A DNA stretch of 64,000 nt, taken from contig CAIXGW010000010.1 of NCBI GenBank assembly GCA_903919145.1, forward strand, positions 1-64,000, given 5' to 3'. The stretch is from an uncultured Myxococcales bacterium (GTDB lineage Bacteria > Myxococcota_A > UBA9042). The position numbers and the translations under genes are program-made. The notes beneath the pieces were generated by a model, which saw only the letters and a program-made list of their open reading frames with translations, searched no databases and was not told where the DNA came from. Of this stretch, positions 1 to 64,000 are shown in pieces; the stretch's first letter is position 1; the number at the start of each line of letters is the position of its first letter.

Positions 1-460
1 CTGGCTGCCAAAGGTGGGGTGGGGACCTGCCAGCGAAAGAGCTTGTCGGTGTCATGGCGAGAATCCAGCGAAAGTACAATAACCTGGCGGGCACGGAGAC
101 CCGCCCCTACTCGCCTTTTGGAGGGTGCTGACGGATGGCGGTTGGCAGTGGCGCACCCTTGGCTCCGGGTGCGTCGATGAAGGCAGCAAGTCCATCGTTG
201 CGACAGGCAGAAGGCGGAAGTGGGCAAAACCGGCTGGAAGCTGGCTACATGCGAGGCAAGCCCTCATCGCCTTGTCGACAAACTCCGGCAACGCCGCGCC
301 CGTGCTCTCTCTCGCCTGCGCCTTGACCTGCGGCCAGCCGGTCCTCACCGCTGGCGGCGCCTTGACCTGCGGCCCTTGGCGCCGAGGATGTTGATATCGG
401 TCGTGTTTCAGTCTGCCCTTTCCACATCCTCGCGCCAGGCCAAGCGGCAAAACGGCCCGC
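1..460. other. no confident gene; short direct repeat
   Basis: I see no convincing coding region here. Open frames exist in several phases on both strands, as expected at this GC content, but none has a good ribosome site, signal peptide or recognisable motif. An 18-bp direct repeat, GCGCCTTGACCTGCGGCC, occurs at 318-335 and 357-374. A gene running in from the left edge cannot be excluded. Confidence 0.4.
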
Positions 461-1177
461 CTACTTCCGCCACCGCAACACCACAGAACCAGTCACTAGC
501 GCCACCGTCTGGTAGTGGGTCGCCGTTGCCTCCAGCGTCCCGCCGCCCATGCCGGCAAAAGACAGCCCCGGGATCTTGGGGGGATCACCCATAAATTGAC
601 TGACATGGCCGCGCAGCTCCAGGCCCACCGCCAGGGCCGCCGAGATCGGCAGATCCATGCCCGCCGCCACGGCCAGCGCCGGAGCGGCCTGCCAGGCATT
701 GCCGGGGTCCTTGCCGTCTGGCAGCCACTGGTCGCGGGCCAGCAGCGCCCCCAACCCGGCCGAGGCCCACGGCAGCATCGCCGCCGCCAGGGGAAACTGC
801 CAGCGCGCCTCGGCGTTCGCCGCGATCAGGTGGCGGTGAAAGGTGCCGGGACCGCCGTCGACGTTGGCGGAATTGCGCTCGGTCCCGGCGGCCGTCCACT
901 GCCCTGCCACGCCCACCATCAGCCGGTCGGCCACCCGCAGGTGCCCCTGCAGCCCAGCCCCCGCCAGTGACAGCACCGATGTGCCCGCCGCGGTGTCGCC
1001 CGAAGTCATCCGCATAAAATCGCCAAACGCCAAGCCCACATTGCCCAGCGCCCCCACCTGCACCTGCGGCGTCTCGGCGTAGGCGGCTGGCCCCCACAGG
1101 AGTCCCGCCATCGCCAGCCCTAGCACCGCCCGCCTTGCCACCGCCCGTCCTGTCAGCGCCTTGATTGCAGCCTGCAT
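461..1177 (-). CDS. exported barrel-like protein, unknown function
   Basis: A protein of 238 residues that I do not recognise. The first ~35 residues form a signal peptide: basic start, hydrophobic stretch ALGLAMAGLLWG, then an AYA-ET cleavage site. The mature part is rich in Gly, Ala and alternating hydrophobic residues, with strand-like segments ending in TGSVVLRWRK, which suggests a small outer-membrane beta barrel (inference). The ATG at 1177 is preceded by GGGAGGACAG, a strong ribosome site. It lies downstream of, and on the same strand as, the histidine genes but ~190 bp away, so it is probably a separate unit. Confidence 0.6.
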   Translation of the reverse strand: MQAAIKALTGRAVARRAVLGLAMAGLLWGPAAYAETPQVQVGALGNVGLAFGDFMRMTSGDTAAGTSVLSLAGAGLQGHLRVADRLMVGVAGQWTAAGTERNSANVDGGPGTFHRHLIAANAEARWQFPLAAAMLPWASAGLGALLARDQWLPDGKDPGNAWQAAPALAVAAGMDLPISAALAVGLELRGHVSQFMGDPPKIPGLSFAGMGGGTLEATATHYQTVALVTGSVVLRWRK

Positions 1178-1366
1178 CTGTCCTCCCGCACGCCGGCGTC
1201 GCGCCAGCAGCCGTGCCCTGCGCTACTGCAGTGCAATGACCATGCCAGCCGTCCCACCCCATCCCGTTGGCCAATTGCGCCAGGTTGTCGCACGGCAGCT
1301 TGCGTGGGACGCACCAGGACTGTGGGCTTTTTCCACATGTAGATGTCCCGGCCAATCGCTGGCGAA

Positions 1367-2605
1367 TTACCCCCGCCGCCGCCCATGCCGCCCGCGCAAT
1401 TCCCGCTGCACCTGGTCCAGCGTCAGCCCCTTGGACGCCAGCAGCGCCATGGTGAAGTACATCACGTCCGCCGCCTCCCACACGGTATCGCGGTCCGTCG
1501 GCGCTTCAGTCAACTCCTTAGCCTCCTCCAGGATCTTGCTGCGCAGAAACGCCGGGTCGGCAAACAGCTTGGCCGTATACGACCCCGGCTCTGGCTGGTC
1601 GCGGCGCTCGGCCAGGATCCGCTCCAGGTGGTGCAGGTCAAAATGCTCAGGGCCAAAGCAGCTTTGCTGACCGGTGTGGCAGGCAGGTCCCGTCTGGTCC
1701 ACATGGTACAGCAAGGCGTCGCGGTCGCAGTCGTAGCGCACCGTCCGCACCCGCTGGGTGTGGCCAGACGTTTCGCCTTTCTGCCAGCGCGCTTGCCGCG
1801 ACCGGCTGAAGTAGGTGGCCTTGCCCGTCCTCAGCGTCTCTAGCAGCCCCGCCTCATCTACCCAAGCCTGCATCAGCACTTGCGAATCGTCTTGCACCAC
1901 CACCGGCAGCAGCCCTTGGACCTTGGTCCAGTCCAGCAGCGCGGCATAAGCCTCGGCCAGGTCCAGGCGCCCGGTGTAGACCGCCATGCCCAGCTGGCTG
2001 CTGGCCCCCAGGCGGTCGATGGCCTGCACATCGGCCACCGTGGTGATGCCACCCGCCGCCGTCACGTGATTTTCCGTAGCCTTGACCACGGCCTCGATGG
2101 CCTGCAGGTCCGTGCCCTGCTGCATGCCCTCGCGGTCCACCACCGTAAACAAGAACTCCGAGCAGTGCTTCTCCATCCGCCGGCAGCGCTCTACCGCCGT
2201 CTCTGCCGCCCCTTCGGTCCAGCCATGGGTCGTGACTTTGCCGCCTTTCTGGTCCACGGCGATGATCACCGCTTCGCGCGGATAGCGATGCAAGAACTCA
2301 GGCGTCGCCGCCGTACCGATGATGAGCTTGCGCGCCCCGGCCCGCAGCAGCCGGTCGGCCCGGGCGTGATCGCGAATGCCGCCGCCAACCCGGGCTTCGA
2401 CCTTGGCCAGAATCCGCTCTATGGTCGCCAGGTTGTCACCCCGACCCAGGGCGGCGTCCAGGTCGATGACCGCCACTTCGCCATAGCGGGCAAACTGCTC
2501 GGCCAGCGCCACCGGATCGTCCACGGTCAGGGCGCAGTCATTGGGGTTGCCGCGGCGCAGCTGCACGGCCTTGCCGCCCATCAAGTCGACGGAGGGAACT
2601 AGCAT
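1367..2605 (-). CDS. hisAIE: trifunctional HisA-HisI-HisE fusion
   Basis: A 412-residue protein predicted to carry three consecutive histidine-biosynthesis steps. Residues 1-~228 are HisA (ProFAR isomerase), a (beta/alpha)8 barrel with likely catalytic Asp8 in SVDLMGGK and Asp118 in AVDQKGGKV. Residues ~233-317 are HisI (PR-AMP cyclohydrolase): MQAWVDEAGL, FSRSRQARWQKGETSG and zinc ligands Cys293, Cys309 and Cys316 in YDCDRD and GPACHTGQQSC. Residues ~326-400 are HisE (PR-ATP pyrophosphatase), with the EEAKEL and EAADVMY motifs. There is no stop or frameshift at either junction. ATG 2605 follows GGAGG. It is the last his gene of the operon hisH-hisF-hisAIE. HisI-HisE fusions are common; adding HisA at the N-terminus is unusual to my knowledge. 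Confidence 0.93.
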   Translation of the reverse strand: MLVPSVDLMGGKAVQLRRGNPNDCALTVDDPVALAEQFARYGEVAVIDLDAALGRGDNLATIERILAKVEARVGGGIRDHARADRLLRAGARKLIIGTAATPEFLHRYPREAVIIAVDQKGGKVTTHGWTEGAAETAVERCRRMEKHCSEFLFTVVDREGMQQGTDLQAIEAVVKATENHVTAAGGITTVADVQAIDRLGASSQLGMAVYTGRLDLAEAYAALLDWTKVQGLLPVVVQDDSQVLMQAWVDEAGLLETLRTGKATYFSRSRQARWQKGETSGHTQRVRTVRYDCDRDALLYHVDQTGPACHTGQQSCFGPEHFDLHHLERILAERRDQPEPGSYTAKLFADPAFLRSKILEEAKELTEAPTDRDTVWEAADVMYFTMALLASKGLTLDQVQRELRGRHGRRRG

Positions 2606-2638
2606 CGAACCTCCAAAAAGCTCAGGAATCGGCTGGCG

Positions 2639-3394
2639 CTACAGCCGCACAGCCAGCCCGCGGTCGCGCATGGCCTGCTTGACGTCTCTGACGGTGAAGG
2701 TGCCGTCGTGCAGCACGCTGGCCGCCAGCACCGCCGTCGCGCCGCCCAGGGTCACCGCTTCGGCAAAATGCTGCAACTGGCCGGCTCCGCCGCTGGCAAT
2801 CACCGGGATCTGCACCCGCTGGGCGATCGCCAGGTTCAGGTCGTGGCCAAAGCCAGCTCGGGTGCCGTCGGCGTCCATGTCATTGACCAGCAGCTCGCCC
2901 GCGCCCAGCTGGGCTACCTGGCTGGCAAACTCCAGCGCGTCGCGGTCGGTGGTCTGGCGGCCGCCGTGGCTGGTCAGGCGATAACCCTCTGGCGTTCTGC
3001 GTACATCCAGCGACACCACCACGCACTGCGAGCCAAACTGATTGGCGGCGCGGGCCACCAGCTGCGGGTCGGCCACCGCGGCGCTGCCTATAGAGACTTT
3101 GTCTGCCCCAGCCATCAAGACAGCGCGCACGTCTTCAATGCTGCGAATGCCGCCGCCGACGGTAAACGGAATGAACAGCCGCGACGCGACCTTGGCCAGC
3201 AGCTCCAGCAGAATCGACCGCTGCTGGTCGCTGGCGCGGATGTCCAAAAAGCACAGCTCATCGGCGCCGGCGCGGTCGTAGCGCTCGGCCAGCTCCAGGG
3301 GATCGCCGGCGTCGCGCAGCCCCTCAAACTGGACGCCTTTGACCACCCGACCGCCCTGGATGTCCAGGCAGGGAATCACACGCACGGTCAGCAA
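2639..3394 (-). CDS. hisF: imidazole glycerol phosphate synthase cyclase subunit HisF
   Basis: HisF closes the imidazole ring using ammonia delivered by HisH, giving IGP and AICAR. The 251-residue length is normal for the family. The N-terminus LTVRVIPCLDIQGGRVVKG contains the first catalytic Asp, and later motifs FTVGGGIRS, GADKVSIGS, VNDMDADGTRAG and IASGGAG are all typical of the barrel. The best start is TTG at 3394: it follows GAGGCGAAT and gives the family N-terminus. It begins 8 bp after hisH and is followed 33 bp later by the HisA-I-E gene, so the three are surely co-transcribed. Confidence 0.95.
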   Translation of the reverse strand: MLTVRVIPCLDIQGGRVVKGVQFEGLRDAGDPLELAERYDRAGADELCFLDIRASDQQRSILLELLAKVASRLFIPFTVGGGIRSIEDVRAVLMAGADKVSIGSAAVADPQLVARAANQFGSQCVVVSLDVRRTPEGYRLTSHGGRQTTDRDALEFASQVAQLGAGELLVNDMDADGTRAGFGHDLNLAIAQRVQIPVIASGGAGQLQHFAEAVTLGGATAVLAASVLHDGTFTVRDVKQAMRDRGLAVRL

Positions 3395-3401
3395 ATTCGC
3401 C

Positions 3402-4010
3402 TCACTTCTGGCTGAGCCAAGCCTGCAGCAGGTCCAGGCCGGCTTGGCCCGATTTCTCTGGGTGAAACTGCACCGCCAGCAGCTGATCGCGCGCCACCGC
3501 CGCGGTAAAGGGCCCGCCGTAGTCCGCGGTCGCCAGCACGTCGCTGGGCTGGGCAGCTACGGCGTGGTAGCTGTGCACAAAGTAGTAGTGCTCGCCTTGG
3601 GGCCGCGCATCCAGGGCCGTGCCCACGCGCAGCGCCTGCACGCTGTTCCAGCCGACCTGGGGGACCCGCAGCTCGGCAGCAAAGCGCACGCAGCGCCCAG
3701 GCAGCAGGCCAAGACCCGCGGCGGCGGGCGCCTCGTCGCTGCCCTCAAACAGCAGCTGCAGCCCCAGGCAGATGCCCAGAAACGGCACGCCGCGCTGCAG
3801 GGTCTGGCGCAGGGCATCGTCCAGGCCGCTGTGGCGCAACCGCTCGACCGCCTGGCCAAAGTGGCCCTGGCCCGGAAACACCACCCGGCTGGCGCGCAGC
3901 ACCTCGGCGGGCTCTGCGGTAATGCGCGCGTCGGCTCCCAGGTGGGTCAAGGCGCGGTGGACGCTGGCGATATTGCCGGCGCCATAGTCTACAATCGCAA
4001 TCACGCGCAC
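3402..4010 (-). CDS. hisH: imidazole glycerol phosphate synthase glutaminase subunit HisH
   Basis: Class I glutamine amidotransferase that supplies ammonia to HisF in the cytoplasm. Visible motifs are IVDYGAGNIASV at the N-terminus, the oxyanion strand VVFPGQGHF, the nucleophile in GICLGLQLLFEGS and the C-terminal His/Glu pair in AVQFHPEKSG. I prefer the GTG at 4010, which gives VRVIAIVDYG and begins just after the upstream stop at 4012-4014. A longer TTG start at 4046 would overlap the upstream gene by ~35 bp and add residues not seen in the family. Overlap or abutment with the upstream lipoprotein gene suggests read-through transcription from it. Confidence 0.93.
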   Translation of the reverse strand: MRVIAIVDYGAGNIASVHRALTHLGADARITAEPAEVLRASRVVFPGQGHFGQAVERLRHSGLDDALRQTLQRGVPFLGICLGLQLLFEGSDEAPAAAGLGLLPGRCVRFAAELRVPQVGWNSVQALRVGTALDARPQGEHYYFVHSYHAVAAQPSDVLATADYGGPFTAAVARDQLLAVQFHPEKSGQAGLDLLQAWLSQK

Positions 4011-4011
4011 C

Positions 4012-5667
4012 TCATGCCAGGCCAGCTTGGGCCCGCGCTGGGGCAATCACCGCCCGGGCGGCGTGGCGGCGCAAGCTGGCCAGGGCCGGACCGCTGACCA
4101 CGCCATGGCCCACGGCGATTTCGCTGCCACCGTCTGAGTTTTCAAGGCCCTGCACCGCCTGATCCAAGGCCGCGCGCACCGCCTGCTGGACGTCGGCGCC
4201 GCCCGCAGCAATGGCCCAATGCACAATGTCCCAGGCCAGCTGGGCGTGGGCGGTCTCATCCTCGGCAATCTGATAGAGCAGCCCCTGCAGCACCGGATCG
4301 CGGGTGGCCGCTGCCGCCACGTTGGCCTCCAGCGCAGCCGCCGTCTCCCACACGCAGCCTTCGCGCGCCGCCGCCGCCGCGATCTGCGCCAGAGACTGCG
4401 ATCGCAGCGCGCCCTCGATCGGCAGCTGCGCCGGCCCCAGCTGCTGCCCAGAGTAGCGCTGGTGCAGGGCAAAGCAGGTCTCGGCGTGGCGCACTTCATC
4501 CAGACCGGCCTGGCACGACCGCGCCAGCAGGTCCGCCGGGGCGCCCACGGCCATCAACTCCAGCGTCAGCCTGGCAAAACTTGCCACGGAGGCGTGCTCC
4601 ATCCGCGCCGCCGCCAGCCACCACTCGGCCAGCTGAGCGCGCAGCTCTGCGGTCAGACCGGCCAACGGAATCGCCGGCACCAGCTCGGCGTAGCGGCCCT
4701 GCCAGTCGCACCGCTCTTCCGCTGGCGCTGCGCGCCACTGCCCTTCGACCTCAAAAGGCCGGCCGATCGCGCAGTTGGGTGGCGCACACTCTCTGCCCAG
4801 CCCGGGCTCGGTGATGGTGCACTGCTGCTGCGGCGGGCAGTCCTTGGCCATCGCGCAGGTGTCCTTTTCGGTCTGGCAGGCGTACGCCGGAAAGTCGCAG
4901 CCGGGATTGTTGACGTAGGCGCCGCACACGCCAACCGGGCAGGCGTCATCGCTTTTGCAGTCCGAGGCAATGCACTTGCTGTAGCCTTCGCCGCACACGC
5001 AGATCTGCCCCGCGCCGCAGTCGGCGTCGGTGCTGCAGGTCGGCTGGCAGAAGCAGCCGGGCATCATGCCGCCAGAACCGTTGAGGCAGACGGGGTTGTT
5101 GCCCTTGCCGGCGCAGTCGGCGTCGGTCTGGCACTGACCGCCGGCCACAGCACAGGTCTTGGTGGGGTCGGCGATGTAGACGGGGCAGGCAATGATGTTG
5201 CGCCGGTGGATCATGCCGTTGGCGCAGGTCTCGTAACCGGTTTCCTTGCCGTTGATCAAGATCGGCTGCGAATCTACACAGGGAAAGGGGCCCATTGGCT
5301 TGCTGGAATCTGGCTTGGCATCGACGCTGGCGTCGGCGGCATCGGCCGAGGTGTCGGCCTTGGCGTCGGCGCTGTCGGCCACCGTGTCCGCTGCGCCATC
5401 TTGGGTGGCATCCGCCACAGCATCGCCAGGCGCATCCGCTCCAACGTCGCCGGTGTCCGCGGCGGCATCGACCGGGGTGTCCGCAGCGCTGTCGCCCAGC
5501 CCGTCGGCCCCGCCATCCGCTGCGGCATCGCCCCCAGCATCCGCTGCGCCATCCACTGACGCATCGGCGACCGAGCCCGCCGCAGCAGTGGTCTGCGCAC
5601 CACAGGCCGTCGTCACCCACGCCAACGCCGCCAAACGCAACAGATCGTGCAACCGGTACCGCTTCAT
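4012..5667 (-). CDS. surface lipoprotein with acidic stalk, Cys-rich region and ferritin-like diiron domain
   Basis: 551 residues in three parts. (1) A signal peptide ending VTTAC: Cys22 is the probable lipidation site, though this lipobox is not ideal. It is followed by ~85 residues of Asp/Ala-rich low-complexity stalk. (2) A Cys-rich section (~residues 115-310) with repeated short disulfide-type motifs such as CQTDADCAGKG, CSTDADCGAG and CAMAKDCPPQQQC. (3) A C-terminal four-helix ferritin-like domain (~340-490) with carboxylate/His ligands in RMEHASVASF, LDEVRHAE, EGCVWET and AEDETAHAQ. Diiron ferritin-like domains bind iron or act as oxidase/oxygenase; what this one does on the cell surface is unknown. 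ATG 5667 follows GGGGGGCAAG. It abuts hisH. Confidence 0.85.
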   Translation of the reverse strand: MKRYRLHDLLRLAALAWVTTACGAQTTAAAGSVADASVDGAADAGGDAAADGGADGLGDSAADTPVDAAADTGDVGADAPGDAVADATQDGAADTVADSADAKADTSADAADASVDAKPDSSKPMGPFPCVDSQPILINGKETGYETCANGMIHRRNIIACPVYIADPTKTCAVAGGQCQTDADCAGKGNNPVCLNGSGGMMPGCFCQPTCSTDADCGAGQICVCGEGYSKCIASDCKSDDACPVGVCGAYVNNPGCDFPAYACQTEKDTCAMAKDCPPQQQCTITEPGLGRECAPPNCAIGRPFEVEGQWRAAPAEERCDWQGRYAELVPAIPLAGLTAELRAQLAEWWLAAARMEHASVASFARLTLELMAVGAPADLLARSCQAGLDEVRHAETCFALHQRYSGQQLGPAQLPIEGALRSQSLAQIAAAAAREGCVWETAAALEANVAAAATRDPVLQGLLYQIAEDETAHAQLAWDIVHWAIAAGGADVQQAVRAALDQAVQGLENSDGGSEIAVGHGVVSGPALASLRRHAARAVIAPARAQAGLA

Positions 5668-5846
5668 CTTGCCCCCCAATTACCGCCGCGGCCCCAGCGC
5701 TCTCCGCCCTGGCCCAGCAGTCACCACGGCGCAACGCTACGCGGCCAGCCCTTGGCTGTCCAGGGCAATAGACGGGCCGGCGTTTTCGCGGCATTCTCCC
5801 CCACCGGGGCGCTTTGCCCCAGTGCCGCAGACTCGGAGGTCCGTTC

Positions 5847-6809
5847 ATGGCTACCGCCCCCGCATGGCTCGCCGACATTCAGCTGATCACCTTTGACGTG
5901 TTTGGCACCTTGCTGGACTCGCAGGCCGCGCTGGACAAGGTAGAGATCCGCACCCGCCAAGAGCTCAGCGACTTTGACGCGGCGGTGCGCGAGCAGACCG
6001 ACAAAGAAAGCTGGGTCCGCTACAGCGAAATCCTGCGCAACGCCATCGCCAAGATGAAGCCGCACCTGCGCCCGGCCATCGTCGGCGTGTTTACCGAGGA
6101 TCTGGGCCGCAGCCAGCCCTTTCCCGACTCGATGCGGGCGCTGCACAGCCTGCGCGAGGTGGTCAAGGTCGGGCTGGTGGGCAACTGCGATGCGCAGCAC
6201 CAGGTAGACGTGGTCACGGCGATGCGGGTGGTGCCCGATGTCGGCATTACCAGCCAAGAAATTCGCGCCTACAAGCCAACAGAGCGCGCCTGGGACGCTA
6301 TTGTGCGCATGGGCGTGATGAAAGCCGCAGTCACCCGCGACCACTGGCTGCACGTCTCGGCTTCGGTGCGCACTGACCTGGTGCCCGCCCGCGGCAAGGG
6401 CCTCAAGACCTGCCTGGTCAGAAGGCCTGGAGCCGATGATCGCGCCAATGTCGACCTGCAGATCGGGGACTTGGACGAGCTGGTGGCGCTGGTGGTCCAG
6501 GCCAAGCAGGGGCCGCTGCTGTTTGAAATCGACAACCGCCACCCCGACCCGGCCGAGAGGCCGCGCCTGGCCCAGTGGCTGATCGGCCAGATGCTGCCGG
6601 CGGTGCGCCAAGTGGCCGGGGTGCGCTCCGCCGCCCTTATCGAGCGCGAAGACGGCGCTTTGACCGAGCAGTACGTATTTGGCGGCAAGGTCGAACACGA
6701 CGCCTACCTCGAAGCCTTTGCGGCGGAACACCGCGCCACCCTGCGAGACGAGTTTGGCCGCGCCGTCGAGCGCACGACCCACCTGTCGCGGGTGCGCAGC
6801 CGCATCTGA
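5847..6809 (+). CDS. HAD-superfamily hydrolase with C-terminal alpha/beta-barrel-like domain
   Basis: A 320-residue protein. The N-terminal ~200 residues are a haloacid-dehalogenase-type hydrolase: motif I ITFDVFGTLLD (nucleophile Asp17), motif II VGLVGNCD, Lys in motif III AYKPT, and a motif IV region HVSASVRTD. In most relatives motif IV reads HVGDS, so one acidic residue is missing here. The last ~110 residues (LLFEIDNRHPDPAERPRL onward) look like a small dimeric alpha/beta-barrel domain of the DUF4286/ABM type. ATG 5847 follows GGAGG with 7-nt spacing, better than the upstream in-frame start at 5814. It is followed 35 bp later by the M20 peptidase. Substrate not predictable. Confidence 0.8.
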   Translation: MATAPAWLADIQLITFDVFGTLLDSQAALDKVEIRTRQELSDFDAAVREQTDKESWVRYSEILRNAIAKMKPHLRPAIVGVFTEDLGRSQPFPDSMRALHSLREVVKVGLVGNCDAQHQVDVVTAMRVVPDVGITSQEIRAYKPTERAWDAIVRMGVMKAAVTRDHWLHVSASVRTDLVPARGKGLKTCLVRRPGADDRANVDLQIGDLDELVALVVQAKQGPLLFEIDNRHPDPAERPRLAQWLIGQMLPAVRQVAGVRSAALIEREDGALTEQYVFGGKVEHDAYLEAFAAEHRATLRDEFGRAVERTTHLSRVRSRI

Positions 6810-6844
6810 TCGCAGACTACCCTTTGATTTTATAGAGGCTCGCC

Positions 6845-8236
6845 ATGTCGTCCCCTGCTGCTGCCGCCGCGCTGACCTATGCCTCTGAGCATTTTGACGA
6901 TGCCGTGGCCCTGCTGAGCGAATTCCTGGCCATCCCGGCAATTTCCTGCGATCCCGAGCACGCTGGAGACGTGCAGGCGCTGGCCGAGCACATCGCCGAC
7001 CACCTGCGCACCCTTGGGCCAAGCCAGTGCGAGCTGCTGACCCTGCCCGGTGCTCACCCCTGCGTCAGCGCTTCGTGGATGCAGGCCGGCCCCACCGCCC
7101 CGACGATCCTGGTCTACGGCCACTACGACCTGCAGCCGGTCAAGGGAGAGCTGTGGAAGACCCCGCCGCACCAGGCTACGGTGATCGGAGACCGGCTGTA
7201 CGCCCGCGGCTCTGCCGATGACATGGGTGGCTGGGTGTCGCACCTGGCGGCGGTGCAGGCGTGGCTGGCGACCGAAGGCCAGCTGCCGTGCAACTTGCGG
7301 CTGATCATTGAAGGCGAAGAGGAATTTGGCTCTGGCCACCTGGAGCCCTTCATGGACGCCCACCCGCAGGCCTTCCAGGCTGACGCGATGATCCTGACCG
7401 ACTGCGAGAACCCGGCCATCGACGTCCCCGGCCTGACGGTCAGCCTGCGCGGCGTGTGCGAAATGGTCCTGCGGGTGCGGGCCCTGGAGGCCGACGGCCA
7501 CTCTGGCCTGTGGGGCAACGCCGTGCCCGACGTGTCCACGGCGCTGATGCGGATGGTGGCGTCGCTGGTCGATGAGCACGGCCGGCCGCGGCATGGCCTG
7601 GTCGACTGGCCGGCGCCCCAGCGGGCGGCAGCCGCGGCGGTGCCCGTCGCCGATGAGGTCGTGCGGTCTGGCGCTCACCTGCTGCCCGGCGTCGACCCGC
7701 TGCCCAACGGCGATCGGTCGCGCGGCGAGTGGCTGTGGCTGCAGCCGGCGATCACGGTAGTGGCCACGACCCTGCCAACCCAGGACCGCAAGAAAAACGC
7801 CCTGCGCGCTGAAGCGACCGCGACCCTGTCGATCCGCACGGCGCCTGGCCAGACCGCCGAAGAAATGCATCAAATTTTGGCGAAAGCCCTGGAAAAGGCC
7901 AAGCCGCCGTCGGTGCTGGCCGAATTGGAGCTGCTACCCGGCGCCGGGCAGGGCTGGCTGTACCACCCCAAGGGCCCGGCGTTTGAAGCGGTGGACCGCG
8001 CCTACCTGGCCACCTGGGGCAAGCCGATGGTGCAGGTCGGTGTCGGCGGCTCCATTCCGTTTGTGGCGCTGTTCGGCCGGCGCTTTGCCGGGCTGCCGCT
8101 CATCCTCAACGGCGTGATGGACCCGCAGACCACGGCCCACGGCCCCAATGAGAGCATGCACCTGGGCCTGTTTCGCCGGGCCATTGCGGCAAATACCTTG
8201 CTTTACGCTGAGTTGACAAAGCCTGGGGTCCTCTGA
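6845..8236 (+). CDS. M20 family dipeptidase (CNDP-like)
   Basis: A zinc-dependent metallopeptidase of 463 residues, the usual length for the family. The metal-binding motifs are YGHYDLQPV (His/Asp), ARGSADDMGG (bridging Asp), EGEEEFGSGH (catalytic Glu pair) and a late His in TTAHGPNES. The sequence between ~190 and 300 fits the lid/dimerisation domain. Members hydrolyse dipeptides or short peptides in the cytoplasm. ATG 6845 follows AGAGG. The stop overlaps a possible CTG start of the following helical-repeat gene, so the two are probably one operon. Confidence 0.9.
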   Translation: MSSPAAAAALTYASEHFDDAVALLSEFLAIPAISCDPEHAGDVQALAEHIADHLRTLGPSQCELLTLPGAHPCVSASWMQAGPTAPTILVYGHYDLQPVKGELWKTPPHQATVIGDRLYARGSADDMGGWVSHLAAVQAWLATEGQLPCNLRLIIEGEEEFGSGHLEPFMDAHPQAFQADAMILTDCENPAIDVPGLTVSLRGVCEMVLRVRALEADGHSGLWGNAVPDVSTALMRMVASLVDEHGRPRHGLVDWPAPQRAAAAAVPVADEVVRSGAHLLPGVDPLPNGDRSRGEWLWLQPAITVVATTLPTQDRKKNALRAEATATLSIRTAPGQTAEEMHQILAKALEKAKPPSVLAELELLPGAGQGWLYHPKGPAFEAVDRAYLATWGKPMVQVGVGGSIPFVALFGRRFAGLPLILNGVMDPQTTAHGPNESMHLGLFRRAIAANTLLYAELTKPGVL

Positions 8237-8262
8237 AGCCGCCGCACCCCAGCGCCGACCCG

Positions 8263-10119
8263 GTGGCCCTGTACCGCGCGGCTGAGCAGGCCCTGGCCAG
8301 CGGAGAAGCCAGCGCCGCCGCTGCGCTGGCCGATCAGGCCGGCCAAGTCTTTGCTGCCGTGGGTGAATTCGACAAGGCCAGCCGCTGCAGGCTGTTCTCT
8401 GCCCGCGCCGTGGCGGCCAGCGGCGACCTGAGGCAAGCCACCGACCTGGTGCTGGCCGTCATCGCCGACGCCGAGCGGCGCGGCCTGGTGGCGCGGACCC
8501 TGGCCGCCCTGACCGACCTGGGGGCCCTGCAAGAGCAGCAAGGCCAGCTGGGAGAGGCCATGGCCACCCACCGCCAAGTACTTGACACCCATCGCCAAAC
8601 CAGCCATCTGGCGCATGCCAGCGCCCTGCCCGTCCACCAGATGGGTCTGGCGGTGGCCGCGGCCAACGTCGGGCGCTTGCTGGGCAGAATGGCCCAGGCT
8701 CAGCGGCGGCCCCAGGCCGTCCAAGAGGCCCGCCAGCTGCTGCAAGAGGCAGGGCAGCTGTTCCGCGGCGCTGGGCGACCGCAGCAGGCCGCACAGGTGC
8801 TGGTGGTGCTAAGCGATCTGGAGAGGCAGCTGGGCCAGCCGCAGCGGGCGCTGCAAGAGCTGGACCAGGCCCTGGCCATCGCCAGCGCGCAGAAGCAGCC
8901 GGGCCTGCTGGCCCAGGTCCACCTCAACCGCGGCCTGGCCCTGCGCGATCTGGGTGATCAGCCGGGGTGCAGCGCAGAGCTGCAGCGCGCCGTGCAAGCC
9001 GCCCAAGCCGGCGCCGACCCGGCCATGGTGCTGCGCTGCCGCCAGGCGGTGGCCCTGACCGAGGCCGACTTCTACAAACCCCAAGAGCTGCTTCAGGTCT
9101 TTACCCTCATCGCCCAAGAGTGGCAGGCCCTGGGCCAGCACCACCAGGCGCTGCCGGCCCTGGCCAACCGGGCCGCGGCTCTGGGACGCTTGGGCGAGCT
9201 CCACCAGGCCCACGCCGAGTGGCAGCGCCTGCACGCCGCGCTGCTGGCGGCCTCAGAGAGGCAGCAGGCCCTGGAGATCTGCTTGGCGCTTGCAGAGCTG
9301 GCCTGGAGCCGCGGCGACGTCGCCCTGACCCAAGAGCATCTGCAGGCCCTGGACCACCCGGGCGGCCAGCAGCGCCTGAACCACGGCGTGCTGCTGCTCC
9401 GAGCCGCCATGGCCGTGCAAAATCTCGATTTGGCGGGTGCCGAAGCGCTGATCGATCAGATCGACGCAGGCGAGCCGTCGCGCGGCACCGCCTTTGCCGC
9501 GGCCATGCAGCGGCTCGAAGTCGCCGTGCTGCGCCGCGACCCGCAGCAAAGCCCGACCCTGACCGAGCAGGTCGAGGCCCTGGCCCAGCAGGCCGCCCAG
9601 TCGCCGCGCGAGCGAGCGCTGGTGGCGCAGGCCCGCGCCGAAGTGCTTGTCTGGCAGGGTGATCTGCCAGAGGCCCGCTTGGCCATGGCGGCGGCTCTGC
9701 GCGCCTGGCTGGACCTGCAAGAGCCCATGCCGGTCGCCGCCGCCGGGCTGCTGGCGGCGCTGATTGACGCGCCAACTGCGCCTGAAGCCAGCGTGTTGGC
9801 CCGCGCGGCCCAGCTGATGGCCCAGCAAGGCGCCACCGACCGGGCCCTGGCCCAGCAGCTGGGCGTGGCCGTGCTGCAGGGCCACGCTCAGCAAGCGCTG
9901 GCCCTGGTTCAACAGCTGCGAGCCGCCGGTCGGTTGGCCAGCGCCGCCACCCTGGCATGGCTGTCAGGCCAGCGCTTGAGCGACACGCAACTGCTTGATT
10001 TTGCAGATATCCTCCTGACCCAAGCCGGGCTGCCGCCGGCCCCGCGCCCCGGACCGCCAGCCACCCAGACCGCCGACCTGATCGCAATGCCAGGGGCGCA
10101 GGACCTTGACTTGCGGTGA
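8263..10119 (+). CDS. TPR-like helical repeat protein
   Basis: A cytoplasmic protein of ~618 residues made almost entirely of Ala/Leu/Gln-rich helix pairs that resemble tetratricopeptide repeats, for example the segments around ALAIASAQKQPGLLAQVHLN and GRLGELHQAHAEWQRL. No enzymatic motif, signal peptide or membrane segment is seen, so a protein-binding scaffold is the likely role. The start is uncertain: GTG 8263 lacks a clear ribosome site, while an in-frame CTG at 8233 would overlap the upstream stop as CTGA, a pattern typical of translational coupling. The coding sequence ends 81 bp before lon. Confidence 0.75.
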   Translation: MALYRAAEQALASGEASAAAALADQAGQVFAAVGEFDKASRCRLFSARAVAASGDLRQATDLVLAVIADAERRGLVARTLAALTDLGALQEQQGQLGEAMATHRQVLDTHRQTSHLAHASALPVHQMGLAVAAANVGRLLGRMAQAQRRPQAVQEARQLLQEAGQLFRGAGRPQQAAQVLVVLSDLERQLGQPQRALQELDQALAIASAQKQPGLLAQVHLNRGLALRDLGDQPGCSAELQRAVQAAQAGADPAMVLRCRQAVALTEADFYKPQELLQVFTLIAQEWQALGQHHQALPALANRAAALGRLGELHQAHAEWQRLHAALLAASERQQALEICLALAELAWSRGDVALTQEHLQALDHPGGQQRLNHGVLLLRAAMAVQNLDLAGAEALIDQIDAGEPSRGTAFAAAMQRLEVAVLRRDPQQSPTLTEQVEALAQQAAQSPRERALVAQARAEVLVWQGDLPEARLAMAAALRAWLDLQEPMPVAAAGLLAALIDAPTAPEASVLARAAQLMAQQGATDRALAQQLGVAVLQGHAQQALALVQQLRAAGRLASAATLAWLSGQRLSDTQLLDFADILLTQAGLPPAPRPGPPATQTADLIAMPGAQDLDLR

Positions 10120-10138
10120 GGCCGTGCTTGGCTATGCT
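10111..10138 (+). promoter_or_regulatory. candidate sigma-70 promoter of lon
   Basis: TTGCGG at 10111-10116, a 16-bp spacer, and TATGCT at 10133-10138, with an expected start near 10145 and the lon ATG at 10201. The -35 box overlaps the end of the upstream gene. I saw no CIRCE-like inverted repeat. Prediction from consensus only. Confidence 0.45.
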
Positions 10139-10200
10139 GTGTAGGGAGACGGCAGAAGTGCAGTTTCCAGCCCAAAAAGCCCTGACTTGATGAGGACTTC

Positions 10201-12585
10201 ATGAGCTCTGACATTGTCAATCCCGGCTCGAACCTGGTGCAGCTGCCGATCCTGGCCCTGCGCAACGCGGTGCTGTTTCCCGGCGCCGTGATGCCGGTGG
10301 TCATCGGCCGCGGCAAGTCCATCAAGTTGCTAGAAGGTTTGGGCGACCGCCGCCAGGCCATCGTTGGCGTGGTAGCCCAGAAAGACAAGTCCATTGACAA
10401 CCCCAAGCCAGAGGACCTGTACTGGGCCGGCTGTACTGGTCAGTTGATCAAGGTGTTGCGCAACGGCGCTGAGACCTACCACGTCGTCATCCGCGGCGTA
10501 GAGCGGTTCCGCATCGTCAAGATCGACCAGGAAGACCCGTTCCTGCAAGCCGAAGTCGAGCTGTTGCCCGAGCGCACCGACAGCGACCCGCAGATCACCG
10601 CCCTGACCCACAGCGTTCGCGACACCGCGGTCGATCTGGTGGGGATGGTGCCGGACCTGCCGATCAGCGCTTCGGATCTGCAAGAGAACTTTGAGCATCC
10701 GTCGCGGCTGGTCTACCTGCTGATGACCCACCTCAACGTCTCGGTCGAAGAGAAGGTCGACGTGCTGCAGGCCCCCACCCTGCAAGAGATGCTGACCAAG
10801 ACGCTGCAACTGGTGATTCAACAGGTCGAGATCCTCAAGATCAGCCAGCGCATCAACTCGGAGGTCAAGGGCGACCTCAACAAGAGCCAGCGCGAGTACG
10901 TGCTGCGCAAGCAGCTCAAGGCCATCCAGAAAGAGCTGGGCGAGCTGGACGGCGGAGAGAGCGACGAGCTGGGCGAGCTGGAAGAGCGGCTGCACAAGGC
11001 CCAGCTGCCAGAAGATGCCCTGAAGATCTCTACCAAAGAGCTCAAGCGCCTGCGCAACATCCAGCAGGGCTCGCCAGAGTACACGGTGTCGCGCACCTAC
11101 CTCGAGTGGTTTGCCGACATGCCGTGGCAGGGCATGACCGCTGACAATTGGGACCTGGTCAACGCCCAAAAAGTCCTGGATGAGCGCCACTACGGGCTCG
11201 ACAAGGTCAAGAAGCGCATCATTGAGTACCTGGCCGTCTCCAAGCTCAAGCAAGACATGCGCGGCCCGGTGCTGTGCTTGGTGGGCCCTCCGGGCGTGGG
11301 CAAGACGTCGCTGGGTCACTCGGTGGCCCAGGCGTTGGGCCGCAAGTTCCAGCGCATGAGCCTGGGCGGCGTGCGAGACGAGGCCGAGATCCGCGGTCAC
11401 CGCCGCACCTACATCGGCGCCCTGCCCGGCAAGATCATCATGGGCCTCAAGAAGGCTGAGTCACGCAATCCTGTGATGATCCTTGACGAAGTCGACAAGC
11501 TGACCCACGACTGGCGCGGCGACCCCACGGCGGCGCTGCTGGAAGTGCTGGACCCCGAGCAGAACAACGCCTTTACCGACCACTACCTGGACACGCCGTT
11601 CGACCTGTCCAAGGTGCTGTTCATCGCGACGGCCAACACCCTGGACACCATTCCGGCGCCGCTGCTCGACCGCATGGAGGTCATCGAGCTGTCGGGGTAC
11701 ACCCACGAAGAGAAGTTTCACATCGCCAAGGAGCACCTGCTGCCCAAGCAGCTCAAAGAGCACGGCCTCAATGAAGTGCAGTGCGCGATCAGCGATGACA
11801 TCTTGGCCAAGGTCATCTCGCACTACACCCGCGAGGCCGGCGTGCGCAGCCTGGAGCGGCGGATCGCCGACATCTGCCGGCAGGTGGCGGTGCAGGTGGC
11901 CAAGGGCACCGCAGAAGCCGTCACGGTGACGGACGCCGACCTGGAAGAGATGCTGGGCAACTTTGTGTACGAGCCAGAAGTGGCCACGCGCACAGAGCAA
12001 CCGGGCGTGGCGACGGGCATGGCCTGGACGCGCAGCGGCGGCGACCTGCTGTTTATCGAGGCGACCAAGATGCCGGGCAAGGGCAAGATGCGCCTGACCG
12101 GCCAGCTTGGCGATGTGATGAAGGAGTCGGCCCAGATCGCCCTGTCTTTGGTCGAGGCCAACGCAGAGAAGCTGGGCATCGAGCGCCGGGCCTTTGAAGA
12201 GCACGACATCCACGTGCACTTTCCGGCAGGTGCCGTGCCCAAAGACGGTCCGTCGGCCGGCGTCACCATGTACACCGCGCTGGTCAGCCTGCTGTCTGGC
12301 GTGCGGGTCCGCGGCGATGTGGCCATGACCGGCGAGGCGACCCTGCGCGGGCTGGTGCTGCCCGTCGGCGGTATCAAAGACAAGGTCCTGGCGGCCATGC
12401 GCGGCGGCATCAAGAAGATCATCCTGCCAGAGAAGAACAAGAAAGACCTGCGGGACATCCCGCCCGCGGCGCGCGAAGGGGTCGAGTTTGTGTTCGCCCA
12501 CCGCATGGAAGATGTGCTCGAGCACGCCCTGGAAGTGCCGCCGTCGCAGTGGACCAAGCGGGATGTGCCCCACGCTACGGCGTAA
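10201..12585 (+). CDS. lon: ATP-dependent protease Lon
   Basis: A cytoplasmic AAA+ serine protease that degrades misfolded and regulatory proteins. At 794 residues it is full length for the LonA type. Order: N-terminal LON substrate-binding domain (LPILALRNAVLFPGAVMP...), coiled coil, AAA+ module with Walker A GPPGVGKTSL near residue 360 and Walker B MILDEVDKL, then the protease domain with catalytic Ser in PKDGPSAGVTMY near 685 and catalytic Lys in GGIKDKVLAA near 725. ATG 10201 follows a GAGGAC ribosome site. It carries the gatekeeper-like YIGALPGKI sequence. Myxococcota often have several Lon paralogues; this one has all catalytic elements. Confidence 0.97.
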   Translation: MSSDIVNPGSNLVQLPILALRNAVLFPGAVMPVVIGRGKSIKLLEGLGDRRQAIVGVVAQKDKSIDNPKPEDLYWAGCTGQLIKVLRNGAETYHVVIRGVERFRIVKIDQEDPFLQAEVELLPERTDSDPQITALTHSVRDTAVDLVGMVPDLPISASDLQENFEHPSRLVYLLMTHLNVSVEEKVDVLQAPTLQEMLTKTLQLVIQQVEILKISQRINSEVKGDLNKSQREYVLRKQLKAIQKELGELDGGESDELGELEERLHKAQLPEDALKISTKELKRLRNIQQGSPEYTVSRTYLEWFADMPWQGMTADNWDLVNAQKVLDERHYGLDKVKKRIIEYLAVSKLKQDMRGPVLCLVGPPGVGKTSLGHSVAQALGRKFQRMSLGGVRDEAEIRGHRRTYIGALPGKIIMGLKKAESRNPVMILDEVDKLTHDWRGDPTAALLEVLDPEQNNAFTDHYLDTPFDLSKVLFIATANTLDTIPAPLLDRMEVIELSGYTHEEKFHIAKEHLLPKQLKEHGLNEVQCAISDDILAKVISHYTREAGVRSLERRIADICRQVAVQVAKGTAEAVTVTDADLEEMLGNFVYEPEVATRTEQPGVATGMAWTRSGGDLLFIEATKMPGKGKMRLTGQLGDVMKESAQIALSLVEANAEKLGIERRAFEEHDIHVHFPAGAVPKDGPSAGVTMYTALVSLLSGVRVRGDVAMTGEATLRGLVLPVGGIKDKVLAAMRGGIKKIILPEKNKKDLRDIPPAAREGVEFVFAHRMEDVLEHALEVPPSQWTKRDVPHATA

Positions 12586-12589
12586 ACGC

Positions 12590-12608
12590 CACAGGGTGGC
12601 CACCTGTG
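12590..12608 (+). terminator. dyad after lon, possible terminator
   Basis: A near-palindrome, CACAGGGTGGCCACCTGTG, lies 5 bp after the lon stop codon. It could fold as a stem with one bulge but is not followed by a T run, so intrinsic termination is doubtful. Confidence 0.3.
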
Positions 12609-12738
12609 CCCCGGCTCTGCTCGCCGCACGGCGCCCTTGAATCCAGCTGGCGTCCGCGGGCTCTGACTCCGTGGTCTTGAAGACCGACTGCTGCTGACGA
12701 CAGAAGCAATGTCGGTTATGCTTGCCACGGAGGTCGCT

Positions 12739-12939
12739 GTGCATGGTCTGCTTGCTACGTGGATGTCTCAGCCCCTACTCGCCGCCAAGTGCGTGACTTG
12801 TGTCGCCAATGAGACCGAGAACGGCTGGTGGTACTTCAGCGGCATCATCGGCGGTGTCTCGCTGGTGGTGGCGGCGATGTTCATCTGGATGGACCGCCGC
12901 GAGCGCGCCTCCTGGCCGCAGCTGCCCACCGAGCTGTGA
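12739..12939 (+). CDS. small single-pass membrane protein
   Basis: A short gene (66 residues) in the gap between lon and the methyltransferase. GTG 12739 is preceded by GGAGG at 12729-12733 with 5-nt spacing, which beats the in-frame ATG at 12709. The protein has a short N-terminal part with a CVTC motif, then one strong transmembrane segment (WYFSGIIGGVSLVVAAMFIW) followed by a charged tail DRRERASW, predicting an N-out/C-in orientation. The CxxC pair next to the membrane could bind metal or form a disulfide. No family recognised. Confidence 0.6.
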   Translation: MHGLLATWMSQPLLAAKCVTCVANETENGWWYFSGIIGGVSLVVAAMFIWMDRRERASWPQLPTEL

Positions 12940-13007
12940 CTCCCTTCTTGGGCTGCTCAGTGCGGCCCGCCTAGGCCCCGCACGTGCCGGCGGCCACGAG
13001 AGATTCG

Positions 13008-14177
13008 ATGCATTTTCTAGCCCTTGCAGCGCGCGGAACCCTGGACGCGGTGGCCGCTGAGTGCCGGGCGCTGTCGCTGAAAATCCTGCGTGTCGATGGC
13101 GACGGCGTCCACCTGGACTTGAGCTGGCGCGAATTGGCCAAGGCCCTGGTGCACTTGCGCGTGGCCCAGCGGCTGTTGCTGGAGCTGGGCTCTGGCCCCG
13201 GTGACGATGGCGAGACGCTCTACCTCTCTGCCCGCCGCATCGACTGGGGCGAGTGGCTCGACGCGCGCTCTACCTTTGCTGTGTATGCGACCGGCGACAC
13301 GGTGCCCCCGGGCAAGCGCGAAAATGGCAGGCCCTTTGCCGGTTTGACCGACCTGCGCTTTGTGGGCCTGCGCGTCAAAGACGCCATCGCCGACGATCTG
13401 ACCCGCCGCCTTGGCCGCCGCCCCGACGTGGACCGCCGCGATCCGCAGGTGACGGTGGTGGTGCGCGGCCATCAGGGGCGCTGGACGTTCTACCTGGACG
13501 CCTCGGATCCACCTTTGTTCCAGCGCGGCACGCGGGTGTCTCCCGGTCCGGCGCCGCTCAAAGAGACCCTGGCGGCGGCGTGCGTCGACCTGTCGCGCTG
13601 GGACCCGCGGCAGCCGCTGCTGGATCCCATGTGCGGGTCCGGCACTCTGGTCCTAGAGGCCGCCAGCAAGGCCCTGGGCATCGCTCCCGGCTGCACCCGC
13701 ACCTTTGCGGTCGAGCGCTGGCCCCAGCACGACAAGACCATGACCCGCTGGTGCGGCGAGGAGCGCGCCGACGCTGTGGCCCGAGCGCGCAAGGCTTTGA
13801 CCGCGCCCACACTGAGGATTCGCGCCAGTGACGTGGATCCGTGGTCGGTGCAGGCCACCCAGCGCAACGTCCAAGAGGCCGGCCTGGGCGACGTGATCCA
13901 GGTCGAACAGGCCGATGCAACGCGGCTGGGCCCGCAGCTGCAGGGCACCTTGCTGTTGACCAATCCTCCCTATGGCGAGCGCCTCGGCGGCTCTGGCGTG
14001 ACCGAGCTGTATCAGCAGCTGGGCCAGAGCTGGCGCGGAAAAGGCCTGGAGTCTGTGCACGTTCTCTCTGCACACGAGCAGTTCGTAGAGAGCTTTGGCT
14101 GGACGCCCCTGCACGGCCAACGCCTGACCAATGGCGCCATCGAAGTCGAGCTGCTGTCTTTTGCGCCGCCGGCCTGA
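13008..14177 (+). CDS. class I SAM-dependent RNA methyltransferase, RlmL type
   Basis: Predicted guanine-N2 methyltransferase of the RlmL/YcbY N-terminal type, acting on 23S rRNA. Residues ~1-160 fit the ferredoxin-like/THUMP RNA-binding part. The catalytic domain has SAM motif I LDPMCGSGTLVLEAA, the RASDVDPWSVQATQRN acidic-loop region and the target-base motif LLTNPPYGERLG (NPPY). 389 residues is normal for the stand-alone form; the E. coli protein is fused to RlmK. ATG 13008 gives the family start MHFLALAARG; the upstream GTG 12984 adds unconserved residues. Confidence 0.9.
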   Translation: MHFLALAARGTLDAVAAECRALSLKILRVDGDGVHLDLSWRELAKALVHLRVAQRLLLELGSGPGDDGETLYLSARRIDWGEWLDARSTFAVYATGDTVPPGKRENGRPFAGLTDLRFVGLRVKDAIADDLTRRLGRRPDVDRRDPQVTVVVRGHQGRWTFYLDASDPPLFQRGTRVSPGPAPLKETLAAACVDLSRWDPRQPLLDPMCGSGTLVLEAASKALGIAPGCTRTFAVERWPQHDKTMTRWCGEERADAVARARKALTAPTLRIRASDVDPWSVQATQRNVQEAGLGDVIQVEQADATRLGPQLQGTLLLTNPPYGERLGGSGVTELYQQLGQSWRGKGLESVHVLSAHEQFVESFGWTPLHGQRLTNGAIEVELLSFAPPA

Positions 14178-14424
14178 GCTCGCGCCCGTCGCTAGACCCT
14201 TTTGGCCACCGACGCGTCCCAGCCTGCACCGCAAGCGCCAAGGCTGCGCCCTGCGGATAGGCCGGTTCCTCCTTGACAACACCACGACTTGGTCGGCACG
14301 ATCGCCGAAACCGTACCGATCTAGCGTTGCGCACTTTGCGCGGCGCGCCTAGCTAGCAGCCAAAGGTGAAAACATTCGATCTCCATGGAGAATCGGAAAC
14401 GTCGCGGCTACCAGGCCCGGCCCC
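14178..14424. promoter_or_regulatory. intergenic region with a weak promoter candidate
   Basis: 247 bp upstream of the barrel gene at 14425. TTGACA at 14273-14278 is a perfect -35 box, but the best -10 (CACGAT at 14297-14302, 18-bp spacer) is weak. Nothing else is obvious. Confidence 0.3.
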
Positions 14425-15330
14425 ATGCGCGGTTGCGCACCTGCGGCGGGCAGCCGGTGGAAGGCGGCGCTGGCCGGCGCCTTGACCCTGACAACCCTGG
14501 CCCTGTCGACCTTGGCCACCTCGACCCCTGCCTTGGCAGCGGATGCCTCGCTCTTTGAAGAGGGCAGCAGCCTGCTACAGGGCTACTCGGTCAGCGGCGG
14601 CTTGTTTGCCGAGATGGGCGGCGGCGAGCTTTCAGGCTGGAAGTACAACCACGGCCTGTCGCCGGTGAGCATGGGCTTTCGCTACTACGAGCGCAACGGC
14701 TTTATCTCTGGGACCATCGCCGCCATTGCCGTCATGCTGGGCGGCGCGGCTGCGGCCAGCGGACCCAAGAGCACCCAGTCCTGGGAATCCGGCGGCTACC
14801 GCTACACCCGGACCACCTACTACAGCCCAGCTGAGCGCGCCGCCATGACGGCAGCCACGGCCTCGGCGGCGGCAGGGCTGTTTGGCTCGGCCAACCAGAG
14901 TTTTGACCTGCAGATCTACTCGCGGCAGATCGGCGGCAATTCTGAAGGGTTCCGCATGAACATGATGCTGTGGGGCCTGCCCTTTGCCGACGGCTCGGGC
15001 ATGTTTGACCTTGGCTTTGGCTGGGCCAGCGTGCGCTCTGCCATTGGCGAAGACGGCAAATTCCTGATCAGCAAGTACGCCTACGTGGGCATGCCGCTGC
15101 GCCTGTCTTACGCCTTTGGCCCAGTGGTCGCCTACGGGCACTTTGACTGGAACTGGTTTGGCCACTCGCGCGACAAGGAATTCAACAGCATGCAGGTCAA
15201 GGGCTCGACCACCACCGCGCTGAACAGCGAGTTTCCCTGGCGCTTTGGCGCCCAGGCGGCGGTGCTGGGCCGCGTCTACGCCGAAGCTGCAGTCACGACG
15301 CCTGAGCTGCAGTCACGACGCCTGAGCTGA
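14425..15330 (+). CDS. outer-membrane barrel-like protein, 3' end frameshifted
   Basis: As written the gene encodes 301 residues that I do not recognise. A signal peptide runs to about residue 39 (TSTPALA-AD). The rest is Gly/aromatic-rich with alternating strands such as FDLQIYSRQIGG, MFDLGFGWASV and VAYGHFDWNWFG, as in an outer-membrane beta barrel. The reading frame ends abnormally: a perfect 20-bp tandem duplication (15286-15325) shifts the frame and gives the tail LQSRRLS. With one copy removed, the frame continues to a TAA at 15375-15377 and ends SLSFGTHISLGARF, a proper barrel-terminal strand with C-terminal Phe (310 residues). So it is a recent mutant, a phase-variable gene or an assembly artefact. 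The next barrel gene follows 66 bp later. Confidence 0.7.
   Translation: MRGCAPAAGSRWKAALAGALTLTTLALSTLATSTPALAADASLFEEGSSLLQGYSVSGGLFAEMGGGELSGWKYNHGLSPVSMGFRYYERNGFISGTIAAIAVMLGGAAAASGPKSTQSWESGGYRYTRTTYYSPAERAAMTAATASAAAGLFGSANQSFDLQIYSRQIGGNSEGFRMNMMLWGLPFADGSGMFDLGFGWASVRSAIGEDGKFLISKYAYVGMPLRLSYAFGPVVAYGHFDWNWFGHSRDKEFNSMQVKGSTTTALNSEFPWRFGAQAAVLGRVYAEAAVTTPELQSRRLS
15286..15325 (+). repeat. 20-bp perfect tandem duplication inside a coding sequence
   Basis: GCTGCAGTCACGACGCCTGA occurs twice head to tail (15286-15305 and 15306-15325), followed by GCTGA. Because 20 is not a multiple of three, it causes the frameshift described for the surrounding gene. Confidence 0.97.
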
Positions 15331-15395
15331 CTTCCCTGTCCTTTGGCACCCACATCAGCCTTGGGGCCCGCTTCTAACCACCTCTGGAGGACTCC

Positions 15396-16199
15396 ATGAA
15401 GAAACTGTGGATTCGCCGTGGGTGGGTCAACCTGCGGACGGCAGCCCTGTGCCTGTTGGGCTCGTTGGTGCTGGTCAGCCCGGCCTGGGCCAAGCAAGCC
15501 GAGATCGGCTGGGTCGGCCTTTCTCGCGACATCCGGGTCGAGGGCTATTGGGGCACCGCCGACTACACCTTTGGTGGCAACAACAAGGGCAGCGGCAGCC
15601 AGATTGTCTTGAATTTTGAAGGCGCTTTTCTTGGCAAGGTCACGCCGCTAGGCAACCTGGGCGGTGTCGAATTTGGCATGAACCTGGGCTATGACGGCGG
15701 ATCGTCCACCGAGGCCGGCGACAGCAGCAAGCCGATGCTGGGCGCCTTTGCTTATGACTTCTCTGTGGGCTTCCCGATCACGCTGTTTCACCACATGTCC
15801 GGCGACCGCGAGATGCTGCAGATCGGCATCGCTCCGGGCTTTGGCCTGAACCACTTGCACGCCTACGCCACCTACCTCAAAGCCAAGGCCGCCATGGCCA
15901 TTGGAGACGGGCTGGCGGCCGAGCTGCAGTGGCAGTGGTGGCCGGGCGGGACCAGCGCCACCAGGTTTGGCGCCAGCGCCACTGGCCTCAACCTCGCTTC
16001 GCTGAAGGGCACTGTGTTTATGGGCAGCTACGGCGATAGAGCCTTTCTGGTCTTCACCGAGTTTCTGTGGGGCCAGGTAGAGCGGGAAGAGCCCGGCAAG
16101 AGCAACCCAGCCTACTTTGCCGGCGAAAACCCCTTTGTCACCACCACCCGCACTGACTTCGGCACCGTGTTCCGCCTCGGCGGCGGCATGGCGTTTTAA
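15396..16199 (+). CDS. exported beta-barrel-like protein
   Basis: 267 residues, unknown family. A signal peptide (MKKLWIRRGW, hydrophobic LCLLGSLVLVSPAWA, cleavage before KQ) is followed by strand-rich sequence with Gly and aromatics and the terminal strand FGTVFRLGGGMAF, whose C-terminal Phe is the usual barrel-assembly signal. TCTGGAGGACTCC precedes ATG 15396. It sits 66 bp after the frameshifted barrel gene and 12 bp before a lipoprotein gene, so the three probably form one surface-protein transcription unit. Confidence 0.65.
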   Translation: MKKLWIRRGWVNLRTAALCLLGSLVLVSPAWAKQAEIGWVGLSRDIRVEGYWGTADYTFGGNNKGSGSQIVLNFEGAFLGKVTPLGNLGGVEFGMNLGYDGGSSTEAGDSSKPMLGAFAYDFSVGFPITLFHHMSGDREMLQIGIAPGFGLNHLHAYATYLKAKAAMAIGDGLAAELQWQWWPGGTSATRFGASATGLNLASLKGTVFMGSYGDRAFLVFTEFLWGQVEREEPGKSNPAYFAGENPFVTTTRTDFGTVFRLGGGMAF

Positions 16200-16211
16200 G
16201 GGGGGCCGACC

Positions 16212-17273
16212 ATGACGATCCGATCCGTGTTCCTGCGTCCCTTTCTCGCCGCCGCGGGCCTTGTGGCCGTGGCTGCCGTCGCCGGGTGCTTGCCCGAATT
16301 CGACGAGCCGCCGCTCACCCCGACCGGCAAGGCTCCCAGCGAAGACCCCGCCTCGGCGTCCAGCTCTGGAGCAGGTGGCTCTGTGGCGGCGACCAAGTGC
16401 AGCGGTGTCTACAGCGGCAACTTGCCTGGCGGCACCAAGTTTGCCGGCCAAACGCCCTGCTCTATCAACGGCAATGTCGACATGGCCTCGCTGACGGCTG
16501 CGGAGCGCCAGCAGATTACCGGCGTCCAGAACATCCAGGGCACGCTCTACATCTCTGCGGCGGAGCACATTGCCCAGCTGCCGGCTCTGACCAGCGTGTA
16601 CGCGCTGACGGTCAACAGCTATGCCAGCCCCACTTTGGACTTTCCCAGCCGAATTGCGGTGCAGCACACCGTCGCGATCTCGGGCGGCCAAGTAAGCACT
16701 ATTAAAGGCTTTGGCGGGGTCAAGTCTTTGGCAGCGGCGTTGACGATCCAGTCGCTGGGCAACCTGGAGTCGATGGATGCTTTCCATGCCTTGGTGTCCC
16801 TAAAGACACTCACGGTCAACCAACTGTCAGAACTGAAAAATTTTAAGGCATTTTCTGCACTGACGTCGGCCAGCAGCGTGAACATCAGCCACTGCCAGTC
16901 CTTGGTCGCTCTGCCCACCTTCGCCAAGCTGGCAAATGTGGCTCTGCTCCAGGTCGGCTACATGGGTTCGCTGACCTCGCTGGCCAGCTTTCCATTGTTG
17001 ACCAACATCAATTCCCTATCGCTCGACAGCCTGGACGGTATCACTGCCGTGTCCTTCCCTGTGCTCAAGACCGTGACCAGCTTCAATGTCAGCGGCATGG
17101 CCAAACTGGCAGATCTAGAGGGCTTTGGACCGAACCTGAAGATCTCCAGCTCTGTGCAGGTCTGCAACATCTTGATGAAAGGCGCCGATCGCGAGGTTTG
17201 GAAGCAGAAGCACGCCCCCGGACTCAATTTTGGCAGCTGCAGCAACGGCTGCTTGGGCTGGGGAACCTGCTGA
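16212..17273 (+). CDS. lipoprotein with LRR-like receptor-L-domain repeats
   Basis: 353 residues. The lipobox VAGC puts the lipidated Cys near residue 26, followed by a Pro/Ser/Gly linker. From ~residue 90 the protein consists of short repeats of ~22-25 residues, with strands such as TLYISAAEHI, ALTIQSLGNLESMDAF, LKTLTVNQLSELKNF, SVNISHCQSL and LLQVGYMGSLTSL. This pattern matches receptor-L-domain or leucine-rich-repeat solenoids that bind ligands at the surface. The C-terminus has a small Cys cluster (VCNILM, GSCSNGCLGWGTC). A surface adhesin or receptor role is inferred. Confidence 0.7.
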   Translation: MTIRSVFLRPFLAAAGLVAVAAVAGCLPEFDEPPLTPTGKAPSEDPASASSSGAGGSVAATKCSGVYSGNLPGGTKFAGQTPCSINGNVDMASLTAAERQQITGVQNIQGTLYISAAEHIAQLPALTSVYALTVNSYASPTLDFPSRIAVQHTVAISGGQVSTIKGFGGVKSLAAALTIQSLGNLESMDAFHALVSLKTLTVNQLSELKNFKAFSALTSASSVNISHCQSLVALPTFAKLANVALLQVGYMGSLTSLASFPLLTNINSLSLDSLDGITAVSFPVLKTVTSFNVSGMAKLADLEGFGPNLKISSSVQVCNILMKGADREVWKQKHAPGLNFGSCSNGCLGWGTC

Positions 17274-17388
17274 GTCAGCGGAGTCTGAGTCGGCGGGTCC
17301 TGAGAGCCGCCGGCGCCTTGAGATCGACGGCTGCGGCGAATTGAGGCATGCTGGCGTGCGGCGGAAGCGGACCGCAGAGCAGCAAGCC

Positions 17389-18426
17389 GTGCCCCACTCG
17401 CGAACCACCATTGTCTTTGACAGCTACGGCGGCCTGCAGGCGCCGGGGGCGATCGTGCGGGCTGCGGCGCGGGCGTCGCGCGAAGGCGCAGCGCAGGTGC
17501 TGCTGGTCGGCGATGTGGCGGCCCTACAAGATCAGCTGGGGCTTATGCCCTATGATCCCATGCGATTGCGTCTGATCCCCGGCGGTGCGGCCTTTCCACG
17601 GCGGCCGGGCGACACCCTGGCCCAGGCCCAGGCGGCGCGGGTCGGCCTGCCAGTAGCGCTGCAGCTGCTGGTAGAGGGCGAGGCCCACGCGCTGGTCACC
17701 GCCAGTCCTGCCGACCTGGTGCGCGAATTGGTGATGAAGCACCTGCCGCTGGTGCCCGGCTGTGTGGCTCCGGCCGCGGCGGCGGTGGTGCCGACCATGC
17801 CGCGCAGCGGCCAGGACGAGCCGCTGGCCCTGCTGCTCGACGTGTCGGGCCAGCGCACCGTCAGCGCGGACGAGCTGGTGCAGTTTGCCGTGCTGGGTGC
17901 GGCCTATGCGCGGGCCATCTCTGGGCTGGCCGAGCCCAGCGTGGCGCTGCTGTCTACGGGCCCCGGACCGCAGGACGGGCCGCCTGAGGTGGTAGAAGCC
18001 CATCAAAGGCTGCGCGGATTGCCCGGGCTGCGCTTTGTTGGCAACATCCGCGCTACTGAGCTCAGCCGCGGCCTGGCCGATGTGGTCGTCACCGATGGCC
18101 TGGTCGGCCACACCGTGCACGGTCTGCTAGAGGGCCTGGCCGACATGACGGTCGAAGCAGCCCGCTACGCCTGGAAGACCAAGATGACGTGGCGGGTCGG
18201 CCTGCGGCTGCTGAGCCAGGGCGTCGGCATGTTGCGCAAAGTCAGCGAATTCAAAGATTACGGCGGCGCACCTTTGCTGGGCTTGCAGCACCTGGTGCTG
18301 GTGGCCAACCCCGACGCCGGCGAGATGGCCTTTGAGAATGCGGTCAAGCTGGCCATCACCTGCCACCGCAAGGGCCTACTGGCCGAGACTTCGCGCTCGC
18401 TGGCGGCACTGAGAGGCCCGGTTTGA
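17389..18426 (+). CDS. plsX: PlsX-like phosphate acyltransferase
   Basis: PlsX converts acyl-ACP to acyl-phosphate, the first step of phosphatidic acid synthesis through PlsY. From GTG 17389 the protein is 345 residues, the usual size, and starts close to the conserved first strand TTIVFDSYGGLQAP. Later conserved blocks are VGNIRATELSRGLADVVVTDGLVGHTV and YGGAPLLGL. The canonical DAMGGD start motif reads DSYGGL here, so it is a divergent member. Starts further upstream (to 17230) overlap the preceding lipoprotein gene and add non-conserved sequence. It overlaps the next gene by 4 bp (TTGA), indicating translational coupling to a probable lipid phosphatase. Confidence 0.8.
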   Translation: MPHSRTTIVFDSYGGLQAPGAIVRAAARASREGAAQVLLVGDVAALQDQLGLMPYDPMRLRLIPGGAAFPRRPGDTLAQAQAARVGLPVALQLLVEGEAHALVTASPADLVRELVMKHLPLVPGCVAPAAAAVVPTMPRSGQDEPLALLLDVSGQRTVSADELVQFAVLGAAYARAISGLAEPSVALLSTGPGPQDGPPEVVEAHQRLRGLPGLRFVGNIRATELSRGLADVVVTDGLVGHTVHGLLEGLADMTVEAARYAWKTKMTWRVGLRLLSQGVGMLRKVSEFKDYGGAPLLGLQHLVLVANPDAGEMAFENAVKLAITCHRKGLLAETSRSLAALRGPV

Positions 18427-19514
18427 GCGGCGCAGAGCAACACCTGCCAGAGGTTGTCTACCGCTGGGACCTGGACAAGACCTATCTGCACACCGACTTC
18501 TCTACGGTGCGCGGCTTGGTAGAGGCGGCGGTCGAGTCGGCGCAGCGGCGGCGCACCATCCCGGGCATGCGGGCGCTGCTGTCGGCCCTTTCGCAAACAT
18601 TTGACGCGCGGGTGGTGGTCGTCTCTGGCAGCCCCACCCTGCTGCGCCAGCGGATCCTGGCGATGTTTGCCCTGCATGGCATCCGCTGCGACCGCTTGGT
18701 GCTGAAGGATTTTGGCGCGGCGCTGCGGCGCGGGCGGGTGCGCAGCCTGTCGGCCCAAGTGCCCTACAAGCTCAAGGCCCACCTGGACACGCGGCTGTGG
18801 CTGGCGGCCCGCGGCGAAGACGTTGGCGAGATCTGCTTTGGCGACGACGCCGAGGTCGATGCGCTGGTCTACTGCCTCTATGCCGATGTCTGTGCCCGGC
18901 GGGTGGCCCCGGCGCGGCTGGCGCGGCTGCTGGAACAGTGCGGCGCCTACCCTGACGAAGTCGCTGCTGTGATGGAGCGGGTGACCTTGATGCACGAGCA
19001 CGACCCGGTGCGGCGCATCTTCATCCACCTGGAAGGCAGCTCTCCGCCGAGCCGCTACGGCGCCTACCGCGGGCGAGTCACCGCCACTTTCAATGCCTTT
19101 CAGATCGCACTGAACCTGGCAGCAGAGGGCTTGGCCGACGAGCGGGTGCTGACCGCCGTGGCCGAAGAGCTGGTGCAGGAACACCGGGTGACCGCCGATG
19201 GTCTGGCGGGCTCGCTGGAAGACGCAGCGCGGCGCGGCCTGTGCGACCTTGAGCTGGCCAGGCGGACGGCGATCGATTTGCTGCCGCGCACCGCTGCCCT
19301 GGATGCCGGCTTTACGGCGCTGTACGCCGACCGGGTGGTGCGGCGGATGGGCCCGGTGTCGCCGCCGGTGCCGGTGGGTGCGGTGCTGCCCCTGCCCTAT
19401 GAGAACCTGTTTGAAGCAGAGCGGGCCTTTGGCAAGGCGCGGCGGCTGGCCCTCAAGACGGCGCAGCGAATTCCCGGCTTGTCAGAGTTCCTGGGTGCCG
19501 ACGAGGACCTGTAG
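18423..19514 (+). CDS. HAD-type phosphatase, APP1/phosphatidate-phosphatase-like
   Basis: 363 residues. The N-terminal half has the full HAD signature: motif I YRWDLDKTYL (nucleophile Asp16, acid/base Asp18), motif II VVVSGSP (Ser68-Ser70), motif III Lys in PYKLKAHL near residue 118 and motif IV FGDDAEVDALVY near 140. This resembles the catalytic domain of APP1 (DUF2183) phosphatidate phosphatases. The C-terminal half is helical, without a recognised domain. The likely start is TTG at 18423, which overlaps the stop of the PlsX homologue. A role in dephosphorylating a lipid intermediate made by that pathway is an inference from this coupling. Confidence 0.72.
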   Translation: MSGAEQHLPEVVYRWDLDKTYLHTDFSTVRGLVEAAVESAQRRRTIPGMRALLSALSQTFDARVVVVSGSPTLLRQRILAMFALHGIRCDRLVLKDFGAALRRGRVRSLSAQVPYKLKAHLDTRLWLAARGEDVGEICFGDDAEVDALVYCLYADVCARRVAPARLARLLEQCGAYPDEVAAVMERVTLMHEHDPVRRIFIHLEGSSPPSRYGAYRGRVTATFNAFQIALNLAAEGLADERVLTAVAEELVQEHRVTADGLAGSLEDAARRGLCDLELARRTAIDLLPRTAALDAGFTALYADRVVRRMGPVSPPVPVGAVLPLPYENLFEAERAFGKARRLALKTAQRIPGLSEFLGADEDL

Positions 19515-19564
19515 ACCCCCGGCGACTGCCAATGACCCCGTGCCAAAGGGAAGCGGAGCAAGCG

Positions 19565-22500
19565 ATGATAGGGATCCACCGAGATCGGCTGGCGCTGTGG
19601 GCTGTCTGGGCGGCACTGGCGGCCACCACGGCCTGCACCGACGCCGAGCCTACCCAGGCCACAGCTCTCCTCGACGCAACGGCTGACCTGCCCAAGCCCA
19701 AGTTTGACACTGGCCTGTACGACACCAGCCAAGCAAAGACCGACGCCAACCCAGGCGTGGACGGCAGCACCGCCGGCGGCAGCGACGCCGAAGAACCGCA
19801 GCCAGATACTCCGGTTCAAGACGGAGATTTTGCCGGCACCGATGCCCAGGCGCTGGAAGACGGCGGCAACGCCGATGATTTGGCCCCCCCAGACGGCGCG
19901 GACGCCAGCACTGCCGACTCGCCAGCCGCCGACACCGCCAGCTGCAGCAGCGACGGCGCCTGCGACGACAGCGACCCGTGCACCAAGGACCTTTGCATCG
20001 ATGGCCAGTGCAGCCACCCCGGCAACGGCAGCTGCTGCACCACCCAAGCGCAGTGCCAAGACAACAACGCCTGCACCGCCGACCAGTGCACTTCTTCTGG
20101 CTGTGTCCACACCTTGACCAGCTGCGACGACGGCCTGCCGTGCACCGCCGACGGCTGCGACAAGGTCACGGGCGCCTGCAAGCACTTGATCAAGGCCGGC
20201 ACCTGCGCCATTGCCGGCAGCTGTTTTGCCGCGGGCGAGACCGATCCCGCCAACCCCTGCCACCGCTGCGATCCGGCTGGCAGCAACAGCAGCTGGACTG
20301 ACAATGACGGCGCGGCCTGCGACGACGGCAACGCCTGCACCGGCAAAGACGAATGCGCCGCCGGGGGCACCTGCGCCGGCACCGCCAAGCCCGGCTGCTG
20401 CAAGGCCAACAGCGACTGCGCCACCAGCGACCCCTGCATCCAAGCGACCTGCGCCGTGGCGACTGGAACGTGTGAGGCCAAGCCCGTCAGCGGCTGCTGC
20501 AGCGCCGGCCCGTGCTGCGATACGGCCACCAACAAGGTGTCGCCGGCCCAAACGCCTTGCGGAGCTGCCATCCAGAGCGAGTGGGCGTGCAACGGCAAAC
20601 AGGCTCAATTGCGCAAGGGCGCCCCCGCCTGCAGCGGCGCCGGCCCAGAGGACTGCTCCAGCGCCGCGGCCAGCCTGGCGTGGACGGCCTGGCAGACCAC
20701 CCAGACCTGCACCGATCAGCAAAAGTGCGTCGTGACTGCGGGCGGCAGCGCCACCTGCGAGCCGCTGGTCGCCGCTGGCTGCACCACCGCCGCAGAGTGC
20801 AGCGACGGCAAGGCCTGCACCGACGATGGCTGCGTGCAGGGCAGCTGTGTTCACCTGCCCAAGAAGTGCCCCAGCGGCCTGGCCTGCCAGATGCCGACCT
20901 GCGATGACGCCACGGGCCAGTGCGGACTCAAGCCGCAGCCCGGCCTGTGCACCATCGACGGGCTGTGCATGACCGATGGCGTCAAGAAGCCGGGCGATCC
21001 CTGCATGGCCTGCCAAACTGCCGTCGATCCGCTGAACTGGACGCTGACGGCGGCGTGCAAGTGCAGCAGCGGCTCTTGCTGCGACGCGGGCAAGGTCAAG
21101 CCGACGGGCACTACCTGCGGCACCACCGCCATCAGCACCGAGTACTCCTGTGCCAGCGACGGCGGCTCGGTGCGCAAGCGCATCGCTGTGGCCGGCTGCA
21201 GCGGCCCGGGCGGCCAGTGCTCCACCAGCGCCCCGCTGCTGGTCTGGCAGGCGTGGCAGACCCATTTGCAGTGCGGCGGCGGCACCGTCTGCCAGGTCAC
21301 CAACAGCGCGAACGCCGGTACCTGCCAGGCCGGCGCCGACCCCGCCTGCGGCCAGCCCGATCCCCAAGAGGCCGGTGTCAGCCTCAAGGCCCCCTTCGAT
21401 GTGGGCTCCTATGGCGACGCCTCGCTACCCAAGTCCTTGAGTTTTCAGCTGGGATCCGCCAGCGACGTCGATGTGGTGCGCTGGCAGCTGACCGACGCCG
21501 TCAACGCCAAGCAACCGCTGGTCGGCGCCAGCTGGACGGGCAGCCAATCGGTCGAAGTCTGCGCTTTCTATGCGTGCAGCCAGGGCAGCAACGGCAAGGA
21601 CTGCGCGCCGCTGGCCTGCCCGACCGGCAGCACCGCCAAGACCGCCGCCGATGTCAGTGGAGCCGCCATCAACGGCTGCTGCCAAAGCGGTGCCTCGGGC
21701 TCGCTGGCCGTGGCGCCCAAAGCCGTCGCCGGCGCCAACGCCAGCGGCCAAGGGTGGCTGCAGGTCACCAACCTGGCCGGCAAGTGCCACGCCCTGGCGG
21801 TGCAGCTGTCTTTTGGCCAGGCGCTGCTGTCGCCGTGCGTACCGGGCACCACCTGCTGCGAAGACAGCGGGCAATTCTCTGCGGCGGGCAAGACTTGCGG
21901 CACGGTCACCTTGGCCACAGAGTACAGCTGCGACTCCACGGCCCTGGGCGGCAAGCTCTTGCAGCGGGTCGCCGTCGCCGGCTGCAGCGGCACTGCGGCC
22001 TCCTGCCCTACCTCCAGCTCTACCTATGCGTGGTCGCCGTGGAGCACTCTCAAGACCTGCGCGTCGTCTGAAGTGTGCAGCGTCAGCGCGCCTACCGTGC
22101 CCGGCAGCTGCAAGGTGTCTACCCAGTGCGTGCCCGGCAGCACCTGCTGCGACAGCAAGGGCCAGTTCGCCGCCAGCGGAACGCTATGCAGCAGCGCCCT
22201 GGCCACCGAGTACCAGTGCAGCGCCAATGCCATCCAGGTCCGCAAGAAGTTTGGCAATTGCAGCGGCTCCTCGGGCTTTTGCTCTTCCCTTAGCCCCACC
22301 TGGACCAGCTGGGCCACCGCCCTCAACTGCAGCGCGGGCGAGACCTGCACGCCTGCGGCCCTGACGTCTGCTTTGCCCAGCTGCGTACCCAAAACCGCCG
22401 ACCTGTGCAGCGCCAATGACAGCTACGAAGGCCTGGAGGCCACGGCTTCGAGCTACAAGCTTGGCACCGTCAACGACTCGGACGCTGCGCTCTGGCTGTC

Positions 22501-23404
22501 TCCCAAGGTCAAGCTGCAGTCAGCCACCGACAAAGACTTCTTCTCTATGGACATTACCGACGCCACCAACCTCACCGACCCCAAGGTCTATGTGGCGTGG
22601 ACCGCCAGCGCCTCGGTCAAAGTCTGCGCCTACTACCGCTGCACCCTGGGCGCCAACGGCACCGACTGCGCGCCGGTGAATTGCCCCGCCGGCACCGACA
22701 CCTACACCAACACCGCCGTCAGCAAGGTCGCGGGCAATGGCTGCTGCAAGACCGCCAGCAGTGGCGTCTTGGAATACACGCCCGACGCCAGCGGCCTGGA
22801 CGAGTCGGGCACAGTGTTTTTCAACCTGACCAATGACAGCCCGGCCTGCCAAGAAGTCGCCGTCCGGCTGGCCTTTGGCGGCGCCACCCAGTCGCAGTGC
22901 AACCCAGACACGACCTGCTGCGCTGGCGGCGGCTACTGGGCCAGCGCCGGCTCTGTCTGCGGCGGCCCGCTAAAGAGCGAATACCGCTGTGCGACCGTCA
23001 ACGGCAACACCCAGCTGCAAAAGCGCACGGCCCAGGGCAGTTGCTCTGGCGGCGCAGCCACCTGCGGGTCCACATCGCTACAGTGGTCGACCTGGGCGCT
23101 GGAATTGCCCTGTGTGGGCCCGGAAAGCTGCGCGTCTGCCCTACCCTCTCAGCCCGGCGCTTGCCTGCAGCCCAAGCCCGGCAGCTGCGGCGGCGCCTGC
23201 GGCGGTAAGTCCCTGACCGGCACCTGCTATTGCGACGCGCTTTGCACCACCACCAAAGACTGCTGTGCCGACTACACCGCCGAGTGCAGCGGCTCGTGTG
23301 CCAATTCCTGCGGCGTTCAGAGCTTGACGGGTGCTTGCTGGTGCGACCAGGACTGCGCGCTCAGCGGCGACTGCTGCCTGGACAAAGCGGCGATGTGCAA
23401 GTAG
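19565..23404 (+). CDS. large modular Cys-rich surface lipoprotein with somatomedin-B-like C-terminus
   Basis: 1279 residues from ATG 19565 (GGAG 7 nt upstream). A signal peptide ends LAATTAC with likely lipidated Cys24, followed by an Asp/Ala-rich acidic stalk to ~residue 120. Next come slime-mould-type Cys repeats (CDDSDPCTKDLCIDGQC, CQDNNACTADQC, CDDGLPCTADGC), like those of PF00526 common in myxobacteria. The core holds five copies of a ~75-residue module with the pattern CC...TCG...EY.C...CSG...C...W..W...C, starting near residues 315, 500, 761, 858 and 1115. Two copies of a ~130-residue domain (near 610 and 960) are inserted between them. The last ~75 residues are two somatomedin-B-like domains (CYCDALCTTTKDCCADY; CWCDQDCALSGDCCLDK). 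An adhesive or matrix role is inferred. Confidence 0.85.
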   Translation: MIGIHRDRLALWAVWAALAATTACTDAEPTQATALLDATADLPKPKFDTGLYDTSQAKTDANPGVDGSTAGGSDAEEPQPDTPVQDGDFAGTDAQALEDGGNADDLAPPDGADASTADSPAADTASCSSDGACDDSDPCTKDLCIDGQCSHPGNGSCCTTQAQCQDNNACTADQCTSSGCVHTLTSCDDGLPCTADGCDKVTGACKHLIKAGTCAIAGSCFAAGETDPANPCHRCDPAGSNSSWTDNDGAACDDGNACTGKDECAAGGTCAGTAKPGCCKANSDCATSDPCIQATCAVATGTCEAKPVSGCCSAGPCCDTATNKVSPAQTPCGAAIQSEWACNGKQAQLRKGAPACSGAGPEDCSSAAASLAWTAWQTTQTCTDQQKCVVTAGGSATCEPLVAAGCTTAAECSDGKACTDDGCVQGSCVHLPKKCPSGLACQMPTCDDATGQCGLKPQPGLCTIDGLCMTDGVKKPGDPCMACQTAVDPLNWTLTAACKCSSGSCCDAGKVKPTGTTCGTTAISTEYSCASDGGSVRKRIAVAGCSGPGGQCSTSAPLLVWQAWQTHLQCGGGTVCQVTNSANAGTCQAGADPACGQPDPQEAGVSLKAPFDVGSYGDASLPKSLSFQLGSASDVDVVRWQLTDAVNAKQPLVGASWTGSQSVEVCAFYACSQGSNGKDCAPLACPTGSTAKTAADVSGAAINGCCQSGASGSLAVAPKAVAGANASGQGWLQVTNLAGKCHALAVQLSFGQALLSPCVPGTTCCEDSGQFSAAGKTCGTVTLATEYSCDSTALGGKLLQRVAVAGCSGTAASCPTSSSTYAWSPWSTLKTCASSEVCSVSAPTVPGSCKVSTQCVPGSTCCDSKGQFAASGTLCSSALATEYQCSANAIQVRKKFGNCSGSSGFCSSLSPTWTSWATALNCSAGETCTPAALTSALPSCVPKTADLCSANDSYEGLEATASSYKLGTVNDSDAALWLSPKVKLQSATDKDFFSMDITDATNLTDPKVYVAWTASASVKVCAYYRCTLGANGTDCAPVNCPAGTDTYTNTAVSKVAGNGCCKTASSGVLEYTPDASGLDESGTVFFNLTNDSPACQEVAVRLAFGGATQSQCNPDTTCCAGGGYWASAGSVCGGPLKSEYRCATVNGNTQLQKRTAQGSCSGGAATCGSTSLQWSTWALELPCVGPESCASALPSQPGACLQPKPGSCGGACGGKSLTGTCYCDALCTTTKDCCADYTAECSGSCANSCGVQSLTGACWCDQDCALSGDCCLDKAAMCK

Positions 23405-23477
23405 GGCCGTTGCGCCGGCTGGGCCGCTGCAAGGGCAACGCTGGATGGTCAGGCCACCGCGTCCTGGCCGCCAGCGA

Positions 23478-24200
23478 TCAACCCGCCGGCCAGGTCGGTG
23501 CCACGGCAGAAAGGCGCAGCAGCTGGGCGTACTTGGTCTCGGTCGCTGGGTAGGCAGTCACGTCCAAGCCGGCCAGCCAGCCGTCGATCACCGTGCGCCA
23601 CGCCGCAGCGTCGGGGTGTTCGAGCTCGATCTCAAAGCGATGCCCATCGGCGCCGCCCAGGCCAAAGCGGGCGTGGTCCAGCTCTAAAGTCAGCGGACCT
23701 TGAGGCCCATTGATCTGATAGCCCTCTAGCTGATAGACGCGGCGGGTGTTGGCCATGGCCCCAACCACGTGCAGCCAGCTCTGCGGGCCCAGGGGTCGCT
23801 CGATCAGTCCGCCTTCGGCCAGCCAGTCGCCAATGCCCAGGTCCGCAGGCTGGACCCGCGGCGGCGGCGAGAGCAACCACGGCGCGGCCAGCTCCGTTGG
23901 CAGAACCAGCTCGTGTTCGGCGGTGCTCAGCAAGCCGTCGACCAGGGTCGGGCGGATCTTCAAGGTGACCACCGCCCGCTGCGCCGCTGGCCCCGGGCCC
24001 ACCGCGCGGACCCGCACCATGGCCTTTTGGGCGCGCAGCTCTAGCCGCGGGGTATCGAGGTAGTAGTTGGTTTGCTCCAGGTCTTCTACCGCTGTGCCCC
24101 GACGGTGCGCCAAGTTGTCCAGCGCCAGCCGAACGCGCTGGAAGTCCATCTCATCGGCCAGACACAATTTGAGTTCGATTTCTGTAGCCATAGCAGGCAT
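23478..24200 (-). CDS. CYTH-domain protein (triphosphate tunnel metalloenzyme family)
   Basis: ~240 residues. The start MATEIELKLCL carries the CYTH signature ExExK, which coordinates metal and triphosphate. Further charged strands that line the tunnel are TNYYLDTPRLELR, MVRVRAVG, VVTLKIRP, LTLELDHARFG and HRFEIELEHPD. Family members hydrolyse inorganic triphosphate or act as thiamine triphosphatase or class IV adenylate cyclase; the substrate cannot be told here. Two in-frame ATGs (24200 and 24191) are possible; neither has a clear ribosome site. It lies on the same strand as, and ~220 bp after, an exonuclease gene. Confidence 0.85.
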   Translation of the reverse strand: MPAMATEIELKLCLADEMDFQRVRLALDNLAHRRGTAVEDLEQTNYYLDTPRLELRAQKAMVRVRAVGPGPAAQRAVVTLKIRPTLVDGLLSTAEHELVLPTELAAPWLLSPPPRVQPADLGIGDWLAEGGLIERPLGPQSWLHVVGAMANTRRVYQLEGYQINGPQGPLTLELDHARFGLGGADGHRFEIELEHPDAAAWRTVIDGWLAGLDVTAYPATETKYAQLLRLSAVAPTWPAG

Positions 24201-24417
24201 GGTAGTCAATGCCGCGCCGAAGCGAAAGCTCTGCCCCGCCGCGCCAAGACCGCGGGGCTGCCAGAAGGTCCTGGGCGGCCTGGAGCACCTGGCAATCACC
24301 GGGTTCTTGACGGGTAGCCTGTCTGCTTGCCCGGTGGCCGAGCAGGCCAAAGCGCTCGTACCGGCTCCAGTGCAGGGTTTTCAGCTGGTTCTTGCTGAGA
24401 GCTGCTGCGGCCCAGCC

Positions 24418-25173
24418 TCAGCGGACAAAGCGCAAGTACATGTAGCGCGCCGGATCCAGCTCATCGCCATGGGCATAGCCCGGCCCCAAGGCATGAATAG
24501 GCTGGTCATTGTCCACCGACGGCCCCGCCGAGCGACCGCCACGGCCCTGCTGGCGCGACTTCCACACGGCGCGCTCGGCCTCTTGCTCTGCCTCCCACTT
24601 TTCATGGAGATCAAGCACTTGAGCGTAGTCGGCGGGCAGCTGCTCGGCGAGCTTGAGCAGGACCCAGCCTGCGCACTCGGCGTCGGCAGCGGCGCGGTGG
24701 GCTTCTTCCAGCTGGACGCTCAGGCGCTTGGCCACGCTGCCCAACTTATGATTGCCCTGACCTTTTTGCAGCTGCTTGGCAAACACCAGCGGGTCAAGCC
24801 AGCGCGAGCCGCGCGGCAGTGACAGGCCGGCGCGGTTGAATTCGTGCAGCAAAAAGCCGCGATCGAAGCCGGCATTGTAGGCGACCAGGGTGCGGCCCTG
24901 CAGGCGGCGGTGCAGCTCTGGGGCGATTTCCGCAAAGGTTGGCTGACCCAGCAATTCCGCCGGCTGGATGCCGGTCAGGCGCGTCACCTCTGGGTCCAAT
25001 TCCTTGCCGGGATTGGTCAGCTGCGACCAGCGATCGGTGACGACGCCGCCGTCAAAGGCGATCACCGCGACCTCGATGATGCGGTCGCCATTTTGCGGAG
25101 ACAAGCCGGTCGTTTCGGTGTCGAGCACAGCCAAGGGCGTGTGCCACCACGGGATCTGCGGCGCCTGGCTCAT
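24418..25173 (-). CDS. DEDDh 3'-5' exonuclease, DnaQ-like
   Basis: 251 residues. ExoI motif VLDTETTGLSP (Asp18, Glu20), ExoII YNAGFDRGFL and ExoIII AHRAAADAEC (His-x4-Asp) identify a two-metal DnaQ/epsilon-type exonuclease. The domain occupies residues ~12-175; the remaining ~75 residues are charged and not recognised. It could be a proofreading subunit, an RNase T-like enzyme or a stand-alone repair nuclease. ATG 25173 begins 3 bp after the psd stop codon, so it is co-transcribed with psd despite the unrelated function. Confidence 0.88.
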   Translation of the reverse strand: MSQAPQIPWWHTPLAVLDTETTGLSPQNGDRIIEVAVIAFDGGVVTDRWSQLTNPGKELDPEVTRLTGIQPAELLGQPTFAEIAPELHRRLQGRTLVAYNAGFDRGFLLHEFNRAGLSLPRGSRWLDPLVFAKQLQKGQGNHKLGSVAKRLSVQLEEAHRAAADAECAGWVLLKLAEQLPADYAQVLDLHEKWEAEQEAERAVWKSRQQGRGGRSAGPSVDNDQPIHALGPGYAHGDELDPARYMYLRFVR

Positions 25174-25176
25174 CGA

Positions 25177-26022
25177 CTAACCGACCACGCGCAGCAAGGG
25201 CTCGCCCATGAGCACCGGCGATGGCAGCGGTCGGGCAGGCTCCAAGTCCTTGCGGGCATACAGCATCACCACGGTGGAGCCCATCTCAAACACGCCAAAC
25301 TCGTCTCCGCGCTCTAGCGCCAGCATGGGCGAGCAGGGCTGCAGTCCCGAGCCCGGCTTGCCTTCGTTGCACGCCAGATCGGTAAAGGCGACCTTCATGT
25401 GGCCAACGCAGGTGGCGCCGACCATGACCATGGCGGCACGGCCAAACTCGGTGTCGCAGTGGCCAACAATGCGCTCGTTGCGGGCAAACAGGCTGGGAAC
25501 ATGCTTGATCCCCATGCGATTGACCGGGTAGAGGGCCCCAGGCAAGTAGCGCCAGTGGACCACTGTGCCACGCCACGGGCTGTGCACGCGGTGGTAGTTG
25601 TTGGGCGCCAGGTACACCACGGCATAGGTGCCGCCGCGGTAGGGATCGGCGTCTTCAGAGCCGCCCAGCAGCGCATCCAGAGAATACTCTACGCCTTTGG
25701 CCTGGATCAGCGTGCTGGCCTCCAGCGAGCCAAAGGCAGACAGCACGCCGTCGGCCGGCGAGGGCACAATCCGGGCGCCGCTGGTGATCGGCCGGGCACC
25801 GGCGCGCAGCTTGCGGGTAAAGAAATCTTGAAAGGTCGAGAAATCGTCCAGGCTCGCGGCCATCTCGGCCAGGTCGATCTTGTAGATCTTGGCAAACCCC
25901 TGGATCGCCGTCTTGAGCACTGGCTTGGGGGCGCGCAGGGTGACCAGCTTGTGCATCGCCTGCGAAACCTGAGGCTTAGAGAGCAGCTCTAGCCAGCGCG
26001 GCGGTTGAGTCGAAGGAGCCAT
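25177..26022 (-). CDS. psd: phosphatidylserine decarboxylase proenzyme
   Basis: Makes phosphatidylethanolamine at the inner membrane. The proenzyme cleaves itself to form a pyruvoyl group; the GST site is in FEMGSTVVMLYA near the C-terminus, with the conserved His in NNYHRVHSPWRG and Asp in PSPADGVL. Length (~281 residues) is normal. Two ATGs are possible at 26028 and 26022; the second is better spaced from CGAGGT. With the PlsX homologue 7 kb away, this adds phospholipid synthesis to the window's functions. Confidence 0.95.
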   Translation of the reverse strand: MAPSTQPPRWLELLSKPQVSQAMHKLVTLRAPKPVLKTAIQGFAKIYKIDLAEMAASLDDFSTFQDFFTRKLRAGARPITSGARIVPSPADGVLSAFGSLEASTLIQAKGVEYSLDALLGGSEDADPYRGGTYAVVYLAPNNYHRVHSPWRGTVVHWRYLPGALYPVNRMGIKHVPSLFARNERIVGHCDTEFGRAAMVMVGATCVGHMKVAFTDLACNEGKPGSGLQPCSPMLALERGDEFGVFEMGSTVVMLYARKDLEPARPLPSPVLMGEPLLRVVG

Positions 26023-26242
26023 CTGCATACCTCGTGTCGGCCGCCCCTGGTCAGGCTGGCATTGGGGCGGGTCATGGGTCGGTCAGGCCATGGCGCTGGC
26101 AGGAGAGCCGGGGGTGGCAGATCCGCTGCCCAGCAAGGGGCGCCGCAAAGAACAGGTCCGTTGCTGAGCGGTCGGGGCGTCGCCGCGAATCCGCACCGGC
26201 GAGCTGGGCGACCCACCCAGCAGCCCTAGACAAATCAACCCG

Positions 26243-27184
26243 TTAACCTTGTTGGTGGCCGAAGTCAACCTCGGGGCTCAGCAGGCCGGCGCGCAGTTGC
26301 ATTTGGCGGCGCGTCAGATCGGCCAGGGCCACGCGCTCGATGCCCTCTACGCTGAAGTCCTCTACCGCAAAGGAAGCGGCGCAGGTGCCGGCCACCATGG
26401 CGCCTTGCAGCGTCGCCGAGTCCAAGGTGCCGCGGCTGGCCAGATAGCCCATAAAGCCGCCGGCAAAGGTGTCACCCGCTCCGGTGGGATCGACGACGCG
26501 GTCCAGCAGCACGGCCGGCAGCATGAGCGCCTGACCGCCGTGAAAAAGAAACGCGCCGTGCTCGCCGCGCTTGATGACCACAATCGTGGGACCCATCCGG
26601 TGGATCTGCCGGGCGGCCTCCAGGATGTTGCCACAGCCCGACAGAGCAAAGGCTTCTTCGTCATTGACAAAGAGCGCGTCGACCTGGGCCAGCACCTTCT
26701 CCAGGGTGGCGCGCTCGCCGGCGATCCAGAAGTTCATGGTGTCCATGCCGACAAAGCGCGGACCACTGCCGCTGCCGCTGCGGCACTGGGCCAGCACGTC
26801 CAGCTGCAGCGCCGGATGGATGTTGCCAAGAAACAGGAATTCGGCGGCGCCGTGCTGCGGTCCAAGCTTTGGCTTGAAGTCGGCAAAGACGTTGAGCTCG
26901 GTAAACAGGGTGGTGCGCGACTCAAAGTGCTTGCTGTAGACGCCGCCCCAGCGGAAGGTGTGCCCGTTGGCCACTTCCACGCCAGAGGTGTCGACGCCAC
27001 GCACCTGCAGACGCTCCAGATCGCTGTGGCGAAAGTCCTGACCGACTACGCCCACCACCGAAGTCGGCATGAACAGAGAAGAAGCGATCGCGAAGAACGT
27101 CGCCGAGCCGCCCAGCGCGTGCTCAACCTTTCCGTGCGCAGTCTCGACCGAGTCATACGCCAGCGAACCAACAACCAAAAGCAT
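26243..27184 (-). CDS. PfkB family carbohydrate/nucleoside kinase
   Basis: 313 residues from ATG 27184 (AAGG 6 nt upstream), starting MLLVVGSLAYDSVET, the usual first strand. The substrate-binding GGSATFFA and the C-terminal signature VDPTGAGDTFAGGF with catalytic Asp and anion hole are present. PfkB members phosphorylate sugars or nucleosides such as adenosine or ribose. Because the neighbour upstream is 5'-methylthioadenosine phosphorylase, an adenosine- or nucleoside-salvage substrate is possible, but that is only context. The upstream in-frame start at 27238 adds unconserved residues. Confidence 0.87.
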   Translation of the reverse strand: MLLVVGSLAYDSVETAHGKVEHALGGSATFFAIASSLFMPTSVVGVVGQDFRHSDLERLQVRGVDTSGVEVANGHTFRWGGVYSKHFESRTTLFTELNVFADFKPKLGPQHGAAEFLFLGNIHPALQLDVLAQCRSGSGSGPRFVGMDTMNFWIAGERATLEKVLAQVDALFVNDEEAFALSGCGNILEAARQIHRMGPTIVVIKRGEHGAFLFHGGQALMLPAVLLDRVVDPTGAGDTFAGGFMGYLASRGTLDSATLQGAMVAGTCAASFAVEDFSVEGIERVALADLTRRQMQLRAGLLSPEVDFGHQQG

Positions 27185-27278
27185 GGCAAAACCTTGGATT
27201 AGAAGACCGAACTGCAACCCCCAAAGAGGCCACATCACGGGTAAGCGTCCAGCTGACGGCCACTGGCGCCTTGGAGAT

Positions 27279-28193
27279 CTAGCTGGCCACGGGCGGGTAG
27301 TACTTGTCCAGAAACAGGGCCAGCCGCTGACGCGCCTCCGCCGGAATGGCCGACGGATGGGTCATCACGGCGAACTTCAAGGCATCCTCAGCCGGGTCTG
27401 GGCCGACCGGCGGCTGCTCGGCCACGGCGCGGATCACCCGCTGGGCGTTGACCACGTTGGTCCGCACAACCTCCAGCACCTGGTCGACGGTCACGGCGTC
27501 GTGGTCGGTGTGCCAGCAGTCATAGTCGGTGGCCAAGGCCAGGGTGGCGTAGGCGATTTCGGCCTCGCGGGCCAGTCGCGCCTCGGGCAGGTTGGTCATG
27601 CCGACCACGGCCACGTCTGACCATGTGCGAAACGTCAGGGATTCTGCGCGGGTAGAGAACTGCGGCCCCTCAATGCACACGTACGCGCCGCCGACATGGT
27701 GGGGCACGTCCAGGCGCTTGCACGCGGCGATGAGCGCCTGCGACACCCGCTTGCTCACGGGATCGCCAAAGCCGACGTGGGCGACTACGCCGTCGGAGAA
27801 GAAGGTGCGGGCCCGGGTCAAGGTGCGGTCGATGAACTGGTCGATGATCACCATCTCGCCCGGGTGGATGGTCTCGCGCATCGAGCCCACGGCCGACACC
27901 GAGATGATGTCGGTCACCCCGACCTTCTTCATGGCCCAGATGTTGGCGCGGTAGTTGATCTCAGAGGGCGAGAAGCGGTGCCCGCGGCCGTGGCGCGGCA
28001 AGAAGAACAGCTGCATGTCGCCGATGTGGCCTTCGATCAGCGCATCCGAGGGATCGCCAAACGGCGTGGCGATGCGGTGTTCGCGCAGGTCGCGCAGGCC
28101 CGGCATGTCGTACAAGCCAGAGCCGCCAATGACGCCAAGCACGGTGCGGCGCTGGCCAGCAGACTGAGGGGGCAGCGGGGTAGAAGCGCTCAC
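27279..28193 (-). CDS. mtnP: S-methyl-5'-thioadenosine phosphorylase
   Basis: Cleaves MTA, the by-product of polyamine and quorum-signal synthesis, to adenine and methylthioribose-1-phosphate. Motifs: phosphate-binding VIGGSGLYDM, LPRHGRGHRFSPSEINYRAN, the central VSAVGSMRE, and the purine site VCIEGPQFSTRAES, VVGMTNLPEARLARE and TDYDCW. 304 residues is slightly longer than average owing to a charged C-terminal extension. The start is GTG 28193, preceded by AGGAG. Methylated-purine specificity rests on overall similarity; a plain purine nucleoside phosphorylase is less likely. Confidence 0.93.
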   Translation of the reverse strand: MSASTPLPPQSAGQRRTVLGVIGGSGLYDMPGLRDLREHRIATPFGDPSDALIEGHIGDMQLFFLPRHGRGHRFSPSEINYRANIWAMKKVGVTDIISVSAVGSMRETIHPGEMVIIDQFIDRTLTRARTFFSDGVVAHVGFGDPVSKRVSQALIAACKRLDVPHHVGGAYVCIEGPQFSTRAESLTFRTWSDVAVVGMTNLPEARLAREAEIAYATLALATDYDCWHTDHDAVTVDQVLEVVRTNVVNAQRVIRAVAEQPPVGPDPAEDALKFAVMTHPSAIPAEARQRLALFLDKYYPPVAS

Positions 28194-28281
28194 GGGGACT
28201 CCTGGTCAGTCAAAAATCGGGGGACGGCGCCCATGTCATGGGGTGGCCTGCAAGCCAGAGCTGCGCCAGCTTGGGCTGCGC

Positions 28282-28770
28282 TCAGACCGGCGCGGCCTCA
28301 CTGGCCGGGCCTTCGCCTGCGCCTTCGGCCAGCTTGCGGTTGACAAAATCGGCCACGTTGCGGCGATCGCCGTCGGCCAGATCCAAGAACCGCACCGCCA
28401 AGCCGTGAGAAAACCCACGGGTGCGGCGGGCGCCAATCACTTCGCCGCGCACCGAGATCGGCTCTTGTTGCTCGGGCAGCTGGAATTCGAGCTCAATGTA
28501 GCGGCGATCCAGGGCGTTGCGCAGCGAGTAAGAGTGGCTCTCAATAAAGATGCCAGAGGCCGAGAGGTTGGTCGCCGGGTGGACGAACAGGCGATCGCCG
28601 TCGCGCTCCTGCACAAACAGGTCCACCGCGACTCGCGCCCAGCTGCGCCGCTCGGCCTGGTTGGCCTGAGTCAGCGAGCTCTGCGAAGAATCGTCGGAAG
28701 ACCCGAAAATTCCGCCGGGCACTGCGTCGCTGCTATCGGCTCGACCGGAATCGCGCTGCGCCGTCGTCAT
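28282..28770 (-). CDS. PilZ-domain protein, myxobacterial type
   Basis: 162 residues from ATG 28770 (GAGG upstream). A Ser/Asp-rich N-terminal tail (~40 residues) precedes a PilZ domain with RRSWARVAVDLFV and NLSASGIFIES, matching the RxxxR and (D/N)xSxxG motifs, though the first motif keeps only part of the c-di-GMP arginine pattern. The domain resembles the PilZ variant (TIGR02266) expanded in Myxococcus-like genomes, and ends with the SHGLAVRFLDL strand. A role as a c-di-GMP receptor or as a non-binding adaptor in motility or surface regulation is inferred. Confidence 0.82.
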   Translation of the reverse strand: MTTAQRDSGRADSSDAVPGGIFGSSDDSSQSSLTQANQAERRSWARVAVDLFVQERDGDRLFVHPATNLSASGIFIESHSYSLRNALDRRYIELEFQLPEQQEPISVRGEVIGARRTRGFSHGLAVRFLDLADGDRRNVADFVNRKLAEGAGEGPASEAAPV

Positions 28771-28844
28771 TGCCCGTACCTCGCTTGCTGCAGGTGCCAG
28801 ACCCGCAAATGGGGCCCGTAAGGTACAGAGACTCGCTGGATCCG

Positions 28845-29870
28845 TCAACGCGAAAGCGCCCTCAGCGAGTCCGAGATCCGCCCGAGCGAAGCTTCTATGC
28901 GCCAGCCGCAGCCCATGTGGCCGCCGTCAAATTCCTCGTGGATGTGGGCGACGCCTAGGGACCGCAGCCGCTCCGCCAGCACCCGGGTGGCCACGTCCAA
29001 GCACCACTCGTCACTGGTTCCGGCGTCCAGATACAGCGTGTGCAGAGACTGTAGCTGCCCCACCCTCTCCATGCACAGCCTGACGGGATCGCAGGCCAGC
29101 CACCGCTGCCACACCTCGGCCCGCAGCTCGCCGGTCTGCAGGTCAAAGGGCAGCTGGCAAAAGATCTCGGGCACCGCTAGGTCCGGCGAGTAGGCCTGGG
29201 CGTAGGCCAAGATGCTCATTGCGCCAAACTCGTTGCCGCCGCGCTGACGCTTGCTCAGAAACTGCCGGGCAAAGGCCGCCGGCCCGCCAAAGCGGCTGAA
29301 CTGCTGAAAGGCCTTGCCCAGGTCCAGCGGATAGGTCAGCTCAAAGTAGCCATCGCCAGCCGTGCTGCAGATGTGCCCAAAGACGTCTGGCCTTTCCATG
29401 CCCAGCAGCAGCGCCCCGTACCCGCCCGAGCTGTGACCCATGGCGCCGCGGTAGTCGCGGTGGGCCTGGGTGCGCAGCTGGCTATCGACCAGCTCGACCA
29501 GTTCTTGGCTCAGGTGGTCCAGGTAGCGGCCCGTGGCCGGCGAGTTGCGGTACTGCGCCCCGCCCAAACGGGTGAAGCAGTCTGGAAACGCCAGGATCAT
29601 CGGCTCGAGCTGACCGCTCTCCATCCAGCGATCCAGCTGCAGGTGCAGCGGTTCCTCAAAGGACTTTTCGGCCAGCTTCTGCGCGCCCCAGCCGCCATAG
29701 CCTGCCAAGCTGTAGACCACCGGAAACCGCCGCTCCGGCTCGCGGTCATAGTGCGGCGGCAGGTACACCGGCAGCTGGCGCCGCGCGGGATCGCCAAGCA
29801 AATTATCGGCCAGAATCTGGCTTTCAACAGAGAGTAGACGATAATGCGTGCGGTCTGGCGCGGCCGGCAT
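28845..29870 (-). CDS. alpha/beta-hydrolase esterase (PF00756 type)
   Basis: 341 residues from ATG 29870, which is preceded by GGAG. The nucleophile elbow GHSSGGYGA, an upstream VVYSLAGYGG oxyanion region and a C-terminal His in FDGGHMGCGW give the catalytic triad of esterase-D or feruloyl-esterase-like enzymes. There is no signal peptide, so it is probably cytoplasmic. It is the first gene of a minus-strand run and is divergent from the glycosyltransferase at 30011, leaving a ~140-bp shared promoter region. Substrate unknown. Confidence 0.85.
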   Translation of the reverse strand: MPAAPDRTHYRLLSVESQILADNLLGDPARRQLPVYLPPHYDREPERRFPVVYSLAGYGGWGAQKLAEKSFEEPLHLQLDRWMESGQLEPMILAFPDCFTRLGGAQYRNSPATGRYLDHLSQELVELVDSQLRTQAHRDYRGAMGHSSGGYGALLLGMERPDVFGHICSTAGDGYFELTYPLDLGKAFQQFSRFGGPAAFARQFLSKRQRGGNEFGAMSILAYAQAYSPDLAVPEIFCQLPFDLQTGELRAEVWQRWLACDPVRLCMERVGQLQSLHTLYLDAGTSDEWCLDVATRVLAERLRSLGVAHIHEEFDGGHMGCGWRIEASLGRISDSLRALSR

Positions 29871-30010
29871 GGCGATCTCCAAGGGGCACAGGCTCCGCAG
29901 GGGGTGCCGATGCGAAAGGGGCTGCTGCTGCGGACGCTGCCACGCCCAGACCTTGCCGGCAAGAGGTGGAGGGACCGCCCGCCGACCGACCTCTGCCACT
30001 ACGGAACGCC

Positions 30011-31345
30011 ATGGCCAAGTACCGCGTCGCCGATGTCAATGACTTCTTCAGCCTGACGGGCGGCGGCGTGCGCCGTTACCATCTGGAAAAATTGCGCTTT
30101 CTTGCCAAGCGCGATGACCTGGAGTACCACCTGCTGCTGCCCAGCGACCGCAACGGCGTAGAGGTGTTTGGCCACGCGCGCATCCACCACGTCAAGGCGA
30201 TGCCGCTGGGGTCGGGCTACCGGATCATGCTCAATCCCTGGCGGCTGCGGCGGGTGCTGCACACGATCAGGCCCGATGTGGTGGAAGTCGGCAGCCCGTA
30301 CAACACCCCAGACTGGGTGCGGTTTGCCCTGTGGGGCCTGGACTGCCAGGTGGTCGGCTTCTGGCACGCCAACTTCCCGGTGACCGACGTTGGCCGCGTG
30401 CTGGCCAAGCAGTCCAAATGGCTGGGCCAGTTGGGCGAAAAAGCCGCTTGGTGGTGGGCGCGCCGCACCTTTGGCCGCTTTGCCGCGACCATGGCTGCCA
30501 CCGACTGCATGGTCCAGCAGCTGCACCTGCACGGCGTCGACCAGGTCGTGCAGACTCCCCTTGGCGTGGATACCCAGATGTTTCACCCCAAGCACCGCGA
30601 CGCCAAGCTGCGCGCGCAGTGGGGCGCTGGCCCCGATGACGTGGTGATGGCCTGGGCCGGGCGCCTCTCTGACGACAAGAACTACCGCCCGCTGCTGGAG
30701 GCGTGGCAGAAGGTCGCCGATCGCACCGGGCAAGAGCCGCTGCTGGTGGTCGCTGGCCACGGCCCCGGCGAGCCGATGGTGCGGGCCCTGGCCGCGCGGT
30801 CCAAGCGCGTTCACTACCTTGGCTTTGTAGAGCAATCCAGAGAGATGGCCCGGATCCTGGCCTCGGCGGACGTGGTGGCGGCGCTCTGCCCCTATGAGAC
30901 TTTTGGGCTGGCCGCCGTGGAAGCAATGGCCTCTGGGGCGGCGATCCTTGGCTCGGCCCACATGAGCATTGGCGAGATTCTGGCGATGTGCCGCTGCGGA
31001 ATCGCCTTGGAGACGGCCGAGCCCTCGCTGGTCGCCGATGCGTGGATCGAGCTGCTCAAGCCCGGCCGGGCCGCCCTGCTGGGGGCCCGCGGTCACCAGG
31101 AGTGCAAGGCGCGCTACAGCTGGAAGCAGACTTTTGGGCGGATTGTTCAGGTCTATGAGCAGGTCCTGTCTCAGGCCGGCGGGCAAAGGCGGCTGCAGAG
31201 AAGCGCCGACCTCGCGCCGTTGCTGCAGGAAGAGGCCAGCCAGCTAAGTCCCCAGCGCCCGCGATCCGGTCAGGCGATCGCGGCAGACCCGGCGGCCGAA
31301 CCGGGCAAATCGCTAGACGGAAGCGCATTCTGGCGAGGCCTTTGA
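30011..31345 (+). CDS. GT4-type glycosyltransferase
   Basis: 444 residues. The N-terminal Rossmann domain contains the SLTGGGVRRYHLEKL loop typical of GT-B enzymes. The C-terminal donor domain shows TPLGVDTQMFHP, MAWAGRLSDDKNY, VVAGHGPGEP and the EX7E motif in PYETFGLAAVEAMASG that contacts the nucleotide sugar. It likely transfers a sugar to a lipid or glycan at the inner face of the membrane; the acceptor is unknown. The last ~60 residues are Gln/Arg/Ser-rich and look disordered. ATG 30011 is used; the start at 29966 lies in the divergent promoter region. Confidence 0.9.
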   Translation: MAKYRVADVNDFFSLTGGGVRRYHLEKLRFLAKRDDLEYHLLLPSDRNGVEVFGHARIHHVKAMPLGSGYRIMLNPWRLRRVLHTIRPDVVEVGSPYNTPDWVRFALWGLDCQVVGFWHANFPVTDVGRVLAKQSKWLGQLGEKAAWWWARRTFGRFAATMAATDCMVQQLHLHGVDQVVQTPLGVDTQMFHPKHRDAKLRAQWGAGPDDVVMAWAGRLSDDKNYRPLLEAWQKVADRTGQEPLLVVAGHGPGEPMVRALAARSKRVHYLGFVEQSREMARILASADVVAALCPYETFGLAAVEAMASGAAILGSAHMSIGEILAMCRCGIALETAEPSLVADAWIELLKPGRAALLGARGHQECKARYSWKQTFGRIVQVYEQVLSQAGGQRRLQRSADLAPLLQEEASQLSPQRPRSGQAIAADPAAEPGKSLDGSAFWRGL

Positions 31346-31396
31346 TCGGCCCCTGCGACGATTGCTGTGAACGACGGCAAAGAATCATTGAAAAAC

Positions 31397-31424
31397 TTGA
31401 CATTGGCAAGCTCGACTCTATTCT
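31397..31424 (+). promoter_or_regulatory. strong sigma-70-type promoter
   Basis: TTGACA at 31397-31402, a 16-bp spacer and TATTCT at 31419-31424, about 100 bp upstream of the acidic-stalk lipoprotein gene at 31525. The local AT richness (AAAAAC before the -35) stands out from the surroundings. This is one of the best consensus promoters in the window. Confidence 0.7.
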
Positions 31425-31524
31425 TGCGCCCCCAAGCTACCACGGCTCTGGCGGCGCGCAGTGCACCGCCTCCGGTCCGTGGCAAGCCCTATGCCCGGGG
31501 CTGCGCCCGGGCGCGAGGTGACAT

Positions 31525-32133
31525 TTGAAGAAGTTGCGTTGGTTGCTCGCGCTCGCTGCTGTTGCGGCGATGGCGTTTGGTTGCGAAGAAGAAAAAACCA
31601 CCACCACCACCACCACGGACACCGTGGCCGGTGACACCGCCGCTGACACCGCCAAGGACTCTGCTGCTCCCGGCGACACCGTCACTGGCGACACCGTCAC
31701 TGGCGACACCGCGCCGGCCGACGTCGCTGCGGACGTCTCGGCTCCCCCGGCCACGGGCTGCACCGCCAAGGGCGACCAGGACTTCTTGGGCGGCTTGGCC
31801 GATGCCACCAAGCTCACCGCGTTCAAGGCTGAGCTGAGCAACTGCACCCTCAAGAAGGGCTGCCTTGGCAAGGCCAACGCCACCGCCAAGATCCAGTGCA
31901 TCGCCGACTGCATGGACGCCGCCTACGCCGCTGGCGGCCTGACCAAGGGCTGCAGCGCCTGCTACGGTCTGACCGGCTACTGCGCCGCCGGCCCGTGCCT
32001 GGGCAGTTGCATCGACAGCGCCAGCGCTGCTTGCGGTGAATGCGTCGCCAAGAACTGCGACCCGTACACCAACGCCTGCAAGGCCGGCACCTGCGATCCG
32101 TACGGCGCCAGCAACTGCGGCGTGACCAAGTAG
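31525..32133 (+). CDS. lipoprotein with Thr/Asp stalk and Cys-rich head
   Basis: 202 residues. The signal peptide MKKLRWLLALAAVAAMAFGC has a good lipobox with Cys20, then EEEK, a run of seven Thr, and a stalk of Asp/Thr/Ala units (GDTVTGDTVTGDT). The C-terminal ~120 residues hold many Cys in pairs (CLGKAN, CIADCMDAAY, CSACYGLTGYC, CLGSCIDSA, CGECVAKNC), a compact disulfide-rich domain I do not recognise. TTG is the start, preceded by GAGGTGA. The gene has its own promoter and a clean terminator, suggesting a highly expressed single-gene unit. Confidence 0.8.
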   Translation: MKKLRWLLALAAVAAMAFGCEEEKTTTTTTTDTVAGDTAADTAKDSAAPGDTVTGDTVTGDTAPADVAADVSAPPATGCTAKGDQDFLGGLADATKLTAFKAELSNCTLKKGCLGKANATAKIQCIADCMDAAYAAGGLTKGCSACYGLTGYCAAGPCLGSCIDSASAACGECVAKNCDPYTNACKAGTCDPYGASNCGVTK

Positions 32134-32163
32134 TCCGTCCCGGTCCAGAGACAGTTGTTCGCG

Positions 32164-32202
32164 GCGGGGATCGGCAGCAATGCCGGTCCCCGCTGTGTTT
32201 TT
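32164..32202 (+). terminator. intrinsic terminator
   Basis: Stem GCGGGGATCGGC / GCCGGTCCCCGC (T·G at one pair) with a 6-nt loop AGCAAT, directly followed by TGTGTTTTT. It lies 31 bp after the lipoprotein stop. Confidence 0.9.
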
Positions 32203-32301
32203 GCGCCAGCTCACCCGCGGATCTGGCGCTGCGGCTGCAGCCGTGGCACAGTAGCCCGGCACCTTTGCCCATCCTGCCACCGCCCGCCCATGGAGTCGCC
32301 G

Positions 32302-33657
32302 ATGCGCCCACTTTCCGCCGTGATTGCCCGCCGCCTGACTGCGTTGCTCGGCCTCGCCGCCCTGCTGCCGTCCTCTGCCTTTGCGGCAGGCTATGACACC
32401 CCGATCCTGTACAGCGCGCGCCACATGGGCATGGGCGGTGTGGCGATCGGCGCTGTCGACGACCCCAGCGCGATCTATCACAATCCCGCTGGCATAGCCG
32501 CCCAGGAAGCCGGCGCACTGCACCTGGACTTCTCGCCCATCATGGGGACGATCAAGGGCACGCCCAGCAAGACCTCCGGCAACATCGACACCAACTTCTC
32601 GCTCTCTCCGGCGTTCTTGGGCGCTTTTGCCTGGCGCGTCCACAAGTACTTGAGCGCGGGCCTCGCCGTGTACCCGGCGGCGAGCTCCGGCGGCGGCTAC
32701 AGCTACACTTCCAAAGACAGCAAGGGCTCGGTGACGTCCACGGAAGACAGCGCCAAGCTGGTGTTCTTGGAGGCCGCTCCGACCCTAGCCGTTGAGCTGC
32801 TTCCGGGCCTGCGCCTTGGCCTGGCCGGCAGGTTTGCCCAGGTCACCTTCCAGCGCAAAGTGCTCAACACGGAAGGCGGCACCGAGATCCCGTACATCGA
32901 CATGGACATGAAGGGCTACGCCTTTACCGGCATCCGCGCCGGCCTGCAGTACGCGTTTGGCGACTGGGACTTGGGCGCGGTCTACCGGACCGGCACCACC
33001 GCCACCGTAGAGGCCGACAAAGTGACCGTCACTGGCCTGCCCGCCAAGGACGGCAAGTTTGAGTTCAAGCTGCCCAGCAAGGCGGGCTTTGGCGTGCAGT
33101 ACCGCGGCATCAAGAACCTGCGGCTTGGCGCGGACTTTGAGTACATCTTCAACTCAGAGAACGATGTCACCTACGTGTCCGGCAAGCCCTGCCTGGACGG
33201 CGACAAGTGCGAGCTCCAGGGCGCCGAGCTGAAAGTGCCCAATGTGGCCGAGTGGACCGACAGCATGACCGTCCGCGTCGGCGGCGCCTACAAGGTCGGC
33301 GACTTTGAGCCGCGGCTGGGCTACTTGCTCGACACCCAGGCCGCCAACAAGTCCTACCCGTCGGCCTTTGGCTCGCCGCCTGCTCCGACCCACACGGTCA
33401 CCGCCGGCCTGGGCTACGATGTCAGTAAAAACCTTGACCTTTCTGTAGCCTGCGCCTACCGCTCGGGCTCGACCACGGTCACCCCCGAAGACGTCAAGGC
33501 CGCCACCCAGAGCTGCGCATTCTGCGGCCAGCCGGGCGAGTACGCCCTCAACCTGCTGGGCGCCTACGTCGATGTGCGCTGGCGCTTTGGCGAGGGTCGC
33601 CGAGCAGTGCCCGTGAATCGGGCCCCCACCCCAGAGACCGGTAGTGGCGCTTGGTAA
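32302..33657 (+). CDS. FadL/OmpP1/TodX family outer-membrane transport protein
   Basis: 451 residues from ATG 32302 (GGAG upstream), with a signal peptide ending SSAFA-AG. The N-terminal hatch and first strands show the family hallmark SARHMGMGGVAIGAVDDPSAIYHNPAGIA. The rest alternates long amphipathic strands, as in the 14-stranded FadL barrel that brings fatty acids or other hydrophobic compounds across the outer membrane. The C-terminus extends past the last strand (VDVRWRFGEG) with a ~20-residue Pro/Arg tail instead of ending at an aromatic residue. Ligand unknown. Confidence 0.88.
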   Translation: MRPLSAVIARRLTALLGLAALLPSSAFAAGYDTPILYSARHMGMGGVAIGAVDDPSAIYHNPAGIAAQEAGALHLDFSPIMGTIKGTPSKTSGNIDTNFSLSPAFLGAFAWRVHKYLSAGLAVYPAASSGGGYSYTSKDSKGSVTSTEDSAKLVFLEAAPTLAVELLPGLRLGLAGRFAQVTFQRKVLNTEGGTEIPYIDMDMKGYAFTGIRAGLQYAFGDWDLGAVYRTGTTATVEADKVTVTGLPAKDGKFEFKLPSKAGFGVQYRGIKNLRLGADFEYIFNSENDVTYVSGKPCLDGDKCELQGAELKVPNVAEWTDSMTVRVGGAYKVGDFEPRLGYLLDTQAANKSYPSAFGSPPAPTHTVTAGLGYDVSKNLDLSVACAYRSGSTTVTPEDVKAATQSCAFCGQPGEYALNLLGAYVDVRWRFGEGRRAVPVNRAPTPETGSGAW

Positions 33658-33677
33658 CGGAAAGTGAATTGGCGCTC

Positions 33678-33750
33678 ACGCTTCTCCGCTGGCGGTTGCT
33701 GCAGTTTGCAGGGAGAAGCGTTCCGGGATACGCTCCGATGCGCCCATCGG
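33678..33750. repeat. inverted repeats upstream of a small lipoprotein gene
   Basis: Two dyads: ACGCTTCTCC (33678-33687) pairs with GGAGAAGCGT (33712-33721) around a 24-nt loop, and CCGATG-CGCC-CATCGG forms a tight hairpin at 33735-33750. The first could terminate the porin transcript, but no T tract follows. They mark the left edge of a lower-GC stretch. Confidence 0.55.
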
Positions 33751-33810
33751 AAGTCGGTTGGACGGGTTCGGCTGGTAGTGCCCCCAGAGCCGACCGGGAG
33801 TGCAGCATAG

Positions 33811-34095
33811 ATGAATAAGCCAATAATCGCAGCATCTGCGCTGGTTGTCCTTGTTGCTCAAGGATGTATGTCGACAACGTTTGGCGAAATCCGGGCGCCA
33901 TTCTACGCGCCGACCAGTGACGTCGAGTTTCGATGCGGCCGAGTGCCCGACGACCTCGATGAGCTGACCGCGAAAATGCAGAGTGCCTACGAAAAAGGGT
34001 GGCGAATCGTTGCTTTTGGACGTACTGCGAACACTTTCCTTGGCCTGACGGTTTCCACAAGTCCAGTATTCTGCGCTGAACGGCTAAAAAAGTGA
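33811..34095 (+). CDS. small lipoprotein, probably foreign
   Basis: 94 residues with signal peptide and lipobox: MNKPIIAASALVVLVAQGC, Cys19 lipidated. The mature part (MSTTFGEIRAPFYAP...) contains two more Cys and ends CAERLKK; no family is recognised, although small lipoproteins of this form are common as periplasmic or outer-membrane accessory factors. Codons are far more AT-rich at third positions (AAT, AAG, CCA, ATA, GCA) than the neighbours, which suggests horizontal origin. The ribosome site is weak (GGGAG 10-11 nt upstream). Confidence 0.65.
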   Translation: MNKPIIAASALVVLVAQGCMSTTFGEIRAPFYAPTSDVEFRCGRVPDDLDELTAKMQSAYEKGWRIVAFGRTANTFLGLTVSTSPVFCAERLKK

Positions 34096-34343
34096 GCGGT
34101 GTCAATGACTTGACCTAACAGCTCGGATCCATAGGAAAAATCTGACGTAGGCAGGGCGGGTGGACGTGCGCCCCGCGCTTCGCGTGGATCTCTGTGACCG
34201 CCAGGGGTGTACCGCCAACAGATTCGCTTCGCTCGCTCCAATGAGGACGCCACCGGCAGCTCAAGCTGCCTCCATACCACCAGCAGCAGCTTCACCTCGT
34301 GCGAGCCATCGTCGATCCTCAGCGAGGGCCGGTCGGCCTCATC

Positions 34344-34697
34344 TTACTGCCATTCTCTCTGCAGGAACTGCCGCGAGTCACCCAGGATACCTTTGGTGAG
34401 AAGAACTTGCGCCGCCACGCCGGCTTCCTGCCGGATGGTGTGGATGTTGGCCCCGCTCAGTTCGATCCCAACCAATGCCGCGAGTACCGTTTGTAGCGCT
34501 GTCGCATACGGTTCAAGCGCGCCCGCCAGCATCCCAAAAGACGCTGGTTCGCCTCCGGAACTGCGAGATCCATCGACCCGCAGTGGTCGTCGTCGGAGTC
34601 GTGCGCCGGCCGCCTTGATGGGCCCGGCGGCTATGTGCTTGCTCAGTTCACGCACATGAGCCTCCGACCCCTTGAACGGGTGATCTCCATTCGGCAT
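34344..34697 (-). CDS. doubtful hypothetical protein
   Basis: A possible 117-residue gene from ATG 34697 (AAGGGA upstream) to 34344. The protein starts MPNGDHPFKGSEAHVREL and contains a helix-like stretch LAGALEPYATALQTVLAALVG. The frame stays open further upstream to ~34937 with a TTG start. Third-position GC is about 65%, lower than genuine genes here but not random. No homologous family is recognised. It may be a decayed fragment of a mobile element. Confidence 0.33.
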   Translation of the reverse strand: MPNGDHPFKGSEAHVRELSKHIAAGPIKAAGARLRRRPLRVDGSRSSGGEPASFGMLAGALEPYATALQTVLAALVGIELSGANIHTIRQEAGVAAQVLLTKGILGDSRQFLQREWQ

Positions 34698-34909
34698 CTT
34701 TCCCTTCGGTGGCGCATCACCTTGGCCCCTGACGTGGGCACTCGTTGTTTCCCAATCGCGCGGCTGCACCGCCTCACTTGGCCTTGCCTGCTCATGACAT
34801 GTCCGCCGATGCGGCTCGGCGTCTGTCCACGAAACTAGATCGGAAGGGGAGCTTCCGGATGGGGCCGACGAGTCTGCGGACGCGCCCACGGTGCAGCCCG
34901 AAGACCCGC

Positions 34910-34938
34910 TTGACAACGGCAGCGCAGTGCACCACAAT
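34910..34938 (+). promoter_or_regulatory. promoter of the tRNA genes
   Basis: TTGACA at 34910-34915, a 17-bp spacer and CACAAT at 34933-34938. Predicted start ~34945, about 50 bp upstream of the mature tRNA-Phe end. Confidence 0.6.
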
Positions 34939-34993
34939 GCCGCCCCACGCTAAGGCGCCTGTGCGGTGCCCGTCAGCGTCCGTTGTCCTTGAT

Positions 34994-35066
34994 GCCCAGG
35001 TAGCTCAGTCGGTAGAGCAGTAGACTGAAAATCTACGTGTCGCTGGTTCGATTCCGGCCCTGGGCA
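34994..35066 (+). tRNA. tRNA-Phe (GAA)
   Basis: 73 nt, full cloverleaf: acceptor GCCCAGG/CCTGGGC with discriminator A, D-arm GCTCAGTCGGTAGAGC, anticodon stem GTAGA/TCTAC with loop CTGAAAA (anticodon GAA), T-arm GCTGG-TTCGATT-CCGGC. CCA is not encoded (CTG follows). Confidence 0.97.
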
Positions 35067-35174
35067 CTGCCAGAACCCCGCGGTGGACGTCATAGTCGCC
35101 GCGGTGAGGCTGGGGTGCTTGTCAGAGAGATCCCGGTCAAGCTTCAGCTCGGCCAGGTCAGCTTTCGAGCGAAA

Positions 35175-35234
35175 GTGTCTGTGGCAGTGTCTGTGGCAGT
35201 GTCTATGTTGGTGTGTATGTTAGTGTCCATGTCA
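35175..35234 (+). repeat. five degenerate 12-nt tandem repeats between two tRNAs
   Basis: Units: GTGTCTGTGGCA twice without change, then GTGTCTATGTTG, GTGTGTATGTTA and GTGTCCATGTCA, ending 8 bp before the tRNA-Ala. Divergence increases from left to right. Confidence 0.9.
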
Positions 35235-35242
35235 ATGGTTAT

Positions 35243-35315
35243 GGGCCTGTAGCTCAGCTGGGAGAGCGCTGCGTTCGCAATGCAGAGGTCAGGGGTTCGA
35301 TCCCCCTCAGGTCCA
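35243..35315 (+). tRNA. tRNA-Ala (CGC)
   Basis: 73 nt: acceptor GGGCCTG/CAGGTCC, including the G3:U70 pair that identifies alanine tRNAs, D-arm GCTCAGCTGGGAGAGC, anticodon stem CTGCG/TGCAG with loop TTCGCAA (anticodon CGC, reading GCG), T-arm AGGGG-TTCGATC-CCCCT. CCA is not encoded. It is probably co-transcribed with tRNA-Phe. Confidence 0.95.
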
Positions 35316-35436
35316 CCGCTAGTTTCTCCATGCAGGCCACCCCCACCGGAGTCGCTCCTCAGCGAATTCCGCGTGAACAGGGTGGCTTTCTGCGTTTTCA
35401 CCCCCTCCAGTTTCTCACCCTTGCCGAGGTAAACCG

Positions 35437-36900
35437 ATGGCCCAGATCACCTTTACCGCCGACCCGCAAAACTGGATCGCCCAGGCGCAGACGGTAGTTG
35501 TTGCGGCCCGCAAAGCGGATCTGATCGCCGGTTGGCCGCTGGCCGGGCTGCCCACCGCCATCAGGGAAATCGCCGAGCGCCTGGCTGCCGACGCCAAGCC
35601 GGCGATGGGCGCCGTCTCGACCAGCCTGCTGCCCGCTGGCGGCGCCAAGCAGCTGGTGCTGATCGCCCTGCATGACAAGATCTCGCGCCACCTGTCAGAG
35701 ACCCGCGCCCTGGAGATCTATCTGGCTCTGCGCGGAGTTGCTCGCCCAGACTCCGGCAAGGTCGCCATCTTGATCGGGCTTGCCGCCGCCGACCAGGCCG
35801 AAGGCGCCGCCATGGCGATCGGCCGCAGCTATCCGCTGTACTCGCGCAAAGCTGGCGCCAAGCCCGCCGCCGGCGAGATTGCGGTGCTCTTGACCACCAG
35901 CGCTGGCCCGGTCAGCGCCGGCTTGGACGCCCTGTCGGCCGCTTCTGACGCGGTTCGCCTGGCTGCGCGGCTGGTCGACATGCCCACGGCTGAGCTGGAC
36001 ACCGCCGTTTTTGAGCGCGAGGCCGTCTCGGCCGTTGCTGCCCTGCCCCACGTCACCACCCAGTCGATCATCGGCGACGACCTGCTGGCCCACGGCCTGC
36101 GCGGCTTGCACGCCGTGGGCCGCACCGCCATGGTCGCTCCGCGGCTGGTGATCCTGGACTACAACCCGCCAGACGCCCAGGGCGACGCGGTGGCGCTCAT
36201 TGGCAAGGGCCTGGTCTATGACACCGGCGGCCTGTTTCTGAAGATCGTCGACTCGCGGATGCTGACCATGAAGTGCGACATGGGCGGCGCTGCGGCGGTG
36301 CTCGGCGCGTTTGTGCTGCTGGCCAAGGGCGGCCTGAAGCGCCGGGTTGTGGCAGCCCTGGCAATGGCCGAAAACGCCATTGGCCCAGACGCCTATCGCC
36401 CCGACGACGTCATTGAGATGCACTCTGGCAAGACCATGGAAGTCAACAACACCGACGCCGAGGGCCGCATCGCCCTGGCCGACGCCGCCTCTTATGTGGG
36501 GCGCAATTTCCCGGTCAAGGTGCTGATCGACGCCGCCACCCTGACTGGCGCGCAGCTGATGGCCACCGGCAAGTACCACGCCGGTATCGTCAGCAATGAC
36601 AACGACCTGGAAGACGCCGCGATCAAAGCGGGCCTGGCTTCCGGCGACCACTGCATGCCCCTGCTGTACTCGCCTGAGCTGCACACCTCGGAATTCAAGA
36701 GCAGCGTCGCGGATATGCGTAACTCTGTGGCCGACCGCATGAATGCCCCTTCTTCGGCCAGTGGCCTGTGGGTCTACCTGCACATCGACGACCTCAACCT
36801 GCGCTGGCTGCATATCGACCTCGCCGGCCCGGCGTTTGTCGACAACCGCGGCACCGGCTACGGCGTCGGCCTGATAGAGCAGCTGGTCCGCGCTATCTAG
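35437..36900 (+). CDS. pepA: leucyl aminopeptidase (M17)
   Basis: A cytoplasmic dizinc exopeptidase that removes N-terminal residues, normally hexameric. 487 residues, the usual length. The C-terminal catalytic domain carries [14 protein letters not shown] (Lys and Asp ligands), [13 protein letters not shown], and the family signature [13 protein letters not shown] with catalytic Arg and metal ligands. The N-terminal ~160 residues form the less conserved first domain. ATG 35437 follows GCCGAGG. It stands alone downstream of the two tRNAs. Confidence 0.95.
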
Positions 36901-37068
36901 CGCTGCGGGCCGGGTTGGCGATCAGAACTCCCGCCAGGGCCCGGCAGCTTCCACAGCCGCAGAAATTTTCCTCATGTAGATTTTTTCAACAGCCAGGCGC
37001 ATGCGATTCTCGGCGCCGCCTGGCGGATTGTGGCTTTGGTTCCAAGCGATTGTAGAAAGCTGGCGCCG

Positions 37069-37085
37069 TTGGCACGGCTCATGCA
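37069..37085 (+). promoter_or_regulatory. sigma-54 (-24/-12) promoter
   Basis: TTGGCACGGCTCATGCA: the invariant GG (37071-37072) and GC (37083-37084) are separated by exactly 10 bp, and the flanking bases match consensus TGGCAC-N5-TTGCA at all but one position. It lies ~95 bp upstream of the MYXO-CTERM gene. It would need an NtrC-type activator; one is encoded at 40437. Confidence 0.75.
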
Positions 37086-37179
37086 AACTGTACAAAGCGT
37101 TCGGTCTGGGCTTGGGAGCGGCAGTCGCCCCAGCCCGTGGACCGGTTGCTACGAGGCCGCTCGCCTCAGGAGAATGACC

Positions 37180-38610
37180 ATGCGCCACCTGCTCGCGATT
37201 GCGGCCCGGCTTGGGATGAGCCCAACCTTCTTTACTTCTGCAGCCTTGATCGTTGCCGGCCTCTCCGTGAGCGGCAGCGCCCAGGCTCTGTCTTTCTGCG
37301 ACAGCAAGACCCCATGCGGCGCTGGCAGCCAGTGCTACGGCTGGCTTTGCGTCCCCACGGCTGCGGTCTGCAACCCGGCGGCTCCGGCGTGCGCGTCGTG
37401 GCAGACCTGCGACATGACCTGCAAAGTGATGGGCAGCTCCAGCGGCGGCACCTCCACCACCGACGCCGGCGTTGCGGTCGATGGCAGCAGCGGCTCTGGT
37501 GGCGGCTCCAGTGGCGGCTCCAGTGGCGGCTCCAGTGGCGGGTCAAGCGGCAGCGGTGGCGCGCCAATGCCTCCGGCCGACGGCGGCTCCTCAGACAAGC
37601 CGGCGCCGGCGCCCGATGCCGGCTCCACCGACGCCAGCTACCCAGACGACGCCAAGAGCCCGATGCCCGAGTTCGACGGCGGCAGCACTGTGCCGCCAGC
37701 CGACTGCCCCAAGGACTATGGCGTGTGCCTGCCCGACCCGGCCAAGATCGTTGCTCAGCCAGGCTGCGAGCAGTTCTGCATGGCCATGGCCAAGTGCGGC
37801 GGGCTAGGCGGCGGCGGCAGCAGCGGCAGCGACCCGGGCGAGTCGCCCCCTCCGATGCCCGGCGACGCCGGCCCCGCGCCCTCTGTCGATGCCGGCAGCA
37901 GCAGTGCGGATACGGGTTCGGGCTTTGCGCCCAAGCCCCAGGATGCTGGCTCCACGGACGACAGCGCGGGTGACAAGATGATTCCGCCCGACGGCGGCAA
38001 GACCGACGCCCCGCCGCCCAGCCCCGATCCAGACCAGGTCAACTTCTGCGTGCAGATCTGCAGTGTTGTCAAGCTTGGCGGCTACGCCAAGGTCGAGTTC
38101 GCCGCCATGGAACAGTGCGTCGCCAAGGGCGCGCCGGACTGCGATGCTCTGGAGATCAGCTGCGCCAAAGAAGCCCAGGCTTTTGAGGCTGCTATCAAGG
38201 GCGACGCCGGCTTGCAGCTGGCTCTGATGGCGCTTGGCGGCGGCGCCAGCGACAGCGGCGGCAGTGGCGGCACCGGGGTCCCTGAGCCCGGCAAGGACTC
38301 AGACGCCACAGCGCAGACCGGGTCCGATGCAACGTCTGGGTCGGTCGACACCGCCTTGGGCGCAGACGCGGGCAGCAGCGGCGGCGAGTCGAATACCGCG
38401 ACCGACGGCGGCGCTGGTGCTCCGCAGAATCTCGACACCGCGGCAGGCAAAGACAGCAGCAGCGCAGCCACCGGCAGCACCGCCAGCGCGGCCAAGAGCG
38501 ATGGCTGCACGGCCAGCCCCTCGGCCGCTCAGCCCGGCGCGCTTGCCCTGCTGCTGGTGGGCCTGGTCGGCTTGGTGCGCCGCCGCAAGCTCGCCCGCGT
38601 ACGGGCATAG
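37180..38610 (+). CDS. secreted Ser/Gly/Asp-rich protein with MYXO-CTERM-like sorting tail
   Basis: 476 residues from ATG 37180 (AGGAG 7 nt upstream; an ATG at 37174 is too close). A signal peptide ends SAQA-LS. Next is a small Cys-rich head (FCDSKTPCGAGSQCYGWLC). Long Gly/Ser/Asp/Pro linkers then follow, including a run of 12-bp GGCGGCTCCAGT repeats around 37500-37540. Two short Cys modules sit near residues 190-205 and 285-335. The tail GCTASPSAAQPGALALLLVG followed by LVGLVRRRK has the Cys, hydrophobic segment and basic cluster of MYXO-CTERM domains, which are processed for surface display by myxosortase. Expression probably depends on sigma-54. Confidence 0.82.
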   Translation: MRHLLAIAARLGMSPTFFTSAALIVAGLSVSGSAQALSFCDSKTPCGAGSQCYGWLCVPTAAVCNPAAPACASWQTCDMTCKVMGSSSGGTSTTDAGVAVDGSSGSGGGSSGGSSGGSSGGSSGSGGAPMPPADGGSSDKPAPAPDAGSTDASYPDDAKSPMPEFDGGSTVPPADCPKDYGVCLPDPAKIVAQPGCEQFCMAMAKCGGLGGGGSSGSDPGESPPPMPGDAGPAPSVDAGSSSADTGSGFAPKPQDAGSTDDSAGDKMIPPDGGKTDAPPPSPDPDQVNFCVQICSVVKLGGYAKVEFAAMEQCVAKGAPDCDALEISCAKEAQAFEAAIKGDAGLQLALMALGGGASDSGGSGGTGVPEPGKDSDATAQTGSDATSGSVDTALGADAGSSGGESNTATDGGAGAPQNLDTAAGKDSSSAATGSTASAAKSDGCTASPSAAQPGALALLLVGLVGLVRRRKLARVRA

Positions 38611-38711
38611 CCGTTGTAGAGGTCGATCTGGAGCCAGCTGCCATAGGCAATGGCTGCGAATTGGGGAAAACTAATCAGACTCGGCAGGCCCCCCTCCCTT
38701 CCTGCCGGGCA

Positions 38712-38782
38712 GGCTCTCCAGATCCCCCCTCTGGAAGAGCCGCCAACGGCCACCCTCCCGCACTTTGGGAGGAGTGGCCGTT
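38712..38782. terminator. two adjacent strong hairpins between convergent genes
   Basis: Hairpin 1 (38712-38741): GGCTCTCCAGA / TCTGG-A-AGAGCC. Hairpin 2 (38745-38782): AACGGCCACCCTCCC / GGGAGG-A-GTGGCCGTT, a 15-bp stem with one bulged A and a 7-nt loop. They lie between the plus-strand MYXO-CTERM gene and minus-strand rlmN and could terminate both, although T tracts are poor. Confidence 0.65.
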
Positions 38783-38901
38783 GGGCTTTGAGGGGCCCAG
38801 GCCAGCCTGCGCCGCCGCTGAACCTGAACGTGGACAGCCGCCCGCAGCGGCGATCCCGCTGAGGTTTTGCAGTCAGGCACTCCAAGAGCGCAATTGAATC
38901 C

Positions 38902-40065
38902 CTATCCTGGTTCGCCCTTGCCGCTCTGGCCCTGCTCGCCCGCCAGCTGTCCGCAGGCCGCGCCAATGTCCTGGCCTTTGGACTCGCGCAGGCTCACCGA
39001 AGCGCCGTGGCGCCGTGCCAGGTCGACAAACTGCTGGATCACCGGCCGCGGCGGCCGCTGGTAGTCGCTGCCTTCCCAGGCATTGAACGGAATCACGTTG
39101 CAGTGGGCACCGACCCGCAGCGCCATCTCTGCCAGGCGCACCGCGTCGGCCGCGCTGTCATTGATACCGTTGAAGATGGCGTACTCAAAAGTGATCTTGC
39201 GGTGATCGCGGCGCGGCAGTGAACACAACACCTCTACCATCTTGGCAATCGGCACGCCCTTGTTGACGGGCATCAGCCGCGAGCGGACCTCATCGGTGGT
39301 GGCGGTCAACGACCACGCCAAGTTGATCGCCGGCTGCGCTTCTACCAACCGCGTCAAGCCTTTGGCCAGACCGCTGGTCGACACCGTGATGCGCCGCGGC
39401 GAAAAGTCGTAGGCCTTGGGGTCCATCAGGATCGCCAGCGCGTCGAGCACAGCATCAAGGTTGTCCAGCGGCTCGCCCATGCCCATGAACACCAGGTTGT
39501 GCGGCCGCGCTGACAGCGGCCCCGCTTGGCCGCCGGCCACCCCGCCGCGCGCCTGCCCCTCGGCAAACCCGCGCCGGCAGGCTATCGCCACCTGCTCTAC
39601 GATCTCGCCCGCGGTCAAATTGGCGCGCACCGGAATCCGCGCAGTGGCGCAGAAATCGCAGCCCATCTTGCAGCCCACCTGACTAGACAGGCACTGGGTC
39701 ACCGAGGCCGGCGAGCTGCCCTCTCCTTCCATGGGCATGATCACGGTCTCTACGGCCTGACCGTGGCTGGTCTGCAGCGCCAGCTTGGTCGAGCCGTCGA
39801 TCACCGACGTCCTCTCGACTTCAATAGCCAGACTTTGCAAAGGCTTGGCCTGCATCAGCAGCTGGCGCATGCCCTCTGGCAGGTCGGTCATCTTGGCCCA
39901 GTCGCGCTCCAGCCTGACGTGCAGCCAGCGAAAGATCTGCTCGGCGCGAAAGGCCGGCAGCCCAGCCTGGCGCAGCAGCTCTGCCAGCCGCGGCCGCGGC
40001 AGCGACAGCAAGTCAGCGTCAACAAAAGGATTAGCTGCTGGCGTCTGCGGTTGGGGCGTTGACAC
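38902..40065 (-). CDS. rlmN: 23S rRNA/tRNA adenine-C2 methyltransferase RlmN
   Basis: A radical-SAM enzyme that methylates A2503 of 23S rRNA and A37 of some tRNAs. The 4Fe-4S site is CKMGCDFC (Cys132, Cys136, Cys139). Other family features include LVFMGMGEPLDN, ITVSTSGLAKGL, LAWSLTATTDEVRSRLMPVN, and the C-terminal Cys in SKGQDIGAACGQL that carries the transferred methyl group. 387 residues, slightly long because of a Gly/Ala-rich loop near 165-185 (GQARGGVAGGQAG). The start is GTG 40065. Confidence 0.95.
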   Translation of the reverse strand: MSTPQPQTPAANPFVDADLLSLPRPRLAELLRQAGLPAFRAEQIFRWLHVRLERDWAKMTDLPEGMRQLLMQAKPLQSLAIEVERTSVIDGSTKLALQTSHGQAVETVIMPMEGEGSSPASVTQCLSSQVGCKMGCDFCATARIPVRANLTAGEIVEQVAIACRRGFAEGQARGGVAGGQAGPLSARPHNLVFMGMGEPLDNLDAVLDALAILMDPKAYDFSPRRITVSTSGLAKGLTRLVEAQPAINLAWSLTATTDEVRSRLMPVNKGVPIAKMVEVLCSLPRRDHRKITFEYAIFNGINDSAADAVRLAEMALRVGAHCNVIPFNAWEGSDYQRPPRPVIQQFVDLARRHGASVSLRESKGQDIGAACGQLAGEQGQSGKGEPG

Positions 40066-40307
40066 GACTGGGCGGCTCTTGACCGGGACTTATCCGGCGC
40101 CGCCATGGTACGGCCGCCGCGGGCCCTTTGCCACTGCAGACCGCCGCAGCGGCGCCAGGGCCGCGGCTGCGCCATGCCGCCGACGCGATCCCGGTGGCAG
40201 CCGACGCATCCTCGCAGGGCCTGACGACACTGCTGGTCTTTCCCGGTCCCCGCCCAGGTCTGCCTGAAGCTACAAGCCGGAACTTTGGGCCTGATGGGCT
40301 AGCGGCC

Positions 40308-40336
40308 TTGCCGTCGGCCTTGCGGCTCGTTATACT
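40308..40336 (+). promoter_or_regulatory. sigma-70-type promoter of the response regulator
   Basis: TTGCCG at 40308-40313, a 17-bp spacer and TATACT at 40331-40336. The expected start near 40343 leaves a ~95-nt leader containing the hairpin at 40398-40419. Confidence 0.55.
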
Positions 40337-40397
40337 GTGTCTCAAGATGAAACACCCAGCGCTGGGATTCCGTGTCCAGCGGCGAAGGCACTGATTA

Positions 40398-40419
40398 TTC
40401 CATAGGTTCGCCTGTGGAA
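40398..40419 (+). promoter_or_regulatory. UUCG-capped leader hairpin
   Basis: TTCCATAGG-TTCG-CCTGTGGAA: a continuous 9-bp stem (one U·G) closed by a UUCG tetraloop, ending 3 nt before the GGAGG ribosome site (40423-40427). It is well placed to affect translation or mRNA stability of the regulator. Confidence 0.6.
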
Positions 40420-40436
40420 TGTGGAGGTTTGGCAAG

Positions 40437-42035
40437 ATGAGTTTTCCTCCCAGCGACGCGCAAAACGTCCCGCAGCCTGCGGGCGGCAGCGTGCTGATCG
40501 TGGAAGACGATCCCGTTATCTCTACCCGCATCGCCCGCGAGCTGCGCGATACCGGCTACTCGATCGAAGAGGTCGACACGGCCCGCCAGGCCGAAGCCGT
40601 CGTCCGAGCCCGCCCGCCCGGCGTCGTGTTGCTGGACCTGTCGCTGCCAGATAGCAACGACCTCAGCCTTTTTCACAAGATCCGTGCCATCTCGCCGCGC
40701 ACCCGTGTGGTCATCATGACCGCCATGGAGGCCGACGAGCTGGTGATCGAAGCTACCAGCGGCGCCGCCTACGAGTTTATCAGCAAGAGCTCTGACGTGA
40801 TGAGGCGGGTGCCGGTGACCGTGCGCAACGCCATGGTCGCCCTGGAGCAGGAAGAGAGCCTGCTGCAGCTCTCTACGCTGGTGCAGCGCAACCGCTTTTC
40901 GCGCCTCATCACCCGCGCACCGCAGATGAACGAGGTCAAAGCCGCCATCGACAAGCTGGCGGTGTCGCGCGTCAATGTGCTGGTCACCGGTCCTTCGGGC
41001 ACCGGCAAGGAAGTGGTGGCGCGCACCATCCACGAGACGGGGCCGCGCAACCTGCAGCCGTTTATTGCAGTCAATTGCGCTGGCATTCCAGACACCCTGC
41101 TGGAGTCAGAGCTTTTTGGCTACGAGAGAGGGGCTTTTACCGGTGCGGTGGCCCGCAAGATCGGCAGGTTTGAAGCCGCGCAAGGTGGCACGCTGTTTCT
41201 GGACGAGATCGGCGAGATGTCGCTGGCTCTGCAGGCCAAGCTGCTGCGGGTGCTGCAAGATGGTCGCTTTCAGCGCTTGGGCGGCAACCAGGAATTCCAA
41301 GCCGACGCCCGGATCATCTGCGCCACCAACCGCGATCTGCCGGCGATGGTCAAGCACGGCCTGTTCCGCGAAGACCTGTACTACCGCATCGCCGTGTTTC
41401 CGCTGAATCTGCCGCCGCTGGCCGCGCGAAAGGGCGACATTCCGCTGCTGGTAGAGCACTTCTTGCGCCTGTACGGCCGCGAAGAGAACAAAGAGCTGCA
41501 AGGCGTTTCGCCCGAGGTGCTGCGACTTTTTGAACGCCACACCTGGCCCGGCAACGTGCGCCAGCTGCAGAACGTGCTGGCGCGGGCGGCGGTAGTCTGC
41601 GTAGGAGACACCATCTCCGCGCGCGACCTGCCTCAGCCGTTCATGCAGGAGCTGATGGAGCTGTCGCGCGACGCGCCTGCCCAAGAGAGCACGCCGTCGC
41701 GACCGTTCCCCGCCTTGTTGGCGCAGCAGCCTGGGCGCATGGCGGCATTTCCGGGCCAGAGTGAGCCAAGCAGCCGGCCGATAGCCGCGGCAGGAGGCAT
41801 GGCCCTGCCCTTTGAGTTCAGCACGCGCATCGCCTCGAACGATGCCCGGACCCGCTTGGACGCAGCCCTGGAGCTGGCGTTTCCGGTCGCCGAAGAACTG
41901 CCAACGGTGGATGATCTCGAAGCCGCTGGCGTTCGCCTTGGACTCAAGCGCCTGGGCAACAACAAGCTGCTGACCGCCAAGCGCTTGGGCATGTCACGGG
42001 CGACGCTGTACCGCCGCACCGCCAGACCGGCCTGA
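40437..42035 (+). CDS. sigma-54-dependent response regulator, NtrC family
   Basis: 532 residues. The receiver domain (~18-135) has the acidic pair VEDD, phospho-acceptor Asp in [10 protein letters not shown] and Lys in FISKSSD. The AAA+ domain (~165-400) shows Walker A GPSGTGKE, the sigma-54-contacting loop GAFTGA (in ERGAFTGAV), Walker [11 protein letters not shown] and the arginine-finger region. A long linker leads to a Fis-type helix-turn-helix at the C-terminus ([18 protein letters not shown]). It should activate sigma-54 promoters upon phosphorylation. No cognate kinase gene is adjacent. The nearest sigma-54 promoter I see is at 37069. ATG 40437 follows GGAGG by 9 nt. Confidence 0.94.
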
Positions 42036-42092
42036 CAGCGGCGATCGCCTATCTTGAGCACCTGAAACCCCTAAGCAATCCAATGGCTACGG

Positions 42093-42983
42093 CTAATCGG
42101 ATCGCAGCACCGCGCGCAGCTGGGCAACGGCCGCCGCCGGCAGCAGCCCCTGATCGCGGCACTGTTCGACCAGCAGCGCCGACGCCTGGCGGTGCAGCTC
42201 GCGCACCTGCGGATCAGCGATGACTTCCAGGTGCTTGGCCAGCGTTGGCGCATCGCCGCGCGCCACCGCTCCCGTCAGCCCGCGCAGCAGGCTCTGGTCG
42301 TCGGGCAGGTTCTGCAGCGCGCCTAGGGCAGTCGAAGCCAGGTGCAGCAAGCCGCGGCGCAGCTCGGCGTCTGGCAGGCCGGCAGAACGCGCCGTGCGCA
42401 GAGCCGCATCGGCCAGGGCCACCCAATCGTTGGCAATGAGCGCCGCCGCGGCGTGGTAAGCGGCGCGCTGCTCGGCGGCCACGGCCACCGCCACCCCGCC
42501 GAGCACCTCAGCCAGCTGCCGGGCCAGCGCCAGCGCCGCCGGGTCACCGTCGACCGCAAACAGCGCGCCCTGCAGCGGGCTTGGCGCCGGCCGCGGCGCC
42601 AGCGGGTCCGGCACGGCGGCCAGTGGGTGGCAAGAGCCGCAGGCCAGCGCGGCAGAGACCCGCAGCGGGTCAACAGGCATGGCCCCGGCGCAGTGCAGCA
42701 AAACCTTTATCCGCGCGCCCTGTTGACGCAGGGCGGCGGCCGCGCTGGCGATCTCGCGGTCGGGCACCGCCAGCACCACCGCAGGCAGGTCGGGCGGCAG
42801 CTCCGCCGCCAGCTCAACGCCCTGCAAGCCCTGGGCCCGCAGCCACGCCTGCACCAGGTCGCGCCGCGGCGATGGCCGCGCCCAGCCGCGCACCGCCACC
42901 CCGGCCACGGCCAGGTCGCGCAGCAGCGTAGCACCAAGCCGGCCAGCGCCGATCACCCACAGCGGCGGCAGAGGAGTAGACAT
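42093..42983 (-). CDS. Rossmann-like / DUF2520 NAD(P)-binding protein
   Basis: 296 residues. The N-terminal dinucleotide-binding motif VIGAGRLGATLLRDL and a Rossmann-like half to ~residue 130 (CGSCHPLAAVPD marks its end) are followed by the helical DUF2520 domain (AAAALIANDWVALAD...). Family members resemble pyrroline-5-carboxylate or 6-phosphogluconate dehydrogenases and often sit beside pantothenate genes, but no reaction is established to my knowledge. ATG 42983 follows GGAGAG. It lies 19 bp after nadD on the same strand, so is likely co-transcribed with NAD synthesis. Confidence 0.85.
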   Translation of the reverse strand: MSTPLPPLWVIGAGRLGATLLRDLAVAGVAVRGWARPSPRRDLVQAWLRAQGLQGVELAAELPPDLPAVVLAVPDREIASAAAALRQQGARIKVLLHCAGAMPVDPLRVSAALACGSCHPLAAVPDPLAPRPAPSPLQGALFAVDGDPAALALARQLAEVLGGVAVAVAAEQRAAYHAAAALIANDWVALADAALRTARSAGLPDAELRRGLLHLASTALGALQNLPDDQSLLRGLTGAVARGDAPTLAKHLEVIADPQVRELHRQASALLVEQCRDQGLLPAAAVAQLRAVLRSD

Positions 42984-43001
42984 TTATCAACTCTCCATTT
43001 G

Positions 43002-43571
43002 TCAAAGGGCTGGGGCGCTGTAGAGGCCGCGGCGGCGGATCTCCTGATCGACGTCATCAACCAGCAAGCCCGGCGGCAGGCGGCCTGAGGCCAGCAGGGC
43101 GCGCACCGCGGAGGAGCTCAGCTCGGGAAGGGCCAAGGGCGCCACTTCTCCTGCAAAATCCTTGGGGATCTCATAGCCACTGCGGCCCAGCACCAGCGGC
43201 GGGGCCCGCCGCGCCACCTCGTCAAAGCGGTGCCAGCGGGCCGCTTCGTGCAAGATGTCGGCGCCGATCACCAGCCGAAACGCGGCCTCTGGGTGCTGCA
43301 ACTGCAGGCGGTCGAGCAGATCGAGGGTGCGGCCGCTGCTGCCCCTCTCGGCATCCACAACGCGAACCTTGGCACCCAGCAACGCGAAATTGCGCCGGCA
43401 CAGCTCCAGGCGGTCTTCAAAGCTCGCAGCCAGTGGCTTGCCCAGGGCGTGCTGCCACACCGGCACCACCCACACCTGGTCAGCGGCGTTGGCCGCCAGC
43501 ACCCAGGTCGCCGCCAGCAGGTGGCAGACGTGGGGCGGGTTGAAGCTGCCGCCGTACAGGGCGACTCTCAT
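43002..43571 (-). CDS. nadD: nicotinate-nucleotide adenylyltransferase NadD
   Basis: Adenylates nicotinate mononucleotide to deamido-NAD in the de novo and salvage NAD pathways. 189 residues. The nucleotidyltransferase motif VALYGGSFNPPHVCHLLAA is at the N-terminus, with the (T/H)xGH-like PPHVCH, and the C-terminal SSSAVRALLASGR is the second ATP motif (ISSTxIR type). ATG 43571 overlaps the stop of the upstream gene as ATGA, so translation is coupled. Longer starts up to 43775 run through that gene and are not credible. Confidence 0.92.
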   Translation of the reverse strand: MRVALYGGSFNPPHVCHLLAATWVLAANAADQVWVVPVWQHALGKPLAASFEDRLELCRRNFALLGAKVRVVDAERGSSGRTLDLLDRLQLQHPEAAFRLVIGADILHEAARWHRFDEVARRAPPLVLGRSGYEIPKDFAGEVAPLALPELSSSAVRALLASGRLPPGLLVDDVDQEIRRRGLYSAPAL

Positions 43572-44800
43572 GCGCCGGCCCACAGCCCGCCGCGCCGCCG
43601 ATACAGCAGATGCGGACGGGCCCGCCGGGCAAACTGGCGCTCGGCATCGGCAAAATCGCAGGTGGCTTGGTCCAGCGTCCCGCGGGCCTCCAGCACCTCG
43701 CGGGCATGGGTACCGCCCATCAGCAGGTCGATCGCCAGGCGATCCGAGACGAATTCGTAGACTTCGGTGCGCCACTGAAAGTGCTCGGGGGCAAGCTCCA
43801 TGGCGGCGTCAATCAGCGCCAGGCCGGCCCGCACCGCGGCAAACTGCCGGCGATCGCTGACTTCCACGGCGACCCCGCCGCAGACAAGCCCTGAGAATTT
43901 CTGAAAAGTGGGCTCGTAGCGCATGGGCCTGACCACCAGCCCCGGCACCTGCCGACGCTCAATGGCGGCGGCATAGCGGCGGGCGTCCAAGTACGGCGCG
44001 CCCACCAGCTCAAAGGGCCGCGTGGTGCCCCGCCCCTCAGACAAGCGCGTCCCCTCGATCAAGCACCCGCCCGGATAGACCACCGCAGTCTGCACGGTGG
44101 GCATGTTGGGGCTGGGCGCATACCAGCACGAGCCGGCGGGGCCAAAGTCCTGCTCGTCCAGGTAGTTGGCAGGGTCCCACGCGTCGCACTGCACGACTTT
44201 CAGGGCCACGTCGAGGCCGGCTTCCGCGGTGTAAAGCCTGGCAATTTCGCCGATGGTCAGGCCGTGGCGCTGAGGAAGGTCAAGCCAGCCCACAAAAGAG
44301 CGATACTTCTCCGGTAGGTAGCCGCCCTCTATGGTCTCGCCCCCCAGGGGATTGGGCCGGTCCAGCACCACCACCTGCACCCCGCGGCGCGCGCAGCTGT
44401 CTAGCGCCATGCACAGCGTCGCAAAATAGGTGTAGTAGCGGCTGCCCACGTCCTGGACGTCAAAAATCAGGGTGTCGATGCCGTCCAGCGCCTCAGGCTG
44501 GAGCGTCAAGGTGTCAAAGCTGCGGCCGTACAGGGTGGTGACCTCGCGGCCAAAAACCGGGTCTTCGCCGCCCTCTACCGCAATCAGGTCCTGGGCGGTC
44601 GACCACAGGCCGTGCTCGGGGCCGTAGAGGCGCACCACGTCGCAGCCCTGTTCGAGGAGCGCGTCGACCAGGTGGCTGCGTCTCCACGGCGGCGTGCGGC
44701 TGCGGACCAGCGACGACGGATTGCACAACACCCCAAGGCGGCGGCCGCGCAGCTCAGCAACTTGGCCATCCAACAACACTTCCGCGCCTGTTCGCAACAT
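43568..44800 (-). CDS. DUF1343 / NamZ-like exo-beta-N-acetylmuramidase
   Basis: 410 residues. Signature blocks are LGVLCNPSSL, RLYGPEHGLWS, LIFDVQDVGSRYYTY, VVLDRPNPLGG with EGGYL, and SPNMPT followed by GGCLIEGTRLSEGRGTTRPF. They match the DUF1343 family, whose Bacillus member NamZ releases terminal MurNAc from peptidoglycan fragments. No signal peptide is visible, so it would act in the cytoplasm, on recycled muropeptides or another glycoside. ATG 44800 follows GGAG. The ATGA overlap couples it to nadD. Confidence 0.88.
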   Translation of the reverse strand: MLRTGAEVLLDGQVAELRGRRLGVLCNPSSLVRSRTPPWRRSHLVDALLEQGCDVVRLYGPEHGLWSTAQDLIAVEGGEDPVFGREVTTLYGRSFDTLTLQPEALDGIDTLIFDVQDVGSRYYTYFATLCMALDSCARRGVQVVVLDRPNPLGGETIEGGYLPEKYRSFVGWLDLPQRHGLTIGEIARLYTAEAGLDVALKVVQCDAWDPANYLDEQDFGPAGSCWYAPSPNMPTVQTAVVYPGGCLIEGTRLSEGRGTTRPFELVGAPYLDARRYAAAIERRQVPGLVVRPMRYEPTFQKFSGLVCGGVAVEVSDRRQFAAVRAGLALIDAAMELAPEHFQWRTEVYEFVSDRLAIDLLMGGTHAREVLEARGTLDQATCDFADAERQFARRARPHLLYRRRGGLWAGA

Positions 44801-45033
44801 CGCCGCTCCAGTCGGTGTCCGCGCCCGCTGCAGCCGCTAGGGGGCGGCCTGGGCGCCAGTGAGAAAGGGCAAAGCCCTGGCAAAGCCTCAAGAGGCAGGT
44901 ACCCAGGGTCGTTGGCTCGGTCTGAGCTGCGCCCTGTCCTTGTTTGAAGGTCTGGGGGGCTGGTGGCGGGTCTCCTTGCGGGCCGCAACTCCGGTTCGTT
45001 CGGCAACCAGAAGCCAACTTCGGGTTTGTCGCT

Positions 45034-45297
45034 CTAGGGTTGCTTCTTGTCCTGCTCGCGGGCTGCCCGCTCCTCAGCGTCTGGGAAGCGAAGGATTCTC
45101 AGCTCGCCCTCGCCCTCGGGCTTGTAGACCTCAATCTCTTTGACATTTGTCAAGTTGATATATAGCGAGGCGCTGTCTTCGCGCTCGTTGCGCAGGGCAA
45201 TGAAGCCGGACTCGACGCCCTCGACGATGCCAATGACGCTGGTGTCCTCGTCGTCAAACTGGATCACCCACACTTTCTGACCAATCAATGCCTGCAT
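45034..45297 (-). CDS. small beta-barrel-like protein, unknown function
   Basis: 87 residues, starting MQALIGQKVWVIQFDDEDTS at ATG 45297. The first ~60 residues alternate short strands and turns (KVWVIQF, SVIGIVEGVESGFIALRN, ASLYINLTNVKEIEVY), the pattern of Sm/SH3-like small barrels. The tail is charged and helical (DAEERAAREQDKKQ). It could bind RNA or protein, but I know no exact family. It is a lone gene in a ~700-bp gap. Confidence 0.6.
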   Translation of the reverse strand: MQALIGQKVWVIQFDDEDTSVIGIVEGVESGFIALRNEREDSASLYINLTNVKEIEVYKPEGEGELRILRFPDAEERAAREQDKKQP

Positions 45298-45402
45298 ACG
45301 CTCGCTCGCTCACCCAATTCAGCCAGGGGCGCGGCGATTCTACACGACCTGACGGCGCGCGCGAACCCATCGACCGCGGCGCCAGAACTTGCACTAGCCT
45401 AT

Positions 45403-45431
45403 TTGTCTATGGGCCGGCTATAGATTATGCT
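45403..45431 (+). promoter_or_regulatory. candidate promoter of the nitrite/sulfite reductase gene
   Basis: TTGTCT at 45403-45408, a 17-bp spacer and TATGCT at 45426-45431, about 80 bp upstream of the ATG. Moderate match to consensus. Confidence 0.45.
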
Positions 45432-45511
45432 TGACGGCGCAGCGCCGGTCGGCCAGACTGCAAAATCGGATGAAACTGGTCGGACATTTGACCCCAGAGA
45501 GGCGGAACTCC

Positions 45512-47257
45512 ATGGACCTCGATAGCGATTTCGACCAGAGCGCGGCAGACTTTGACAACGACTACAGCCAGTTGAGCGATGTCGATGAATTTGTCGCCCG
45601 CACCCAGGACTACGCCGAGGGCCGGCTGGCGCCCGATGCCTACCGCGCCTACCGCCTGACCCGCGGCGTCTACGGCCAGCGCCAGCCAGACGTGTTCATG
45701 TTGCGGATCAAGATGCCCGGCGGCATCGTGCTGCCCCACCAGCTGCGCGCTGTGGCCGAAGTTGTAGAGCAGAGCCCCAGCCGCCTGGGCCACATCACCA
45801 CCCGAGAGAACATCCAGCTGCACAGCTTTCCGCTCGGCCAGGTCGACCACTGGATGCGCTATCTGGCCCAGACTGGCCTGACCATGACCGAAGCCTGTGG
45901 CAGCGCGGTGCGCAACATCACCCAGGATCCCTGGTCGGGGCTGGCGCAAGACGAGCCCTTTGACACGACCCCGTACCTGCAGGCGATTGTGCGTTTCTTT
46001 CTGCGCAATCCGCGGGCGCAGGGCCTGCCGCGCAAGTTCAAGATCGCCGTCTCTGGATCGCCAGCGGACCGGGGCTACGCGGCGATCCACGACGTGGGGC
46101 TGGTGGCGCTATTGGGGCAAGACGGCGAGCCCGCGTTCAAGGTGCTGGTCGGCGGCGGGCTGGCTTCGATGCCGCGCTCGGCGCTGGTGGTTCACCCAGA
46201 GTGGCCGGCGCGCGACATTCTGACTCCCGTGCTGGCGGTTATCGACTTCTTTCAAGAGCACGGCAACCGCAAGCTGCGCAGCAAGGCGCGGATCAAGCAC
46301 GTGCTGCGCAAGATGGGTGATGAGCCGTTCCGCGCCAAGTATCAGGAGTACCTGGACAAAGTCCTGATCGACCCGCCCCCGCCGATTGTAGAGACTGCTA
46401 CAATTCACGGCCCGGCGAGTCAGTGGACCTTTGCCCGCCCCAGCGAAGACCAGGGCCAGGCGCCCGGCTTTGAGCGCTGGGCGGCCACGGCGGTGCAAGA
46501 GACCCGCATCCCCGGCCGGGTTTTTGTGGCGGTGCGGCTCGATCGCGGCGGCGAGGTGTCGCGGGCGCAGCTGCTGGCCTTGGCCGACCTGACAGAGCGC
46601 TTTGGCGAGGGCAAGCTGCACTTCACCCCCCAGCAAAATGCGCTGCTGCGGGCCGTCAGGGTCGATCAACTCCCCGAGCTGCATCGCCTGCTGGTGCAAG
46701 CCAATCTGGGCCTGGCCGGCGCGGGAACCACCGCGGACATCACCAGCTGCCCCGGCATCAGCACCTGCAATCTTGGCATTACCTTCTCTCGCCACCTGGC
46801 CGACGACCTGGTCGAGCTGACCGAGCAGCGCCGCGACGGCGATCTGACCATCAAAATAAGCGGTTGTCACAACTCCTGCGGCCAACACCACATCGGCACG
46901 TTTGGCCTCTACGGCGCGCTCAAGCGCATCAATGGCCGGCCGGCTCCCCACTACCGCTTGATGGTCGGCGGCGATGTGGGTCCGCAAGGCGCGGTGTTTG
47001 GCAGAGATCTGGGCCTCGTCCCCGCACGGCGCGCCCGCACCGCTGTGCAGCGCTTGCTGAATTGGGCCGACGCCCGCCGCGGCGCCGATCAGACGGCTGG
47101 CCACCTACTGCGCACCGCCGCCCCGGAAGAGCTGCGCGCGGTGGTCGCCGACCTGCTAGACCTGGATCAGGGCGCCACCGACCTCGACTTCTGGGACATC
47201 GGCGCCAGCGAGGCGTTTCTGGGCGACACCACCGGCGAAGGCGAGTGCGCAGTCTGA
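45512..47257 (+). CDS. siroheme-[4Fe-4S] nitrite/sulfite reductase
   Basis: A 581-residue ferredoxin-type hemoprotein that reduces sulfite to sulfide or nitrite to ammonium by six electrons in the cytoplasm. It has the usual two pseudo-repeats of NIR_SIR ferredoxin-like half plus siroheme domain. The first half has GHITTRENIQLHSFPL; the second has FTPQQNALLRAV and the cluster/siroheme ligands TSCPGISTCNLG (Cys-x5-Cys, ~411-417) and ISGCHNSCGQHHIG (Cys-x3-Cys, ~451-455). ATG 45512 is preceded by AGAGAGGCGG. Sulfite versus nitrite preference cannot be decided from this sequence alone. No reductase partner is adjacent. Confidence 0.92.
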   Translation: MDLDSDFDQSAADFDNDYSQLSDVDEFVARTQDYAEGRLAPDAYRAYRLTRGVYGQRQPDVFMLRIKMPGGIVLPHQLRAVAEVVEQSPSRLGHITTRENIQLHSFPLGQVDHWMRYLAQTGLTMTEACGSAVRNITQDPWSGLAQDEPFDTTPYLQAIVRFFLRNPRAQGLPRKFKIAVSGSPADRGYAAIHDVGLVALLGQDGEPAFKVLVGGGLASMPRSALVVHPEWPARDILTPVLAVIDFFQEHGNRKLRSKARIKHVLRKMGDEPFRAKYQEYLDKVLIDPPPPIVETATIHGPASQWTFARPSEDQGQAPGFERWAATAVQETRIPGRVFVAVRLDRGGEVSRAQLLALADLTERFGEGKLHFTPQQNALLRAVRVDQLPELHRLLVQANLGLAGAGTTADITSCPGISTCNLGITFSRHLADDLVELTEQRRDGDLTIKISGCHNSCGQHHIGTFGLYGALKRINGRPAPHYRLMVGGDVGPQGAVFGRDLGLVPARRARTAVQRLLNWADARRGADQTAGHLLRTAAPEELRAVVADLLDLDQGATDLDFWDIGASEAFLGDTTGEGECAV

Positions 47258-47374
47258 CCGCCACCTGAGAGCGCGCTGGAGTTGCTTTGCCCAGCAAGGG
47301 TCCGCTCCGGCCTGAGGGGAAAGGCCGGCCCTGCTTGGCGGCTGCGGCTTGCGCCAGCGGCACCATGGCCTACT

Positions 47375-48037
47375 ATGGACGCCATGCACCACCGCCCCCA
47401 TGCCCGCTTCAGCTTTGTGCCCATGGCTCGCCAGTGCCTTGCCGCCGCGGCCTTGACGGCTGGTCTGGCCGCTCTGCCCAGCTGCAGCCAGCAGATTCAA
47501 GACGACTATCCCACCGCCACCGGAGAGAGGCTGACCGCGCCGATCGGCATCCTCAACCAAGTGACGCTGAGCCCGCCCAAGGGCTGGAAGCAGATCGAGC
47601 CCCAGACCTGGGCGCTGTCTCTGGGTCAGGATCGCCTGATGGTCATGAAAGCCAACCTGGCCACTGGCATCGAAGGCGGCGCCGACTCCTTTGTAGACAA
47701 GCAGCTCAATGAGCTTGGCAAGCTGGGCCAGGGCGGCACCGAGCGCGATGAGCGCCTGCCGCTGGGCGACCTGGAGGGGCGACTGATCAAGGTCGTCGAT
47801 CTGCGCAACCGGCCGCCTGTGGGGCTGTGGATGATGGCGGCCGACGCCGAAGACGGGCTGTTTACCCTGACGGTGCTGGGTCCCCTGGACGATCTGCGCA
47901 AGCACGGGCCGGCCATCGACGCCGCCCTGCAGAGCCTGCGGATCGCCCCGCCGGTAGGGCTGACGCGAGAAACGCCCAAGAAGCCGGTGATCGAAGACGA
48001 TCTGCCCACGCCAGACAAGGAAAAGCTGCCCGATTAG
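47375..48037 (+). CDS. lipoprotein, unknown function
   Basis: ~220 residues. The signal peptide ends LAALPSC-SQQ, a good lipobox. The mature domain (TLSPPKGWKQIEPQTWALSL..., GGADSFVDKQLNEL, LEGRLIKVVDL, GLWMMAADAEDGLFTLTVLG, AALQSLRIAPP) alternates strands and helices and resembles the periplasmic or lipoprotein domains that begin with 'P..W'; I do not assign it to a named family. The start is uncertain among ATGs at 47375, 47384 and 47423. It ends with a charged tail LPTPDKEKLPD and converges with the barrel gene on the other strand. Confidence 0.65.
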   Translation: MDAMHHRPHARFSFVPMARQCLAAAALTAGLAALPSCSQQIQDDYPTATGERLTAPIGILNQVTLSPPKGWKQIEPQTWALSLGQDRLMVMKANLATGIEGGADSFVDKQLNELGKLGQGGTERDERLPLGDLEGRLIKVVDLRNRPPVGLWMMAADAEDGLFTLTVLGPLDDLRKHGPAIDAALQSLRIAPPVGLTRETPKKPVIEDDLPTPDKEKLPD

Positions 48038-48098
48038 TACCTAAGACCGTTGCTTCGATCCGGGTTACAACCGGTTCTTGCTCACAGGTCTTGGCTAC

Positions 48099-48689
48099 TT
48101 AGAAGGTCACGCCCAGCTTCAAGTTCAACAGCGCATCCGAAGGCAAGCCAAAGCGGTAGATGGTGCCAGCGGGGTCGGTGGTCGTGGTGTTGGTGGTCTG
48201 CACCTCAAACGAGTAGCCCGCTTGCAGCAGCCCCGTCAGGCCAATTGTCGGAGACAGCATGTGGGTGTACTTGTAGCCGCCATACAGGCCCAGCTGGGTG
48301 TTGCTCCTGGGAGCGGTGATGCCGTCTTCGCTTTCGCCGATGCGCTGGTGGATGACCTCAACGCCAAAGTGGGTGCCTGAGGCAAAGCTGCCCCACAGGT
48401 AGGTGTTGACCTGGCCTCCAAGCCGCAGCATCGGCAGGGTCAGGGTCTGCACGCCGCCCAGGCCGCTGTTGCGGTCCACGGTGATCTGGCCATAGCCGGC
48501 GACCACGGCCACGCCGATCAGCGGATGGACCTTGAGCTCGGCGGTCAGCTGCCCAAGCGGCCAGAACAGCAGCATGGGGTCCAGCAGCACGGTGACCTTG
48601 GTGCCGACTTCAGCGTCTTCCTGTGCGTGGGCCGGCACCGCCGCCAGCGTCAGCAACAAGCCTAGGCAGATCGCAATCTTCTTGAACAC
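48099..48689 (-). CDS. small outer-membrane barrel-like protein
   Basis: 196 residues from GTG 48689, with GGAGG 5-6 nt upstream. The signal peptide VFKKIAICLGLLLTLAAVPAHA is cleaved before QED. About eight amphipathic strands follow (e.g. LTAELKVHPLIGVAVVAGYG, TQLGLYGGYKYTHML, LLQAGYSFEVQTT), and the protein ends LLNLKLGVTF with a C-terminal Phe, as in 8-stranded barrels. No enzymatic residues are recognised. Upstream lies a 15-bp tandem repeat array that separates it from the transporter gene. Confidence 0.65.
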   Translation of the reverse strand: MFKKIAICLGLLLTLAAVPAHAQEDAEVGTKVTVLLDPMLLFWPLGQLTAELKVHPLIGVAVVAGYGQITVDRNSGLGGVQTLTLPMLRLGGQVNTYLWGSFASGTHFGVEVIHQRIGESEDGITAPRSNTQLGLYGGYKYTHMLSPTIGLTGLLQAGYSFEVQTTNTTTTDPAGTIYRFGLPSDALLNLKLGVTF

Positions 48690-48730
48690 GGTGGCCTCCA
48701 CGTGGGCAAACGGGACGGGCGGACTGACTG

Positions 48731-48790
48731 GACTGGGACTGGCTGGACTGGGACTGGCTGGACTGGGACTGGCTGGACTGGGACTGACTG
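48731..48790. repeat. 15-bp tandem repeat array
   Basis: Three identical copies of GACTGGGACTGGCTG (48731-48745, 48746-48760, 48761-48775), one variant GACTGGGACTGACTG (48776-48790) and partial copies at both sides. It fills the ~145-bp gap between two minus-strand genes, just upstream of the small barrel gene. Confidence 0.95.
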
Positions 48791-48833
48791 GACTGGGCGG
48801 ACTGACGGGTGCACTGACAGGCGGGATCCTGGC

Positions 48834-50411
48834 TCAGTGAGCGCTCTTGCCGGGGCGCACGTTCCACAGCCGCGAGATCAGCAGGCCGCCCAGGATGGCA
48901 AAGGGCACGTAGGTCCAAGCCCAGACGTCCCAACCGTATTTGTCTACCAGCTTGCCGATAAACAGCGCTACCACCGCGCCGGCCAGGTATTGGGCACCGT
49001 CAAACAGGCCGGCAGCCGTGGCCACGGCCTTGCGACCACCAAAGTCCATGCTGGCTGCGCCGCCGACCATCGAGTGCGCCGCCTGGATAAAGAAAGACAG
49101 GCCAATCAACATGAACGCCGCCACAAACGGCCCGCCGCCGACCACCGAGTGCAAGATGCCCATGACGGCCATGCCCATAAAGGCAAAGAAAATCACCGGA
49201 GCGCGCCGCGACTCAAACAAGGCGTCCGAGGCATTGCCGCTGACCAGGCCGCCAAAGACCGCGGCAATGGGCATGCCTACGCTGGCGAGCTGAAAGCACA
49301 AGCTGGCGGCATCCTTCTGGCTCATGCCCTCCATCAGGAACTGCACCAAGAAGCCCACGACCACAAACACCACGCCCACCAGGCCAAAGCTGGCACTGAA
49401 GCGCTTGAGCGGGCTCCATTCCTTGATGCCATCGACCTGGCGCTTGACCCTGAGGATCAGCAAGATGATCAAGACCGACGCCAGCAGCGCGCCAATATTG
49501 TAGGGAATCATGGCCTTGGACTGCATGACCTGCGCGCCCTGCACGTTGACAAAGTACTTGGCCCACCAGTCGTCTACGCCGTTGCGCACAAAGCCGATCA
49601 TCATCGAAGACACGGCAATGGTCCAAGCGGCGCTTGAGGTAAAGACCTTCTTGAGCACAAAGCTCAAGCTGACGGGCTGGCTCTTCTCTTCGGCGGTCTC
49701 GTCTCCGGTGTCCAGGTCTTCCAGACCGGCCTTGGCAGGAGAGTCTTCTACCAGGTAGTAGTTGGCCACAAACAGCAGCGCCAAGCTGATGGCCGGCACC
49801 CAGAACACCCACTGCCACGGCAAGGCGCCAGCGATGAGCGGGCCAACGGCAAACGCCAGCGTGCGGCCCGACTGGATCATGATGCCAAAGATACCGGCAA
49901 ACGAGCCGCGCTCGGGAACGCGGAACCAGGCGGCGTTGATCTTGACGATCGACAGCGCACCAAAGCTCTGGAAGTAGTGGTTGAGGGCCCAGACCACGCT
50001 GAAGAAGGCCAGCACGGTGCTCATGGACATGCCGCTGGCCAGGGTGGCAGGCTCGATCAGGGTCTTGCCGCTCCACACCGCGTCTTTGACCAAGAACAGC
50101 GAGCCCAGGCCAAAGGCCACGTTGAAGACGGTCGCGCCCACCGCGCCCAGCAGAATCGCTTTCTTGCCGCCGATGCGGTCGGCCAGCGGCCCGTTGAGAA
50201 AGACGCTGATGCCGTAGGTGATCTTGCCGGCAAAGATCACCGAGGCCAGGTCTGCGTTGCTCCAGCCAAATTTCTCTGCCAGCAGCGCATTGACCGCCGA
50301 GAAATTGTAGCGGCCCATGTAGAACATGGCGTACATCAGGCCAAGAAACACCCAGTTCTGCACACGGCGTTGCTGGAACTCTGGGCTCAGCGGGGCGGTC
50401 AGTGCAGTCAT
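48834..50411 (-). CDS. MFS transporter, organophosphate:phosphate antiporter type
   Basis: 525 residues with ~12 hydrophobic membrane segments. Near the start, MYAMFYMGRYNFSAVN matches the OPA-family signature found in GlpT and UhpT. LADRIGGKKA is the MFS loop 2-3 motif, and the central NGVDDWWAKYF is also family-typical. A cytoplasmic loop with an acidic insertion (EDLDTGDETAEEKSQP) joins the halves. It probably exchanges a phosphorylated sugar or glycerol phosphate for phosphate across the inner membrane. ATG 50411 follows GAGG. Confidence 0.88.
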   Translation of the reverse strand: MTALTAPLSPEFQQRRVQNWVFLGLMYAMFYMGRYNFSAVNALLAEKFGWSNADLASVIFAGKITYGISVFLNGPLADRIGGKKAILLGAVGATVFNVAFGLGSLFLVKDAVWSGKTLIEPATLASGMSMSTVLAFFSVVWALNHYFQSFGALSIVKINAAWFRVPERGSFAGIFGIMIQSGRTLAFAVGPLIAGALPWQWVFWVPAISLALLFVANYYLVEDSPAKAGLEDLDTGDETAEEKSQPVSLSFVLKKVFTSSAAWTIAVSSMMIGFVRNGVDDWWAKYFVNVQGAQVMQSKAMIPYNIGALLASVLIILLILRVKRQVDGIKEWSPLKRFSASFGLVGVVFVVVGFLVQFLMEGMSQKDAASLCFQLASVGMPIAAVFGGLVSGNASDALFESRRAPVIFFAFMGMAVMGILHSVVGGGPFVAAFMLIGLSFFIQAAHSMVGGAASMDFGGRKAVATAAGLFDGAQYLAGAVVALFIGKLVDKYGWDVWAWTYVPFAILGGLLISRLWNVRPGKSAH

Positions 50412-50703
50412 GGCAACCTCGTGCAAATCGCAGGGGCACTTGGACCCCAGACCCTAAGTTCGCTCCCGGTTCGGCAACGGACTTGGTTTGGGGCTAATGA
50501 AGGGCGTGGCAGTAGCACCCAAGACCGGTGAACAAGAGCCGGGCGCGACCCGGATCGAACTGGCGGTCCTGGGTAGTAGCAGAACCGCCCAGCGGCGCCA
50601 AGTCAAGCGAACCCCGCGGCGGTGGCCCGCAAAAAGCGCAGCGGATAGTGGCGGAGTCCGCAGAAAACGCTATGGTAAAAGGCTGGAGGTGAGATTACTA
50701 CAA

Positions 50704-52272
50704 ATGCCCCACGATAGTCGCCGCTTTCCCCCTCTGACACCCCTGCGCCCGGCCAGCAAGCCCAAGCTGCCCCACTTGAGCCTTGGCGCGCCGTTGCCCG
50801 AACTGCGGGTCGCGGTGCACGATCGGTCGCGGCTTGAGTGGATCGCCACGGTGCCGGTAGCGGCTCCTGGAGAGACGCACACCTGGGAAATCACAATGGA
50901 AGCTGAGGTGCCCGACGCCATGTGGGTCGAGCACCAGCCGTGGAACCACTTCCAGGTGCGATCGCGGCTGACCAGTCCGCGCCTGCGCGAAGGCGCGCTG
51001 CTGGTGGGGCCAGTGACGGACCAGCTGCGCCGGCGCACCCTTGCCGTTGTCCACGAGCTGAAGTTTGAGACGGTGCGCCTGCAGCGAGCGCTCAACGCCG
51101 TGCGCCGCCGCGATGGCGTCCTGCGTTCTGAAGAGGTGGAGTGGGTCGGCGAAGGGCTGCTGCGATCGGTGCTGCGCGCCCGCCAAGGCCGCGATCAGCT
51201 GCTCAAGCTAGCCATCGACAGCACCGAGGCGATGCGCTGCGAGGCGGACCTGGCCTCGGAATTCGTGTCCAACCAAATTCTGATGATGATCAGCCGGTTG
51301 ACTAGAGCTCTGCAGGGCAATGGCGCAGCGTCGCGCCACAAGCCGCTGGCCGGCGACGCGCTCAAGCTGAGCACTCTTTTGCAGCAGCAGCTGGTCGACG
51401 AAAACCTGTTCCGCCAGCAGAGCCGCTTTCGCTATGCCGAAGTCCGCTCGGCCGCAGGCCTGGATGGCTACCTGCACCGCGCTGCCCAGCTCAAGAAGCA
51501 CTTTCAGCAGGCGGTCTTTCTTGAGGCCAACGCCTACATGCTGGACCAGCGGCTGCGCAACTGGATTGCGATTGGCATGGCGATGATCGCCTCGACCTTC
51601 TACTTTGTGTGGCAGGTCTGGATCCTCAACACCGCGACCAATGCCGCCAACACCACGGTCTCGCTGCTGATTGCTGGCTCCATTGCCGCGCTGGTGTACG
51701 CCGCCAAAGACCGGATCAAAGAAGTGGGGCGCGACTGGGTAGCGCGCCGGGTCAAGAATGGCTATGCCGATCGGGTGGCGCACCTGAGCCTGCAGGCGCA
51801 CATGGACCCCAAGCGCTCTGCCTTTGCCCTGGCCCGCGAGACCATTCAGGTGTCCAAGAGCCTGCAGCCCGACTTGCTCAATCCCGAGCTGGGCAACACC
51901 AGCGTCATCCACCACTTGCACATCCGCGAGCTGCTGCGCCACACCGGGCTGCCGACTTTGCAGCAGCAGGGCCTGGTAGGCTTAAAGCATGTGTTCCGCT
52001 ATGATCTGTCGCCGCTGCTGGTCAAGCTGGACGACCAGGTCAAGCACGTGCCCATCTTGGAACACGGGCAGCTGCACACCAAGACGGCCACCCGGGTGTA
52101 CTTGATTGCCATCAACGTGCAGATGCGCTTGGTTGGCACCGAAGTGGTGGCGCAGCAGCGCGGCTACCTGCGGCTGCGGCGGCGCGGTCTGGAGCGGTTT
52201 GTGGCGGTGCACAGCGGCCCCAAGGGCGCGGTAGCCCAGCGGATCACCCAGCCGGTGGCGGCCATCGCCTAG
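50704..52272 (+). CDS. unrecognised protein with two central transmembrane helices
   Basis: 522 residues. I do not recognise it. The N-terminal ~280 residues are soluble and charged: strands such as LRVAVHDRSRLEWIATVPV suggest a beta domain to ~100, then long helices (VTDQLRRRTLAVVHELKF, LRSVLRARQGRDQLLKL). Two membrane helices follow near 285-307 and 316-333 with a short loop between, so both large domains should face the cytoplasm. The C-terminal ~190 residues include a basic helix (KDRIKEVGRDWVARRVKNG) and a mixed domain ending GAVAQRITQPVAAIA. GGAGGTGA lies 11 nt before ATG 50704. No conserved catalytic motif is seen. Confidence 0.7.
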   Translation: MPHDSRRFPPLTPLRPASKPKLPHLSLGAPLPELRVAVHDRSRLEWIATVPVAAPGETHTWEITMEAEVPDAMWVEHQPWNHFQVRSRLTSPRLREGALLVGPVTDQLRRRTLAVVHELKFETVRLQRALNAVRRRDGVLRSEEVEWVGEGLLRSVLRARQGRDQLLKLAIDSTEAMRCEADLASEFVSNQILMMISRLTRALQGNGAASRHKPLAGDALKLSTLLQQQLVDENLFRQQSRFRYAEVRSAAGLDGYLHRAAQLKKHFQQAVFLEANAYMLDQRLRNWIAIGMAMIASTFYFVWQVWILNTATNAANTTVSLLIAGSIAALVYAAKDRIKEVGRDWVARRVKNGYADRVAHLSLQAHMDPKRSAFALARETIQVSKSLQPDLLNPELGNTSVIHHLHIRELLRHTGLPTLQQQGLVGLKHVFRYDLSPLLVKLDDQVKHVPILEHGQLHTKTATRVYLIAINVQMRLVGTEVVAQQRGYLRLRRRGLERFVAVHSGPKGAVAQRITQPVAAIA

Positions 52273-52437
52273 GGATAGCTGCCAGCGACTGGCCAGACCC
52301 TGGGTCTGCTTAGGCTCCTGGCTGGCGTCACCCGGCCCCCGGGGACCATCCAAAGGTTTTGCGTGCTTAGCCCTAGGTTGCGGCATGGCTCTGACAGCTC
52401 CCCGCCTTCTTTCCCCCTTGCTTGCGGACCGCAGCCC

Positions 52438-52812
52438 ATGACCCAAGACCTGCCGCCCCAAGCTCTTGGCCGCCCCGCGGCGCCGCGTTCTGTGCTGGCT
52501 GCGACGGCCGGCTTGGTCGTGCCCGGCCTGGGTCTGGCGATCCGCGGCGACCTGAGCGCTGGGCTGCTCACGCTGGCGGCGGTGGTGCACTGCGCCGCTC
52601 TGGGCACCTGCAGTCTGGCGGCGCTGGCCAGCCGCGGCGATGTGCCAAAAGACGCCGTGGCAACGGCCTGGACGGCGCTGCAGTCGGGAATCCTGAGTCC
52701 GCAGGCGGCGATGATGTGGGTCCTGGCTGTGAGCCTGCACCTGTGGGCAGCGTGGTCGGCCTACACCGCCGGCGCCGCGAAGGACGTGCATGCCCCTGCA
52801 GCTCCGCATTGA
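52438..52812 (+). CDS. small integral membrane protein
   Basis: 124 residues with three likely membrane helices: SVLAATAGLVVPGLGLAI, GLLTLAAVVHCAALGTCSLAAL and AAMMWVLAVSLHLWAAW. The GLVVPGLGLAIRGD start resembles small 'PGLG' membrane proteins of unknown function. It overlaps the helicase start by 23 bp, which suggests translational coupling. No clear ribosome site precedes ATG 52438. Confidence 0.55.
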   Translation: MTQDLPPQALGRPAAPRSVLAATAGLVVPGLGLAIRGDLSAGLLTLAAVVHCAALGTCSLAALASRGDVPKDAVATAWTALQSGILSPQAAMMWVLAVSLHLWAAWSAYTAGAAKDVHAPAAPH

Positions 52813-54238
52813 CCGGCGCATCGCCATTGCGCGCCAGCCCCTTTCTGACCCTCACTGGCAGCAGCTGAGCCAGTGGGCCGAAGAGCGCTTGACGTTTATC
52901 AACCCAGCCTACTGGGAGGCGCGCGAGCACCGCCGGCCCTGCAAGCACCTGCCGCGGCAATTCACCTTGCTGGAGCGCGACGAACAGACGCTGTGGCTGC
53001 CGCGCGGCATGGGCGGCGAGCTCAAGAAGTGGCTAAAAGCCCAGTGGCCCGAGCGAGCGGTGCAGGTAGAGGACCAGCGCAGTCAACCCGCCCTCAGCCA
53101 GCCTTTTGCGCTGCAGGTACAGCTGCGCGACTACCAGGTGGCGGCGGTAGAGCGGGCCGCCTTGCTGAGAGATGGGGTTGTGGTCAGCCCCACCGGGTCG
53201 GGCAAGACCGTGATGGCCATGGGGTTGGTGGCCAAGCTGCAGACCCCGGCGCTGATCCTGGTGCACAATCGCCTGCTGCTGGAGCAGGTGTGCGAAGCTG
53301 CCCAGCGCTGCCTTGGCATCCAGGCCGGGGTGGTCGGCGCGGGCCAGAGCGACGTGCGGCCTCTGACGGTCGCGACCATCCAGACCCTGATGCGCCGCGA
53401 TCTCAGCGAACTGGCCGACCAGTTTGGCCTGGTCATTCTGGATGAGGCGCACCACTGCCCGGCTCCGACCTTTACCGAAGTGCTGCAGCAGTTCAACGCC
53501 CGCTGGCGGATTGGCCTGACCGCCACCCCCGAGCGCAAAGATCGCCTTCATCCGCTGATGTATGCCTCCTTGGGGCCAGAGCTGCTGCGCATGCGGCCCG
53601 CCGAGATGCTGGCCATTGGCTCGCTGAGTGCCAGTCGGGTGACGCCGGTACAGACGACCTTTGCCGGCGGCCGGTTGACGGACCACTCAGAGATGATGAG
53701 CGCCCTGGCCAGCCACCCGCAGCGCAACCGCGAAATCACCGACGCGGTGGTGGCCACCCGCGGAGCCAGGTCGCTGGTGCTGGTAGAGCGGGTCGAGCAC
53801 TGCCACGCCCTGGCCGAGACCCTGCGCGAGCGCGGCGTGACGGCCTGGGGCCTGAGCGGCCGCGTCGACTCCGCCCAACGCCAAGAGACCATTGCCCTGC
53901 TCAAGGGCCCGGCCGGCGGCGTGCTCGTCGCGACGACCAGTCTGGTAGGAGAGGGTTTTGACTGCCCGGCGCTCGACACGCTGTACCTGGCGGTTCCGTC
54001 AGCCAATGCGGCGCGGGTGACCCAGGCCTTGGGGCGGGTGCTGCGGCCCCACGACGGCAAGCTGCAGGCGCGGGTCTACGACTTTGTCGATGTCGCTACG
54101 CCGGGGCTGGCCCGCTCTTGGCCGGCGCGGCTGCGCGTCTACAGGCAGCACGGCGCCAGCTGCGATAGCGCTGTGCCAGCAAGCACTTGGGCCGGCAGCC
54201 TGCCGCTGGCGCTGGTCGCGGGCCCGCCACAACCCTAG
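52790..54238 (+). CDS. XPB/Rad25-like DEAH-box helicase
   Basis: 482 residues. The N-terminal ~90 residues carry FINPAYWEAREHRRPCKHL and LWLPRGMGGELKKWL, a pattern I associate with bacterial XPB-like helicases, including those of TOTE elements. The SF2 core follows: Q-like VQLRDYQVAAVE, motif I SPTGSGKTVMAM, Ia LILVHNRLLLEQ, II LVILDEAHHC, III GLTATPERKD, V VATTSLVGEGFDCP and VI QALGRVLRPHDGK. It should unwind DNA in repair or conflict settings. The C-terminal ~50 residues are unremarkable. The stop TAG belongs to a CTAG that borders a small inverted-repeat element. Confidence 0.9.
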   Translation: MPLQLRIDRRIAIARQPLSDPHWQQLSQWAEERLTFINPAYWEAREHRRPCKHLPRQFTLLERDEQTLWLPRGMGGELKKWLKAQWPERAVQVEDQRSQPALSQPFALQVQLRDYQVAAVERAALLRDGVVVSPTGSGKTVMAMGLVAKLQTPALILVHNRLLLEQVCEAAQRCLGIQAGVVGAGQSDVRPLTVATIQTLMRRDLSELADQFGLVILDEAHHCPAPTFTEVLQQFNARWRIGLTATPERKDRLHPLMYASLGPELLRMRPAEMLAIGSLSASRVTPVQTTFAGGRLTDHSEMMSALASHPQRNREITDAVVATRGARSLVLVERVEHCHALAETLRERGVTAWGLSGRVDSAQRQETIALLKGPAGGVLVATTSLVGEGFDCPALDTLYLAVPSANAARVTQALGRVLRPHDGKLQARVYDFVDVATPGLARSWPARLRVYRQHGASCDSAVPASTWAGSLPLALVAGPPQP

Positions 54239-54444
54239 GACCCTGTCGGGATAATCTCCGCCAGGCTCCGTGCCAATTTGCGTTTTTTCCAGTCGGGCAA
54301 GAGATATTGGAAGTGAATTCCAATCTTTCGCCCGCCTGGGCGCTCGCAAGACGATTGCCCTAGGACCCTGTCGGATGCCGCGGCTGATTCAGTAGTTTTG
54401 CTTAATTATCAGTATGTTATAGCATTACTCCGACAGGCTCCTAG
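54235..54444. mobile_element. MITE-like element with transposon-type inverted ends
   Basis: ~210 bp, lower GC, without coding capacity. The left end reads TAGGACCCTGTCGGGATAAT (from 54236); the right end read inward is TAGGAGCCTGTCGGAGTAAT (from 54443), differing at three positions. CTAG occurs at both borders (54235-54238, 54441-54444). A second left-end copy, CCCTAGGACCCTGTCGG, lies inside at 54358-54374 and repeats 54233-54249 exactly. These ends resemble those of known insertion sequences, so this may be a deletion derivative mobilised in trans. Confidence 0.7.
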
Positions 54445-54522
54445 ACAGCGGGCACAGAATTTGCCGCCCATCGGCCAATCGCTGATACTGCCGGCGCCGC
54501 CCATGACCGCGGCAGGTGCAGT

Positions 54523-54858
54523 ATGCGCATTGTCCAAAAGCCCTGGGGCCACGAGGAAATCTGGGCCGAAACCTCGCGCTATGCCGGCAAATTCCTGGTG
54601 ATCCGCCAAGGCGAGATGCTGTCGCGCCAGTACCATGAGGTCAAGGAAGAGACGATTTGCGTCTTGGAGGGGCTGCTGACCTTGGAGCTGGGGAACGGCC
54701 CCGATCAGGTCCTGCGCCTGCAACCAGGTGAAACTTATCACGTCACCCCGGGAACGATCCACCGGTTCTGCGCGCCCGACCAGGACGTGAGACTGGTCGA
54801 GGTCAGCACTTCTGAGCTGGACGACGTCGTGCGCTTGGCCGACAAATACACGCGATGA
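54523..54858 (+). CDS. cupin, mannose-6-phosphate isomerase type II-like
   Basis: 111 residues forming a single cupin barrel: EKPWGHEEIW-type N-terminus (VQKPWGHEEIWAET), metal-site strand SRQYHEVKEETICVLEG (cupin motif 1 with His/Glu) and motif 2 PGETYHVTPGTIHRFCA. It resembles the C-terminal half of mannose-1-phosphate guanylyltransferase/phosphomannose isomerases and related stand-alone sugar isomerases. The reaction is unproven; sugar binding is likely. It starts ~80 bp after the inverted-repeat element. Confidence 0.85.
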   Translation: MRIVQKPWGHEEIWAETSRYAGKFLVIRQGEMLSRQYHEVKEETICVLEGLLTLELGNGPDQVLRLQPGETYHVTPGTIHRFCAPDQDVRLVEVSTSELDDVVRLADKYTR

Positions 54859-55151
54859 CAAGTAGTTGCGCGGGACGACCTGGGCCAGTGCCCCGCGGCG
54901 TGTCGCGCCTTGGTCACAGCCCGCTGCCTCGGCCATCGCAAGCCCGGCGGCGAGGGTTGGCAGCCGCGCTTGACCAATCTAGACTGCGGCTTGAGGTGCG
55001 TCTGCAGGAAGGGCCATGGCTGATCCTGCAGTGGGCGCGTACCGCAGTTTTTCTGTGCTGTGGTGCCGCTTTGTGTGCCGCGACTCCTTGTGCCAACGCC
55101 GCTCCCCTTTGACCGCTGCAGCGGATCAAGAGTGCGGCAGAAGAGGCTCCG
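54859..55151. other. ~290-bp gap without a firm gene
   Basis: A short open frame (54855-55112, plus) overlaps the cupin stop as ATGA but encodes an Arg/Pro-rich sequence without conserved features, so I do not call it. The gap should hold the promoter of the giant gene at 55152. No strong consensus promoter is visible. Confidence 0.4.
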
Positions 55152-58100
55152 ATGCTGGCGATCCCCGAAACCGCACCGCTTCCGAGCCATGGCTCCGTAG
55201 AAGAGCTGCTGCACCGCTTGCGCGCTCAACCTGCGGGGGCGGCAGAAGTGGCCGACTCTTTGCTGGGATTGAGCGCCCGCGAGCCGCACCCGCGCCTGAA
55301 GTCGGCACTGCTGCACTACGCCGCGCTGCTGGTCCTGCCCACGGATCAGGACCGCTCAGCCATCTTGATGAGAGAAGCCTTTAGGCTCTTTCCGACCGCC
55401 GAGGTAGGCGCTCAGCTGGCGCAGGCCACTGCAGAAGACCCCGCCGCCCAGCGCCTGTTTCGCCATGGTCACCTGGTCGATGCGGTGGCGGCGCTCAGCT
55501 CTGGCCCTCAAGAGCGGCTGCAGGCCCTGACCAACGCTGTGCGCCACCACCTGGCTTTGGGTCACGGCGCAGCGGCGCTCAAGCGCATTGCCGAGCTGGT
55601 CGACCTGGTCAAAGAGACCCATGACACCGCCATCAGCTCGGCCGATCTGCAAGATTGGGCAGAAATTGCTGAGTCCCAGGCGACCGCCCGCCAAGAGTCG
55701 CTGGTCAGTCAGCGCATGGAGCTGGCAGAGTGCAGCGAAGCCGACCGGCCCGGCGCCCTGGTCGCGTATGCTGAGCTGTTGCTGGCCGGAGACGAGCCGC
55801 TGAGCGACGCCGCCGCGGTGCTAGCCGACGCCCTGGACAGCGGCGCGCCACCAGAAACCGTTGCACCACTGTGGGTTGAAGTGGCCCGGGCCATGGGCAA
55901 CCAGGCCGAGCTGACCCGCGCCCTGGCCTGCTCGCTAACGGCCGGCGCCGCGCTGCCCACCCAAGTGCAGCACGCCGACGAGCTGGCCAACATCCCCAGC
56001 GTCGATCGCGCGGCGCCCCACGCGGCCCAGCTGGCGCTGCAGGCGCTGATCGAAGTGCTCCCAGACGACCCCATGCTGGCCTCGCGTCTGCGTGCGGTGC
56101 AGGCGCTGCAGTCGGCCGAGCCGGAGCCAAGCCTGGAGGCCCTGCGCCAAGCGACGATCCGCGATCGCGATCGCTACGGCGAGGCCAACGCGTCGCTGGC
56201 TCTGGCTTGGCTGGCGCAGCAGCGCGGCGACTGGGCCAACGCCGAGCGCCACTACCGGCGGGTGCGGACCTTGGCACCACAGGACACAGAAGCGCTTGAT
56301 TTTTTTGAGAGCTACTACCGCCAAAACGATGACCACAAGCGCTTGTTGGTGGCGCTGTCGCAGCGGCTCAGTGGCGCCGAAGGGCGCGAAGCTGTCCGCA
56401 TTGGCTTGGAGATGGCGCACCTGTGCGAGGGTCCGCTGGCCTCCCCAGAGCGGGCGATCGAGTCCTACCAGCGGGTGCTGACCGTCCAGCCCGACCATGA
56501 GCCGGCCCTGGCCGGACTGCTGAGTCTTTACGAAGGCCTGGGGCGCCATGCCGCCGTGCGCGAGACCCTGGATCGCCAGGCCAGCGCTTGGATCGCCAAG
56601 TCGACCATCAACCCTCAGGCCCGCCAGCTGGCCAAGCAAGCCCTGCTGCACCTGGCCGACCTGGCGGGCGACCCAGCCAAAGGCGGCGACAAGTCCACGG
56701 CCCTGGCGGTCTGCCGGCGCGTCTTGAGGGTCGACGCCGCCGAGCCCCAAGCCGTGCGCGTGCTGGCCGATCACTACAGGGACATCGGCATCTCCGTCGA
56801 GCAAGCCGATGTGCTGCGCGGCGCCTCAGCGGCCGAGACCGACCCAGGCCGGCGAGCGGCCCTGCTGGCTGAGCTCGGCGAGGTCCTGGCGGGCCCGATG
56901 GGCGATCCTGCCGGCGCAGCCGCCGCTTGGTCAGAGGCCCTGCAGCTCAATCCGCACCGCCGCGATCTGGTGCCGGCCCTGCGCCGGGTGGCCGCCGCGA
57001 CCGGCGACCGTGCCGCGGTCTACCACTCGCTGGCGGCCGAGCTGCGCGGGTTGCTTGGCGAAGAAATGGCTGCCTCTGGCGCGTCGCTGCCGGCCGGCGC
57101 CGATCCTGGTCAGCTTGTGGAGATCCTGCTGCAGGCTGCGGAATTGGCACCGGAGTTTGAGCCCTCGGCCGCCCAGGGCCTGCAGTGGCTGAGCCTGGCC
57201 TGCCTGGCCGGCCCCGGTCAGCCGGCAGTGATCGACGCCGTGGCCAGCCTGCTCACCCAGGACCCGGCCAAGCAAATCGCCTTGCTACAAAGTCAGTTGA
57301 GCGCCGCGCCCCCGGCCCACGGGGCGGCCCTCCACGCCGCGCTGCTGGCGCCCCTGGCGGCAACCGGCCAGTGGCAAGACGCCCAAGCCCACGCCCAGAT
57401 CGCCCTGGAAGCCAACCCCGAAGACGCCCAGGCCCGCTCCGTGGCCCTGAGCGCCGCTGTGGCCTTGGGCGACGAAGACAGCCTGCGCCACCTGTGCGGC
57501 ACCGGCGAGGCCGGCGCCCGGCAGTTTGTCGGGGCAGCGCTGGCGGGGGCGGAGACTGCCGGCGGAGCGCTGCGCTTCCACTGGTGGCAGATGGCCGCCC
57601 AAGTGGCAGAACGCGAGCTCGGCAACCACGAGCAAGCCTGCGAAATTCTGGCTCAAGCCCTGCAGACCGCCGTGGCCGAGCCCGATGGCGTGCTGAGCGA
57701 CGGCGAGCGTCTGGACCTAGCCATGGCCGCCCGCCGCGCCGCCAAGGCGGCTGGGTTGCTGGGCGTAGAGCGGATGGCCCTAGAAGCCTTGGCCGCCTGG
57801 GCTCCCGCCGCGGAACAGGGCAGCGTCCGCCTGGACTTGGCCGAGCTGTCCTGGACGGCCGGCGACCAGGACGAAGGCCTGTCCCTGGCGCGCAGCGTAG
57901 CCGAGGACGCCCTGACCGAAGGACGGGCCGCCAGCTTGGCCCGCGCTACCCGCCTGACCCTTACATTTGCTGGGCAATTGCCCGACGCCGCGGCTTGCGG
58001 CGCCACCCTGGCCGCCACAGCCGATTGGTTGGAACTGGCTGCCGGCGAGCCGGGCCTTGCCAGCGAGCTGAGCGCAGAATTGCCCAAGCTTTGGCTAGAG

Positions 58101-61100
58101 ATCGCCCGCGCAGCAGCCGCCAGAGAGATCGACTGGCCCCTGGTGCTGCGGACCTTGGACCAGCGCGCCCAGAGCGACGTAGAAGCCTTGGAGCTGCGCG
58201 AGCGCGCCCACAGCGAGCTGGGCCAGTGGAGCGCCGCCATTGACGTGGCCGAAGCTCGCGCCGAGCTGCTGACGGGCGGAGCCCGCCTGGAGTGCCTGCG
58301 CCGCGCCGCGGTGCTGTGCGACACCGCCGGCAACGACCCGGTCCGAGCAGAAAGGCTGTACCGCGCCGTAGTCGCCCACAACCCCGACGACCGCGAGGCC
58401 TGGGCCGGCCTGCTGGCTGCCGTGCGCGCCTGCGGCACTGACGAGGGCGTGGCCGGCGTGCTCGACAACATGGTCGGCCAGGCCCCGCTAGCCCGCGACT
58501 CGATGGCCATCGCCCTGGTCGAGCTGGCCTCTCTGCGCGCCAACGCCGACGCCGCCGATCCCCTGGCGACCGCCTGGCCCACGCTGCAAGCGCTTGCAGA
58601 GACGCCTGAGCTCTCAGAGGCGGAAGAGACCCTGCTACAGATCGCCCAGGCTCAGCTAGAAGTGGCTGATCGGGCAGTGCTAGTGGCTGAGCGCCTGCTA
58701 CCGGTGTGGCTGCACCACCAGCGCCATGCAGAGGCACTGCAGTGCCAGGAAGTGCTGGCCCGCGGGGCACCGCGGGGTTCCGCTGCCCGCCGCGACAGCC
58801 TGCTGGCCGTGGCCCAGGCTGTGGCCGAGACCGACCCAGCGAAGTCGTTTGACCTGATGACGCTGGCCGTAGAAGAGGCGCAGGATCAGCCAGCCCTCCT
58901 CGACCAGTGGCTGGAGCACGCCGCCTCGGCCGGCAAGCAAACCGAAGCACTGCTGAACCTGTATCAGTGGACCTTGGAGCCAGCTGCAGCAGGAGCCCTC
59001 TCTGCAGACCTCTTGCAGCGCCTGACTCAGCTAGCTCTGAAGCTGCAGGATCACTCTACAGTTATGCAAGCGCTGGCCGCTTGGCAGGCAGCCGCGCCGG
59101 CCCAAGCCGCGCCGTGGCAACAGCAACTGGACTGGGCGACCGAGCGCGGCGACGCGGCGGCCATGACCGCAGCGCTGCGCCAGCTGGCCGCTATAGGCAG
59201 CGACGACGACCGAGCCGCTGCTTGGCTGCGGCTGGCTTCTTGCGTCCAAGACACACAGATCGCCGGGATCCTGGCTGAAGCCGTGCAGGCCATGCCGCAG
59301 CGCCCCGAGCTGTGGAGCGCCACGCTGGCCACGCTGCGCGACCAGGGCGACGCCGAAGCTCTGGCCAGCACTCTCAGCCAGGCCATGGCGGCCCAGGCGG
59401 TCAGCGCCGGCGATACCCCGGCCGCCGAGCGCGAGCTGGCCGAAACCCTGAGCCGATGCGGCCCCGAGCGGCTGATGGACGCCGCCCGCGCCTGGCTGGC
59501 CGTCATGGAGCGAGACCCCGGCGATGACGACGGCTTTGCCGCTGCCCTGGCGGCGGTGCTGGCAGCGACGCGCGGCTCGACCGTGGCCGAGGCAGCGCTG
59601 CCGTTGCTTGAACAGCTTGAAATGGTGGCAGATGCCCGCGGCGACACCGCGGCAAGCATTGAGCTGCTGCAGGTCCACCTGGGCAAGCTCACCGACCCCG
59701 CCAGCCAGCTCAAGGGGCTGCAGCACCTGCTGCGCCTGACGGAAGATGGCTTGGGCGATGCAGGCGCCGCCTTGGTCTACGCGCTGCAAATCTTGAAATT
59801 CGACGGCAGCAACACCCAAGCCCTGGATCACGCCTTGCACCTGACCAGGACCGCAGCCTGCAACCAGACCGGCGCCGATGCGGCCGCCGAGCTTTGGAGC
59901 CAAGCCGCCGGTGAACAGGCTGAGCCTTCGACCCGCCTGGCTTGGCGGCGCGCAGCAACGCTGGCGGTCCAGCACCACGCCTCGGCCACAGCCCTGCGGA
60001 CGCTGCTGCAGGGCATCCTGGGCGATGCCCCTGGAGACTCGGCCACCCTAGAGCACCTGGGCCGCTTGGCCGAGCAAGACGGCGACGTCCACGCGCGGCT
60101 GGCTCTGCTGGCACTGCGCATCGACGCAGCCGCGACCGCCACCGGCAAGCCCGCGGGCCAGCCCGAGCCCGAATTGGCCCAGCTGTACCTAGAGCAAGGC
60201 CAGCTGGCAGAGAGCGCCAATGAGTGGCTCCAAGCCGTGGCCAGCTATGAAAACGCCAGCCAACTGGGCGATGACGAGCTCAAGATCACCGCCGATCTGC
60301 AGCTGGTGGAAGCTGCTGAACGCGCCCAGGTCCCGCTGCGGGCAGCGCCGGCCCTGCAGCGCCTGCGCGATGGCGAAACCGACGAGGCCGCGCGGGCTCT
60401 GCTGACCCTGCGCCTGGCCAATGCCTGGCGAGACGGCGGCAACAGCGCTGCCGCGCTGGCAGCTTTGCAGCTGGGCTACCAAGAGCAGCCGCACTCTGAG
60501 GCGCTGTTCGGCGCCCTGGAGACCGAGCTGCGCGACCAGGACCCGGACGCCAACAGCGCCCCCAGAGAGTTGCTGTTGGCCCACCTGGCGGGCGGCTGGC
60601 AGCGAGTCCAGTGGCAAGATCCGGCCGACGCCCAGGAATTGGCCGCGCGCTGGCTGCAGGCCGTGCGGCAGTACGCGCCGTCGCCGCAGCAATGGCTTGA
60701 AGCGGCCGAGCGGCTGGCCAACGAGTCCGTCGCGCTGGCGGCGGCGTCGGCCCTTCTGGATGACATCGCCGGCAGCGACGCCGATCGGCCCCTGCTGTGC
60801 CGCGCCATGGAGCTGGCTGGCAAGATCCGCCGCGAAATTGGCGACACCGAAGGCGAGATCTCGGCCCACCTGCAGCGACTGGCCAATCTGGAAAGCAGCG
60901 ATGAGCGCCTCGAAGAGCGCCGCAAAATCGCAGCGCTTTTCGCAGAGACCCTGCAGGATCCCGCCGCCGCCTTCGGCCAGTGGCAGGCCGCCCTGGAAGA
61001 AGACGGCTGGCAGCCAGAGGATGCGCGGCAGCTGCTACAGAGCGGCGATACTTGCGAAAGCGGTGATGCGGCAGAAGATTTGCTGGCGCTTACCCTTGAA

Positions 61101-64000
61101 GTCGGCGCCGTGGATGAGCAGCGCGTCGAGCTGTGGTCTGTGCTGGCCGAGCGCGCCGCCGGGCGCCAGAACTATGCAAAGGCTCTAGAATTATTGGGCC
61201 ACGCCCTGCGCCAACGCCCAGAGTACGAAGCAGCGGTTCAGCAATACCTGGCCATCCTGGACCAGTGGCCGGATGCGCCGGCCGGCAGCTGGGACGGGCT
61301 GCTGCAACACCGCCGCCAGCACGCCCCCGACCCAGCCCAGCGCGCCAATGCCGCGTTGAAGCTGGCCACCCGCCAAGTGGCCCAGACAGGCTGCGACGAC
61401 CAGGCCTTGGCGTTGCTGCAGGAAGCGCTGAGCGGCGCGGCAGAGCTGGCTCCGCAGGTCTTTGAAGTGCTTCAGCAAGCGCAGGTGGACTCTGCTTTGA
61501 CGGCGCAGTCCGCGCAGCTGGCAGCGCCGACCCTGCTGGCCGCCGCCCTGTGGCTGGAGCAGCAAGCGCGCCGCGCCGAGCAATGGCCTGAGCTGGCCCG
61601 CTTGCTGCAGGTGCGCGCTGAGCAAAATCCTCAGGGCGACGCCGAGGCTGCCGCGGGTGCATGGCTTGAAGCTGCCGACGTTCTGGCAGGCCCGCTGGCC
61701 GACCTCCAGGCGGCGTCCGCCGTGTTGGACGCTGGACTCATCGCCCTGCCCGACCACGCCATGCTGCTGCAACAGCGCATCGGCTTGGCGCTGCAGGTCG
61801 GCGATCTGGCCAAGGCGGCCCAGGGTTGGGGCGCGCTGGCGCAGGCGACGCAGGGCGAACAGGCGGCTGACGCTTGGGTTCAACAGGGCCAGTTGCTGCG
61901 CGACATGGGGCAGCACGCCGCGGCCGCGCTGTCTTGCGAAATGGCTCTGCTGGCCGATCCCTCTAGCCTTGCGGCCCTGCAGCTGCGCGCCGACGTGCTC
62001 TATGCCCAGCTGCCCGGCGACGATCCGGCGGGGCTGCTGGAGCAGGCGCTGGTCACCGCCCAACAGCTTGATCAGCAAGATGATTGGTTTGACCGGGTGG
62101 TCGATCTGGTGAGCTCGGGAGGCGTCGAAGGCGATGCCGCCACCGCGGTGGTAGCCCTGGGCGCTGACGTGGCCGCCACCATGGGACAGGTCGATCGCGC
62201 CGCGGATCTGTGGGATCTGCTGTGGGATCAGCGCCCAGAAGACGGCGATGCCCGCGACGCCGTGTTGGCCCTGCGCCGCGATGCCAAAGACCCAGTGCGG
62301 TTGGCCGCAGCCCTGGACCGCGCCCTGATGTTTGCCGACAAGGACAACACCGCCGAGTGGAAGCTTGAATTGGCGCGGCTCAAGCTCAACAACCTGGGCC
62401 GGCCGCGCGAAGCGCTGCGGCTGGTCCTGGATGTCTTGGAGCAGCAAGCAGAACATCAGGACGCAGCCGAGCTGGCAGAGCAGCTGACCCAAAACCCGGT
62501 GTGCGGAGATGAGGCTCTGGCTGCGCTAGAGACGCTGTACCGCGCGGCCCAGCAGTGGGACGGCTTGGCCGGAGTGCTGCGCCGCCGCGTCGAGCGAACG
62601 CACAGCCCAGCCACCCGCGCTGAGCTGGCGCAGGCCCTGGCCGAAGTGCAGATGCGCAGCGCCCACCACTCTGCAGAGGCCTTTGACAGCCTGTGGATGG
62701 CGCTGCAGGCCAATCCCCAGATCGGCACGCTGTTGGCGATGGAGGCCGCTGCCAAGACCTCCAGCCACCAGATGACCCTGGCCGCCGCCTACCCGCTGGT
62801 GCTCTCTGGCCCGGTGCGCGGCGCCGAGAGGGCGGCCATCCTTTTGCGCTATGCCCAGCTCTGCCTTGAGCTAGGCCAGCAAGACATGGCCATCGACCAG
62901 CTGCGCGACGCCATCGTCGCCGACCCGCACGCGGCCGAAGCCTACGACATCTTGGACCGCTTGCTGGACGAACAGGGGCGTTTCGCCGAGCAATTGGCCA
63001 TGCTGGTCGAGCGCGCCGAGTTCGAGACGGATCTTGACGCCCGCCGGGCCTGCCTGCACCGCATCGCCGGCCTGGGGCGGGCTCTGGGCAACGCTGCCGC
63101 CGCGGGCCAAGCCTACGCCACGCTAGCCGACCTGGATCCCCAGGACGCCGACACCGTGGCCGCCTGGATCGAGCTGCTGCGCGAGGCCGATGGCGGCGGA
63201 CGCGACTCGGCCGATCGCCTGACCGATGGGCTGATTCGCCTGGCCGCGCTGACTGAGGATGCTAGCCAAAAAGCCGAGCTGTTCTGCGAAGCTGCCCGCG
63301 CTCAGTCTCGCTCTGGCGACCGCGATGGCCGCGCAGAAGACCTGTATCGCGCCGCCTTTGACGCCGACCCGCGCGGCGACGAAGCCTTTGTGTGGCTAGA
63401 GAAGTCGCTGCACAGCCAGCCGCGCCAGCTGTCGGGCATCTTGCAGCTGCGCGCCGACGCGTTGAACAGCGGCCCCACCAAGGTAGTCATCCTGCGCAAG
63501 CTGGCGGCGGCGTGTCGCGAGCTCGGCGATGGTCCGGGAGCGTGCGCTGCACTGCAGCAGGCCCTGGCCGAGGACCCCGCCAACGGCGCCGTGCTCGAAG
63601 AGTGGCTCAAGACTGCGGAAACCAGCCGAGTCTGGCCGTCGTGGTATGCCGCGGCTGAGCTGCGACTGGCCAAGGAGACCCGCCGCGATGCGCGACTGCC
63701 GCTGGTGGTGCAGATGGCGCGGGTGGCAATCAGCGAGCTCGACGACACGGCCAAGGCCCAGGCCCACGCTACAGAATTGAGTTCCGCCGCCGCCAGCGAT
63801 GCCGGTGCACGGCTGGTGCTGGCGCTGTTGCGAGCCCGCAGCGGCGACCCGGTGGAAGCTGCCACGGGCCTGGAGCAGGTGCTCAAAGAGACCGACGACC
63901 CGCGGATGTTGCTCAGCCTGCATCAGCAGCTGGCGGATCTGTACCTGGGCGCGGCCGACAATCCGGGCAAAGGCCTGCGCGAGCTGCAGCGCATCGTCGC
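55152..64000 (+). CDS. giant helical-repeat (TPR-like) protein, 3' end beyond the window
   Basis: From ATG 55152 (AGAGG 5-6 nt upstream) the frame stays open for 2949 codons to the last base; no stop is reached. No signal peptide or membrane helix is visible. The whole sequence is Ala/Leu/Gln/Asp-rich helix pairs. Several segments have TPR-type spacing, for instance LALAWLAQQRGDWANAERHY then RRVRTLAPQDTEAL, and SPERAIESYQRVLTVQPDHE then PALAGLL, with the usual Ala, Gly, Tyr and Pro positions. Repeated units of ~34-40 residues recur to the end. It is probably a very large cytoplasmic scaffold. Myxococcus has giant TPR proteins linked to gliding motility (AgmK), and this may be an analogue; that is a guess from size and repeat type. 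Confidence 0.85.
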   Translation, partial: MLAIPETAPLPSHGSVEELLHRLRAQPAGAAEVADSLLGLSAREPHPRLKSALLHYAALLVLPTDQDRSAILMREAFRLFPTAEVGAQLAQATAEDPAAQRLFRHGHLVDAVAALSSGPQERLQALTNAVRHHLALGHGAAALKRIAELVDLVKETHDTAISSADLQDWAEIAESQATARQESLVSQRMELAECSEADRPGALVAYAELLLAGDEPLSDAAAVLADALDSGAPPETVAPLWVEVARAMGNQAELTRALACSLTAGAALPTQVQHADELANIPSVDRAAPHAAQLALQALIEVLPDDPMLASRLRAVQALQSAEPEPSLEALRQATIRDRDRYGEANASLALAWLAQQRGDWANAERHYRRVRTLAPQDTEALDFFESYYRQNDDHKRLLVALSQRLSGAEGREAVRIGLEMAHLCEGPLASPERAIESYQRVLTVQPDHEPALAGLLSLYEGLGRHAAVRETLDRQASAWIAKSTINPQARQLAKQALLHLADLAGDPAKGGDKSTALAVCRRVLRVDAAEPQAVRVLADHYRDIGISVEQADVLRGASAAETDPGRRAALLAELGEVLAGPMGDPAGAAAAWSEALQLNPHRRDLVPALRRVAAATGDRAAVYHSLAAELRGLLGEEMAASGASLPAGADPGQLVEILLQAAELAPEFEPSAAQGLQWLSLACLAGPGQPAVIDAVASLLTQDPAKQIALLQSQLSAAPPAHGAALHAALLAPLAATGQWQDAQAHAQIALEANPEDAQARSVALSAAVALGDEDSLRHLCGTGEAGARQFVGAALAGAETAGGALRFHWWQMAAQVAERELGNHEQACEILAQALQTAVAEPDGVLSDGERLDLAMAARRAAKAAGLLGVERMALEALAAWAPAAEQGSVRLDLAELSWTAGDQDEGLSLARSVAEDALTEGRAASLARATRLTLTFAGQLPDAAACGATLAATADWLELAAGEPGLASELSAELPKLWLEIARAAAAREIDWPLVLRTLDQRAQSDVEALELRERAHSELGQWSAAIDVAEARAELLTGGARLECLRRAAVLCDTAGNDPVRAERLYRAVVAHNPDDREAWAGLLAAVRACGTDEGVAGVLDNMVGQAPLARDSMAIALVELASLRANADAADPLATAWPTLQALAETPELSEAEETLLQIAQAQLEVADRAVLVAERLLPVWLHHQRHAEALQCQEVLARGAPRGSAARRDSLLAVAQAVAETDPAKSFDLMTLAVEEAQDQPALLDQWLEHAASAGKQTEALLNLYQWTLEPAAAGALSADLLQRLTQLALKLQDHSTVMQALAAWQAAAPAQAAPWQQQLDWATERGDAAAMTAALRQLAAIGSDDDRAAAWLRLASCVQDTQIAGILAEAVQAMPQRPELWSATLATLRDQGDAEALASTLSQAMAAQAVSAGDTPAAERELAETLSRCGPERLMDAARAWLAVMERDPGDDDGFAAALAAVLAATRGSTVAEAALPLLEQLEMVADARGDTAASIELLQVHLGKLTDPASQLKGLQHLLRLTEDGLGDAGAALVYALQILKFDGSNTQALDHALHLTRTAACNQTGADAAAELWSQAAGEQAEPSTRLAWRRAATLAVQHHASATALRTLLQGILGDAPGDSATLEHLGRLAEQDGDVHARLALLALRIDAAATATGKPAGQPEPELAQLYLEQGQLAESANEWLQAVASYENASQLGDDELKITADLQLVEAAERAQVPLRAAPALQRLRDGETDEAARALLTLRLANAWRDGGNSAAALAALQLGYQEQPHSEALFGALETELRDQDPDANSAPRELLLAHLAGGWQRVQWQDPADAQELAARWLQAVRQYAPSPQQWLEAAERLANESVALAAASALLDDIAGSDADRPLLCRAMELAGKIRREIGDTEGEISAHLQRLANLESSDERLEERRKIAALFAETLQDPAAAFGQWQAALEEDGWQPEDARQLLQSGDTCESGDAAEDLLALTLEVGAVDEQRVELWSVLAERAAGRQNYAKALELLGHALRQRPEYEAAVQQYLAILDQWPDAPAGSWDGLLQHRRQHAPDPAQRANAALKLATRQVAQTGCDDQALALLQEALSGAAELAPQVFEVLQQAQVDSALTAQSAQLAAPTLLAAALWLEQQARRAEQWPELARLLQVRAEQNPQGDAEAAAGAWLEAADVLAGPLADLQAASAVLDAGLIALPDHAMLLQQRIGLALQVGDLAKAAQGWGALAQATQGEQAADAWVQQGQLLRDMGQHAAAALSCEMALLADPSSLAALQLRADVLYAQLPGDDPAGLLEQALVTAQQLDQQDDWFDRVVDLVSSGGVEGDAATAVVALGADVAATMGQVDRAADLWDLLWDQRPEDGDARDAVLALRRDAKDPVRLAAALDRALMFADKDNTAEWKLELARLKLNNLGRPREALRLVLDVLEQQAEHQDAAELAEQLTQNPVCGDEALAALETLYRAAQQWDGLAGVLRRRVERTHSPATRAELAQALAEVQMRSAHHSAEAFDSLWMALQANPQIGTLLAMEAAAKTSSHQMTLAAAYPLVLSGPVRGAERAAILLRYAQLCLELGQQDMAIDQLRDAIVADPHAAEAYDILDRLLDEQGRFAEQLAMLVERAEFETDLDARRACLHRIAGLGRALGNAAAAGQAYATLADLDPQDADTVAAWIELLREADGGGRDSADRLTDGLIRLAALTEDASQKAELFCEAARAQSRSGDRDGRAEDLYRAAFDADPRGDEAFVWLEKSLHSQPRQLSGILQLRADALNSGPTKVVILRKLAAACRELGDGPGACAALQQALAEDPANGAVLEEWLKTAETSRVWPSWYAAAELRLAKETRRDARLPLVVQMARVAISELDDTAKAQAHATELSSAAASDAGARLVLALLRARSGDPVEAATGLEQVLKETDDPRMLLSLHQQLADLYLGAADNPGKGLRELQRIV

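Follow-up and report, generated by a model that had tools for sequence, protein, structure and literature searches.

A 20-bp tandem duplication truncates a predicted outer-membrane barrel gene that is probably subject to recurrent inactivation

Barrel-1, a conserved and constrained gene for a predicted outer-membrane protein, has probably been inactivated recurrently and recently, and in the window (the whole 64,000-nucleotide stretch of DNA analysed here) this appears to have come about through a slippage duplication of a reversible type. If recurrent loss is true, this unnamed barrel family represents a surface protein repeatedly discarded by wild bacteria; it would point to a phage or predator receptor and would offer a target for testing in the lake metagenome time series already available.

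Results

The tandem duplication

Near the 3′ end of the barrel-1 open reading frame, two copies of AGCTGCAGTCACGACGCCTG are followed by AGCTG, forming a repeat of period 20 with 2.25 copies and 100% identity (Table 1). Because 20 is not a multiple of 3, the duplication shifts the reading frame. The sequence matches itself exactly over 25 bases at a lag of 20. In 30 windows simulated with matching dinucleotide composition, runs at lags of 10 to 100 reached 15 bases at most, and a chance origin was ruled out. Among units of at least 10 bp, it is the sole tandem duplication in the window that is both perfect and out of frame. A preliminary description of this DNA had recognised the 20-bp duplication, and the perfect unit in the window sequence confirms it. 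The coordinates given there, 15286-15325, capture the repeat itself but are one base off in register and omit the 5-bp remainder. Positions 48721-48797 of the window carry a further tandem array, in frame and of about five 15-bp copies (GGACTGGCTGGACTG).

The single 20-bp unit is bordered at both ends by the 5-bp direct repeat AGCTG, the first at 15285 and the next one unit on. Such microhomology around a single unit is the usual mark, and the substrate, of slippage duplication, and it places the event in the slippage or microhomology class. An assembly or scaffolding error, in which an unmerged 20-base contig overlap was written twice, would fit the state of the genome, a draft of 404 contigs, and the duplicated length, since assembly with 21-base words leaves overlaps of 20 bases. 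We nevertheless consider such an error unlikely, since the unit is flanked by 5-bp microhomology that would not be expected of a mis-join. The self-match extends over 25 bases rather than 20, and the one-copy sequence has its 5-bp repeat at the exact spacing, as expected under slippage but, on a rough estimate, a coincidence of roughly 1 in 200 under a mis-join. Nor does the window contain any other duplication at lag 20; the genome has only one copy of this stretch, and other disruptions of barrel-1 occur independently in related genomes (see below).

The ancestral reading frame

Homologues of barrel-1 are present in 16 of the 52 genomes of the class, with more distant homologues in 10 further genomes of the phylum. 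Ten undisrupted homologues share the ending ..TP.x.S..F.....G(A/L/V)RF, with RF as the last residues before the stop and terminal strands such as TPSLTSGKFGYNLSAGARF or TPGITSLEFATKATLGLRF. The window allele closes with TTPELQSRRLS, and a search among the homologues for orthologues ending in the LQSRRLS frame found none. Removal of one unit from the window sequence yields TTPELTSLSFGTHISLGARF with a stop at 15375-15377; where the unaltered sequence gives TPELQSRRLS, skipping one unit gives TPELTSLSFGTHISLGARF. A frameshift-aware alignment to the homologue from genome G003, which is 278 residues long, puts the break at residue 263. We conclude from this comparison of sequences that the one-copy frame is ancestral, since the restored frame is the one that closes all ten undisrupted homologues and no homologue ends in LQSRRLS, and thus that the duplication has removed the terminal strand of the window allele. 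The preliminary description had anticipated both points, namely that one copy fewer restores a frame ending at 15377 and that the protein loses its terminal-strand assembly signal, and each stands up to the comparison with the ten homologues, which keep the other frame. It had also held that orthologues all ending in LQSRRLS would speak against its reading; none does so.

The barrel-1 product

Neither barrel-1 nor barrel-2, the second predicted barrel gene, matches any Pfam or NCBIfam family, and a sequence search against solved structures returned chance matches only. A promoter scan found nothing. The AlphaFold2 model of the intact G003 homologue is barrel-like, with a mean pLDDT of 84.6, and is built mainly from long strands, some of them separated by helical segments, the last strand spanning residues 269-277. 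At E ≤ 0.001 the PDB matches of this model are without exception outer-membrane barrels (porins, OMPLA, Ail, OpcA, OmpW and an autotransporter domain), with TM-scores of only 0.2-0.4, which support the fold class but not an exact relative. The model thus supports the prediction that the product is an outer-membrane barrel, as the preliminary description had proposed. The intact homologues combine a barrel fold with an aromatic-ended C-terminal strand, and the window allele, whose frame breaks before that strand, lacks it. The family also has two predicted helices of ~20 residues between strands (L002 homologue, at 51-70 and 93-111 in the model of 278 residues), the first of them hydrophobic (GTIAAIAISMAGSAAAS); helices in this position are unusual for an outer-membrane barrel.

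Table 1. Features of the barrel-1 region of the window
Feature	Position	Strand	Remarks
Barrel-1 as it stands, 301 aa	14425..15330	+	truncated, ends LQSRRLS; from homologues and G003 model
Perfect tandem duplication, 20-bp unit x2 + AGCTG	15285..15329	.	frame-shifting
Out-of-frame remnant of ancestral 3′ end	15328..15377	+	reads LTSLSFGTHISLGARF and stop in the homologues' frame; last barrel strand
Barrel-2, second predicted outer-membrane barrel, same cassette	15396..16199	+	intact in 17/17 copies
Third cassette gene, secreted or lipoprotein-like, weak leucine-rich-repeat similarity	16212..17273	+	intact in 10/11
PlsX-like acyltransferase homologue (PF02504)	17230..18426	+	syntenic neighbour, intact

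The cassette

The order barrel-1, barrel-2, third gene, PlsX-like gene is common to the window and to genomes G001, G003 and G005 (first cassette, G005a). In the window, the third gene is followed by the PlsX-like gene, whose mechanical open reading frame start is probably too far upstream, and by an APP1-like gene. In genome G002, a THUMP methyltransferase gene and the PlsX-like gene are adjacent, about 88 bp apart (G002:C162:9932-12226), whereas at 12984-18426 of the window the three-gene barrel cassette lies between the methyltransferase and PlsX-like genes. From this difference in gene order, the three genes seem to come and go together, as one unit.

Recurrent disruption of barrel-1

The class provides 17 full-length copies of barrel-1, a total that includes one Lac Pavin record; the public records of several of the compared genomes are uncultured Myxococcales and Deltaproteobacteria metagenome-assembled genomes. 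Neighbouring genes and other families served as the baseline for lesion frequency. Six of the 17 copies are disrupted, all in metagenome-assembled genomes of one family and small in number, and the seven lesions they carry are all different, which makes them separate events. These are the 20-bp duplication in the window genome (G000), the loss of one T from a TTTT run in G001 (also found in public record VGRO01000005.1, the match being one base short), a +1 shift and a TAA codon in G005a, a TAA 12 codons from the end in the second G005 cassette (G005b), a TAG in G012 and a TAA in G016. The 10 more distant homologues of the phylum contain no in-frame stops. In G015, a contig break falls inside the gene (G015:C234 end / G015:C134 end), a split such as several alleles in the sample would give.

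By the same procedure, none of 17 barrel-2 copies was found to be disrupted, nor, inside the gene, any of 20 methyltransferase copies, events at or upstream of the methyltransferase start being discounted because they stem from over-long reference frames. One of 11 copies of the third gene is disrupted, that of G005b (L096 9738-10744), which carries a frameshift and stops; decay may extend to the entire second cassette of G005. The syntenic neighbours on these contigs are intact; antisense frames, and stops close to the beginning of over-long reference frames, were discounted by eye. The 117 OMP_b-brl matches of the same 22 genomes contain no in-frame stops. With genomes taken as independent, Fisher tests give p = 0.018 for barrel-1 against barrel-2 and p = 0.0005 for barrel-1 against barrel-2 plus methyltransferase, and the finding that all four in-frame-stop copies fall in barrel-1 and none in OMP_b-brl has a p of about 0.002, calculated from approximate codon totals. 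The lesions lie at fractions 0.32-0.96 of the gene. Their clustering towards the C-terminus (KS p = 0.05) is only suggestive of a 3′ bias. Such a bias would fit avoidance of polar effects, but it is not significant (p = 0.09) with the poorly aligned first tenth excluded.

Age of the lesions

The pN/pS ratio is 0.15 before and 0.20 after the lesion in G001, 0.49 on both sides in G012, and 0.34, 0.25 and 0.34 in the three stretches of G005a; the window genome has only 16 codons beyond its lesion, too few for dating. Since the ratios are similar before and after the three measured lesions, we infer from these substitutions that the constraint on barrel-1 held until recently and that the breaks are young.

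A gene dying under relaxed selection in the family, with loss that brings no benefit, is in our judgement rather unlikely. Such decay would account for the many family members that are without the whole cassette, for the G002 arrangement with nothing between the methyltransferase and PlsX-like genes, and for the two lesions in G005a. It is at odds with pN/pS ratios that are low and equal on either side of the measured lesions, with a partner gene, barrel-2, that is never broken, and with the absence among these copies of long-dead, many-lesion examples, G005b possibly excepted. The recent and varied breaks, with intact neighbours, suggest that cells sometimes gain from losing the barrel-1 surface protein.

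Discussion

Recurrent, recent inactivation of a constrained gene is the reading that we favour, and for the window allele we propose the following course. Slippage between two AGCTG repeats 20 bp apart would recently have duplicated one 20-bp unit, and the resulting frameshift would have brought the stop forward by 47 nt. With the last strand and the C-terminal Phe assembly signal lost, the protein would be expected not to assemble. Because the break is late, the new stop lying 66 nt before the barrel-2 start, translation of the downstream cassette genes should survive. Unrelated mutations appear to have inactivated barrel-1 recently in other family members, the next gene staying intact, and this makes repeated selection for the temporary loss of one surface protein the likeliest cause; our guess at an example is escape from a phage, or a predator, exploiting the barrel-1 protein. 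Two tandem copies may lose one, which would render the allele reversible in principle. A broader picture, which we put forward as possible but tentative, is that barrel-1, as the first gene of a conserved outer-membrane cassette, is a hot spot of recurrent loss in a family of largely lake-derived uncultured myxobacteria, with mostly late lesions sparing the downstream genes and off alleles being restored by reversion or recombination in the course of an arms race.

The preliminary description went further and saw a dedicated on/off switch. A true reversible switch, in which coexisting forms interconvert at high frequency by gain or loss of one unit and so turn the barrel on and off, seems to us improbable. 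In its favour are a perfect unit whose copies are adjacent and out of frame, and the reversible duplications known within open reading frames of pneumococcal capsule genes (PMC4243769; PMC4022640). Against it, no homologue has a repeat at this site, two copies make a minimal array, and in other species barrel-1 is broken by point stops and by single-base indels, neither of them repeat-driven. Among strains or orthologues of a contingency locus, the repeat tract would be conserved or polymorphic in copy number, and among the homologues of barrel-1 it is neither.

Out-of-frame arrays do occur roughly 200 bp upstream of barrel-1 in G005b (20 bp x5.8; L017 1120-1234, G005:C291) and in G011 (23 bp x4.0; L012 reverse complement 1188-1280, G011:C689), and these would favour a switch. 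They are, however, unlike in sequence and only weakly more frequent than background, which amounts to about 8 similar arrays elsewhere in roughly 640 kb (about one per 80 kb). Any enrichment of tandem arrays in the vicinity of barrel-1 was judged weak. Given the lack of the repeat in relatives, the point stops found there and this array background, the filing of barrel-1 as a contingency locus is not supported. The upstream arrays weakly favour keeping a regulatory version of the switch idea open.

Comparison with known systems

Simple-sequence-repeat contingency loci are the phase-variable surface genes of Neisseria and Haemophilus. Like them, the window allele has an out-of-frame repeat within a surface-protein gene; unlike them, it has two copies only and its orthologues are without the repeat tract. 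Outer-membrane proteins under phage selection undergo parallel loss of function, and barrel-1 resembles these in its independent, recent and mostly single lesions across lineages, with neighbours intact. It differs from them in that we know of no phage of these bacteria and of no selection experiment.

The closest parallel to the duplication itself comes from Streptococcus pneumoniae, in which the capsule genes cap3A, cap8E and tts undergo spontaneous reversible sequence duplications (Waite et al. 2001, 2003, as cited in PMC4022640 and PMC4243769) and in which many distinct mutations break capsule genes from one isolate to another (PMC4022640). The pneumococcal case differs in that culture experiments demonstrated reversion and phase variation, barrel-1 being known here from its sequence, and in that barrel-1 is an outer-membrane barrel gene of an uncultured organism. 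The likeness is twofold. Barrel-1, too, is broken by different mutations in different lineages, and in both a tandem duplication within the open reading frame turns off a surface-structure gene by frameshift, where loss of one copy can restore it. By analogy, it is possible that the barrel-1 duplication works as the pneumococcal capsule duplications do and that the window allele is, in principle, reversible.
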